This document shows, piece by piece, positions 1 to 40,521 of a stretch of DNA of 40,521 nt. Every line of letters starts with the position of its first letter. The stretch's first letter is position 1. Both the position numbers and the translations under genes were made by a program. Below the pieces are notes generated by a model. It did not search any database. It saw nothing but the letters and a program-made list of their open reading frames with translations, and was not told the origin of the DNA. This DNA is from a virus: positions 1 to 40,521 of IMG/VR virus record IMGVR_UViG_3300025000_000220; one strand, written 5' to 3'.

Positions 1-129
1 CCTAAAAAAATCCCCGGAGGGAAAAATGAAGGTGCCTTTAATAGAGACATTGACCCTTACGTACTAAAAGACTGGCTGGTGACCGGTCTCTCCTTTCAAG
101 AAGCTTCAGATGAAGTCATAAAGGGTTGA
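1..129 (+). CDS. C-terminal part of a hypothetical protein (5' truncated by window edge)
   Basis: An open frame enters at base 1 in phase 1 and ends at TGA 127-129, giving 42 residues that begin PKKIPGGKNEGAF and end EASDEVIKG. There is no start codon with a ribosome site, so this is a gene tail. The frame is in phase with the open gene that leaves the window at 40521, whose last residues are TFKVRT. Joining the two gives a continuous protein of about 131 residues. I do not recognise the family. The C-terminal part (DWLVTGLSFQEASDEVI) looks like a short helical, HTH-like segment, but this is only an impression. Confidence 0.6.
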   Translation, partial: PKKIPGGKNEGAFNRDIDPYVLKDWLVTGLSFQEASDEVIKG

Positions 130-233
130 TGTTTCTACTAAAAGTATCTTCATAGTTTTAAGAATTCGCATAGAACTATTTGAAACTTTTATTAAATTGA
201 ATAGAACTATATTTAAAAAGCTGGAGGTGTAAA
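130..233 (+). promoter_or_regulatory. Intergenic leader with direct repeat, upstream of the packaging/head operon
   Basis: This 104-base AT-rich gap precedes the long head-tail gene run. It holds two exact copies of ATAGAACTAT, at 170-179 and 201-210. Their starts are 31 bases apart, about three helical turns, which suits a protein-binding site. A TTGAAA at 180-185 could be a -35 box, but no well-spaced -10 follows. The partner gene has a GGAGG site at 223-227. This is the natural place for a promoter of the structural operon, but the exact promoter is not resolved. Confidence 0.35.
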
Positions 234-584
234 ATGTCCGCTCCTAAGGAAGACACCAAACGGCCAAAAAAGATACGAGCTCCTGGAAAAACTTTGGAGA
301 CTCGAGAAAATCAACTAATTGCATTATCTGTTGATTTGGCCGAACAGCAACTTTCTGCAGGAACGGCATCATCACAAGTCATAACTCATTTTTTAAAACT
401 TGGTTCCACTAAGGAACGCTTAGAAAAAGAAAAACTCATCGAAGAAAATAAACTTCTTAGAGCTAAAACTAATTCATTGGAATCTGCCAAAAGAATTGAA
501 GAACTTTACGTTAGAGCTATTACAGCTATGCGTAATTATGGTGGACAATCAGATGAAGGAGTTAATGATGACGTTGATGAATAA
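234..584 (+). CDS. Putative small terminase subunit / packaging accessory protein
   Basis: A 116-residue charged helical protein. A basic N-terminus (KRPKKIRAPG) is followed by LETRENQLIALSVDLAEQQL, then a segment around residues 40-55 (GTASSQVITHFLKLGSTKE), then a predicted coiled coil (EKEKLIEENKLLRAKTNSLES) and an acidic C-terminus. Proteins with this pattern recur just upstream of the HNH endonuclease and large terminase in Gram-positive siphoviruses. I infer a DNA-recognition role in packaging, but no HTH is obvious and the family assignment is from memory. GGAGG at 223-227 supports the start. The end overlaps the start of the next gene. Confidence 0.6.
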   Translation: MSAPKEDTKRPKKIRAPGKTLETRENQLIALSVDLAEQQLSAGTASSQVITHFLKLGSTKERLEKEKLIEENKLLRAKTNSLESAKRIEELYVRAITAMRNYGGQSDEGVNDDVDE

Positions 585-996
585 ATCCTTCAGTGAGTTG
601 CGTAAAATTGAGAAATTTGAAGATAGATATTTTTATCTTCGACTCGGAGGTGTTGTCGGTAACGACACATTTGGTTTTGATCGTTATTTAAATCAAATGT
701 TATACACTTCTAATCATTGGTTAAAAACCAGGGACTATGTTATTGTTAGAGATTATGGATGTGACCTAGGTGTAAGAGATTATCCTATACATGGGCGTAT
801 TATTGTTCATCATATGAATCCAATCAGTATTGAAGATATTGAAAACGAACGTGATGATATTTTTGACCCTGAATTTTTAATATGTACATCACCTAACACG
901 CATCTAGCAATCCATTATGGGAATAAGGAGCTACTTCCAAAGTTACCAGTAGTTCGCCTACGTAATGATACTTGTCCCTGGTTTTTATTAAAATAA
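568..996 (+). CDS. HNH endonuclease (packaging-associated)
   Basis: The protein has the phage HNH pattern: GRIIVHHMNPISIEDI with the metal-binding/catalytic HH pair, then SPNTHLAIHYGN supplying the Asn and distal His, then a conserved NDTCPW tail. HNH proteins beside large terminases are known in other phages to be needed for DNA packaging and terminase cleavage. The start is ambiguous among ATG 565, 568 and 577. AAGGAG at 556-561 favours 568 (six-base spacing). The start overlaps the preceding gene, implying translational coupling. An upstream in-frame ATG at 496 lies inside the previous gene and has no ribosome site. Confidence 0.85.
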   Translation: MTLMNKSFSELRKIEKFEDRYFYLRLGGVVGNDTFGFDRYLNQMLYTSNHWLKTRDYVIVRDYGCDLGVRDYPIHGRIIVHHMNPISIEDIENERDDIFDPEFLICTSPNTHLAIHYGNKELLPKLPVVRLRNDTCPWFLLK

Positions 997-1012
997 AAAA
1001 GAAGGAGTTGAG

Positions 1013-1546
1013 ATGGACAACAATAAATTTAATAATCAACATCGTAATAATAACGATCCTCGTTTCAAAGATCCTAAGAGATTTCATGGTCTAACTGCTG
1101 GTATTCAAAGTAATCCAGTGGGTAATGAAAAACCATTCGTCAATCGAGATCTTTCAGAAAATCTGGAAGTAGTTCATGAAGAAACAGAAGCTATAGATTT
1201 AAATGGAGTGCTCGATACAACTCCGGATAATTTTGTTAAAAGTCCGGAGACCTTTAACGAATTTACATCTGCTCCTGCTGAGGTTTCTGAGCCTGCAACG
1301 TTTAAAGGTTTGGATTTTGCGAACAAAGAAGATCTTACTTTTGTCGTCGTTTCAAATTGTAAAAAAGTAAATTTTCGAAGCAGTAAAACAAAACAAGAAG
1401 ATAATATTCTTTACGAAGCAGTAGCTGGAACTAAATTTGTTCTCCTCGATGAAGAAGATGAATGGAGTTACGTTCAAGAACTTAATACTTCAAAATTCTT
1501 AACTGGTTATATTATGAAAGAGTTTACTGATCGGATCTCAAAATGA
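1013..1546 (+). CDS. SH3b-like domain protein in the head/packaging module
   Basis: 177 residues. The N-terminal 100 or so are Asn/acidic-rich and probably disordered. The C-terminal 65 read as a bacterial SH3 fold: FVVVSNCKKVNFRSSKTKQE, then a hydrophobic LYEAVAGTKFVLLDE, a W in EDEWSYVQE, then GYIMKEF. The order V-x-LNVRS, G-TK-VLL, W-V, GYI matches SH3b repeats of cell-wall and phage proteins. GAAGGAG at 1001-1007 precedes the ATG. The end overlaps the next gene by four bases (ATGA). Its place in the head operon suggests a virion or assembly role, which is inference. Confidence 0.7.
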   Translation: MDNNKFNNQHRNNNDPRFKDPKRFHGLTAGIQSNPVGNEKPFVNRDLSENLEVVHEETEAIDLNGVLDTTPDNFVKSPETFNEFTSAPAEVSEPATFKGLDFANKEDLTFVVVSNCKKVNFRSSKTKQEDNILYEAVAGTKFVLLDEEDEWSYVQELNTSKFLTGYIMKEFTDRISK

Positions 1547-1908
1547 GCAGTATTCTCGACACAATAAAAAAAATGTTAGGTGTCGAGACAGACGTTGATG
1601 TTTTTGATACCGACATCATAGTGCATATTAATAGTGCGCTAATGACATTGAATCAACTTGGTGTTGGTCCAGCAGATTCTTTCTTTATTTCCGATAACAC
1701 AGCGGAATGGGACGATTTCTTCGGAACGGTTACCGAACTTGAGTTAGTGAAGTCTTATATTTATTTGAAAGTTAAAATGCTATTTGATACACCAACAAGT
1801 TCGACCGTTGTCGAAGCAATGACTCGGCAGATCACCGAATTTGAATGGCGATTAACTGCACAAGTTGAGAAAAATATTATTCCAGTTGAAGAGGTGGTGG
1901 ATGAGTGA
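1543..1908 (+). CDS. gp6-like head-tail connector protein
   Basis: 121 residues, mostly alpha-helical. It contains the connector-type segments DTDIIVHINSALMTLNQLGVGP (residues about 22-43), VKSYIYLKVKMLFDTP (68-83) and a final helix ITEFEWRLTAQVE. This is the pattern I know for the gp6-like adaptor that docks under the portal ring in HK97-type phages. It overlaps the preceding gene by ATGA and the following gene by eight bases, so the three are likely translationally coupled. The length is usual for the family. Confidence 0.8.
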   Translation: MSSILDTIKKMLGVETDVDVFDTDIIVHINSALMTLNQLGVGPADSFFISDNTAEWDDFFGTVTELELVKSYIYLKVKMLFDTPTSSTVVEAMTRQITEFEWRLTAQVEKNIIPVEEVVDE

Positions 1909-2308
1909 AAAAGAAATAATGCATGTTGGTGTTTTAGGTATGCGTTGGGGCCGAAGAAATGGGTCAACACCAAATCTATCAAGAAGAGATCTTCAAAAAA
2001 AAGCATACGAGGCAAAAAGATATACTAAGATTAAGACTACAAAAGCCATCAAACGGATGTCTACAAAGGAACTCAATAAGTATCTTAATAGTCCTCTTAT
2101 GAATGAAAAAATGGCAAATGTAAAAAGAAATAAAGCAGCAATAACAGCAGGAAAAATAGTAACGGTTGGTATTCTTGCTGGACCATTTGTTTATAGAAAA
2201 ATAAAAGAATTTGCTCCGCTTATTAAAATTGCCATGGAAAATGCTGCAAACGCAAAAGTTGCCGCCAATATTGCAGGTAAAGTAATTTATGATTCTCATT
2301 TTATTTAG
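1901..2308 (+). CDS. Small HxGVLGMRWGRR-tag protein 1
   Basis: 135 residues from ATG 1901, which is preceded by GAGGTGG and overlaps the previous stop. An earlier in-frame ATG at 1865 lies within the upstream gene without a ribosome site. The N-terminus is MSEKEIMHVGVLGMRWGRR, followed by a very basic helical region (RRDLQKKAYEAKRYTKIKT) and a hydrophobic stretch near residues 82-97 (GKIVTVGILAGPFVYRK). The His-x-Gly-Val-Leu-Gly-Met-Lys/Arg-Trp-Gly tag is common at protein ends in Gram-positive phages, but its function is unknown to me. This is the first of three adjacent paralogs. Confidence 0.75.
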   Translation: MSEKEIMHVGVLGMRWGRRNGSTPNLSRRDLQKKAYEAKRYTKIKTTKAIKRMSTKELNKYLNSPLMNEKMANVKRNKAAITAGKIVTVGILAGPFVYRKIKEFAPLIKIAMENAANAKVAANIAGKVIYDSHFI

Positions 2309-2322
2309 AAAGGATAAATAAT

Positions 2323-2736
2323 ATGGAAAATGAAATTAAACACGTTGGCGTTTTAGGTATGCGCTGGGGAAGACGTAAAACTTCCGATTCATCTGGAAGT
2401 TCTTCCGGAGGAAAACGAAAGGTCCAACAATATAAATCTGGAGAAACAGCGCTTGGTGGCGTCATACGACGTAACCAGGAAAGAGCCAGTATTCGTAGAT
2501 TTGAAGCTAAGTCTTTAACTAAAAATATGGATGGCCGGAAAGTCAATAAACTTTTTGGTAAAAGAAACATTGCCTCTGCGAAAAAAAAAGTAACGAATTT
2601 TCTCATGACCCCAGAGGCATCTAAAGTTAAGTGGACTGATATGTCTAAAAATGAAAAAGGTAAAACTTTAGCTGAGTCTGCTTTACTTGTTGTTGGTGCG
2701 GCAACATTATTTGCCATTAGCAGTACCATTCATTAG
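2323..2736 (+). CDS. Small HxGVLGMRWGRR-tag protein 2
   Basis: 137 residues starting MENEIKHVGVLGMRWGRRK, with AAAGGA at 2309-2314 ahead of the start. The tag is followed by a Ser/Gly linker (SSGSSSGGKRK), a basic helical middle, and a C-terminal hydrophobic stretch (ESALLVVGAATLFAISSTI, about residues 117-135) that could be a membrane anchor. It shares only the tag and the general design (tag, basic middle, hydrophobic end) with its neighbours, which suggests old duplication with fast divergence or convergent use of the tag. Confidence 0.75.
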   Translation: MENEIKHVGVLGMRWGRRKTSDSSGSSSGGKRKVQQYKSGETALGGVIRRNQERASIRRFEAKSLTKNMDGRKVNKLFGKRNIASAKKKVTNFLMTPEASKVKWTDMSKNEKGKTLAESALLVVGAATLFAISSTIH

Positions 2737-2759
2737 TAATTATAAAAAAGGAAGGTCCT

Positions 2760-3107
2760 ATGGCAGATGAATTAAAACATGTCGGCATTCTTGGTATGCG
2801 TTGGGGCCGAAGAAGGGGATCTAATTCTTCACCACCGACTAGTCGTGAGCATAAGCAACTCAAAAGTGCTCAGAAAAAAAAAGTTAGTCAGTTAAGTAAT
2901 GAAGAAATTCGTGCTGCAAATACTCGTAAGCAACTTGAAAAACAGTATAAAGACATGAATCCTTCAAAAATTGCGCAAGGCCAAAAAGTAGTTAAGAATA
3001 TTCTTGGTGCTATTGGCGCGGCAACTCTTGCTGCCACTACAATTATTACTGCTGTCGAAACTGGTAAAAAAGTTTATGCTCAAATCACACCATTAATAAA
3101 GAAATAG
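2760..3107 (+). CDS. Small HxGILGMRWGRR-tag protein 3
   Basis: 115 residues starting MADELKHVGILGMRWGRRR, preceded by GGAAGG at 2750-2755. The middle is Lys/Gln-rich and helical (EHKQLKSAQKKKVSQLSNEE), and the end has a hydrophobic stretch (ILGAIGAATLAATTIITAVE, about residues 82-101). It has the same three-part plan as the two genes upstream. The large terminase begins eight bases after its stop, so it belongs to the packaging/head transcript. No function can be assigned from sequence. Confidence 0.75.
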   Translation: MADELKHVGILGMRWGRRRGSNSSPPTSREHKQLKSAQKKKVSQLSNEEIRAANTRKQLEKQYKDMNPSKIAQGQKVVKNILGAIGAATLAATTIITAVETGKKVYAQITPLIKK

Positions 3108-3114
3108 GTTAATA

Positions 3115-4860
3115 ATGTCTTTATCAAACACAGCAACACCAAGATATTACGGTGAGTTTAGAGATAAAGTGATCCATGGTGAGATACCGGTATGCAAAGA
3201 GATATCATTAGAAATGAATCGTATTGATTTACTCATTGCTAATCCAGCAGTTTACTATGATGACAAAGCAGTACAAGGCTTTATCGATTACTGTAATGAT
3301 GAATTAACATTAACTGATGGTTCTGATTTGGTGTTGTTGGACACATTTAAACTATGGGCCGAACAAATCTACGGATGGTATTATTATGTAGAGCGAAGTA
3401 TCTATGAACCAAACGCAGATGGACATGGCGGGCATTTTGTTCGCAAGATGGTAAAGAAACGACTCATAAATAAACAGTATTTGATAATTGCGCGTGGCTC
3501 CGCTAAATCGATGTATGGTTCGTGCATACAAAATTACTTTTTAAATGTTGACACAGCTACCACACATCAAATCACAACAGCACCAACAATGAAACAAGCT
3601 GACGAAGTAATGTCGCCAATAAGAACTTCTATCACGCGTGCGCGCGGTCCACTTTTTAAGTTCTTAACTGAAGGTTCATTACAGAACACAACAGGATCTA
3701 GAGCAAACCGTGTGAAGTTGGCATCGACAAAAAAAGGTATTGAAAACTTTCTTACTGGTTCTATTGTCGAGATTCGTCCTATGGCTATCGACAAGCTCCA
3801 AGGTCTCAGACCATTTGTTAGTACTGTCGATGAGTGGCTATCTGGTGACATTAGAGAAGATGTTGTTGGCGCAATTGAACAAGGTGCATCTAAACTTGAG
3901 GACTATCTAATCATAGCGATGAGTTCAGAAGGCACTGTCCGTAACAGTAGTGGTGATACTATCAAAATGGAATTACTTGACATCTTAAAGGGCGAATACA
4001 TAAACCCTCATGTCTCCATTTGGTATTACAAGCTCGATGACATACTAGAAATTAATAATCCAGACATGTGGTTGAAAGCAAATCCTAACCTGGGTAAAAC
4101 TGTCTCTTATGAGACCTACCAATTAGATGTCGAAAGAGCAGAAAACGCTCCAGCAACACGCAATGATATTCTCGCAAAAAGATTTGGGTTACCGATGGAA
4201 GGGTATACTTACTTCTTCACTTATGAAGAAACACTTCCACATAAGAAGCGAGATTTCTGGTCTATGCCTTGTGCTCTTGGTCTTGATCTTTCTCAGGGCG
4301 ACGACTTCTGCGCTTTTACGTTTCTATTTCCTTTAAAGAATGGATCGTTTGGTGTAAAAGTTCGTTGCTATATTTCATCATTAACGTTGATGAAACTTCC
4401 CGCAGCAATGCGTATAAAGTATGATCAATTTATGAATGAAGGAAGTCTTCAAGTTCTCGACTGTACAGTTTTAGACATGAGTGAGGTCTATGAAGACCTT
4501 GATCAGTTTATTATTGCTGAAGGAATCGATGTTCGCGCTCTTGGTTTTGATCCTTATAATGCTAAAGAGTTTATCGAACGATGGGAAGCTGAGAATGGTC
4601 CTTATGGGATTGAGAAAGTTATACAAGGTGCTAGAACAGAGTCTGTTCCTTTAGGTGAATTGAAAACCCTTTCGGAAGAGAGAATGTTATTATTTGATCA
4701 GGAATTAATGTCGTTTGCTATGGGAAATGCGGTAACATTAGAAGATACAAATGGTAATCGCAAACTCTTTAAGAAACGATATGACCAAAAAATCGATCCG
4801 GTTGCAGCAATGATGGATGCATATATTGCATTCAAAGCTCATAAAGAATCTTTTGAATAA
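3115..4860 (+). CDS. terL: Terminase large subunit
   Basis: 581 residues, the usual length for a Terminase_1-type ATPase-nuclease that pumps DNA into the prohead. The ATPase half has a Walker A-like loop ARGSAKS at residues 126-132 and Walker B STVDEW at 236-241 with the catalytic Glu. A probable coupling motif lies at AMSSEG (268-273). The nuclease half has Asp391 in LGLDLSQGDD, Asp479 in ALGFDP and Asp568 in MMDAY, matching the RNase H-like acidic cluster. The start lies eight bases after the previous stop with a weak ribosome site (ATAGG), so coupling to the upstream gene is likely. Confidence 0.95.
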   Translation: MSLSNTATPRYYGEFRDKVIHGEIPVCKEISLEMNRIDLLIANPAVYYDDKAVQGFIDYCNDELTLTDGSDLVLLDTFKLWAEQIYGWYYYVERSIYEPNADGHGGHFVRKMVKKRLINKQYLIIARGSAKSMYGSCIQNYFLNVDTATTHQITTAPTMKQADEVMSPIRTSITRARGPLFKFLTEGSLQNTTGSRANRVKLASTKKGIENFLTGSIVEIRPMAIDKLQGLRPFVSTVDEWLSGDIREDVVGAIEQGASKLEDYLIIAMSSEGTVRNSSGDTIKMELLDILKGEYINPHVSIWYYKLDDILEINNPDMWLKANPNLGKTVSYETYQLDVERAENAPATRNDILAKRFGLPMEGYTYFFTYEETLPHKKRDFWSMPCALGLDLSQGDDFCAFTFLFPLKNGSFGVKVRCYISSLTLMKLPAAMRIKYDQFMNEGSLQVLDCTVLDMSEVYEDLDQFIIAEGIDVRALGFDPYNAKEFIERWEAENGPYGIEKVIQGARTESVPLGELKTLSEERMLLFDQELMSFAMGNAVTLEDTNGNRKLFKKRYDQKIDPVAAMMDAYIAFKAHKESFE

Positions 4861-4872
4861 GGAGAATAAGAT

Positions 4873-5856
4873 ATGGCATTAACGACGAAAGAAATAGCAT
4901 GGCTTGATAAATTCTCAAGATATTGGCCTGGTAATTTCCACTTTGGAACTCGATTGCAGGAATTATTTGGCGGAGCTACCAATGAGGGAACAATTGAAGG
5001 CACACCAGTTAATGCAGTTAATGCAACTGGTCTCTTAACCCTTACGGATGTAGTAAAAGATGGTGAAACAGTAACCATTAGCAATCCAGCAAAAACTGGA
5101 ACTAATGTATATGAGTTTCTTGCTGATGTTGCTCAGACAAAAACAGTTTCAACTCACAAAATTGTTAATATCGAGCCGGATACAGTCAAGGCGACAGGCA
5201 CTTTAACTCTTGCTGTTCAACCAACTGTTGGCGATACCTTAACAATTGGTGCAAATACTTACACTTTTGTTGCTGCTGGAACTGCTGGTGCTGTTGGCGA
5301 AGTGTCTGTTGGTGATGATCTCGCTGGTGCAAAACTTGCTTTGGTTGGCGTCATTAATGGTACTGATGGTTTGAATACTTCACATCCTTTAGTATCTGCC
5401 TCGGCTTTTGTTGGCGATGTGTGTACGCTTACTGCTTTTGTTGGTGGAACAGGTGGAAATGGAGTATCAACTGTTGAGACTTTCGCCAATGTCGATAATG
5501 TATTTGGTGCAGAAACTCTTGGTAGTGGCGCCGATTGTTCAGCAGCTGATGCTATTACAGCATTAGTCGCCGCAATCAATGCTCAAGATACTCAAGAAGT
5601 AACTGCTGCTCCTGGTGAAGGAACAACTGTAACTTTAACTGCGGATGTTGCTGGTATCATTGGTAATGATATTAATACTACATCAGTCTTGGCTAATGGT
5701 TCCTTTGGAGCCGCTAAGTTATCTGGTGGTATTAATGGTACAGTTGGCTCCCCATCGCAACTGATGATCGATGCCGACTACGTTTATGTTGCCATTGCTG
5801 CAAATACAATTTCTGGAAAAAACTGGCGTCGTGTTAGTGTCGGATCTGCATTCTAA
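4873..5856 (+). CDS. Head-fibre / decoration-like structural protein
   Basis: 327 residues, rich in Gly, Ala, Thr and Val. The first 40 residues (MALTTKEIAWLDKFSRYWPG, then GTRLQELFGG) and the last 35 (QLMIDADYVYVAIAANTISG, then WRRVSVG) resemble head-fibre or trimeric decoration proteins. The middle holds a beta-rich phage-virion domain beginning near residue 110 (VGDTLTIGANTYTFVAAG) of the kind found in tail sheaths and other surface proteins. AAGGAG at 4859-4864 precedes the ATG. Placement between terminase and portal fits a late virion protein. Exact role is uncertain. Confidence 0.65.
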   Translation: MALTTKEIAWLDKFSRYWPGNFHFGTRLQELFGGATNEGTIEGTPVNAVNATGLLTLTDVVKDGETVTISNPAKTGTNVYEFLADVAQTKTVSTHKIVNIEPDTVKATGTLTLAVQPTVGDTLTIGANTYTFVAAGTAGAVGEVSVGDDLAGAKLALVGVINGTDGLNTSHPLVSASAFVGDVCTLTAFVGGTGGNGVSTVETFANVDNVFGAETLGSGADCSAADAITALVAAINAQDTQEVTAAPGEGTTVTLTADVAGIIGNDINTTSVLANGSFGAAKLSGGINGTVGSPSQLMIDADYVYVAIAANTISGKNWRRVSVGSAF

Positions 5857-5898
5857 TTAGGAATTTAGAATACCAACGAAAGGAGGTCCGATAATTAT

Positions 5899-7167
5899 AT
5901 GCCGGATAGTTTTGGTAAAAGACTTAAGCATGCCTGGAGTGCGTTTAACAATCGAGAGCCCACTTACACTGGCTTCGAAGATCTAGGTCCAAGTAGTAGT
6001 AGTCGTCCAGATCGAATTCCACGGTTGAGGGGTAATGAGCGATCAATAAGTTCTGCAATCTATAACAAGATTGCAATCGATGTTGCTTCCTCTAAGATAA
6101 GGCACGTTAGAACAGATCAAAATGGAAGTTTTAAGAATGAGATTAAGTCTGATTTAAATTCTTGTCTCTCATTAGAAGCAAATATTGATCAGACTGGTCG
6201 TGCCTTTATTCAAGATGTTGTTCTATCTATGTTCGACGAAGGGTGCGTTGCTATTGTCCCTGTTGATACAACAGGCGACCCTGTTCTTTCTGGTAATTTT
6301 GACATACAAACAATGAGAACAGGTAAGGTAATAGAGTGGTACCCACGTCATGTTCGTCTCAACGTTTATAATGATCGTACTGGTAAGCGAGAAGACATAG
6401 TACTTGCAAAAAAAAGTGTCGCTATTATTGAGAATCCTCTATATGCGGTTATGAATGCACCAAATTCTACCCTTACACGACTTATCAATAAGCTTAATCT
6501 TCTAGATGCGATCGATACTCAAAGTGGTTCTGGAAAGTTAGATCTTGTTATTCAACTTCCATATGTAATTAAAACCGCTGCGCGTAAGCAACAAGCAGAA
6601 GAACGTCGTAAGGATATTGAAGACCAGTTGACCGGATCCAAGTATGGTATTGCGTACACAGATGGTACAGAACGCATTACCCAATTAAATCGTCCAGTAG
6701 AAAACAATCTCATGAAGCAAATTGAGTACCTAACGAGTATGCTTTACAGCCAGTTAGGGCTCACTGAGGCTATCTTTGATGGTACTGCTGACGAGGAAGC
6801 ATTGCTTAATTATTTTAATCGAACGATTGAGCCTATTTTATCCGCTATCGCAGATGGAATGACAAGAATATTTATAACCAAAACGGCTCGAACTCAAGGT
6901 CAAATAATTAAGGCATTTAAAGATCCGTTCAAATATGTTCCTGTTAGTGAATTGGCAACCATGGTTGATGGTTTTACTCGCAATGCGGTTCTATCTTCGA
7001 ACGAATTCCGTTCTGTTATCGAATTCCCTCCTAGCGAAGAACCGGATGCTAATAAATTGAGTAACAAAAATCTAAATCAACCAACTAATCAAATAGCGAA
7101 TAATCAAAAAATAGCGAATAATCAAAAAATAACGAAACAAACAAAAATGTTACGAAAGGAGCAATAA
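5899..7167 (+). CDS. Portal protein (HK97-type)
   Basis: 422 residues. The protein forms the dodecameric DNA channel at one capsid vertex. Evidence is the portal-like N-terminal block (RSISSAIYNKIAIDVASSKI), a wing region, the long stem-like helical stretch KTAARKQQAEERRKDIEDQL, QIEYLTSMLYSQLGLTEAIF (about residues 274-293), and its place between terminase and protease-capsid genes. AAAGGAGG lies at 5879-5886. The C-terminal 35 residues are low-complexity and contain the repeated unit QIANNQK, produced by an 18-base DNA repeat. The gene following starts four bases after the stop. Confidence 0.9.
   Translation: MPDSFGKRLKHAWSAFNNREPTYTGFEDLGPSSSSRPDRIPRLRGNERSISSAIYNKIAIDVASSKIRHVRTDQNGSFKNEIKSDLNSCLSLEANIDQTGRAFIQDVVLSMFDEGCVAIVPVDTTGDPVLSGNFDIQTMRTGKVIEWYPRHVRLNVYNDRTGKREDIVLAKKSVAIIENPLYAVMNAPNSTLTRLINKLNLLDAIDTQSGSGKLDLVIQLPYVIKTAARKQQAEERRKDIEDQLTGSKYGIAYTDGTERITQLNRPVENNLMKQIEYLTSMLYSQLGLTEAIFDGTADEEALLNYFNRTIEPILSAIADGMTRIFITKTARTQGQIIKAFKDPFKYVPVSELATMVDGFTRNAVLSSNEFRSVIEFPPSEEPDANKLSNKNLNQPTNQIANNQKIANNQKITKQTKMLRKEQ
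7092..7130 (+). repeat. 18-bp tandem microrepeat in the portal 3' end
   Basis: The unit AATAGCGAATAATCAAAA occurs twice exactly, at 7092-7109 and 7110-7127, with a partial third copy after it. The unit is a multiple of three and encodes (I/Q)ANNQK repeats in the portal's unstructured C-terminus. It probably arose by replication slippage. Confidence 0.85.
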
Positions 7168-7170
7168 CAA

Positions 7171-8919
7171 ATGGGTCAAAAGAAAGTAGCCCCCAAGTCC
7201 GATTTTAGTGGTTATGCCACTAAAAATGGTATCAAATGCAAAGATGGCCGCACAATTATGAGAGATGCATTTGCTGAATGTGATGGTATAACTGTTCCAT
7301 TGGTTTGGCAGCATTTACATAATGAACCAAGTAATATATTGGGCCATGCAATTCTTGAAAATCGTGAAGATGGCGTTTATACATATGGTGTCTTTAATGA
7401 TACCCCAAATGGCCAAAATGCAAAAATTGCAGTGGAACATGGCGACATTAAAGCGTTATCAATTTATGCTAATGAGCTGGTCGAGAAATCAAAATCAGTC
7501 ATGCATGGCGTAATTCGTGAGGTAAGTTTGGTTATGGCTGGTGCTAATGCTGGGGCATTAATTGAGAATGTCTCAATTGCTCATGGCGATGGAACCGAAA
7601 CCGATCTCGATGATGAAGTTATCATTTTTACTGGTTTAGCTTTAGAGCACGCTGATACTTCTCCTGCTGATGATTCTAAAACCACAGGAAATGACGAAAC
7701 CGTGCAAGAAGTATTTGATACTTTATCAGAGAAACAAAAAACGGTTGTTTATGCTCTTATTGCTGAGGTTTCTTCCCAATCAGAAGACGATATGGCACAA
7801 TCGGAGGATGATGATCCTGACAACACTATTAAACATACAACTGGAGATAAAAATATGAAGCAAAATGTTTTTGACAAAACCGATCCTGAAACAAATTTGG
7901 AATCATTGAGCCATGCACAATTTGATTCCATTATTTCTACCGCAAAAGAATGCGGATCTTTTAGAACTTCCTTCTTAGCTCATGCCGTAGATTATGGTAT
8001 CGAGAATATAGATTATTTGTTCCCTGATGCCAAGACTTTGACCAATTCCCCGGATATGATTCAACGCCGGATGGAATGGGTTACTGTATTTATGAACGGA
8101 ACGAAACACACGCCATTTTCCCGCATCAAATCAGTTCATGCTGACATTACTGCCGAAGAAGCTCGTGCCAAGGGTTATCTTAAGGGTGGTTTGAAGAAAG
8201 ACGAAGTTATCACTCTCTTGAAACGTATCACTACTCCTTGGACCGTCTATAAGAAACAGAAATTGGATCGTGATGATATCATCGATATTACCGATTTGGA
8301 TGTTGTTGCTTGGATGAAGGCGGAAATGCGCGTTATGCTTGATGAGGAACTTGCTCGTGCATGCCTCATTAGCGACGGTCGTGGTGTTGAGGATGATGAT
8401 AAAATCTCTGAAACTAACATCCGCCCCATCTACAAAGATGCCGATTTGTATGCTCATAAAGTTCGTGTTGATGCTGATGTAGAAGCAGATGAAATCATTG
8501 ATGCGATTATTCGTGCTCGTAAGGAATACAAGGGCTCCGGTAATCCTGTACTCTTTACCACCGCAGATTTCGTGAATGACATGCTGCTCCTCAAAGATAC
8601 TTTAGGCCGTCGCATCTACGGTACTCTTGCTGAATTGGAAGCTGCTCTGCGTGTTTCAAAGATTGTTGAAGTTGAAGTGATGGAAGGTGTTACTCGTCAG
8701 TCAACCGACACCACTCCCGTTACTTTGAACCTACTTGGCATTCTGGTTAATCTCAATGATTATACCATCGGCGCCGACAAAGGTGGTGGAATCTCGATGT
8801 TCGATGACTTCGACATCGATTATAACCAGTACAAGTACCTGTTGGAAACTCGTTGCTGCGGCGCTTTAACTAAGCCTAAATCGGCTTTGGTTATCGAACA
8901 GGTTGCTACTGCGGGTTAA
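7171..8919 (+). CDS. Fused prohead protease-major capsid protein (HK97 fold)
   Basis: 582 residues. Residues 1-130 resemble the U35 prohead protease: His48/His50 in VWQHLHNEPSNILGH, Ser97 in IKALSIYAN and Glu118 in IREVSLVMAGAN are the likely catalytic triad. Residues about 150-228 are an acidic linker resembling a scaffold/delta domain. From residue 229 (MKQNVFDKTDPE) onward the protein is an HK97-fold capsid subunit (TITxE-like, MEWVTVFMNGTKHTPFSRI, then ELARACLISDG, ending CCGALTKPKSALVIEQVA). Maturation presumably cleaves the fusion. An internal start at 7855 may also make capsid protein alone. Confidence 0.9.
   Translation: MGQKKVAPKSDFSGYATKNGIKCKDGRTIMRDAFAECDGITVPLVWQHLHNEPSNILGHAILENREDGVYTYGVFNDTPNGQNAKIAVEHGDIKALSIYANELVEKSKSVMHGVIREVSLVMAGANAGALIENVSIAHGDGTETDLDDEVIIFTGLALEHADTSPADDSKTTGNDETVQEVFDTLSEKQKTVVYALIAEVSSQSEDDMAQSEDDDPDNTIKHTTGDKNMKQNVFDKTDPETNLESLSHAQFDSIISTAKECGSFRTSFLAHAVDYGIENIDYLFPDAKTLTNSPDMIQRRMEWVTVFMNGTKHTPFSRIKSVHADITAEEARAKGYLKGGLKKDEVITLLKRITTPWTVYKKQKLDRDDIIDITDLDVVAWMKAEMRVMLDEELARACLISDGRGVEDDDKISETNIRPIYKDADLYAHKVRVDADVEADEIIDAIIRARKEYKGSGNPVLFTTADFVNDMLLLKDTLGRRIYGTLAELEAALRVSKIVEVEVMEGVTRQSTDTTPVTLNLLGILVNLNDYTIGADKGGGISMFDDFDIDYNQYKYLLETRCCGALTKPKSALVIEQVATAG
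7843..7857 (+). promoter_or_regulatory. Internal ribosome site and ATG for separate capsid protein
   Basis: GGAG at 7843-7846 is followed eight bases later by an in-frame ATG at 7855 (codon 229 of the fusion). This falls exactly at the junction between the acidic linker and the capsid domain. Initiation here would give a 354-residue major capsid protein (7855-8919). The spacing is near ideal. Whether it is used cannot be told from sequence. Confidence 0.5.
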
Positions 8920-8941
8920 TACCTAACCCTGGAGGTTCAAA

Positions 8942-9265
8942 ATGGCAATGTTTTATGGTAAAATCGGTTATGCTATAGAAGAAGAAACTGCTCCTGGTGT
9001 TTGGGAATCAGTTATTACTGAGAAAAGTTATCGTGGTAACATCGTTCGAAACAACCAACGTTGGCAGCCAAGTGAAAATCTTAATGATGACTTAGTTCTC
9101 AATAACCAAATTAGTATTATAGCCGATACATTTGCCCTCCAGAATGTAGGTACAATGCGGTACATTACATGGGCCGGGATTTCTTGGAAAATCACAAATG
9201 TTGATATCCAGAGGCCTCGGCTTCTCTTAACAATTGGAGGCGTATATAATGCCAACGCGACTTGA
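8942..9265 (+). CDS. Head closure (stopper-like) protein
   Basis: 107 residues. The pattern YRGNIVRNNQRWQPSENLND, then LVLNNQISIIAD, MRYITWAGISWKITNVDI and a final RPRLLLTIGGVYN is one I know from proteins between capsid and tail genes in many Gram-positive siphoviruses, taken as a head-tail joining or stopper protein. CTGGAGG at 8930-8936 marks the ATG. The last codons contain the ribosome site of the next gene, and the two genes overlap by 17 bases. Confidence 0.75.
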   Translation: MAMFYGKIGYAIEEETAPGVWESVITEKSYRGNIVRNNQRWQPSENLNDDLVLNNQISIIADTFALQNVGTMRYITWAGISWKITNVDIQRPRLLLTIGGVYNANAT

Positions 9266-9554
9266 GTTGCAAACTCTTTTAGAGAATATTCTTGGCAGCG
9301 ATGCTGTTTACTTTCAGCCCCCTTCAACTGTTCAGATGAAATATCCGTGCATTATTTACAAACGTATTAAGATTAATAATACTTTCGCGGATAACACACC
9401 ATTTATTACTGAGAAGAAATATATGGTCACAGTCATTGACAAAAATCCAGATAGTATTATCCCAGATAAAATAGCGGTATTGCCAAGATGCATTCACGAT
9501 AGGCAGTACACGGCTAATAATCTTAATCACGATGTATTCAATCTGTTCTTTTAA
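9249..9554 (+). CDS. Tail completion / tail terminator-like protein
   Basis: 101 residues starting MPTRLELQTLLENILGS. The start at 9249 is chosen over an in-frame ATG at 9234 because GGAGG at 9236-9240 has proper spacing to 9249. The pattern VYFQPPSTVQMKYPCIIYKR, then KKYMVTVIDKNPDSIIPDKI and a final NNLNHDVFNLFF is typical of the small protein between head closure and the tail tube gene, equivalent to tail terminator or neck proteins. It presumably caps the tail tube at the head end. Confidence 0.75.
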   Translation: MPTRLELQTLLENILGSDAVYFQPPSTVQMKYPCIIYKRIKINNTFADNTPFITEKKYMVTVIDKNPDSIIPDKIAVLPRCIHDRQYTANNLNHDVFNLFF

Positions 9555-9563
9555 GGAGAAAAT

Positions 9564-10253
9564 ATGGTTCAAAAAATCACGTGGGATGGCACTGGTCAGC
9601 GTTTTTATGAGACTGGTGTTGATCATGCTGTTCTATATCCGATCGATGCAAATGGTGCATATCCTATAGGTTACGCGTGGAATGGTATCACTGCAATTAC
9701 CGAGTCTCCAACTGGAGCCGAAGCCAATCCAAAGTATGCAGATAATCTGAAATATTTGAATCTTCTGTCGGCCGAAGAATTTGGAGCTACGATCGAAGCA
9801 TTCACTTATCCTGATGAATTCGCTGCTTGTGACGGATCAGAAGAACCTATTGATGGTGTAAAACTCAATCAACAGGCTCGTTCTGCATTTGGACTTTCTT
9901 ATCGTACCGTTCTTGGTAATGATGTTGATGGTCAAGATCTCGGTTACAAATTGCACCTCATTTATGGTGCTATGGCTGCTCCTTCTGAAAAGGGTTATGC
10001 TTCAATCAATGATTCGCCAGAAGCCATCGCTTTCAGTTGGGAAGTGACAACTACTCCAGTTTCAGTTACTGGTTATCGTCCAACTGCTTCTTTGGTTATT
10101 GACTCCACAAAAGTCGATGCAACTAAACTTGCAGCCTTCTTGGTCATTCTTTATGGTACTGCTGCAGTTGTTGATCCTGTGACTGCTGCGGTTGAAGGTC
10201 GTTTGCCCCTACCTGATGAAGTCATCACTTTGTTGACTCCGTCGGCAGGTTAA
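9564..10253 (+). CDS. Major tail protein (tail tube subunit)
   Basis: 229 residues. The N-terminal GTGQRFYETGVDHAVLYPID, then YAWNGITAITESPTGAEANP and the middle ATIEAFTYPDEFAACDG are characteristic of phi13-type major tail proteins, which polymerise into the siphovirus tube. AAGGAG at 9553-9558 sets the start. The gene is followed by a strong terminator hairpin, consistent with the need for far more tube protein than of the products downstream. Confidence 0.88.
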   Translation: MVQKITWDGTGQRFYETGVDHAVLYPIDANGAYPIGYAWNGITAITESPTGAEANPKYADNLKYLNLLSAEEFGATIEAFTYPDEFAACDGSEEPIDGVKLNQQARSAFGLSYRTVLGNDVDGQDLGYKLHLIYGAMAAPSEKGYASINDSPEAIAFSWEVTTTPVSVTGYRPTASLVIDSTKVDATKLAAFLVILYGTAAVVDPVTAAVEGRLPLPDEVITLLTPSAG

Positions 10254-10275
10254 TAATTAAATATATCTAGGTTGT

Positions 10276-10316
10276 AAGAGCCTTAGGTCTTTAAAAACTT
10301 AAGGCTCTTTATTCTT
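10276..10316 (+). terminator. Intrinsic terminator after the major tail protein
   Basis: The 5' arm AAGAGCCTTAG (10276-10286) pairs with CTTAAGGCTCTT (10298-10309) around a loop of about eleven bases, followed by TTTATTCTT. It sits between the tail tube gene and the chaperones and probably lowers downstream expression. Confidence 0.85.
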
Positions 10317-10333
10317 AAAAGGAGTTCTTAACC

Positions 10334-10714
10334 ATGCTAAAAAAAGTAATTGAATATGTTGATTATGACGACGTACCAAGAAAAGAAACATTCTATTTCA
10401 ATTTAACAAAAGCAGAATGTGTTGAAATTGAGGCTTCTGCAACTGGAGGAATTGAAAAATATGTTGAAAAGATCGTAGCTTCGGATAATAATAAAGAAAT
10501 TATGTCATTATTCAAAGAAATTATCCTAAAAGCTTATGGTGAAAAATCACCTGATGGGAAACGGTTTATTAAATCTCAAGAATTACGTGATGCTTTTGCT
10601 CAAACGGAAGCATATAGCGTGTTGTTTATGGAATTAGCTGAAAATTCTGGTATGGCTTCTGCTTTTATAAATGGTATTATTCCAAAAGCAGCAACATTAC
10701 CAGCGCAAGGTTAG
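10334..10714 (+). CDS. Tail assembly chaperone, first (gpG-like)
   Basis: 126 residues, helical and acidic. The pattern ETFYFNLTKAECVEIEASAT, then LKAYGEKSPDGKRFIKSQEL and QTEAYSVLFMELAENSGMAS matches the small chaperone that coats the tape measure during tail assembly. AAAAGGAG at 10317-10324 precedes the ATG. In lambda-type phages this frame is extended by ribosomal slippage. Here the next gene has its own start and I see no canonical slippery heptamer at the end. Confidence 0.8.
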   Translation: MLKKVIEYVDYDDVPRKETFYFNLTKAECVEIEASATGGIEKYVEKIVASDNNKEIMSLFKEIILKAYGEKSPDGKRFIKSQELRDAFAQTEAYSVLFMELAENSGMASAFINGIIPKAATLPAQG

Positions 10715-10744
10715 TACGAAAAATTCGATAATGGAGACTAGAGA

Positions 10745-11284
10745 ATGTTAAAAATTACTATACCTGATGGTGAAGGATTTAACGAAGAAACAAATGAATT
10801 TACCATACTAAAAGGTCACGAAATACAGTTAGAACATTCTCTAGTATCTTTATCGAAATGGGAGTCCGTGTGGAAAAAACCATTCCTCACAAAAAATGAC
10901 AAATCAACGGAAGAATCTATTGATTATATTCGTTGCATGACCATAACACAAAATGTCGATCCAAAAGTCTACAGTCTAATAACTCAAACAGAAATTGATA
11001 AAGTTAAAGATTATATTGCAGACTCAATGACAGCAACCACATTCACTACAGATAACCACAAAATAAATAGAGAAATTATTACCGCAGAAGTCATCTATTA
11101 TTGGATGATTGCGTTAGATGTTCCATTTGAATGCCAAAAATGGCACTTAAATCGTTTATTAACATTAATCAATGTTTGCAACATTAAAAATCAACCCATA
11201 AAAAAGGGAAATAAACAAACGATACTAAATCAACAACGAGAACTTAACAAAACACGAAGAGCACAGTTAAATACTACGGGTTAA
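10745..11284 (+). CDS. Tail assembly chaperone, second (gpGT/Gp14-like)
   Basis: 179 residues. The segments HEIQLEHSLVSLSKWESVWK, then ESIDYIRCMTITQNVDP and EVIYYWMIALDVPFECQKWH with NRLLTLINVCNIKNQP are a recurring signature of the second product between the tail tube and tape measure genes in Gram-positive phages. The C-terminus is basic (QRELNKTRRAQL). GGAGACTAGAG precedes ATG 10745. It is translated separately from the first chaperone as far as the sequence shows. Confidence 0.75.
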   Translation: MLKITIPDGEGFNEETNEFTILKGHEIQLEHSLVSLSKWESVWKKPFLTKNDKSTEESIDYIRCMTITQNVDPKVYSLITQTEIDKVKDYIADSMTATTFTTDNHKINREIITAEVIYYWMIALDVPFECQKWHLNRLLTLINVCNIKNQPIKKGNKQTILNQQRELNKTRRAQLNTTG

Positions 11285-11298
11285 TTGGAGGTTGATTT

Positions 11299-11676
11299 AT
11301 GATCGTAATTAAACATCGTGGAAACTTTAATAATACTGAGAAGTTTTTAAATGGCGCTAAGAAGATTAGATTCGTTAATATCTTGGAAAAGTATGCAAGA
11401 GAAGGCGTAAGCGCTCTTTCAGATGCAACACCAATTGACACCAGTTTAACATCTAATTCTTGGGACTTCGAGATTACAGTAACAAAAAATAGGTATGCTA
11501 TAAATTGGATTAACAGTAACGTTGTCGATGGCGTACCTATCGCTATTATTTTACAATATGGCCATGGTACAAAAAATGGTGGATACGTGCAGGGACGAGA
11601 TTACATAAATCCTGCTCTTCTTCCTATCCTCGATAAACTATCTGAAAATCTATGGAAGGAGGTAACTAAATTATGA
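11299..11676 (+). CDS. HK97 gp10-like / minor head-tail protein
   Basis: 125 residues. The order is a basic N-terminus, ILEKYAREGVSALSDATPID, a beta region, LQYGHGTKNGGYVQGRDYIN, and a final helix LDKLSENLWKEVTKL. The G(H)GT...GGYVxGRDYINPA motif is well known in the gp10-like neck protein family. The family is usually encoded before the tail tube, so its place immediately before the tape measure is slightly unusual. GGAGG at 11287-11291 marks the start. The end overlaps the tape measure start by ATGA. Confidence 0.75.
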   Translation: MIVIKHRGNFNNTEKFLNGAKKIRFVNILEKYAREGVSALSDATPIDTSLTSNSWDFEITVTKNRYAINWINSNVVDGVPIAIILQYGHGTKNGGYVQGRDYINPALLPILDKLSENLWKEVTKL

Positions 11677-14600
11677 CGACTATTGATAATCGTGTTGTTC
11701 AAATGGGGTTCGATAACAAAGACTTCGAGAAAAACGTCAGCACAAGTGTTAAATCCCTAGACAATCTTAAAAAAGGACTTAACTTATCCGAATCTGCAAA
11801 AAGTCTTAATGACTTATCTGCTGCTGGTCGATCATTTTCTTTGGCCGGGATAGCTGATAGTGTCGGTGCCATCGGCCAACGATTTAGTACTCTTGGTATT
11901 ATCGGAATGACCATTCTCCAGAATTTAACTAATGCCGCAATGAGATTTGGACAACAGATGCTAAACACCATTGCTCTTGCCCCACTAAAAAAGGGTTTTG
12001 AAGAATATGAAATACAAATGAATGCCATTCAAACAGTATTAGCAAACACCAAGAGCAAAGGAACCACGCTTGACGATGTTGGTGCAGCTCTTGACGATCT
12101 TAACAGATATGCCGATAAAACTATCTATAACTTTTCAGAAATGACTAGAAATATTGGAACATTTACTGCTGCAGGTACAGATCTAGATACATCAGTAGCA
12201 GCAATTAAAGGTATTGCGAACTTAGCAGCAGTATCAGGATCTAATTCTCAGCAAGCAAGTACTGCAATGTATCAATTATCACAAGCCTTAGCTTCTGGTA
12301 CAGTCAAATTAATGGATTGGAACTCAGTTGTTAATGCAGGTATGGGCGGTCAAGTGTTTCAAGATGCATTAAAAGAGACAGCAAGAACGCATGGTGTAGC
12401 TATTGATAATATGATAAAACAAGAAGGTAGTTTCAGAGAAACTTTACAAAAAGGCTGGTTAACTAGTGCAGTTTTAACAGAAACACTTTCTAAATTTACT
12501 GGCGATTTAACGGCTGCTGAATTAGAAACAATGGGTTACACAAAAGATCAAATAGCCGGAATTATTGAACTTGGACAAACGGCAAACGATGCTGCAACCA
12601 AAGTTAAAACCATTACTCAATTGACTCAAACGTTATCTGAAGCACTACAATCTGGTTGGGCTAAAACCTGGCAGCTTATTATTGGAGACTTTGAAGAAGC
12701 TAAAGCTTTCATGACTGAAATCAGTGATATTCTAGGTGCGTTTATTGGTCAATCGTCTGATGCTCGTAATAATCTTTTAGAAGGATGGAAAAAAGTTGGT
12801 GGACGTGCAAATGTAATTGAAGCTTTAAGAAACACCTTTAAAGGTTTAATGAGTGTTATCACTCCTATCAGCGAAGCGATCAAAGAAGTTTTCCCGCCAC
12901 TAACCTATCGGCAACTCCAATCTTTTACTTTAGCAATCCAGCAATTTACAAAGAAGTTAATTATTGGTGAGAAAGCAACAAAAACACTAAAAACAACAGT
13001 TAAGGCTATAGCTACAGTATTTCAGATAGCATTCAAATTTGTCAAGGCCCTAGTTGGTGGTTTAGCTCGTCTGTTTGGCGCAATTGGCCCCGTCTCTATT
13101 GGTTTTAGTGATGTGATTACTAAAATTAGTGACTGGTTAATAGCCTTACGTGATGCTATTGTCTTACAGGATACTTTCAATAAAGTGATTGATAAGATCG
13201 CCATATTCTTAGGTAAAGCAAGAGATGCTATTTCTGGTTTTGCGCTCATTGTGGCTACCAAATTTGGTGAAATCAAAGTTAAATTGCAGGACATGTTCAA
13301 GAATATCGACACCAGTGGTTTTACAAAATTCATCGATGCTGTTAAAACTAAATTCCAATCTTTAAATAGAGTTGGTGATATTGTAACTAACATATTTGAC
13401 GGCATTAAAAAGTTGATCGATTGGTTGTCTCCTTATATCAAGAAAATAGCAGAATTTGTTAGTAATGCATTTTCCAACATTGGCGACATGATATCTACTA
13501 ATGTCAAGAATACAGATTTTAACACGGTCTTCGATGGTTTGAACGCTGGTCTTTTAGCAGCTCTTGTTATCGCTATATCTAAGTTTCTTAAGAGCGGAAC
13601 AGATTCATTTAAAGGAATTGCCGATATTCTAGATAGTGTTAAAGGTAGTATTGAAGCTTGGCAAACCGGCATTAAAGCTGATACGTTGATGAAAATAGCA
13701 GGTGCAATAGCTATATTGGCAGTTTCTCTTATTGCGTTATCTATGGTTGATTCTACAAAACTTACAATCGCAATGGGGGCCATTACCGCTATGTTTGCTG
13801 AACTGCTTGGTTCTATGGCCGTCTTCAATAAAATAAGTGGTGCCGGAATAGGTGAAGTTACTAAGGTATCGGTATTGATGGTAACGTTGTCAATAGCAAT
13901 TGGTATATTAGCCGGTTCTATATCTCGGTTAGCAAAGCTTGATGCTGGTCAATTAACACAAGGCTTAATTGGTCTTTCTATTCTCATGGCCGAAGTTCTA
14001 TTATTCTCAAAACTCTTAGCTAGTAATTCTACTGGTGTAATTAAGGGTAGTATGGGATTAATAGCGTTTTCTCTGTCTCTTGGAATATTAAGTAAAGTCG
14101 TAGCAAATCTTGGCGCTCTAGATATTGGTGAGTTACAACAAGGACTTGTTACTCTTGGCATTCTCCTGGCTACTCTTTCTGTGTTTATGGCATCATTAGG
14201 TGATGGTAAAAACATTATCCTAACTGCTATTAGTCTTACTATCATTTCCGCATCTATGCTTGTATTTGCTAATGTTTTGGGCACCTTAGGGGCTATACCT
14301 ATTAATGAAATTATTAATGGGTTGGTTGCTATGGCTGGTATATTTACCATTCTTGTAGTATCTATGCAGGCAATGCCTAAAAACATGATCTTAACTAGTA
14401 TATCTCTCGTTATCGTCGCTGGAGCATTAATATTACTTTCTAAAGCTTTAACAACACTAGGTGGAATGACATGGGATGAAATTGCTCGAGGATTAGTAAT
14501 GCTTGCTGGATCTTTAGTGATCTTGACAGTTGCTATGTACGCTATGACTGGAGCATTAGCCGGTGCGGCAGCGATGTTAATAATGGCCGCTGCAATAGCC

Positions 14601-15935
14601 ATATTAGCGCCCGCTTTAAAGACTCTTGGTAGTATGTCAATGACTGAGATAGGCAAAAGTTTATTGATGCTTGTCGGTGTCTTTGCTGTTCTGGCAGTAG
14701 CCGGAATACTTATGGCCCCATTAGTGCCAATACTTTTAGCTCTTGGTGCTGCGATGTTCTTACTAGGTGTTGGTGCTGTGTCCGTAGGAGTAGGTGTTCT
14801 TGCATTTTCTGCAGGATTAGCGGCATTAGCGGTAACCGGTGTTGCTGGAGCGGCAGTATTAGCTTTAGTTGTTACCCAGTTGCTTCAATTAATACCCTTA
14901 ATCGTTACTAAACTTAGTGAAGCATTTATGCTGTTCTTGCAGGGATTAATCGACTCTATCCCATTAACAATGACACTAGTTGAGACGTTTTTACTTGGTG
15001 TAATTGGCGTAATTATCAAGGTTATTCCTAAAATTGTTGAGGCTATATATGTCCTCGTAACCAGTTTATTGGAAGCTCTTGCTAGTTATTTACCAAGAAT
15101 AGTACAAGCAGGATACGATATTATACTTGCCATACTCAACGGAATCGCCAATAATATAGGTGGTATCATTACTGCTGGCTTTAATATTGTGATTAACTTC
15201 CTTAATGCAATAACTAAGAAGTTGCCTGAGGTAATTCGTGCTGGTTGGAAGTTGATAATATCATTTATCGATGGATTAACTGCTTCTGTGGAAGAAAACA
15301 TGCCAACACTTATGACTTCTACAACTAAACTTGGTATAGCCGTTGTGGAAGGGTTTGCTAAAGGTATTAAAGACAGTGTTCATCTAGCTTTGACAGCTAT
15401 TGGGGACTTAGCAAAATCGGTTGCTGATGAGTTGAAGAAGGCCCTTAAGATTAACTCGCCTTCAAAAGTAACTATTCCTATGGGATCGTCTATTGACGAG
15501 GGTTTGGCAGTTGGTATTGCTGGTAACACCAGCTTTATCACTACCGCAATCAAAGATCTTGTTCCTTTAATCACATCCGGTTTATCAAAGGCAATTGGTG
15601 GTGTTGCGTCTATGGTTAATGATACTATAGATTTGAACCCAACAATACGTCCTGTGATGGATTTGAGCGATATTATTGCTGGTAATAAGCAGATTGGTGA
15701 TTTGTTTGACAATAGTAAGTTAAATGTCTCGACGTCAGCAAATCAGGCATCTATGATCGCTAATGGTCTGTCTACCAATAATGGTCAAAATGGAAGTAAT
15801 ATACCACAAACTACTTCTGGTACTACTGTATCTCTAACACAAATCAATAACTCGCCCGTTGCTTTGTCTCGCTTCGAAATTTACAGACAAACACAAAACC
15901 AACTTAGAACTCTGAAAGGATTGGTGAATAACTAA
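11673..15935 (+). CDS. Tape measure protein
   Basis: 1420 residues, the longest gene. It sets tail length and is injected with the DNA. The N-terminal 300 residues carry the tape-measure pattern (VVQMGFDNKDFEKNVSTSVK, then GFEEYEIQMNAIQTVLANT and ASGTVKLMDWNSVVNAG). The centre, about residues 660-1130, is a long series of hydrophobic helices, suited to membrane insertion during genome entry. The C-terminal part has LKKALKINSPSKVTIPMG, a motif common near the ends of tape measure proteins. It overlaps its neighbours by four bases upstream and one base downstream. Antisense open frames inside it are shadows. Confidence 0.93.
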   Translation: MTTIDNRVVQMGFDNKDFEKNVSTSVKSLDNLKKGLNLSESAKSLNDLSAAGRSFSLAGIADSVGAIGQRFSTLGIIGMTILQNLTNAAMRFGQQMLNTIALAPLKKGFEEYEIQMNAIQTVLANTKSKGTTLDDVGAALDDLNRYADKTIYNFSEMTRNIGTFTAAGTDLDTSVAAIKGIANLAAVSGSNSQQASTAMYQLSQALASGTVKLMDWNSVVNAGMGGQVFQDALKETARTHGVAIDNMIKQEGSFRETLQKGWLTSAVLTETLSKFTGDLTAAELETMGYTKDQIAGIIELGQTANDAATKVKTITQLTQTLSEALQSGWAKTWQLIIGDFEEAKAFMTEISDILGAFIGQSSDARNNLLEGWKKVGGRANVIEALRNTFKGLMSVITPISEAIKEVFPPLTYRQLQSFTLAIQQFTKKLIIGEKATKTLKTTVKAIATVFQIAFKFVKALVGGLARLFGAIGPVSIGFSDVITKISDWLIALRDAIVLQDTFNKVIDKIAIFLGKARDAISGFALIVATKFGEIKVKLQDMFKNIDTSGFTKFIDAVKTKFQSLNRVGDIVTNIFDGIKKLIDWLSPYIKKIAEFVSNAFSNIGDMISTNVKNTDFNTVFDGLNAGLLAALVIAISKFLKSGTDSFKGIADILDSVKGSIEAWQTGIKADTLMKIAGAIAILAVSLIALSMVDSTKLTIAMGAITAMFAELLGSMAVFNKISGAGIGEVTKVSVLMVTLSIAIGILAGSISRLAKLDAGQLTQGLIGLSILMAEVLLFSKLLASNSTGVIKGSMGLIAFSLSLGILSKVVANLGALDIGELQQGLVTLGILLATLSVFMASLGDGKNIILTAISLTIISASMLVFANVLGTLGAIPINEIINGLVAMAGIFTILVVSMQAMPKNMILTSISLVIVAGALILLSKALTTLGGMTWDEIARGLVMLAGSLVILTVAMYAMTGALAGAAAMLIMAAAIAILAPALKTLGSMSMTEIGKSLLMLVGVFAVLAVAGILMAPLVPILLALGAAMFLLGVGAVSVGVGVLAFSAGLAALAVTGVAGAAVLALVVTQLLQLIPLIVTKLSEAFMLFLQGLIDSIPLTMTLVETFLLGVIGVIIKVIPKIVEAIYVLVTSLLEALASYLPRIVQAGYDIILAILNGIANNIGGIITAGFNIVINFLNAITKKLPEVIRAGWKLIISFIDGLTASVEENMPTLMTSTTKLGIAVVEGFAKGIKDSVHLALTAIGDLAKSVADELKKALKINSPSKVTIPMGSSIDEGLAVGIAGNTSFITTAIKDLVPLITSGLSKAIGGVASMVNDTIDLNPTIRPVMDLSDIIAGNKQIGDLFDNSKLNVSTSANQASMIANGLSTNNGQNGSNIPQTTSGTTVSLTQINNSPVALSRFEIYRQTQNQLRTLKGLVNN

Positions 15936-16840
15936 TGATCAAATCAATTACTGTTACCAATCATTTGGGTGAGTCTATGGTACTTGAATTGAGGTTCCCG
16001 GAGAAATCCGGGTTCCTCGTTTCGGATATAAGTGGACTTGGCCCTGGAAAAGCAATAATAAACACGACTGAGGTATTAACTAAGGACGGATCAACATATA
16101 ATTCAGCAAAAGCGAATTCAAGAAATATTGTATTCTCTTTAATGTTTTTACCTTATCCAACAATTGAGTCAACTCGACAAAAGTCCTATAAATATTTTCC
16201 AATCAAAAAACAAGTTCATTTGTTAGTTGAAACCGATAATCGACTTAGTGTAATTACTGGTTATGTCGAGTCAAATGAACCTAATATTTTCAGTAAAGAA
16301 GAAAGTACCCAAATTTCAATTATTTGCCCAGATCCTCACTTTTACTCACAACAAATAAAAGAAACGATATTTTCGGGTATCATTTCAGAATTTGAGTTTC
16401 CATTTTCGAATGAATCTTTAACTGAAGATCTTATTGAATTCGGAACCATTGTAAATAAAACAAATGAAAATATTTATTACGATGGTGATTCAGAAATTGG
16501 TGTGATGCTGTACATTCATTTTGTTGGCTTGGTTGAAGATATTGAAATCTATAATACTTTAACTAGAGAACAAATGTTGATAAATACTACAGTATTAGCA
16601 TCAATAATTGGTTCTCCAATAGCCGCAGGAGATAACATTATTATCTCTACAATTAAAGGAAATAAATACATCTATTTTCTACGTGATGGTGAGTTCACTA
16701 ATATCCTTAATTGTTTGGATCGTAATTCTAATTGGTTCCAGATTACAAAAGGCGATAATCTTTTTGCTTATACCGCCGGAGTTGGAGTGACAAATATGCA
16801 ATTTAAAGTAACAAATCAGACTGTTTACGAAGGAGTCTAA
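15935..16840 (+). CDS. Distal tail protein (Dit-like)
   Basis: 301 residues in the slot directly after the tape measure where the distal tail hub protein is encoded. The N-terminal half fits the Dit fold: MVLELRFPEKSGFLVSDISG, then TTEVLTKDGSTYNSAKANSR, IVFSLMFLP and YKYFPIKKQVHLLVETDNR, with a joint at CPDPHFYS. The second half is a galectin-like beta region. The ATG shares its A with the preceding TAA, so initiation is coupled. The hub connects the tube to the tail-tip proteins encoded next. Confidence 0.8.
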   Translation: MIKSITVTNHLGESMVLELRFPEKSGFLVSDISGLGPGKAIINTTEVLTKDGSTYNSAKANSRNIVFSLMFLPYPTIESTRQKSYKYFPIKKQVHLLVETDNRLSVITGYVESNEPNIFSKEESTQISIICPDPHFYSQQIKETIFSGIISEFEFPFSNESLTEDLIEFGTIVNKTNENIYYDGDSEIGVMLYIHFVGLVEDIEIYNTLTREQMLINTTVLASIIGSPIAAGDNIIISTIKGNKYIYFLRDGEFTNILNCLDRNSNWFQITKGDNLFAYTAGVGVTNMQFKVTNQTVYEGV

Positions 16841-16841
16841 A

Positions 16842-17906
16842 ATGGAATTAGTTGTGCTTAACACTGATCTTGAACCCATTCATATTTTAGATTCTTTTGG
16901 ATCTTTAATATGGACAAACAGATATTCAACATATGGCGATTTTGAAATTTTTACGCCATTTGAAACTAGTTTATTAGCCTTTTTACAAGCCGATAATTAC
17001 TTAACATTATCCGACACGACTATGATAATCGAAGATGTAGAAATTCTTTCCGATCCTGAAGAGGGCAATAAATTAAAGGTTACAGGAAGATCTCTAGAAT
17101 CAATATTAGATCGAAGAATTGTCTGGGGACAAGTAATTTTAAATGGTAATTTTCAAACTGAGATCGAAAGACTTCTTAACGAGAATGCCATTGATCCAAC
17201 TGATCCTTATCGAAAAATAAATCGTTTGATTTTTGAGGAATCAGTCGATCCAGCAATTACTAGTTTGGCTGTTTCTGGTCAATATGATGGAGAGTATATC
17301 TATGATGTTATCCAAACACTATGTACAGAACGCAACATTGGTTTTAAGATATCATTAACTGAAACCGGAGACTTTTCATTTAAACTATATTCTGGGTCGG
17401 ATCGTTCATATGAACAAACTGATAATCCATTTGTCATCTTTTCGCATAAATATGATAATCTTGGAAGCACTAACTACAAAGAATCTAAAAAAGATTCTAA
17501 GACTACTATTCTTGTAACTGGAGAAGGTGATCCTTTAACTCGGTTAGAGGTGGTAGTTGAAAATTCAGTAGAACCAAAAACAGATCTTGACCGACGTGAG
17601 ATGTATGATGATGCCAGTGATATTTCACAAACTACTTCTGAAGGAACTCTGTTAGAGGAAGTCTATATTCTTGAATTAACTCAAAGAGGACGTGAAAAGT
17701 TATCTGAAAAAGTCATTATTCAGCTATTCGATGGACAAATAGAAGCTACAAGTATGTATGCATATGATGTTGACTTCTTTATGGGCGATATTGTTCAACT
17801 TGAAAATGAGTATGGTCTTCAGGGTCGTGCTCAGGTTACAGAACTTATTCGTTTCCAGGATTTATCCGGAGAAAATACGCGTCCGACATTCACACAAATC
17901 ATTTAA
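16842..17906 (+). CDS. Tail hub protein, ReqiPepy6 Gp37-like (Tal-type)
   Basis: 354 residues beginning ELVVLNTDLEPIHILDSFGS with LIWTNRYSTYGDFEIFTP, the signature of the Siphovirus Gp37-like family that forms the tail-tip baseplate hub. KVTGRSLESILDRRIVW lies near residue 80. The middle has a gp27-like fold pattern (EYIYDVIQTLCTERNIGFKI, SFKLYSGSDRS), and the end FFMGDIVQLENEYGLQGRAQ closes the barrel. There is no obvious peptidase extension, so this is the short form of the hub. GAAGGAG lies at 16829-16835. Confidence 0.82.
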   Translation: MELVVLNTDLEPIHILDSFGSLIWTNRYSTYGDFEIFTPFETSLLAFLQADNYLTLSDTTMIIEDVEILSDPEEGNKLKVTGRSLESILDRRIVWGQVILNGNFQTEIERLLNENAIDPTDPYRKINRLIFEESVDPAITSLAVSGQYDGEYIYDVIQTLCTERNIGFKISLTETGDFSFKLYSGSDRSYEQTDNPFVIFSHKYDNLGSTNYKESKKDSKTTILVTGEGDPLTRLEVVVENSVEPKTDLDRREMYDDASDISQTTSEGTLLEEVYILELTQRGREKLSEKVIIQLFDGQIEATSMYAYDVDFFMGDIVQLENEYGLQGRAQVTELIRFQDLSGENTRPTFTQII

Positions 17907-17922
17907 AGAAAGGAATTAATAA

Positions 17923-19260
17923 GTGGCTATTACCTCTGGTTTCTTCAATTCGCTTAGTGGCGACAGAAAATATAACGCTAGTCAACTATCTTCTTTATTT
18001 GATGGTATCATTACTGATGGCGTTTTTATGTCTATCGGGACAGCTTTAGTAGTAACCCCGAATACCGGAATGAATGTTAATGTTGGTATCGGTCGTGCTT
18101 GGTTTAACAAGTCATGGCTTGATAACGATTCAGTTGCAATCGTTGCTTTGGATTTATCTGAAGTAGTATTAGATCGTATCGATATTATTGCCGTTGAAAT
18201 GAATTCTGATGATGCGGTTAGACTAAATACGATTAAGTACATTAAGGGAACTCCTGGAAGCACCCCTAGTGCTCCAACATTAACGAATACTGATTTTATA
18301 CATCAGTATCCATTGGCACATATTTATGTAGCAGCTAATATCACAGCTGTTACTGCTCCGATGATAACAAATAAAGTCGGTACCGTCGACTGCCCATTTA
18401 TCACAGGCATTATCGAGTCCATTGACACTGCTACCTTACTTGGGCAACTTGAGGCTGATTTTGAAGTTTGGTTCGACGAAATGAAAGACCAATTATCAAC
18501 TGATGCTGCTGGTAATCTCCAAGCACAAATTGATGCTCTTCCAACTAAAGCTAGTTCTGAAGAAGTTGCTGCTGGTACGGACGATTTTAAATATATTACG
18601 GCAAAAGGTCTTGCTGACAGTGGAGCACTAATCAGTAGTTGGAGTCCAGAAAATATGGCCTCTGAATCTGCATTTCTAGCATTAACAACTGCATATCAAG
18701 ATTTAGTACCTGCTCCTGTATCTGGCGTATACCGAGTTGACTATATCGAATTATCGAATGAGGACGCTACGGTTGGTACGGATTTCTTCTTTAAACTTGT
18801 TAGAAGTGCCACTGACTATACTATTGTACAGATTTTCTTGAATGCTGGAGAACGATTAAAACTTAAGTTTCCATTCAATCTCAGCACAGTCACAAAGATT
18901 CAAGCTAAGGTTGGAGCAACTTGTGGTTCGCATGCTGTTGCGGCTTATGGCCCATGGGAAGGTTTGGCTGCTGTTCTTAATTTTACAGGGACGGCTTGGT
19001 CTACCCTTCTTACGGCCTCTGCAAAATCGTACCTTGAAGGACTGCTCATTGTCAATAATGAACTAACGACCCAAACAGTTAGTTACCGTGTTATAGATGG
19101 TAGTTCTAATGTGAAGATGACCGAGTCAAAGACTTTAAGTCAGGGCTCGGCATGGTTTATTGAACCTGCCATATCACTTCCAATTGGGTATTTGGTACAA
19201 GTTAAACAGGGCGCCGCAGATAAAGCGGGATCAGCATATCTCACATATAAGGAGTCATAG
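17923..19260 (+). CDS. Baseplate / receptor-binding protein
   Basis: 445 residues from GTG 17923 behind AAAGGAA. The N-terminal 170 residues (AITSGFFNSLSGDRKYNASQ, then LFDGIITDGVFMSIG, GIGRAWFNKSWLDND, YPLAHIYVAANIT) are a conserved virion-attachment region seen in phage baseplate proteins. FEVWFDEMKDQLSTDAAGNL begins a helical neck, and the C-terminal half is a beta-rich, likely host-binding part. This is a plausible adsorption determinant. The strong AAGGAG within its final codons serves the next gene. Confidence 0.75.
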   Translation: MAITSGFFNSLSGDRKYNASQLSSLFDGIITDGVFMSIGTALVVTPNTGMNVNVGIGRAWFNKSWLDNDSVAIVALDLSEVVLDRIDIIAVEMNSDDAVRLNTIKYIKGTPGSTPSAPTLTNTDFIHQYPLAHIYVAANITAVTAPMITNKVGTVDCPFITGIIESIDTATLLGQLEADFEVWFDEMKDQLSTDAAGNLQAQIDALPTKASSEEVAAGTDDFKYITAKGLADSGALISSWSPENMASESAFLALTTAYQDLVPAPVSGVYRVDYIELSNEDATVGTDFFFKLVRSATDYTIVQIFLNAGERLKLKFPFNLSTVTKIQAKVGATCGSHAVAAYGPWEGLAAVLNFTGTAWSTLLTASAKSYLEGLLIVNNELTTQTVSYRVIDGSSNVKMTESKTLSQGSAWFIEPAISLPIGYLVQVKQGAADKAGSAYLTYKES

Positions 19261-19261
19261 C

Positions 19262-20023
19262 ATGGTAAATTATAACTTACTATATTTTGACCGTTCCTGG
19301 CTTCTCATTTCGATTTGGGAACTCGCTCTAAATAGAATTACCCGTTTTATTCAAGGTGTATTATCAGGTCTTGTTGATAAAATAAGGCATTTTAACAAAG
19401 TCGGAGACTTTATAGTTCCTGCCAAAAGTTTGATGATGCTAGCGTCTACATCGTATTCTAATAGTTCTGGAACACTTTCATGGACGCATACTGTAGATGG
19501 TGGAACCGACTGTTTGATTGTTTTTGTAAATTTTGGAAATAATGGTGCTGTTCCAGTAGCAACTTTTGGGGCAGCAAGTCTTGATTGTTCAAATACCTTT
19601 ATTAATGGAACTACTGCATTTAGAACTGGAGTACTATTTTTAAAGAATCCACCTGCTGGATCAGGAACAATTACAATTACATCAAGCGGTGCAAATTCTG
19701 GTAGGGGTTTTGCTACGAATTGGGTCGGCACTCAAGAGGCACCTTTCAGAGGTTATTCTTCCACAGTTGCTGCTCCTGGGGCATCTACCAATCTTACCCC
19801 AACGTCGGCTGCGGAGGATGTGATTCTTGACGTTCTTGGAATTAATCAAGTTACAGGAACTCCTGGTTCAGGACAAGTAGCTTTACTTAGTCAATATCCG
19901 AGTTCTGGAATTACCATATCTGTATCAAGAAAACCTGGATTAGCTGGAGCAACCCCTATGAGTTGGACTTTTAATTCTGGAGCATACGCTAATCATTTTG
20001 CCATAGCCCTTAAAGGTTCTTAA
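19262..20023 (+). CDS. Tail-tip beta-sandwich protein, putative adhesin
   Basis: 253 residues from ATG 19262, chosen because AAGGAG at 19249-19254 has seven-base spacing. The in-frame ATG at 19160 lies inside the previous gene. An N-terminal aromatic/helical segment (YFDRSWLLISIWELALNRIT) probably anchors it. Residues from about 60 are Gly/Ser/Thr-rich beta strands (SSGTLSWTHTVDGGTDCLIV, NPPAGSGTITITSSG) resembling jelly-roll carbohydrate-binding domains, ending ANHFAIALKGS. The role in host binding is inferred from position and composition only. Confidence 0.65.
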   Translation: MVNYNLLYFDRSWLLISIWELALNRITRFIQGVLSGLVDKIRHFNKVGDFIVPAKSLMMLASTSYSNSSGTLSWTHTVDGGTDCLIVFVNFGNNGAVPVATFGAASLDCSNTFINGTTAFRTGVLFLKNPPAGSGTITITSSGANSGRGFATNWVGTQEAPFRGYSSTVAAPGASTNLTPTSAAEDVILDVLGINQVTGTPGSGQVALLSQYPSSGITISVSRKPGLAGATPMSWTFNSGAYANHFAIALKGS

Positions 20024-20025
20024 CC

Positions 20026-20040
20026 TCTCTTGAAAGGAGA
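20026..20040 (+). promoter_or_regulatory. Ribosome-site hairpin TCTCTT-GAA-AGGAGA (endolysin)
   Basis: The six bases TCTCTT can pair with AGGAGA (one G-U pair) across a GAA loop, placing the Shine-Dalgarno bases inside the stem. It precedes the endolysin ATG at 20045. The same element recurs at 23229, 23595, 30320 and 36222, with a covarying form at 34114. Confidence 0.6.
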
Positions 20041-20044
20041 ATAA

Positions 20045-21067
20045 ATGGGAATAAAACTAAATCAGTTTAAGTATCGTATTATTGATGTTAGTCAGTACCA
20101 GGGAAAAATCGATTGGGTAAAACTTGCCTCTCGGTGTGAAGGTGTTGTGATCAGGATCGGTTATGGTAATACAATTGATCCTCGCTTCATCGAGAATATC
20201 ACTCAAGCAGCTAGGATCGCTGGTCTGGATATCTACGTATATTTCTATTCAGACTACTACAGTAATTGGTACTTTAAAGGCACTGCAGCATTTGGAATGT
20301 CCGATGCGGAATGGGGCCTAAAACAGGCCAATAACTGTTGGGAATGGATGCAGCCATGGGCATCTCGTATCAAAGCTGTATTTCTTGATATTGAGCCCCT
20401 TATGGGCGCAAAACCTGAAGATCTAAAAGCCCTGAATTTGCACAATGAGCAACCATCGATCCACGCTAATCGAATTAATCGAACCTTCTTAGAACGTCTT
20501 GATATTCTCAAAATCAAGAACGGTATCTACGCAAGTCTTGGTTGGCTTAGTTGGTTCTGGTCTTGGTTCCGCGATCGTATGCTGTGGGTAGCCTGGTATC
20601 CTTTCCGTAGTGCGGACGTTGATGCCGATGACGTAATCTATATGTGCAAGAAAAATGGATGGATAATTCCACCCAGTCTTTGGCAGTTTGCTCAGGACGG
20701 AGATCAAGATGATGACGGCGATAGTGACGGCATTACTTGGTTCGGCACACAGAGTTCAGATCTTGATATGAGTGGTTGGATTGGTACAGATGCTCAGTAT
20801 ATCGAGTTGTCTGGTAGGAATAGCGTAATAGTACCTACTCCTGAACCAGAAGAACCTGAAAATGCTCCGGGGCATTATCGTATTACCGCACAACCGTATC
20901 TATTTATCCGAGCGAATCCTATTGCTGATGTGACATCGAAGAAACTTGGTCAGTATTATCCTGGCACCGAAGTATTTGTCTCGTTAGTTAATGGCGATTG
21001 GGGAATGGTTGCTAATCAAAATCATTTTATTTATCTCGGATTTGCAGAAAAAATTCTAACTGATTAA
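20045..21067 (+). CDS. Endolysin, GH25 muramidase with SH3b-like C-terminus
   Basis: 340 residues with no signal peptide, so export depends on the holin. Residues 10-250 are a GH25 lysozyme domain cutting the MurNAc-GlcNAc bond of peptidoglycan: IIDVSQYQGKIDW with Asp14, VVIRIGYG, and AVFLDIEP with the catalytic Asp115/Glu117 pair. An acidic insert, DGDQDDDGDSDG at about residues 218-229, looks like a calcium loop. Residues about 275-340 are SH3b-like (HYRITAQPYLFIRANPI, YPGTEVFVSLVNGDWGMV) for wall binding. The start follows a hairpin ribosome site. Confidence 0.93.
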   Translation: MGIKLNQFKYRIIDVSQYQGKIDWVKLASRCEGVVIRIGYGNTIDPRFIENITQAARIAGLDIYVYFYSDYYSNWYFKGTAAFGMSDAEWGLKQANNCWEWMQPWASRIKAVFLDIEPLMGAKPEDLKALNLHNEQPSIHANRINRTFLERLDILKIKNGIYASLGWLSWFWSWFRDRMLWVAWYPFRSADVDADDVIYMCKKNGWIIPPSLWQFAQDGDQDDDGDSDGITWFGTQSSDLDMSGWIGTDAQYIELSGRNSVIVPTPEPEEPENAPGHYRITAQPYLFIRANPIADVTSKKLGQYYPGTEVFVSLVNGDWGMVANQNHFIYLGFAEKILTD

Positions 21068-21105
21068 AGGAGGAAACATAAGATTGTGAGGAGACAAAAA
21101 ACGAA

Positions 21106-21468
21106 ATGGACGGACTATCAGAAAAGGATATGCTAACCATCATTATAACAATAGTAGGCAGCATATTGGCGTCTTCTGGTTTTTGGCTCTTTATTATTAA
21201 AATGCTTGAAAAAAAAGATGTCAAAACCGAAGTATTAATCGGTCTAGCACATGACCGCATTATATTCTTAGGAATGTCATACATCAATCGTGGTTCTATT
21301 TCTCGCGATGAATATGAGAATTTGCATGACTATTTATACGCCCCTTATGTAAAAATGGGTGGAAATGGTTGTGCAAAACGAATCATGATGGATGTTGACA
21401 AACTTCCAATCAGTTCCGATGGTTGTTGGACAAGTAATAAAAAGGAGAGTAAAATTGATTTTCAATAA
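21106..21468 (+). CDS. Small membrane protein of the lysis cassette
   Basis: 120 residues with one N-terminal membrane segment (about residues 8-31, MLTIIITIVGSILASSGFWL) and a cytoplasmic part containing AHDRIIFLGMSYINRGSIS and DEYENLHDYLYAPY. This second block is common to proteins next to phage holins, where a second membrane protein may modulate lysis timing. Two ribosome sites lie upstream (AAAGGAGG at 21066-21073 and GAGGAG at 21088-21093), the nearer one being the likely driver. The end overlaps the holin start by 14 bases. Confidence 0.75.
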   Translation: MDGLSEKDMLTIIITIVGSILASSGFWLFIIKMLEKKDVKTEVLIGLAHDRIIFLGMSYINRGSISRDEYENLHDYLYAPYVKMGGNGCAKRIMMDVDKLPISSDGCWTSNKKESKIDFQ

Positions 21469-21928
21469 TAAGCTTTATAACGTTCTAAAATTCATCGCTT
21501 TGATCTTTCTTCCTGCATTTGGTGCATTCTACTTCGCTATGGCTGAGATGTATAATCTTCCATATCCTGAGCAAGTAGTGGGCACTCTAGCTGCTGTTGA
21601 TGCCTTTCTAGGCGTTCTACTTGGTATTAGTACTGCTAACTATAACAAGCAAGTCAGCGCTCGTGGATATATGCTATCCAGTGAAGATGTTCTGCCTCCT
21701 ACACAAACTGTGACTTTTTATGATGTAATGAAGTGGGTTGCTCAACTTTTGATCCCGGCATTAGCCACTCTATATTTCGCTGTGGCAACCATTTGGCATA
21801 TTCCATCGCCCGAGTTAGTTGTTGGAACGCTTACCGCTATTGATGCTCTTATAGGAATGTTACTTGGCCTAAGTAGCGCGGCATACAACACAACTGCTCT
21901 CAATGCGGCTGGAAAAAATAAGGTCTAA
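21455..21928 (+). CDS. Holin, r1t-type with tandem duplication
   Basis: 157 residues from TTG 21455, selected because AAAGGAG at 21441-21447 is seven bases upstream; the in-frame ATG at 21392 lies within the preceding gene. The protein contains the same unit twice: LPAFGAFYFAMAEMYNLPYP with EQVVGTLAAVDAFLGVLLG near residues 19-58, and IPALATLYFAVATIWHIPSP with ELVVGTLTAIDALIGMLLG near residues 103-142. Each unit matches a whole r1t-type holin with two membrane segments. It forms membrane lesions that release the endolysin. The rare TTG start may limit its synthesis. Confidence 0.85.
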   Translation: MIFNNKLYNVLKFIALIFLPAFGAFYFAMAEMYNLPYPEQVVGTLAAVDAFLGVLLGISTANYNKQVSARGYMLSSEDVLPPTQTVTFYDVMKWVAQLLIPALATLYFAVATIWHIPSPELVVGTLTAIDALIGMLLGLSSAAYNTTALNAAGKNKV

Positions 21929-21929
21929 C

Positions 21930-21958
21930 TCGCAAGAATAACGTCTGTTATAATGAAA
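21930..21958 (+). promoter_or_regulatory. Phage promoter P1 (TCGC-box family)
   Basis: TCGCAAGAATAAC (21930-21942), six bases, then TATAAT (21949-21954) followed by GAAAG. The -10 is perfect for a sigma70-type consensus, but there is no TTGACA. It begins right after the holin stop and drives the gene at 21987. Confidence 0.8.
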
Positions 21959-21986
21959 GATAAATTCTTGAATGGGAGACAGCTAA

Positions 21987-22271
21987 ATGCAAACCACCAA
22001 AGAAGTCAAGAGAACTATTACTGATGAGATTGACAGAATTGTCAAAGAACTTGAAGGTATGAAACCAGAGAGTCCTGAATATGAGGCCAAAGTCAAACAA
22101 CTTAAAGTGTTGTGTGAAGCGAGAAGTTTAAAACCTGATCGCTTACTTAACACTGACGCGTTGATTGCTGGAGGAATTAATATTCTAGGTATCCTGCTGA
22201 TTCTGAACTTTGAGAAATTGAACGTTATGTCATCAAAGGCGATAGGATTCGTGATGAAGGGTCGTATGTAA
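21987..22271 (+). CDS. Hypothetical protein, charged coil plus membrane segment
   Basis: 94 residues. Residues 1-55 are a charged helical region (EVKRTITDEIDRIVKELEGM, then EYEAKVKQLKVLCEARSL). Residues about 57-75 (DALIAGGINILGILLILNF) form one membrane segment, and the short tail is basic. It has its own promoter and its own terminator (22302-22336), so it is a monocistronic unit. GGGAGA at 21973-21978 precedes the ATG. Function unknown. The basic tail after the membrane segment suggests N-terminus out or a re-entrant orientation, but this is weak. Confidence 0.75.
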   Translation: MQTTKEVKRTITDEIDRIVKELEGMKPESPEYEAKVKQLKVLCEARSLKPDRLLNTDALIAGGINILGILLILNFEKLNVMSSKAIGFVMKGRM

Positions 22272-22301
22272 CTATACGCCTTCCACAAGAAATATGCTTT
22301 G

Positions 22302-22336
22302 AAAAGAGATGCCAATTACATGGTGTCTCTTTTTTC
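22302..22336 (+). terminator. Intrinsic terminator
   Basis: AAAGAGATGCCA (22303-22314) pairs with TGGTGTCTCTTT (22321-22332) around a six-base loop, followed by more T residues. It ends the 21987 unit four bases before promoter P2. Confidence 0.85.
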
Positions 22337-22339
22337 TCC

Positions 22340-22368
22340 TCGCGGAAAAAACATCCCCTATAATGAAA
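22340..22368 (+). promoter_or_regulatory. Phage promoter P2 (TCGC-box family)
   Basis: TCGCGGAAAAAAC (22340-22352), six bases, TATAAT (22359-22364), then GAAAC. Spacing from box to -10 is the same as in the other six copies. Confidence 0.78.
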
Positions 22369-22395
22369 CATAATTCATAAATAGGAGAGATTCTA

Positions 22396-22545
22396 ATGAA
22401 AAAAATTATTGCTCTTAACACAAAGATCAGAAACTTTGAATTAAGACCAGGAATACGATTACTTGCAATGGTAGTAGCTTTAATAGCTATTACTATCGGT
22501 ACTCTTATCACCTTGTACTTAGTCGTAGCTGGAATTTTGCAATAG
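22396..22545 (+). CDS. Small membrane protein (49 aa)
   Basis: An ATG at 22396 follows AGGAGAG at 22383-22389 and gives 49 residues ending at TAG 22543-22545. A basic N-terminal half (MKKIIALNTKIRNFELRPGI) is followed by one membrane segment (LAMVVALIAITIGTLITLYL, about residues 23-46). Promoter P2 lies 30 bases upstream. The short length and clear promoter, ribosome site and membrane segment support a real gene. Function unknown. Confidence 0.65.
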   Translation: MKKIIALNTKIRNFELRPGIRLLAMVVALIAITIGTLITLYLVVAGILQ

Positions 22546-22590
22546 AGATATTTAAGCATTAACTCAAAAATAAGAATTGGTTCGAAGGTA

Positions 22591-22622
22591 GAATATTAAG
22601 GAAACTTAGTATTCTTCTTTTC
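22591..22622 (+). terminator. Intrinsic terminator with GAAA loop
   Basis: GAATATTAAG (22591-22600) pairs with CTTAGTATTC (22605-22614, one G-U) around a GAAA loop, followed by TTCTTTTC. It closes the 22396 unit and abuts promoter P3. No gene is seen in 22546-22692. Confidence 0.82.
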
Positions 22623-22624
22623 TC

Positions 22625-22653
22625 TCGCAGAAATAACATCTCTTATAATGAAA
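22625..22653 (+). promoter_or_regulatory. Phage promoter P3 (TCGC-box family)
   Basis: TCGCAGAAATAAC (22625-22637), six bases, TATAAT (22644-22649), then GAAAC. This copy equals the family consensus. Confidence 0.82.
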
Positions 22654-22692
22654 CTAATATAAAAATTTAATCATTTCAAAAGGAGATGTAAA

Positions 22693-22905
22693 ATGGAAGA
22701 CACAAATTTAAATGACAATGTTCGTGCTGGATTTGCTGTTAGTATAGCACTAGTTGTTCCTATCGTTTTAGGAGCAATAGTAATATCTAACGCAATTCAA
22801 CAAGTAATTGCCAAGAAAAAAATTGATCTGTTTGTACAAAATCATATCACCGTTGTTGATGGAATTTGCTATGTTAATTCAAAAGAAGAATCTACTGAAA
22901 AGTAG
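22693..22905 (+). CDS. Small membrane protein (70 aa)
   Basis: A short acidic N-terminus (MEDTNLNDNVRAG) is followed by a membrane segment at about residues 14-35 (FAVSIALVVPIVLGAIVISN), and a soluble C-terminal part containing IDLFVQNHITVVDGICYVNS. AAAGGAGA at 22679-22686 precedes the ATG. Promoter P3 is upstream and a terminator overlaps the last codons, making this a one-gene unit. N-out, C-in topology is likely from charge distribution. Function unknown. Confidence 0.72.
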   Translation: MEDTNLNDNVRAGFAVSIALVVPIVLGAIVISNAIQQVIAKKKIDLFVQNHITVVDGICYVNSKEESTEK

Positions 22906-22918
22906 ATTTCTTTTTTCT
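22886..22918 (+). terminator. Intrinsic terminator overlapping a stop codon
   Basis: AATCTACT (22889-22896) pairs with AGTAGATT (22901-22908) around a GAAA loop, and the stem can be extended with a one-base bulge, followed by CTTTTTTC. The stop TAG 22903-22905 is inside the 3' arm, so the hairpin serves coding and termination at once. Confidence 0.82.
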
Positions 22919-22919
22919 C

Positions 22920-22948
22920 TCGCAGAAATTACAAGGGTTATAATGAAA
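22920..22948 (+). promoter_or_regulatory. Phage promoter P4 (TCGC-box family)
   Basis: TCGCAGAAATTAC (22920-22932), six bases, TATAAT (22939-22944), then GAAAC. It drives the gene at 22982. Confidence 0.8.
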
Positions 22949-22981
22949 CACATATTAAAAATTCTAATAGGAGAAAATCTG

Positions 22982-23182
22982 ATGAATGAGAAACTTGTTG
23001 AATTGAAAAACAAAGCCGTAAGTTTTATTACGAGCGATGCTACAAAACAAACTGCAAAGATGATTGGCGAATACGTCGTCATCGGTGTAATTGGTATTGG
23101 AGTAACGCTTGCATGTAGAGCTGCTGGTAAAGCAATCAACGAAGCAATTTTGAACAATCAAGAACCCCCCGCTATTGAATAA
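22982..23182 (+). CDS. Small membrane protein (66 aa)
   Basis: The start at 22982 follows AGGAGA at 22969-22974. A longer in-frame version from 22808 would run through promoter P4 and is rejected. A helical N-terminus (MNEKLVELKNKAVSFITSDA) precedes a membrane segment at about residues 30-46 (EYVVIGVIGIGVTLACR) and a short tail. It is transcribed from P4. A GAAA-loop hairpin after it may terminate or attenuate read-through into 23248. Function unknown. Confidence 0.7.
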   Translation: MNEKLVELKNKAVSFITSDATKQTAKMIGEYVVIGVIGIGVTLACRAAGKAINEAILNNQEPPAIE

Positions 23183-23196
23183 ATATGGTTAAGACT

Positions 23197-23227
23197 GAAT
23201 GTTAAGGAAACTTAGCATTCTTTCTTT
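23197..23227 (+). terminator. GAAA-loop terminator or attenuator between two genes
   Basis: GAATGTTAAG (23197-23206) pairs with CTTAGCATTC (23211-23220, one G-U) around GAAA, then TTTCTTT. The sequence is nearly the same as the 22591 terminator, with a paired change in the stem. No promoter follows it, so the gene at 23248 depends on read-through. Confidence 0.78.
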
Positions 23228-23228
23228 G

Positions 23229-23243
23229 TCTCTTGAAAGGAGA
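23229..23243 (+). promoter_or_regulatory. Ribosome-site hairpin TCTCTT-GAA-AGGAGA
   Basis: This is an exact copy of the element at 20026, placed five bases before the ATG at 23248. Confidence 0.6.
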
Positions 23244-23247
23244 GAAA

Positions 23248-23520
23248 ATGAGTGACCAACCAATTAAAAAAACACAGTTCCAAAAAGCTATTGAAGTAAT
23301 GGAAAATGCGGATGAGCAACAAAAAATTAATATTGAGTTAAAAAAAGACAACGCCATATTATTTAAATCCATTACTAAACAGATTGCCGAAAATGGCAAA
23401 TTTGTAGCTGTTATTCGTGAAATCCTTAAAGAAGCTGAAAAGGGTGAGTATATCAAAACCTCATGGCTTGTTGGGAAAATTCGTGAAGTGCTGTCTGACT
23501 TACTATTCTCGCAGGATTAA
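23248..23520 (+). CDS. Hypothetical helical protein
   Basis: 90 residues from ATG 23248, preferred over 23233 because the latter overlaps the ribosome site. The protein is soluble, charged and helical: KTQFQKAIEVMENADEQQKI, then ILFKSITKQIAENGKFVAVI and VGKIREVLSDLLFSQD. It looks like a small coiled-coil protein. It lies between a hairpin and promoter P5, which overlaps its last codons. No family recognised. Confidence 0.65.
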   Translation: MSDQPIKKTQFQKAIEVMENADEQQKINIELKKDNAILFKSITKQIAENGKFVAVIREILKEAEKGEYIKTSWLVGKIREVLSDLLFSQD

Positions 23521-23537
23521 CATACCTTATAATGAAA
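23509..23537 (+). promoter_or_regulatory. Phage promoter P5 (TCGC-box family)
   Basis: TCGCAGGATTAAC (23509-23521), six bases, TATAAT (23528-23533), then GAAAG. The box lies inside the last codons of the preceding gene. It drives the 23614 gene through a structured leader. Confidence 0.78.
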
Positions 23538-23555
23538 GATATGGTACAGAACCAA

Positions 23556-23592
23556 ACCCTCGGAGAAAATAGTATTCGCAGGGTATATTTTT
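23556..23592 (+). terminator. Leader hairpin with U-run, candidate attenuator
   Basis: ACCCTCG (23556-23562) can pair with CGCAGGGT (23577-23584, one bulged base), followed by ATATTTTTTAT. It lies between P5 and the start of the 23614 gene, so it would act in the leader rather than at a gene end. Confidence 0.5.
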
Positions 23593-23594
23593 TA

Positions 23595-23609
23595 TCTCTT
23601 GAAAGGAGA
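23595..23609 (+). promoter_or_regulatory. Ribosome-site hairpin TCTCTT-GAA-AGGAGA
   Basis: Exact copy of the hairpin ribosome site, five bases upstream of ATG 23614. Confidence 0.6.
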
Positions 23610-23613
23610 CAAT

Positions 23614-24399
23614 ATGTCACCAAATTCAATACAAAAAGGTGTTAGGGAATTGGGTATGTTGCTCAATAAAAACTCCCCAACGATTCTAACTGGGCTCAGT
23701 GTTGCTGGGCTTGTAAGTACGGTTATTCTAGCCGTGCAGGCAACACCAAAAGCAATTGATATTTTGAATGCTCCTGAAAATATGGAATTTGAAACTTGTC
23801 CCGGGTCAATACATGTTCCTATTGAAAAAACAAAACAGGAAATCATCAAGTTGACTTGGAAATGTTATATTCCAGCTGCTGCTGTAGGTGCTGCAACAAT
23901 TGCTTGTATTATTGGAGCTAATTCTATTAGTCTTCGCCGTAATGCGGCTCTCGCAAGCCTCTATACACTCACAGAACGTGCAATGCAGGAATATCAGGCG
24001 AAAGTTGTCGAGACAATCGGCAAAAACAAAGAGGAGAAGATCAAGGAACAAATACTCCAAGATAAGATCAACTCTAATCCTTTATCTGGGAATACTATCA
24101 TATTAACAGGTAAGGGCAATACTCTTTGTTATGATGTTCTCTCAGGACGATATTTCAAGAACGATATCGAAAATATCCGTCGTATTCAGAATGATTTCAA
24201 CGAGGCACTAATCACTGAGATGTACCGCAGTCTCAATGAATTATATTCTGAGTTGGGTCTTGAAGAGACGAAAACGGGTAGAGATACCGGTTGGGTTCTT
24301 GAGCATGGTAAACTTGAGATTATATTCTCGGCTAAGATTGCTGACGATGGAACACCATGCATTGTTATTGATTATCGTAACGGACCAAGGATGATATAA
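23614..24399 (+). CDS. Two-TM phage protein, paralog A (DUF6353-like)
   Basis: 261 residues from ATG 23614. There are membrane segments at about residues 22-42 (PTILTGLSVAGLVSTVILAV) and 86-104 (IPAAAVGAATIACIIGAN), then LRRNAALASLYTLTERAMQEY starting a charged helix. The C-terminal domain has SGRYFKNDIENIRRIQNDFN, then MYRSLNELYSELGLEETKTG and a GW. I associate the pattern with an uncharacterised phage family (DUF6353, from memory). The 27694 gene shares its layout. It has promoter P5 with a hairpin leader, and its stop overlaps the next ATG by one base. Confidence 0.8.
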   Translation: MSPNSIQKGVRELGMLLNKNSPTILTGLSVAGLVSTVILAVQATPKAIDILNAPENMEFETCPGSIHVPIEKTKQEIIKLTWKCYIPAAAVGAATIACIIGANSISLRRNAALASLYTLTERAMQEYQAKVVETIGKNKEEKIKEQILQDKINSNPLSGNTIILTGKGNTLCYDVLSGRYFKNDIENIRRIQNDFNEALITEMYRSLNELYSELGLEETKTGRDTGWVLEHGKLEIIFSAKIADDGTPCIVIDYRNGPRMI

Positions 24400-24671
24400 T
24401 GTACAGCCACATTGTTGTTTTCTTATTATCGCCTTTATATGGTTACCAAAATAAATTAATTATTGAGGGTAGTAATTTTGATGGCTTTAGTGCTTATATT
24501 CTTTCAAATAGTACTAAGGTGTGTACTAGCGATATAAGTATTACTTTTAAAACAATCGAGGAGGCTATGTTATCGTTGGACAAATCCTGTTTCAACTGGA
24601 TAGAAAAGAATAAAATAAGATCCTTCTTCCCATCATATTTAAATGATTTCTTGAATGGAGAAACGGAATGA
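24399..24671 (+). CDS. Hypothetical protein, pair member 1
   Basis: 90 residues (MYSHIVVFLLSPLYGYQNKL). It begins on the last A of the previous stop and overlaps the next gene by ATGA, so the three are co-translated. The C-terminal half ITFKTIEEAMLSLDKSCFNW is similar to ATLKEAMTALSERCEEWEH in the next gene, suggesting a duplicated small domain. The protein is soluble with a beta-strand-rich start. No family recognised. Confidence 0.62.
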   Translation: MYSHIVVFLLSPLYGYQNKLIIEGSNFDGFSAYILSNSTKVCTSDISITFKTIEEAMLSLDKSCFNWIEKNKIRSFFPSYLNDFLNGETE

Positions 24672-24898
24672 TATCATATGCGGCATTTGAAACTATTTTG
24701 GCTCTTTATTCTGCGGATTTTAAATCAATAACAGTAATGATGGTTAAAGGTGTATATACGGTTAGTTTTATTGCTGATGGGAATATCGTATATAGTACCA
24801 AAGGACACGCAACGCTTAAAGAGGCAATGACAGCATTATCTGAAAGATGCGAGGAATGGGAACATGATCATTGTATTGTAACGTCCGCAGGTAGTTAA
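24668..24898 (+). CDS. Hypothetical protein, pair member 2
   Basis: 76 residues. The fold order mirrors its neighbour: an N-terminal helix (SYAAFETILALYSADFKSI), two beta strands (VKGVYTVSFIADGNIVYSTK), then a helix ATLKEAMTALSERCEEWEH. TGGAGA precedes the ATG, which overlaps the preceding stop. Small beta-beta-alpha proteins like this are common in phages, without known function. Confidence 0.62.
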   Translation: MISYAAFETILALYSADFKSITVMMVKGVYTVSFIADGNIVYSTKGHATLKEAMTALSERCEEWEHDHCIVTSAGS

Positions 24899-25015
24899 AT
24901 GAACCTCGATAAATGGTATCGGCTAACAAAAACGTTTGTAATCCTTGCCGCCATATCTGCAATTATTGAATGGTTCGCGTTAATTATTTTTGCTGTGTAT
25001 CTTATTAGTCAATAA
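24899..25015 (+). CDS. Very small membrane protein (38 aa)
   Basis: ATG 24899 begins one base after the previous stop and gives 38 residues ending at TAA 25013-25015. It is MNLDKWYRLT followed by a membrane segment (FVILAAISAIIEWFALIIFA, about residues 13-33). The ribosome site is weak (GCAGGTAG), so initiation is probably coupled to the gene before it. The clear hydrophobic segment, correct packing and flanking small membrane genes support it. Confidence 0.5.
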   Translation: MNLDKWYRLTKTFVILAAISAIIEWFALIIFAVYLISQ

Positions 25016-25026
25016 AAGGAGAAAAA

Positions 25027-25170
25027 ATGCCCGAGGGTAAAAAATCACCAAATGTCGATGATATAGCGAAGGCACTTGTAACTTGGTTCTTCATTATGTT
25101 AATGGTGACCGCAACTATATTTGTTGCTAAGTTTGTTTGGCTTACGGCTTTTGTTGGGTTTTGTAAATGA
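25027..25170 (+). CDS. Very small membrane protein (47 aa)
   Basis: ATG 25027 follows AAAAGGAG at 25014-25021. The product is 47 residues: a polar N-terminus (MPEGKKSPNVDDIAKALV) then a membrane segment at about residues 20-45 (FFIMLMVTATIFVAKFVWLT). The strong ribosome site makes this one of the better-supported genes too short for routine ORF calling. Function unknown. Confidence 0.65.
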   Translation: MPEGKKSPNVDDIAKALVTWFFIMLMVTATIFVAKFVWLTAFVGFCK

Positions 25171-25171
25171 C

Positions 25172-25276
25172 ATGTCCGAAGAAAATAAAGAATTACTATT
25201 GTGGTGTATTATACTGGTTATGATTTTCGCAGTAATCGGTATTTGTGCTCTACTGGCACGTATCTTATTCAACTAA
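25172..25276 (+). CDS. Very small membrane protein (34 aa)
   Basis: ATG 25172 lies just after the stop at 25168-25170. It gives 34 residues: MSEENKELLLW then a membrane segment (CIIILVM-like core, IFAVIGICALLARILF, about residues 12-32). There is no strong ribosome site, so translation would rely on termination-reinitiation from the upstream gene. It is plausible because of its position in a run of similar membrane proteins. Confidence 0.45.
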   Translation: MSEENKELLLWCIILVMIFAVIGICALLARILFN

Positions 25277-25305
25277 TCATATTCACAATAAAAAGGAGAT
25301 TTACA

Positions 25306-25470
25306 ATGTTTGAAAAAATGAAGAATTGGGTTGTTGAGCACAAGTTGGACGTGATTGAAAGAGGTGCCATGGTTCTCGGCGCCATCGTTGGTGTGGTCGT
25401 CGTTGCAGTCTCTATGAGCATCAAAAGCGAAGAGACCGCTGACGAAGATATGATCACTCTTCCCGACTAG
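25306..25470 (+). CDS. Small membrane protein (54 aa)
   Basis: The start at 25306 follows AAAAGGAG at 25290-25297. A longer in-frame version from 25201 would cover the preceding small gene and lacks a ribosome site. An amphipathic N-terminus (MFEKMKNWVVEHKLDVIERG) precedes a membrane segment at about residues 20-38 (AMVLGAIVGVVVVAVSMSI) and an acidic tail (ETADEDMITLPD). Function unknown. The plan (amphipathic helix, TM, acidic tail) resembles other members of this island. Confidence 0.68.
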   Translation: MFEKMKNWVVEHKLDVIERGAMVLGAIVGVVVVAVSMSIKSEETADEDMITLPD

Positions 25471-25506
25471 TACTATATTTACAGCTTCTTGAAAGGATAT
25501 TCACCG

Positions 25507-25686
25507 ATGAAATTCAGTCCACTTATAAATGTTTTAGAAGTTGGTCGTGAATTAATGAAACAAATAGCTATCGGATTAGAACAATCATTAATATATGCTA
25601 GAAGTTTCTATTCTGGCATTATAGATCCTTCAAAAGAAAAACGTCGTGAAATGTATCATCGTCGTTATGCTCGAAGGAGTAAATAA
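25507..25686 (+). CDS. Hypothetical basic protein (59 aa)
   Basis: ATG 25507 follows CTTGAAAGGAT, a degraded form of the hairpin ribosome site. The product has an amphipathic first half (MKFSPLINVLEVGRELMKQI, then AIGLEQSLIYARSFYSGI) and a very basic C-terminus (KEKRREMYHRRYARRSK) that could bind nucleic acid or membrane phosphates. The stop overlaps the next ATG by one base. No family recognised. Confidence 0.62.
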   Translation: MKFSPLINVLEVGRELMKQIAIGLEQSLIYARSFYSGIIDPSKEKRREMYHRRYARRSK

Positions 25687-25922
25687 TGGTCGCTATATCC
25701 CCAACACATTATCACGTTTCGGCAATCGGTTCTCCGAATCCTATTCCGGCAGAGATTTGTACTGATGAAAAATCAGCAGATCAAGCAATCTTAAAAATGA
25801 CGGAAATGGTCTTTACTCAGTATGGTATTCGGCCTACAAAAGTAGTGGATGGAATTGTGCATCTCGACGATGGTAGTTATATCCGAAAACGTGGATGCAT
25901 TGGCCATTGTCCGACTGCGTAA
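25686..25922 (+). CDS. Hypothetical protein with C-terminal Cys pair
   Basis: 78 residues (MVAISPTHYHVSAIGSPNPI). It ends in RGCIGHCPTA, where Cys-x-x-x-Cys beside His could form a small metal or disulfide site. GAAGGAG at 25673-25679 is inside the end of the previous gene, and the ATG shares a base with its stop. Promoter P6 begins immediately after this gene, so it closes its transcription unit, although no clear terminator hairpin is seen here. Confidence 0.6.
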   Translation: MVAISPTHYHVSAIGSPNPIPAEICTDEKSADQAILKMTEMVFTQYGIRPTKVVDGIVHLDDGSYIRKRGCIGHCPTA

Positions 25923-25924
25923 CC

Positions 25925-25953
25925 TCGCAGAAATAACGTCTGCTATAATGAAA
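25925..25953 (+). promoter_or_regulatory. Phage promoter P6 (TCGC-box family)
   Basis: TCGCAGAAATAAC (25925-25937), six bases, TATAAT (25944-25949), then GAAAC. The box is identical to that of P3. It drives the gene at 25980. Confidence 0.82.
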
Positions 25954-25979
25954 CTATATTCTAAATAGGAGACTAAATC

Positions 25980-26240
25980 ATGGACAAGATGAAAATTGTT
26001 AAATGGATTATTCGTATTGTTGCGCAAGTCGCAGTCGGGCAAGTTATCGATAATGTTCTAGTAATGAATACCCCAGTTGGGCTTAGCACTGTAAAAACAG
26101 TGTTAACAAAAACAGGAGGCTTCGTTATTAGTAGCATGGTCGCTGACAAAAGTTCCGATTATGTGATGAACGAAATTAACAGAATGATACCAGAAAAAAC
26201 AGTTGAAGAACCAAAATCTGAGAAAGAGGAAACCAAATAG
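25980..26240 (+). CDS. Hypothetical membrane-associated protein (86 aa)
   Basis: A basic start (MDKMKIVKWIIRIVAQVAVG) runs into a hydrophobic region at about residues 9-30, a second hydrophobic patch (GGFVISSMVADKSSDYVM) lies near residues 46-63, and the tail is Glu/Lys-rich (EEPKSEKEETK). TAGGAGA at 25966-25972 precedes the ATG. It is a one-gene unit between promoter P6 and a terminator. It may sit on the inner membrane face. Function unknown. Confidence 0.7.
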   Translation: MDKMKIVKWIIRIVAQVAVGQVIDNVLVMNTPVGLSTVKTVLTKTGGFVISSMVADKSSDYVMNEINRMIPEKTVEEPKSEKEETK

Positions 26241-26251
26241 AAAATAGAATG

Positions 26252-26293
26252 AAGTGAGATATCAATAACATGGTATCTTACTTTATCTTTTTC
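26252..26293 (+). terminator. Intrinsic terminator
   Basis: AAGTGAGATATCA (26252-26264) pairs with TGGTATCTTACTT (26271-26283, two G-U pairs) around a six-base loop, followed by TATCTTTTTC. It lies between the 25980 gene and the 26309 gene, with no TCGC-box promoter after it. Confidence 0.85.
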
Positions 26294-26308
26294 TACGAAA
26301 GGATAAAT

Positions 26309-26968
26309 ATGGCAGAAATTAGTAATGAGAAATTTCCATCTAACTCGCACATTAGTAAACTCGCTATCTCTGAAGATGGCAGTGTTCCCGCCAAAAATAT
26401 TCAAAAAATAGCAAATGGACGAGTCATCCAAAAAAGAAAGTCAATCGGCAATACTATCACTCAAACTTTGTTCGGTAATGATGCTCGCGCTGTTGTTCGT
26501 TATATCCTACAAGATGTACTTATTCCTGCAGCCAAGAGCACTATACAAGAAATGGTTAGTGGTGGTATTGAGATGCTCTTATTTGGTGAGAGTGGCGGTC
26601 GTAATCGCTCCTTGTCCCGAGATCGTAATCGGAGTTATGTAAGCTATAATAACTTCTCTAAAAGCCGTAGCATCAATAGTGATCGATTCTCCTCAAGAAG
26701 TGAACAGCCTGTACATTCTCTCCGGCAGAGTAAATATGAGAACATAGTTCTCGAAGATCGCGGAGAGGCTGAGGACGTTATTGAAAATCTCTGTGATCTA
26801 ATTGATCAATATGGTGTTGCTACTTTGTCTGACTTCTTTGAGCTCGTTGATGTTGACAGTGATTTCTCCGATAATAAATATGGTTGGACGAATCTCTCTC
26901 AAGCACGAGTTAATCATGTTCGAGAAGGTTATGTTATTGCCTTCCCTAAAGCTAGACCAGTAGAGTAA
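26309..26968 (+). CDS. Conserved phage protein with C-terminal DUF-type domain
   Basis: 219 residues from ATG 26309 behind GAAAGGAT. The longer frame from 26270 starts inside the terminator and is rejected. The middle is Arg/Ser-rich and probably disordered (GGRNRSLSRDRNRSYVSY). The C-terminal 80 residues form a compact domain, YENIVLEDRGEAEDVIENLC, then LIDQYGVATLSDFFELVDV and KYGWTNLSQARVNHVREGY. I have seen this last block in many Gram-positive phages without a function. An RS-like linker may mediate nucleic acid or protein binding, which is inference. Confidence 0.72.
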   Translation: MAEISNEKFPSNSHISKLAISEDGSVPAKNIQKIANGRVIQKRKSIGNTITQTLFGNDARAVVRYILQDVLIPAAKSTIQEMVSGGIEMLLFGESGGRNRSLSRDRNRSYVSYNNFSKSRSINSDRFSSRSEQPVHSLRQSKYENIVLEDRGEAEDVIENLCDLIDQYGVATLSDFFELVDVDSDFSDNKYGWTNLSQARVNHVREGYVIAFPKARPVE

Positions 26969-26970
26969 AT

Positions 26971-27303
26971 ATGAAAAAAGATGAAATCAATTTAACTGGT
27001 GGGGTACCAAAAACAAAAAAAGAATTAAAATCTGAAACTCCTCCTGGTTTTCTTGAAGCTGCAAATAGTAAAAACTTAGAGCTTTACAAAGAAGCCCAAA
27101 TTGCGGAGGAGTGTAAGGACGGAACAATTACTAAAATTGAGTTGGATTTGGCGCTCAAAGAGTTTTCTGATCGTATGATTAAAGAATGGAATGCTCTTAT
27201 CGAATCCGAGCCTTTTGTTAACTTCCGTTTAGCAGTTGATTCTCTAGTTAAAGCAGCCTTAGAAATATCAAAAGCTGCTGAAAAAATTGATAAGAAGAAG
27301 TAA
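26971..27303 (+). CDS. Hypothetical helical protein
   Basis: 110 residues, soluble and mainly charged helices (MKKDEINLTGGVPKTKKELK, then TKIELDLALKEFSDRMIKEW and DSLVKAALEISKAAEKIDKK). It starts two bases after the previous stop with no strong ribosome site, so it is probably coupled. The next gene follows two bases after its stop. No family recognised. Its co-location with a MazG-like gene suggests at most a shared transcript. Confidence 0.6.
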   Translation: MKKDEINLTGGVPKTKKELKSETPPGFLEAANSKNLELYKEAQIAEECKDGTITKIELDLALKEFSDRMIKEWNALIESEPFVNFRLAVDSLVKAALEISKAAEKIDKKK

Positions 27304-27305
27304 CT

Positions 27306-27707
27306 ATGAAAGAATTTCAGGATGACAACCGACGAAAATTGGAAAAAGTTGGTATTTTAATAACCAGTAAGTCTAAAGAATCGGTAAAAAAGAACAAAGC
27401 AAGTATTCCCGAACCAGCACCAGTATCAAATGATTTACCTAATGTTTGGGACCTTGTACTCCAAGATATGCAAGCTCGTGATGTTATGGGTTTACAAAAA
27501 TATAAAACCCATCTACAACCGTTTAATGGACGAGACCCGTTATGGGACGCATATCAAGAAGCTCTAGATTTGGTTGTTTATCTACGCCAAGCAATATTTG
27601 AAAAGGAGCAGTACGCTAATCAAATTAAGACTTCTTATGAATCGCGTGTTACAGCGCTTGAAGCAACTAATAACTTAAAAAAAGGAAAAAACAATGGAAC
27701 TATCTAA
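27306..27707 (+). CDS. MazG-like / dNTP pyrophosphohydrolase-like protein
   Basis: 133 residues. The block VWDLVLQDMQARDVMGLQKY, then LQPFNGRDPLWDAYQEALDL with VVYLRQAIFEKEQYANQI resembles all-alpha NTP pyrophosphohydrolases (MazG/dUTPase-2 superfamily). The EALDLVVYLR helix supplies the acidic metal-binding face together with the upstream Asp/Glu residues. Such enzymes in phages can adjust dNTP pools or alarmones. The first 45 residues are a disordered Lys/Pro-rich linker. The assignment is moderate because the full EExxE-12-28-ExxD set is not unambiguous. Confidence 0.65.
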   Translation: MKEFQDDNRRKLEKVGILITSKSKESVKKNKASIPEPAPVSNDLPNVWDLVLQDMQARDVMGLQKYKTHLQPFNGRDPLWDAYQEALDLVVYLRQAIFEKEQYANQIKTSYESRVTALEATNNLKKGKNNGTI

Positions 27708-28602
27708 TGCACAAGGTATTGTCACCAGATCCCTAAGTCGTGGCGGATTACTCGCCAAGAAATACAGTCCCGAAATTCTCATGGGACTTGGGGTTATTGG
27801 TATTGTCACAAGTGCTGTTATGGCTTGTAAAGCAACATTGAAACTTGATGAGGTTATGGCTCCATCCGAACAAGAACTGATCAAGGTACACAAGGGCCGT
27901 GAAACTTATACCCCAGATGAGTACTCACAAACTGACTACCAGAAAGACCTTGGTCTGTCATATTTGCATCGTGGCCTTGCTCTCTCTAAATTATACGGTC
28001 CTGCTGCTCTCATTGGTGTAGCCTCGATCAGTTGTCTCTTGGGTTCCCATGTCATTCTGTCAAAACGTAATATCGCCGTTATGGCCGCTTACAAACTGAT
28101 TGAAGACAGCTTCAACAAATATCGTGATCGTATCGCTGCTGAATTCGGAACAGACAAAGAACGGAACTTCCGGTTTGGCATTACACAAGAGACTGGCACT
28201 GAAACGGTTGTAGATGGTGATGGTAAGAAATCAAAACAGAAAATTACTCATGATCTGGTTGATCCTTCTGCCATAAGTGATTATGCCATTTTCTTCGATG
28301 AAAATTCTGTTGAATGGAAACGTGATAACAATCTCAACAAATTCTTCCTCACTTCAACTCAGCAATACTGCACCGATGCACTACGCAGTCGCGGTCATCT
28401 CTTCCTTAACGAAGTGTATGATATGCTGGGCGTTCCCCGTACTCAAGCCGGCTCAGTTGTGGGTTGGGTCATGAGTAAAGGTGGCGATGAGTTCGTTGAC
28501 TTCGGTATATACGAAGTACGGAATGCTGATTTCGTGAACGGCTACGAACGTTCCATCTTGCTTGATTTCAATGTCGACGGTTTGATCTACGATAGAATCT
28601 GA
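27694..28602 (+). CDS. Two-TM phage protein, paralog B (DUF6353-like)
   Basis: 302 residues. Layout matches the 23614 gene: a membrane segment at about residues 27-46 (PEILMGLGVIGIVTSAVMAC), an insert, a second at about 103-123 (YGPAALIGVASISCLLGSHV), then LSKRNIAVMAAYKLIEDSFN beginning a charged helix. The C-terminal domain has RGHLFLNEVYDMLGVPRTQA, then a GW and FGIYEVRNADFVNGYERSIL. It starts within the last codons of the MazG-like gene behind AAAAAGGAA. It ends at TGA 28600-28602, but the frame stays open for 76 more codons after that stop. Confidence 0.8.
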   Translation: MELSNAQGIVTRSLSRGGLLAKKYSPEILMGLGVIGIVTSAVMACKATLKLDEVMAPSEQELIKVHKGRETYTPDEYSQTDYQKDLGLSYLHRGLALSKLYGPAALIGVASISCLLGSHVILSKRNIAVMAAYKLIEDSFNKYRDRIAAEFGTDKERNFRFGITQETGTETVVDGDGKKSKQKITHDLVDPSAISDYAIFFDENSVEWKRDNNLNKFFLTSTQQYCTDALRSRGHLFLNEVYDMLGVPRTQAGSVVGWVMSKGGDEFVDFGIYEVRNADFVNGYERSILLDFNVDGLIYDRI

Positions 28603-28833
28603 CTACGCGACGGCCTATCTGCATTTGGATCTGGGCATTTCCTACGAGATATTCAAGATTACCCAGATCTTTATATGTATGATAATGGCGCCGTTGACCC
28701 AGAACCAAAAAAACGTACATTAACTGTATATGCAACTATAAAGAATCCAAATGATCCATATTGCGAATCTGTTCATATCCGTCAATTAATTCATAAAAAG
28801 GAAGAAAAACATAATGAACTCACAAACTCTTAA
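28603..28833 (+). other. In-frame open extension after TGA; possible readthrough tail or gene remnant
   Basis: After the TGA at 28600-28602 (followed by CTA) the same frame stays open for 76 codons to TAA 28831-28833. The translation looks coding in character, including HFLRDIQDYPDLYMYDNGAV and TIKNPNDPYCESVHIRQLIH. It has an internal ATG at 28675 (52 residues) but no ribosome site. The last 20 bases overlap the 28814 gene. It may be a rare readthrough extension, the remnant of a lost gene, or an error at one base. Confidence 0.4.
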
Positions 28834-29482
28834 GACTGTCAGCTTATATGCTGGTGGTGCTCTCGTCGGTGCTGCAATGGGAGCCATCATTGGTTCCTTG
28901 ATTGTTGATCAAATCCTGGCTGCTGAAAATGGCCCTGTTCAAGTATTAGAGGAGGAGGCTGCGGAGGAGGAGTCTGAAGATCCCGACTCGCGACCCACAC
29001 TTCTGAAACGTCCACCAAAAGATCGAAAAATGGTCAAAATTGATTACACCAAATTCACGAAAGATGATAAAGGTGGCCCTGATCAATTAACCGAACTAGT
29101 TCAGAAGTATGCGAAGGCCGAAGAGACTGAAGATAGTCTTGATATGTCCCGTCCATACGTTATCTCAATTGAAGACTTCAATGAAGGCGGAGAGAACAAT
29201 TCAAAGGTAACTTTGACATACTATGATTCTGATGACGTTCTCTGTCAGCCAGATGATACTCCCATTCCGGAAGTTGAGAAACTTATCGGTACGGATTCTC
29301 TCACAAAATTTGGTATGAATTCGGACGATGTCGATGTTGTTTATGTTCGTAATACCAATATCTCTGCGGACTTTGAAGTAATTCGTGTGCACTCTTCATA
29401 TTCACACACAGTCCTCGGTGTTCCTTTAGAAGAGAAGCCTGTCAAGAAAGCGAAAAAACAGGATGAAGATTCCGAAGAATGA
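28814..29482 (+). CDS. Membrane-anchored acidic protein of unknown function
   Basis: 222 residues. One membrane segment at about residues 12-35 (YAGGALVGAAMGAIIGSLIV) is followed by a strongly acidic linker (EEEAAEEESEDPD) and a soluble domain: RPYVISIEDFNEGGENNSKV, then TLTYYDSDDVLCQPDDTPIP and DVDVVYVRNTNISADFEVIR. I know this domain from other Gram-positive phages but not its function. AAAAGGAAG at 28796-28804 sets the start. The end overlaps the next gene by 20 bases in another frame. Confidence 0.72.
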   Translation: MNSQTLKTVSLYAGGALVGAAMGAIIGSLIVDQILAAENGPVQVLEEEAAEEESEDPDSRPTLLKRPPKDRKMVKIDYTKFTKDDKGGPDQLTELVQKYAKAEETEDSLDMSRPYVISIEDFNEGGENNSKVTLTYYDSDDVLCQPDDTPIPEVEKLIGTDSLTKFGMNSDDVDVVYVRNTNISADFEVIRVHSSYSHTVLGVPLEEKPVKKAKKQDEDSEE

Positions 29483-29993
29483 AGATCCTTATTTCCTTTG
29501 GCTATGCACTCAAGTAAATATATTTGAAGCGGACAGAGGATGGATTAATTTGTTACAAGATTTGCATGCAAGCCCTTTCATCTGGAGTGTTCCAAATGAT
29601 GATAATCGTTCTGAGGACGGAATACAGCTAAGAGAAACATATGCCAATCTATATCCTGGTTATAATTACTCTTTAGATGGAAATGCTTCCGTACTCGAGA
29701 TGTTAATCGCTTTGGCTATTCAGATGGACGGAATACTCGGTGATTTAAATGGATGGCCGAAGGTTGCAAATTGGTTTGTCGAACTATTACAAAATCTAGA
29801 CCTGGAACCATATTACGGGTTTAGGGATGCGGACACCAGGAGACTTAAAAATAGTCAAAAGTTGCACGTATTCTTAGGACGTGAGTATGATTCAAATGGT
29901 CGCGGAGGTCTATTTCCGTTAAAACATCCGGAACAGGACCAACGAAAAGTAGAGATTTGGTACCAATTAATGGCTTATTTGAACGAACATTAG
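29463..29993 (+). CDS. Conserved hypothetical phage protein
   Basis: 176 residues (MKIPKNEDPYFLWLCTQVNI). It is all-alpha in appearance, with LLQDLHASPFIWSVPNDDNR, then SEDGIQLRETYANLYPG, ASVLEMLIALAIQMDGILGD and WFVELLQNLDLEPYYGF. This pattern recurs in Gram-positive phages beside the preceding gene, without a known role. It starts inside that gene, so translation is likely coupled. It is the last gene before the repeat-rich non-coding region. Confidence 0.7.
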   Translation: MKIPKNEDPYFLWLCTQVNIFEADRGWINLLQDLHASPFIWSVPNDDNRSEDGIQLRETYANLYPGYNYSLDGNASVLEMLIALAIQMDGILGDLNGWPKVANWFVELLQNLDLEPYYGFRDADTRRLKNSQKLHVFLGREYDSNGRGGLFPLKHPEQDQRKVEIWYQLMAYLNEH

Positions 29994-30341
29994 CCTAAAA
30001 AAGCCCAAATTTCTGTTACACTTTTGTAAAAATGTTACACTTTTTACGAGCAAATTTCTAGTCGATTTTAGAAAATTAGAAAAATGTTACGAAAAAGTGT
30101 AACATTGTTACGTTTCCGTAAAAAAAACGTAACAGATTTTTGCCATTATAAGCCCTTTTAAGGCCTTTATTTTGAACATTCCGGTACTATCCTACCGTTA
30201 AAAATGACTTGTGTTACGTTGTTACACTTTTTTACCTAAACTAATAATAAGAGAAAAAACAGTATTTATAAAAGTTTTAGAATTGGTAAAAAAACGTAAC
30301 AGTGTAACAAGTGAATTTATCTCTTGAAAGGAGATTAACCT
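29994..30341 (+). repeat. Iteron cluster; candidate replication origin / operator region
   Basis: 348 non-coding bases hold ten copies of TGTTAC(A/G)(C/T) in both orientations. Forward copies begin at 30014, 30033, 30085, 30106, 30212 and 30220. Reverse copies span 30097-30104, 30127-30134, 30294-30301 and 30302-30309. Some are abutting pairs (30212-30227 reads TGTTACGTTGTTACAC). The surroundings are very AT-rich with A and T tracts, as in origin melting regions. It lies directly upstream of the helicase-primase-polymerase gene. Binding by the replication protein or a repressor is inference. Confidence 0.72.
30319..30335 (+). promoter_or_regulatory. Ribosome-site hairpin ATCTCTT-GAA-AGGAGAT
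   Basis: The core TCTCTT-GAA-AGGAGA (30320-30334) has an extra A-T closing pair here, so the stem is seven pairs. The GTG start of the replication protein lies six bases after it. Confidence 0.62.
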
Positions 30342-33300
30342 GTGGACTTTTATCAAGCTAAAGAAAGAAGTACAAAAGGTGGCATTACTGAAGTGTATCC
30401 TGACTTTAGAGTTTGCCGTTCCAAAGACCTTATGGTTAGAGGAAAAAGTTTCTATGCTATATGGGATGATGACAAACAACTATGGTCTACAGATGAATAT
30501 GATGTTCAACGTCTTGTTGATGCCGAACTTATTGAATATCGAGACAAATTAGTGAGTAACTCAAACGATGTGGTTAAAGTTAAGTTAATGAGCGAGTTCT
30601 CAACAAATAGTTGGTCTCAATATAGAAACTACTTGGCTCATATTTCTGACAGTTCTCATCAGTTAGATGCTAATCTCGTATTTGCTAATACCGAGGTGAA
30701 GAAGAAAGACTATGTCAGTAAGCGTTTACCATATTCTCTTGAGGAAGGGAAATGCGACGCATATGACGAAATAATAAGTACTTTATATGATACCGAAGAA
30801 AGAGCAAAATTAGAATGGGCAATAGGTGCTATCGTTGCTGGAGATGGTAAAGATATTCAAAAGTTCTTAGTATTGTATGGCAAAGGTGGATCTGGTAAAT
30901 CAACAATGCTTAATATCATACAAAAACTATTTATTGGCTATTATACAACATTCGATGCCAAAGCCTTAACATCGTCTACTAGTTCTTTCTCTACCGAAGT
31001 ATTTAAAGACAATCCATTAATTGCTATTCAACATGATGGTGATCTATCGAAGATTGAAGATAATACAAAACTAAATTCGATCGTCTCTCATGAAGAAATG
31101 ACAATGAATGAGAAATACAAACCAAGTTATACTGCACGAGCTAACTGTTTCTTATTTATGGCAACTAACAAGCCAGTAAGAATTACAGATGCAAAGTCTG
31201 GTATAATTAGGCGTTTGATTGATGTTAGGCCTTCAGGTAGAAGACTGCCAACAAAAAAATATGACGCTTTGATGTCTCGTGTAGAATTTGAGTTAGGTGC
31301 AATTGCCTTTAAGTGTTTAAATGTTTATCGCAATATGGGAAAGAATTATTACTCAAATTATAGGCCATTAGATATGATTTTACAAACTGATGTGTTCTAT
31401 AACTTTGTTGAGAGTAACTATCTTGTGTTTGCTGATCAAACAGGAGTTAGTTTATCTCAAGCATATGAAATGTATAAGACCTATTGCGATGAATCAGAAC
31501 TTGAATTTAAATTGCCTCGGCACAAATTCAGAGATGAGTTTAAGAACTACTTTGAGAATTTTTCAGAAATGACTCGTCTTGATGGGAAACAAGTTAGAAG
31601 TTATTATTCAGGTTTTATAACTTCCAAATTTACATCAGGAGAAAAAGTTGAGGCAGTAGAGGAGCATTCTAGTTGGTTAGTTCTGGATAACACAAAATCC
31701 ATATTTGATGAACTAGCAGAATCATATCCTGCTCAATATGCCACGTCAAAAGAAACGCCTTACAAAAAATGGAATGATGTTACTACTAAACTTTCAGATA
31801 TTGATACTTCAAAACTTCATTATGTTTTACTTCCAATAAATCATATAGTGATTGATTTTGATATAAAAGATGATAAAGGAGAGAAGTCACTAGAACTTAA
31901 TATTGAAGCAGCTAGTAAATGGCCGCCAACCTATGCTGAATATAGCAAAAGTAAAAGTGGTTTGCATCTTCATTATTTCTATGGTGATGATTCTGATAAA
32001 CTTAGTTCTTTATACTCAGAGGGGATTGAGGTTAAAGTATTTAGAATTGGAGATGTTGGTCCAAGTTCTCTTCGACGTAAGTTGAGTTTTTGTAATAACT
32101 TTCCAGTTAGTACTATAAGTACTGGCTTACCTCTAAAAGGAGAAAAGGTGATAAATTTTGATGCAGTAAAGAGTGAAAAAGCACTTCGAGAATTAATACT
32201 TAGGAATCTTAACAAAGAAATACATTCAGGAACAAAACCAAGCATAGATTTCATAAGTAAGATTTTACATGATGCTTATGACTCTGGGTTGGCTTTTGAT
32301 ATTTCTGATTTAAGACCTAAGATATTAGCATTTGCCAATAATAGTACACATCAATCAAGCTATTGTGTTAAGCTAGTTAGTCAAATGCCTTTTCAATCAA
32401 ATGAGTCAAGTAAACCTCCAACAGAGTATAAAGAAGACACCTTAGTCTTTTTTGATGTTGAGGTATTTCCTAATCTCTTCTTGGTAAATTGGAAATATGC
32501 TGGTGAAAAAAACAAATGTGTTCGTATGATTAATCCTTCGGCTACCGACATAGAAGAATTACTTAAGTTAAAATTAGTAGGTTTTAATTGTCGTCGCTAT
32601 GATAATCATATTCTTTATGGTCGTTATATAGGTTATAATAATGATCAGTTATATACGCTTAGTCAGCGAATAATCGGAGAAAGTAAGAATGCATTGTTTG
32701 GAGAAGCATATAATATTTCCTATACAGATATTTATGATTTCTCATCCAAGAAGCAGAGTCTTAAGAAATTTCAAATAGAATTGGGCATACATCATCAAGA
32801 ACTTGGTCTTCCATGGGACCAACCTGTACCTGAGGAAAAATGGCATCTCGTTGCTGAGTATTGTGATAATGATGTTACTTCCACTGAAGCCGTATTTGAA
32901 GATCGAAAAGAAGATTTTATAGCAAGACAAATACTAGCCGAGTTAAGTGGACTTACGGTTAATGATACTACACAAATGCACACAGCAAAGATTCTATTCG
33001 GTAATGATCCTCGTCCTCAAGAAAAATTCTTATATACTGATCTTAGTATAATGTTTCCCGGTTATACTTATGATGGTGGTAAGAGTAGTTACCGTGGAGA
33101 AGATCCCGGAGAAGGTGGTTATGTTTATGCTGAAACAGGAGTCTACGAAAATGTTGCTCTTTTGGATGTTGCGTCGATGCATCCCACTTCAATTGAGATG
33201 CTTGATCTTTTTGGGCCATATACTAAAATTTACTCTGAAATTAAACTGGCCAGAATTGCTATCAAGCATAAGGATTATGATTCAGCAAAACAAATGCTCG

Positions 33301-34112
33301 GTGGAATACTCGCGAAATATCTAGATTCTTCGGAGGAAACAGAATCTTTAGCATATGCCTTAAAGATTATTCTTAATATTGTTTATGGCTTGACGTCGGC
33401 CAAATTTCAAAATAAATTTAGAGATCCTCGCAATGTGGATAATATTGTTGCTAAGCGTGGGGCTTTATTTATGATTGATCTCAAACATGCAGTCCAAGAT
33501 AAGGGTTTTAGACCCATCCATATCAAGACTGATTCTATCAAGATACCAAATGCAACACCTGATATAATCGATTTTGTAATGAAATTTGGAAAACAATATG
33601 GGTACACTTTTGAACACGAGGCAACGTATGATCATTTTTGTTTAGTAAATGATGCTGTTTATGTTGCTCGTCGTAAAACATTTGATCATCCAGAAGATGA
33701 ATGGACTGCTACTGGTGCACAATTTGCTCAACCATATATATTCAAAACCCTCTTCAGTAAAGAAGCAATAGTGTTTTCTGATCTTTGTGAAACTCGTGCA
33801 GTTAGTACTGCCTTATATTTGGATATGAATGAAAATCTTGGTCCTGAAGAACATGATTATCATTTCATTGGTAAAGCAGGTCTATTCTGTCCAATAAAAG
33901 CTGGATGTGGTGGAGGAGTTCTTCTAAGAGAAAAAGAAGGTAAGTATAATGCGGCATCAGGCAGCAAAGGTTATCGATGGTTAGAAGCAGAAGTAGTTAA
34001 AGATCTTGGCAAAGAAAAAGATATAGATATTAATTACTATCGCGAACTAGTCGATGAAGCAATAAAAGATATATCTAAGTTTGTGGACTTTGAATGGTTC
34101 ACTTCTGATTAA
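30342..34112 (+). CDS. SF3 helicase-PrimPol-family B DNA polymerase fusion
   Basis: 1256 residues from GTG 30342 behind a hairpin AAAGGAG. Residues about 130-430 are a D5/SF3-type helicase (Walker A GKGGSGKST at 180-188, LFMATNKP at 271-278, IIRRLIDV at 288-295). About 440-690 is a PrimPol-type primase (VIDFDIKDD with Asp505/Asp507, SKSGLHLHYF with His542/His544, INFD at 604-607). From 700 on is a family B polymerase: exonuclease motifs FFDVEVFP (705-707), GFNCRRYDN, YCDNDVTST; motif A LLDVASMHPTS (Asp942), motif B KIILNIVYG (1008-1016), motif C KTDS (Asp1064). It is a likely self-sufficient replisome core. Confidence 0.88.
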   Translation: MDFYQAKERSTKGGITEVYPDFRVCRSKDLMVRGKSFYAIWDDDKQLWSTDEYDVQRLVDAELIEYRDKLVSNSNDVVKVKLMSEFSTNSWSQYRNYLAHISDSSHQLDANLVFANTEVKKKDYVSKRLPYSLEEGKCDAYDEIISTLYDTEERAKLEWAIGAIVAGDGKDIQKFLVLYGKGGSGKSTMLNIIQKLFIGYYTTFDAKALTSSTSSFSTEVFKDNPLIAIQHDGDLSKIEDNTKLNSIVSHEEMTMNEKYKPSYTARANCFLFMATNKPVRITDAKSGIIRRLIDVRPSGRRLPTKKYDALMSRVEFELGAIAFKCLNVYRNMGKNYYSNYRPLDMILQTDVFYNFVESNYLVFADQTGVSLSQAYEMYKTYCDESELEFKLPRHKFRDEFKNYFENFSEMTRLDGKQVRSYYSGFITSKFTSGEKVEAVEEHSSWLVLDNTKSIFDELAESYPAQYATSKETPYKKWNDVTTKLSDIDTSKLHYVLLPINHIVIDFDIKDDKGEKSLELNIEAASKWPPTYAEYSKSKSGLHLHYFYGDDSDKLSSLYSEGIEVKVFRIGDVGPSSLRRKLSFCNNFPVSTISTGLPLKGEKVINFDAVKSEKALRELILRNLNKEIHSGTKPSIDFISKILHDAYDSGLAFDISDLRPKILAFANNSTHQSSYCVKLVSQMPFQSNESSKPPTEYKEDTLVFFDVEVFPNLFLVNWKYAGEKNKCVRMINPSATDIEELLKLKLVGFNCRRYDNHILYGRYIGYNNDQLYTLSQRIIGESKNALFGEAYNISYTDIYDFSSKKQSLKKFQIELGIHHQELGLPWDQPVPEEKWHLVAEYCDNDVTSTEAVFEDRKEDFIARQILAELSGLTVNDTTQMHTAKILFGNDPRPQEKFLYTDLSIMFPGYTYDGGKSSYRGEDPGEGGYVYAETGVYENVALLDVASMHPTSIEMLDLFGPYTKIYSEIKLARIAIKHKDYDSAKQMLGGILAKYLDSSEETESLAYALKIILNIVYGLTSAKFQNKFRDPRNVDNIVAKRGALFMIDLKHAVQDKGFRPIHIKTDSIKIPNATPDIIDFVMKFGKQYGYTFEHEATYDHFCLVNDAVYVARRKTFDHPEDEWTATGAQFAQPYIFKTLFSKEAIVFSDLCETRAVSTALYLDMNENLGPEEHDYHFIGKAGLFCPIKAGCGGGVLLREKEGKYNAASGSKGYRWLEAEVVKDLGKEKDIDINYYRELVDEAIKDISKFVDFEWFTSD

Positions 34113-34113
34113 C

Positions 34114-34130
34114 TAATCTTGAAAGGATTA
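34114..34130 (+). promoter_or_regulatory. Covarying ribosome-site hairpin TAATCTT-GAA-AGGATTA
   Basis: This has the same loop and position as the TCTCTT-GAA-AGGAGA elements, but the outer pairs are changed on both sides (TAATCTT with AGGATTA), which preserves a seven-pair stem. Compensatory change supports selection for structure. Confidence 0.62.
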
Positions 34131-34133
34131 AAA

Positions 34134-34622
34134 ATGGATAAAAATTTTACGGTTAAAAATGCAAAAATTGCTTTTAGAAATTTTTCTGGAAAAGAGGGAA
34201 AATTCAATCCCGCTGGTAGACGCAATTTCTGTTTACTTTTAGATGCAGATTTTGCAAAGGTTCTTGTTGAAGATGGTTGGAATGTTAAAACCCTTACGCC
34301 AAGAGATCCTGCGGATAGCCCTCAAGATTATCTTCAGGTTTCTGTAAGTTATGCAAATCCACAGTTCATCCCAAAAATGGTGATGATAACTTCTGGTGGA
34401 AAAACAATGTTAGAAGAAGATACAATTAGTCTTTTAGATTGGGCAGAGATTGAAAATATAGATCTTGTCATTCGTCCTTATAATTGGGATGTTAACAAAA
34501 AGAAAGGCGTAAAAGCCTACGTTAAATCGATGTATATTAGTCTTATTGAAGATGAATTAGAAAAGAAGTATCGAGATGTTCCCGATTCTGCTTCCTCTTC
34601 AGAAGAAATAGATGTCGATTAA
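34134..34622 (+). CDS. Single-stranded DNA-binding protein (phage type)
   Basis: 162 residues from ATG 34134. The beta-rich body, FTVKNAKIAFRNFSGKEGKF, then RRNFCLLLDADFAKVLVEDG and IRPYNWDVNKKKGVKAYVKS, matches a phage protein I know as a ssDNA-binding OB-fold candidate. The tail is acidic (DSASSSEEIDVD), a hallmark of SSB proteins that recruit partners. It lies directly after the polymerase and overlaps the helicase start. The covarying hairpin ribosome site precedes it. No gp32-like zinc motif is seen. Confidence 0.78.
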   Translation: MDKNFTVKNAKIAFRNFSGKEGKFNPAGRRNFCLLLDADFAKVLVEDGWNVKTLTPRDPADSPQDYLQVSVSYANPQFIPKMVMITSGGKTMLEEDTISLLDWAEIENIDLVIRPYNWDVNKKKGVKAYVKSMYISLIEDELEKKYRDVPDSASSSEEIDVD

Positions 34623-35826
34623 GTTATTTGAACACCAGCAAACAGCTGTCAACCAGTTAAAGACCGGCTCCATCCTTTGCGGTGGGGTCGGTTCTGGGAA
34701 AACATTAACTTCAATATCTTACTATTATACTAAAGAATGTGGTGGAAAGATAGAAGATGGAGATGTTGCTTGCCCAATGGCAAAGCCAAAAGATCTCTAT
34801 ATAATCACAACAGCTGCAAAAAGAGACACCCTCGATTGGGAACGCGAGGCCGCTTTCTTTTGTTTATCTACAAATAGAGAGGCTAGCATTTGCGGTGTTT
34901 TAGTTACAGTCGATTCTTGGAATAATATAGGAAAGTATGTAAAGGTAAAAGATGCTTTCTTTATATTTGATGAACAAAGAGTAATTGGGTCAGGCTCTTG
35001 GGTTAAATCGTTTCTTAAAATAACCAAGAGTAACAACTGGATAATACTTAGTGCTACACCAGGCGATACTTGGATGGATTATGTTCCAGCATTTATTGCT
35101 AACGGCTTCTATAAAAATCGTACTGAGTTTTTGAGAACACATGTGGTCTATAATAACTTTTCTAAATTTCCAAAGGTTGACCATTATGTGGAACGTCGAA
35201 TACTGGAAGAACACAAACAAGCAATAACAGTAATGATGTCTTACGAAAAGAAGACTGTTGCTCATTATGAAAATATCATAGTAGGATATGATAAGGAAAA
35301 GTTTGATAAGGTATGGATAAAAAAATGGAATGTATTTGAAGATAAACCAATTAAACATATCGGACAGTATTGTTACTTAGCTCGAAAAGTAGTTAATTCT
35401 GATTCTGATAGATTGGTGAGGGTTAAAGATTTAACAATGATGCATCGAAGAGTAATTGTATTTTATAATTTCGATTATGAATTGTATGATCTTCGACTTT
35501 TGAATACTACATTTAATGTGGCTGAATATAATGGCCATAAACATGAAGCAATTCCAACAACTGAATCCTGGATATATTTAGTTCAATATACTTCTGGTTC
35601 AGAAGCAATAGAATGTATAACAGCTAATGTTATAATATTCTATTCTCCAAATTATTCATATCGAACAATGACACAAGCGGCAGGTCGTATTGATCGTTTA
35701 AATACACCATTTAGCGATCTATATTATTACACTCTTCGTACCACAGCTCCAATAGATATGGCAATTTTGAAAGCACTAGCAAATAAGAAAGACTTCAATG
35801 AATCAACTTTCAAATCATCATTTTAA
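34612..35826 (+). CDS. SF2 (Snf2-like) DNA helicase with DEQR motif II
   Basis: 404 residues. Motif I is GGVGSGKTLTS (about residues 23-33), motif Ia LYIITTAAKRDTLDWE, motif II FIFDEQR in place of DEAH/DEGH, motif III LSATPGDTW, and motif VI TQAAGRIDRLN. This is the layout of a small phage SF2 helicase related to Snf2 proteins and T4 UvsW, used in fork or recombination steps. The ATG lies within the last codons of the SSB gene, so the two are coupled. It is short because it has only the two RecA-like lobes. Confidence 0.85.
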   Translation: MSIKLFEHQQTAVNQLKTGSILCGGVGSGKTLTSISYYYTKECGGKIEDGDVACPMAKPKDLYIITTAAKRDTLDWEREAAFFCLSTNREASICGVLVTVDSWNNIGKYVKVKDAFFIFDEQRVIGSGSWVKSFLKITKSNNWIILSATPGDTWMDYVPAFIANGFYKNRTEFLRTHVVYNNFSKFPKVDHYVERRILEEHKQAITVMMSYEKKTVAHYENIIVGYDKEKFDKVWIKKWNVFEDKPIKHIGQYCYLARKVVNSDSDRLVRVKDLTMMHRRVIVFYNFDYELYDLRLLNTTFNVAEYNGHKHEAIPTTESWIYLVQYTSGSEAIECITANVIIFYSPNYSYRTMTQAAGRIDRLNTPFSDLYYYTLRTTAPIDMAILKALANKKDFNESTFKSSF

Positions 35827-35836
35827 GGAGATAGTA

Positions 35837-36199
35837 ATGCCACAACATATTCTGCTTTTAATAAATAAAGAAACAGAAAAAATAATTTCGGCAACATTTG
35901 CATATACTCCGGCCGAAGTAACAATGATCACTAGAGAAAAAGAAGACAATAAGCATTATATAAAAACTTTCGAATGTGATTATGCTATGCGAAGAAATAC
36001 AGTTACAATGTCTAATTTAAAACCAAAATACATACTTCTTCTAAAAGATTGGAGAGTAGTTAAGGAACACCCAACTAATTTTTCTTCTGCTACTTTTGCT
36101 TGTACTTTAGAAGAAGTTGCAGATATGTCGATAGAGTATAATTCTTCTGTTTATGGTATAACCACATTAGCATGTGACTATACTATGCGAGGCGAATAA
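35837..36199 (+). CDS. Hypothetical protein with two tandem repeats
   Basis: 120 residues from ATG 35837, which follows AAGGAG at 35825-35830; the in-frame ATG at 35798 lies within the helicase gene. The protein is a duplication: MPQHILLLINKETEKIISAT to ECDYAMRR, and KPKYILLLKDWRVVKEHPT to ACDYTMRG. Both copies keep ILLL, SATFA(Y/C)T, a central EV, and CDY(A/T)MR. Each copy of about 57 residues looks like a beta-alpha-beta unit. No family recognised. It lies in the replication module. Confidence 0.65.
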   Translation: MPQHILLLINKETEKIISATFAYTPAEVTMITREKEDNKHYIKTFECDYAMRRNTVTMSNLKPKYILLLKDWRVVKEHPTNFSSATFACTLEEVADMSIEYNSSVYGITTLACDYTMRGE

Positions 36200-36221
36200 T
36201 CTTTATTAAACATACTGAATT

Positions 36222-36236
36222 TCTCTTGAAAGGAGA
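36222..36236 (+). promoter_or_regulatory. Ribosome-site hairpin TCTCTT-GAA-AGGAGA
   Basis: This is an exact copy of the element, three bases before the ATG at 36240. The Shine-Dalgarno core to start spacing is short but acceptable. Confidence 0.58.
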
Positions 36237-36239
36237 GAT

Positions 36240-36584
36240 ATGCGCACCGATGAACAGATAAGTAATTTAAGAAGAGCTTTCTATTTTGTATATGGTCCAA
36301 TAGCATTTATTGCTAGTCGAGAACAAATAAATTTTTTGGCTGATAATCTGCAAAGAGACATTAATGCTAAAAAATATTATTGGATAATCAAAACAAAAAC
36401 AGAAGATACTTTAGCTGTTGATTGGAGCATGATCGAAGAAGAAGGAACTAGACCTTATTGCTCAAATAAAAAACTTGAAGAAAGTTGTAAAAAACTTTTG
36501 GAAAAATATCCATTAATAATATGCATAGGCGTAAAGACCATTGACGATTCTGATGATCAACCGTTATGCGTTTATGCTCGGTAA
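36240..36584 (+). CDS. Hypothetical protein
   Basis: 114 residues, a mix of helix and strand: MRTDEQISNLRRAFYFVYGP, then ASREQINFLADNLQRDINAK, KYYWIIKTKTEDTLAVDWSM and PLIICIGVKTIDDSDDQPLC. The start follows a hairpin ribosome site. Promoter P7 begins just after its stop, so it is the last gene of its transcript. I do not recognise the family. Confidence 0.62.
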   Translation: MRTDEQISNLRRAFYFVYGPIAFIASREQINFLADNLQRDINAKKYYWIIKTKTEDTLAVDWSMIEEEGTRPYCSNKKLEESCKKLLEKYPLIICIGVKTIDDSDDQPLCVYAR

Positions 36585-36589
36585 CTATA

Positions 36590-36618
36590 TCGCGCAAATA
36601 ACATATGGTATAATAGAA
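36590..36618 (+). promoter_or_regulatory. Phage promoter P7 (TCGC-box family)
   Basis: TCGCGCAAATAAC (36590-36602), six bases, TATAAT (36609-36614), then AGAAG. The spacing equals that of the six copies in the membrane-protein island, although this one is 10 kb away and drives nucleases and the RNA-polymerase-like gene. Confidence 0.78.
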
Positions 36619-36619
36619 G

Positions 36620-36652
36620 AAGAGTGACTTAAAAACTCACTCTTTTCTTTTT
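36620..36652 (+). terminator. Hairpin at the transcript start, candidate attenuator
   Basis: AAGAGTGA (36620-36627) pairs perfectly with TCACTCTT (36637-36644) around a nine-base loop, followed by TTCTTTTT. It begins about six bases after the -10, so it would be the first thing transcribed from P7. It may be a leader attenuator or a 5' stabiliser. Confidence 0.68.
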
Positions 36653-36663
36653 AGGAGATTTCT

Positions 36664-36984
36664 ATGCCTCTTGAAAGTGAATTTCAATCCAAAATAATTA
36701 AAGAAATAAAAAGACAATATCCTGGCGTTGTTGTTTTAAAAAATGATCCTAATTATTTGCTAGGTGTTCCTGACTGGTTATTTCTTTTTGAAAATAAATG
36801 GGCAATGCTCGAAACAAAGAGGTATAGTAATTCTGTTCACCAAAATAATCAAGATTATTATATCGAGTTATTTTCAAGAATGTCATTTGCCAGTTTTGTT
36901 AATCCTTCAAATAAGGAGCAGGTACTAGATGAACTTCAAATCACATTTCGACCTAATAGGCCAACACGCTTTCCTAGGCGCTAG
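36664..36984 (+). CDS. PD-(D/E)XK nuclease, VRR-NUC / resolvase-like
   Basis: 106 residues. A helical start, LESEFQSKIIKEIKRQYPGV, is followed by the nuclease core: VLKNDPNYLLGVPDWLFLFE with the catalytic Asp in GVPDWL, then MLETKR as the (D/E)xK strand, and FASFVNPSN. This is the compact VRR-NUC/Holliday-junction-resolvase-like form used by phages for branched DNA or DNA-end processing. TAGGAG at 36652-36657 precedes the ATG. Its end overlaps the next nuclease by 56 bases in another frame. Confidence 0.82.
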   Translation: MPLESEFQSKIIKEIKRQYPGVVVLKNDPNYLLGVPDWLFLFENKWAMLETKRYSNSVHQNNQDYYIELFSRMSFASFVNPSNKEQVLDELQITFRPNRPTRFPRR

Positions 36985-37483
36985 TAAGTATCATTGGATT
37001 AATTATGATGAAGAAAAAGTTTGTGATTCATATCTAAAATTTTTAGCAACTCAAAAAGGAACACGACTGCACGAGTTTGCCTCTGAATGTATTTGTTTAG
37101 GAATAAAATTACCAAAAGGAAAAAAAGCTTTAAATAATTATGTTAATGATGCTATTGGTTTTAGAATGATAGCAGAACAACCATTATTTTATTCTGATAA
37201 TTCTTTTGGAACGGCAGACTCTATTTCTTTTAGAGAAAATTTCTTAAGAATTCATGATTTAAAAACTGGAGTTTCTCCGACATCTATGCATCAACTTGAG
37301 GTTTATACTGCTTTATTTTGTTTAGAGTATAATTATAAACCTACAGAAATAGGAATTGAACTTAGGATTTATCAATTGGATGAAATTCTAGTTCATATTC
37401 CAGATCCAGAAGAAATTTTAAGAATTATGAATAAGATCATAGTGTTTGATAAAGCAATAGAAAAAATAAAATCGGAGGAATGA
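36929..37483 (+). CDS. PD-(D/E)XK nuclease, RecB/Cas4-like exonuclease
   Basis: 184 residues. GTRLHEFASECI gives the RecB-family motif I (His in LHE), FGTADSISFRENFLRIHDLK has the catalytic Asp residues and Lys (D...DLKTG), and SMHQLEVYTALFCLEYNYKP supplies the QxxxY helix. This order defines RecB-like nucleases. The size suits a single-domain phage exonuclease. AAGGAG at 36913-36918 supports ATG 36929. Start and previous gene overlap out of frame, so it is probably coupled to the VRR-NUC-like gene. It does not carry an obvious four-Cys iron-sulfur set. Confidence 0.83.
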   Translation: MNFKSHFDLIGQHAFLGASKYHWINYDEEKVCDSYLKFLATQKGTRLHEFASECICLGIKLPKGKKALNNYVNDAIGFRMIAEQPLFYSDNSFGTADSISFRENFLRIHDLKTGVSPTSMHQLEVYTALFCLEYNYKPTEIGIELRIYQLDEILVHIPDPEEILRIMNKIIVFDKAIEKIKSEE

Positions 37484-37484
37484 C

Positions 37485-40241
37485 ATGCCGTTCATTAAAC
37501 ATTCTGGTGTTAAACGTAAATCTGGTCGTTATCCTTGGGGTTCTGGGAAAGATCCTGAACAAAGATCTAAAAGTTTCTTAGGCACAGTTCGAGAAATGGA
37601 AGATAGAGGCGTAAGCGAAGTTGATATTGCAAAAGGACTTGGAATATCCGTTTCAAAGCTGAGGATAACAAAGTCAATTGAAAAAGATGCTCAGAGAAGT
37701 GCAGATGCTGCTGAAGCTCTTCGTCTTAAAAATAAAGGTTATTCAAATATTGCTATTGGTGAAAAAATGGGTAAAAATGAATCTTCAATTCGTGCCCTTC
37801 TAGACCCAGCAATAAAAGATCGCGCCAATGTTACAAGAGAAACCGCTAATGTTTTGAAAAAAGTTGTTGATGAAAAAAACTATATTGATGTTGGTGCTGG
37901 AATTGAAAGACACTTAGGTATTAGTAGAACAAAAATGGACACAGCTGTTGGCCTTCTTGAAGAAGAAGGTTATAAAGTTCATTATGTTACTGTTAGGCAA
38001 TTAGGTACAGGTAAGAACACATCGATAAAAGTTTTAACAAAAGAGGACACTACTTATTCTGAAGTGTATAAAAATAAGGATAAGATCAAGATGCCAATTG
38101 ATTATTACACTGAAGATGGTGGAAGAAATTGGGTTGGTTTATCTACAACTCCTAATAGCGTTAGTAGTAAAAGAATTAAAATCATGTATGCTGAAGATGG
38201 TGGAAGTTCAAAAGACGGTGTAATCGAACTTCGTAAAGGTGTGGATGATATTTCTTTAGGTAATTCCAAATATGCCCAAGTTCGTATTGGTGTAGATGGA
38301 ACACATTACATGAAAGGTATGGCTGTTTATAGCAATAACATTCCTGATGGATATGATATGGTTTATAATACAAAAAAACCTTCAAGCACCGCTAAAGAAA
38401 AAGTATTTAAAGAAATGAAAGATGATCCTGTTACTCCTGATAATCCTTTTGGTTCAATAGTTAGACAAAGAAAATATTTAGATGCTAATGGTAAAGAACA
38501 ATTATCAGCATTAAATATTGTCAATGAAGAAGGAGATTGGACTGATTGGTCTCGTAGTATATCTTCGCAAGTACTTTCAAAACAAAGGCCAGCATTAGTA
38601 AAAAAACAACTCGATTTGGCTTTAAATTTAAAAAAAGATGAGTTCGATGAATTGTCAACATTAACAAATCCTGCTGTAAAAACAAAACTATTGACAACTT
38701 TTGCTGATGAATGTGATTCGGCAGCTGTTCATTTAAAGGCAGCAGCATTACCAAGACAAGCAAATAATGTAATATTACCTTTTAATTCTGTAAAACCGAA
38801 TGAAATTTATGCCCCTGGCTTTAAAAATGGCGAAGCAGTAGTTCTTATTCGTCACCCTCATGGTGGTATATTTGAAATTCCAGAATTAATCGTTAATAAC
38901 AGAAATAAAGAAGCAGATTCAATTCTTCATAATGCTAAAGATGCAGTAGGAATACATTCAAGCGTTGCTAGTAAATTATCAGGTGCCGATTTTGATGGTG
39001 ATACAGTTCTCGTTATACCTAATAATAGTGGTCATATAAGAACTGCCCCTTCTTTGAAAGCACTAAAAGATTTTGATTCAATCAGAGCATATCCTGGTTA
39101 TGAAGGAATGCCCAAATTAACTGACAAAAGAAAACAGCGTTTAATGGGCGATGTATCTAATCTTATTACTGATATGACCATAAAAGGTGCTAATACTGAT
39201 GAAATCGCAAGAGCAGTAAAGCATTCTATGGTGGTTATTGATGCGGAAAAACATAATCTAAATTACAAACAATCAGCAGTAGACAATAACATTGCCGAAT
39301 TAAAGGCCAAGTATCAAGGTAGTTCAAGATCTGGAGCATCAACATTAATATCAAAAGCTAGTTCAGAAAAAGATGTTCCTTATCGAAAAGAACAAACTGG
39401 AATTGATCCTGCAACTGGAAAGAAAGTCTATAAGTATTTTACTGGAGAAAAAGTCGTAAATCAATATGGCGGTACTACAAAAGTAACGACAACAAGTTTA
39501 GATGAAGCGTTAAGATCTCCAGGAGAAACTTATGTAAAAGTAACTGCTAATAAACGTGGCGATACAAAAGAAACAGTCGTTAGGCGCATGACAAAATCTA
39601 CTAAAATGGCAGAAACTGATGATGCTAGAACTTTATCTTCAGGAACTGTTGTTGAAGAAATTTATGCGTCATATGCTAATAATTTAAAGAATCTTGCTAA
39701 TACTGCTAGAAAAGCTGTCGCATCTACAGGTCCAGTTGTATATTCGCCAAGTGCTAGAAAAGTATATTCCAAAGAAGTCGAGTCTTTATTAGCAAGTTTA
39801 AACATTGCAGTTAGGCATAAACCTTTGGAAAGGCAAGCTCAATTGCTAGCAAACAAAAACATTGAATTGAAAAAAGCATCTAATCCAGACTTAGATCCTG
39901 CTTCTCTTAAGAAATTAAAAGGGCAAGCCTTAGAAGAAGCAAGAAGAAGAATTGGTGCTACTCCAGATAATCCAAATGGTGGTAAAGTAAAGATTAAAAT
40001 TTCAGATAAAGAATGGGAAGCTATACAGGCGGGGGCTATCTCAAATAATACCCTCCTGGAGATACTTTCTAATACTGATCTGAAGGTGGTACAACAAAAG
40101 GCATTACCAAGAACTGTTACTGGAATGCCATCTTCAAAGATAGCAAGAGCCCGCAGTATGTTATCTTCCGGCTATACACAAGCTGAAATAGCATCCGCCT
40201 TAGGCGTTTCTATAAATACTTTGTATGATAATTTAAATTAA
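37485..40241 (+). CDS. Two-barrel RNA polymerase-like protein with HTH domains (YonO/QDE-1-like)
   Basis: 918 residues. The core has LSGADFDGDTVLV with Asp502, Asp504 and Asp506 placed as in the metal-binding DxDGD of multisubunit RNA polymerase beta-prime and of YonO/QDE-1 enzymes. Upstream, VLIRHPHGGIFEIPELIVN (about 453-471) and DAVGIHSSVASK resemble the strand series leading to that motif. Residues 35-107 carry two HTH-like segments (VSEVDIAKGLGISVSKLR, YSNIAIGEKMGKNESSIR), and the last 40 a third (YTQAEIASALGVSINTLYDN). The N-terminus (KHSGVKRKSGRYPWGSG) resembles phage tag motifs. GGAGG at 37475-37479 sets the start. RNA synthesis is inferred, not shown. Confidence 0.78.
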   Translation: MPFIKHSGVKRKSGRYPWGSGKDPEQRSKSFLGTVREMEDRGVSEVDIAKGLGISVSKLRITKSIEKDAQRSADAAEALRLKNKGYSNIAIGEKMGKNESSIRALLDPAIKDRANVTRETANVLKKVVDEKNYIDVGAGIERHLGISRTKMDTAVGLLEEEGYKVHYVTVRQLGTGKNTSIKVLTKEDTTYSEVYKNKDKIKMPIDYYTEDGGRNWVGLSTTPNSVSSKRIKIMYAEDGGSSKDGVIELRKGVDDISLGNSKYAQVRIGVDGTHYMKGMAVYSNNIPDGYDMVYNTKKPSSTAKEKVFKEMKDDPVTPDNPFGSIVRQRKYLDANGKEQLSALNIVNEEGDWTDWSRSISSQVLSKQRPALVKKQLDLALNLKKDEFDELSTLTNPAVKTKLLTTFADECDSAAVHLKAAALPRQANNVILPFNSVKPNEIYAPGFKNGEAVVLIRHPHGGIFEIPELIVNNRNKEADSILHNAKDAVGIHSSVASKLSGADFDGDTVLVIPNNSGHIRTAPSLKALKDFDSIRAYPGYEGMPKLTDKRKQRLMGDVSNLITDMTIKGANTDEIARAVKHSMVVIDAEKHNLNYKQSAVDNNIAELKAKYQGSSRSGASTLISKASSEKDVPYRKEQTGIDPATGKKVYKYFTGEKVVNQYGGTTKVTTTSLDEALRSPGETYVKVTANKRGDTKETVVRRMTKSTKMAETDDARTLSSGTVVEEIYASYANNLKNLANTARKAVASTGPVVYSPSARKVYSKEVESLLASLNIAVRHKPLERQAQLLANKNIELKKASNPDLDPASLKKLKGQALEEARRRIGATPDNPNGGKVKIKISDKEWEAIQAGAISNNTLLEILSNTDLKVVQQKALPRTVTGMPSSKIARARSMLSSGYTQAEIASALGVSINTLYDNLN

Positions 40242-40254
40242 GAAAGGATGTCAA

Positions 40255-40521
40255 ATGGTAAATGTTATTGAACCCCCTAAAATGTTGAGTACTTTAGACA
40301 ATCCTTTTAATCCTTTTACACAGTATGATGAATGGAACGCTTTTGATATGTCGATGGGCTACAATACAAATGCTTACTTAGCAAGAATAGCAATGTCTTC
40401 TGATGAATTAAGTGAAGAAGATGAATCATTAGCTATTGATCAAGCAATGAATGAGATAGTAGAACTTAATCTTACAGGTAACTACATTATAGTTACTAAA
40501 GAAACTTTTAAAGTAAGAACC
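40255..40521 (+). CDS. N-terminal part of a hypothetical protein (runs off window; joins 1-129)
   Basis: ATG 40255 follows GAAAGGA at 40242-40248 and the frame is open to the last base, giving 89 residues: MVNVIEPPKMLSTLDNPFNP, then an acidic helical middle (SSDELSEEDESLAIDQAMNE) and beta strands (TGNYIIVTKETFKVRT). It ends on a full codon, in phase with the gene tail at base 1. It follows the RNA-polymerase-like gene by 13 bases. No family recognised. Confidence 0.7.
   Translation, partial: MVNVIEPPKMLSTLDNPFNPFTQYDEWNAFDMSMGYNTNAYLARIAMSSDELSEEDESLAIDQAMNEIVELNLTGNYIIVTKETFKVRT

Follow-up and report, generated by a model that had tools for sequence, protein, structure and literature searches.

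Several phages encode RNA polymerases that consist of a single chain. YonO of Bacillus phage SPbeta transcribes the late genes of its phage (PMC5467207). Thermus phage P23-45 has two single-chain two-barrel enzymes, gp64, which is not a virion protein, and gp96, which is fused to the tape-measure protein and carried in the virion, and its genes are preceded by phage-specific promoter motifs. The gp66 protein of the crAss-like phage phi14:2 is another single-chain two-barrel phage enzyme (PMC10770324). QDE-1 and the plant enzyme RDR2, on the other hand, are eukaryotic silencing enzymes. The phi14:2 gp66 enzyme is delivered with the virion.

We analyzed a virus contig of 40.5 kb (IMG/VR record IMGVR_UViG_3300025000_000220; 40,521 nucleotides, hereafter the window) that encodes a 918-aa protein comparable to these enzymes. 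With YonO it shares a single chain, a DxDGD triad, a predicted two-barrel core and a phage gene. The two proteins nevertheless have no significant sequence relationship, and membership of the YonO-like group proper was not met; no helix-turn-helix (HTH) match was found in YonO in NCBIfam, the only library scanned, whereas the window protein has four HTH-type modules, and the YonO phages lack the TCGC promoter described below. The P23-45 enzymes are likewise two-barrel single chains, gp64 being a significant fold match, and the window phage also has its own promoter motifs upstream of genes. There was no significant sequence match, and the window protein differs in being a chain on its own that carries four HTH-type modules as well as an N-terminal tag. 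A tape-measure-fused polymerase of the P23-45 kind was considered for the window phage and rejected, as its tape-measure protein has no DxDGD motif. QDE-1 and RDR2 provided the closest solved folds; fused HTH modules and an N-terminal tag are, to our knowledge, not known from either. The phi14:2 gp66 protein was absent from the top fold matches listed.

The polymerase gene is an uninterrupted reading frame with an ATG start, and the minus strand of the same interval is stop-rich throughout. The PHROG_4291 profile covers residues 4-917 with 1185.8 bits, indicating a full-length member of this family. The 918-aa frame with ADFDGD at residues 501-506 reported in the initial annotation was therefore exact and, given this family match and the invariance of the motif, not a product of chance. 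A tblastn search with the protein returned 250 phage records, and in 249 the match spans 80% or more of the protein; they come from phages of Arthrobacter, Gordonia, Streptomyces, Rhodococcus and Lactococcus (about 250 sequenced phages). Most of the matches listed are labelled "helix-turn-helix DNA-binding domain protein" and some "RNA-dependent RNA polymerase", the latter being the name of PHROG_4291 in PHROGs and RefSeq. The family is therefore already in the databases, under two names that disagree. Arthrobacter phage Mudcat gp94, Streptomyces phage Bing gp86 and Lactococcus phage 1706 orf75 are full-length homologues; family members share with the window the VRR-NUC, exonuclease, polymerase and PHROG_4303 neighbourhood, most share the promoter family, and no essential difference separates them from the window protein.

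Another viral record, UViG 2626541888_000004 (7309-11491), is identical to the window until position 39257 and then continues into foreign DNA with a reverse-strand DnaJ-like frame. Because the junction runs into unrelated DNA this record looks chimeric, and a genuine truncated allele was rejected.

An AlphaFold model of the full-length protein was built on an alignment that joined the window protein to 58 environmental relatives (59 sequences), with a mean pLDDT of 80.5 and a pTM of 0.71. The best solved structure matching this model was QDE-1 (E 4e-10, 961 columns); RDR2 of maize and Arabidopsis (E 9e-7) and P23-45 gp64 (E 4e-6, 416 columns) were also matched, as was P74-26 gp62 (the pair reported as gp64/gp62), and cellular beta' subunits matched at weaker E-values than the phage and RNAi polymerases. 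A structure search of viral models also retrieved P23-45 gp64. Global TM-scores were low (0.25-0.40) and rmsd values large, as expected between distant multi-domain relatives. The initial annotation had proposed a single-chain RNA polymerase, to be refuted if the best matches were only nucleases or structural proteins; the top matches were two-barrel polymerases instead, in support of the proposal.

The Pfam RdRP profile matched 21 of 24 diverse family members, and in the window protein it falls on residues 492-593, the DFDGD region within the catalytic barrel. In the alignment L498-S-G-A-D502 and D504-G-D506 were invariant and F503 nearly so, and LSGADFDGD was identical in all eight annotated and window proteins compared, the most distant of them about 40% identical. 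The three aspartates, RxPHG (456-460), HSMxVID (580-586), R267 and K277 were all kept in the Lactococcus phages at about 40% identity, the triad and the two basic residues being invariant as far as these phages. R267 and K277 lie in a domain, residues 222-348, that is beta-rich in the model.

Sequence-level comparisons gave less. The comparison with YonO that had been suggested initially did not bear out a relationship, since hhalign against a 32-member YonO alignment reached a probability of 1.8% (E 0.028) over the triad region only. The family profile scored against gp64, RpoB and YonO with shuffled controls was not significant either, the YonO hmmsearch score being near those of the shuffles. 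Direct phmmer of the 918-aa protein against PDB gave no matches, and the family profile against PDB gave mostly HTH and designed helical-repeat matches and no polymerases. The second barrel modelled in isolation (residues 222-425) had no fold match with E below 0.2, the best polymerase being P23-45 gp96 at E 0.5. A two-barrel enzyme had been proposed from the sequence; the full-length fold match agrees with it, the second barrel, without significant support on its own, being the weaker point. Because the isolated barrel and the profiles were not significant, the two-barrel claim is based on the match of the whole model to solved folds together with the conserved R267 and K277. On this basis the protein is very probably a single-chain two-barrel RNA polymerase, its activity being inferred without an assay.

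All the HTH-type modules were found family-wide in the 59-sequence alignment. Three HTH segments had been noted initially, two N-terminal and one C-terminal, and all three were recovered; the AlphaFold model raises the count to four, one of them probably winged. The HTH_38 and HTH_23/HTH_7 matches were above cut-off. The probable winged module consists in the model of helices 116-131, 140-144 and 148-160 and strands 164-171 and 178-185, and its profile support is weak (a BirA-like match at 138-168, E 0.089). Coordinates of all features are given in Table 1.

Table 1. Features of the polymerase locus and of related elements in the window
Feature	Position	Strand	Evidence
Head-module protein, related tag KHVGVLGMRWG, near DUF7211 cut-off	2323..2736	+	tag search, Pfam
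Head-module protein, tag KHVGILGMRWG; MT835616 relative has polymerase-type tag	2760..3107	+	tag search, Pfam, homology
TCGC-box promoter	21929..21958	+	repeat search, weight matrix
TCGC-box promoter	22339..22368	+	repeat search, weight matrix
TCGC-box promoter	22624..22653	+	repeat search, weight matrix
TCGC-box promoter	22919..22948	+	repeat search, weight matrix
TCGC-box promoter	23508..23537	+	repeat search, weight matrix
TCGC-box promoter	25924..25953	+	repeat search, weight matrix
TCGC-box promoter ATCGCGCAAATAACATATGGTATAATAGAA, heads VRR-NUC/exonuclease/polymerase operon	36589..36618	+	repeat search, weight matrix
VRR-NUC endonuclease, polymerase operon, conserved in 7/7 genomes compared	36664..36984	+	profile match, genome comparison
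Cas4/RecB-type exonuclease, polymerase operon, conserved in 7/7 genomes compared	36929..37483	+	profile match, genome comparison
Single-chain two-barrel-type RNA polymerase (very probable), PHROG_4291, 918 aa	37485..40241	+	ORF, profile match, AlphaFold model, fold matches
N-terminal tag, residues 3-25 (FIKHSGVKRKSGRYPWGSGKDPE), proposed virion-packaging tag	37491..37559	+	alignment, model, tag searches
HTH module 1, residues ~31-60	37575..37664	+	AlphaFold model; PHROG_7061 at 35-60
HTH module 2, residues ~72-106	37698..37802	+	model; PHROG_3855 at 67-105; HTH_38 at 79-102
Probable winged-HTH, residues ~116-185	37830..38039	+	model secondary structure; weak BirA-like match
Putative non-catalytic barrel (beta-like), residues 222-348; invariant R267 (38283-38285) and K277 (38313-38315)	38148..38528	+	model and conservation
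Catalytic barrel (beta'-like), residues 426-512, RHPHG 456-460	38760..39020	+	Pfam, alignment, model, fold matches
ADFDGD catalytic motif, residues 501-506	38985..39002	+	sequence, alignments
HSMVVID motif, residues 580-586, within Pfam RdRP match	39222..39242	+	Pfam, alignments
C-terminal HTH, residues ~883-917	40131..40235	+	model; HTH_23/HTH_7 at 885-915
PHROG_4303 small protein, off window end	40255..40521	+	profile match, genome comparison

The gene lies in the replication module, as initially annotated, downstream of genes for a DNA polymerase, an annealing protein, a helicase, VRR-NUC and an exonuclease. The order VRR-NUC, exonuclease, polymerase, PHROG_4303 is shared by phages Mudcat, Runhaar, HotFries, Bing, ReqiPoco6 and FP_oengus, and in P092 and 1706 a few genes, endolysin included, stand between exonuclease and polymerase. 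PHROG_4303 lies directly 3' of the polymerase gene in every genome examined; it is 45-62% identical, a conservation about equal to or above that of the polymerase, and is a possible accessory factor. Elsewhere in the window, DUF6353 proteins (PHROG_2152; 23614-24399 and 27694-28602) were conserved in all lineage genomes compared, and a direct repeat, ATAGAACTATnTTT (about 169-183 and 203-217), within 130-233 before the first complete gene is a possible late promoter element.

A repeat search of the window revealed CTCGCAgaaaTAACnnnnnnTATAATgAAA seven times: six of the copies lie between small genes in the 21.9-25.9 kb region, and the seventh begins the polymerase operon at 36589. The promoter of the lineage is [CT]TCGC[AG]nnAWWWACAnnnnnTATAAT followed by purines, with three boxes about 10 bp apart. 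A description of the promoter as a tandem TCGC box found no match and was rejected. The sites fall in the early region and ahead of the polymerase operon, the structural region of the window has none, and the genes behind the sites are inferred from position to be early genes. The promoter at 36589 first reaches VRR-NUC and the exonuclease and then the polymerase, and is therefore an operon promoter. The polymerase gene had been credited with a TCGC-box promoter of its own; its operon is indeed headed by one, but this lies 896 bp upstream and not directly before the gene.

The motif accompanies the polymerase in other phages. In 30 polymerase contigs picked by protein alone and searched with the window pattern (at most 2 mismatches), it was present in 28, almost every match being on the strand of the polymerase, and the reversed motif gave no match; in 30 contigs of YonO phages it was at background level. 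Across the whole viral collection the exact motif occurred in 80 stretches versus 2 for its reverse. Two thirds of the motif contigs (33 of 49) carried the polymerase, and 27 of 29 did so among those of at least 40 kb. The motif contigs without it mostly held clusters of the motif, several with the DNA polymerase of the lineage, as fragments of the same lineage would. With a weight matrix, the genomes of Mudcat, Runhaar, HotFries, Bing and ReqiPoco6 each gave between 6 and 14 sites, and the reversed matrix gave none at equal threshold. The TCGC motif is common to Gordonia, Streptomyces, Rhodococcus and Arthrobacter phages, and in the first three the promoter continues as TATAATGAGACCCC, conserved beyond the -10 box and the usual start-site region. 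In three of the four genomes in which it was measured, the distance from site to start codon was mostly 49-58 nt; for ReqiPoco6 it was often 24-52 nt. The motif was not found in Faecalibacterium phage FP_oengus, in which the polymerase is present. Judged from sequence, the TCGC/TATAAT promoter is a family trait of the polymerase-bearing phages. Full-length DNA polymerase and RNA polymerase were found in 252 and 249 phage records, respectively, essentially the same ones, and no group with the full-length lineage DNA polymerase and without this RNA polymerase was seen in phage records. Because the two polymerases travel together, co-occurrence of promoter and RNA polymerase cannot be separated from common descent.

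These promoters could instead be read by the host RNA polymerase with sigma-A, aided or regulated by a phage TCGC-binding factor, the two-barrel polymerase being made after infection for late genes, as YonO is. A TATAAT box followed by purines is a good sigma-A -10 element and discriminator, and the restriction of the sites to the early region and the polymerase operon, like the late role of YonO, would fit this explanation, which we consider unlikely but not negligible. Against it stands the -10 hexamer. With the hexamer anchored on the upstream boxes, position 2 varied most, being A in about 84% of 190 pooled sites, and positions 3-6 were conserved at 92-96%; this test made no correction for relatedness, and some of the sequence it used had been selected for motif matches. 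Recognition of the sigma70 type relies most on position 2, and the apparent pattern in the pooled sites is the reverse. A sigma-A reading is also opposed by the conservation past the -10 box in the Gordonia, Rhodococcus and Streptomyces phages, and by P092 and 1706. These Lactococcus phages have the same host species and different promoters in nearly all copies, TTTTACAYACCC-TATAAT-GARA in P092 and TTTTACAYAYNC-TATAGT-AGAA in nearly all copies of 1706, mostly without a TCGC box, so that nearly all copies shift together between them. The polymerases of the two share 52% identity, and each is about 40-45% identical to the others. Of the proteins conserved in every genome compared, the polymerase alone showed a recognisable HTH, the others having no HTH match. 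The hexamer pattern, the P092/1706 switch and this sole conserved HTH protein favour a phage-encoded reader of the promoters. That the polymerase itself reads them is probable, an inference that has not been demonstrated. The co-occurrence with a promoter family thus lends comparative support to the idea of sigma-free promoter reading put forward initially, which remains short of proof.

The N-terminal tag (HYGxxRxSGRYPWGSG) was far better conserved than the rest of the chain in a search with its consensus form, and in the AlphaFold model it is of low confidence or predicted disordered. In MT835616, whose terminase is 73% identical to that of the window phage, the polymerase-type tag is found on two small basic proteins flanking the terminase. 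The body of one of them is homologous (E 6e-6) to the window protein at 2760-3107, which carries the GMRWG tag of Pfam DUF7211 in place of the SGRYKWGSG type of MT835616. As the tag types are swapped on a homologous head-module protein, the GMRWG and SGRYPWGSG tags seem interchangeable there, which is consistent with a function in packaging. Three small head-module ORFs with a (K/M)HVG(V/I)LGMRWGRR tag lie at 1865-3107 of the window just before the terminase, and the two that were scanned are near the DUF7211 cut-off. In addition, orf75 of Lactococcus phage 1706 was first deposited under the label "structural protein" and later renamed, and the ReqiPoco6 record cites the "structural" label; for 1706 this is a record label, and the underlying proteomics was not consulted. 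The 1706 deposit also weighs against a polymerase made only after infection. Packaging of the polymerase in the virion is inferred from this indirect evidence, the record label and the sharing of tags, and we hold the chances for and against it to be even.

The same deposit would suit a degenerate two-barrel protein that no longer acts as a polymerase and has been retained as a DNA-binding regulator or as a structural component of the head, as would the HTH DNA-binding labels of most matches listed and the lack of confirmation for the second barrel alone. A dead enzyme is nevertheless very improbable, because, even at about 40% identity, the triad, R267 and K277 show no variation between the actinobacterial and the Lactococcus phages. 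A true RNA-dependent RNA polymerase making double-stranded RNA, as the database name says and as the RNAi polymerases QDE-1 and RDR2 among the closest folds might suggest, is hardly tenable given QDE-1 structures with a DNA template in the same list of fold matches, the dsDNA genomes of these phages, the fused HTH modules, which suggest a DNA template, and the action on DNA of the fold relatives YonO and the P23-45 enzymes (PMC5467207, PMC10770324). The database name of PHROG_4291 most likely misstates the template.

The sequence, family, fold matches, promoter family and its co-occurrence with the polymerase are observations, and from them we infer a sigma-independent, virion-carried early RNA polymerase, a reading that is reasonably probable overall, its activity, promoter reading and packaging all being inferred. 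By analogy of fold and from conservation, the catalytic Mg would be bound by D502, D504 and D506, and R267 and K277 would lie on the barrel opposite. The HTH-type modules, three of them N-terminal and one C-terminal, are part of the chain and, together with the core, probably recognise the lineage promoter without a bacterial sigma factor. The enzyme would be packaged via its HYG...SGRYPWGSG tag, injected, and would then transcribe the early genes (21.9-26 kb of the window) and its own operon at 36.6 kb. A more tentative proposal, to which we give somewhat less than even weight, is that one polypeptide combines the core enzyme with the sigma role, carried in the virion, with fused HTHs, and co-evolved with a three-box promoter family across phages of two bacterial phyla. 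Polymerases of this kind are known (YonO, P23-45, crAss-like gp66); the combination with fused HTHs, a family promoter and virion hints was not found in the literature searched.

The report on YonO did not settle what promoter is recognised by single-chain enzymes of this sort or whether a helper is required (PMC5467207). In the PHROG_4291 family a clear candidate promoter and an enzyme that contains its own DNA-binding modules come together in phages that can be cultured, on Arthrobacter, Gordonia, Streptomyces and Lactococcus, and the P092/1706 pair is a natural experiment on promoter specificity. The family could yield orthogonal polymerase/promoter pairs for Gram-positive bacteria. If the proposed reading is true, it has gone unnoticed that about 250 sequenced phages bring along transcription machinery of their own.
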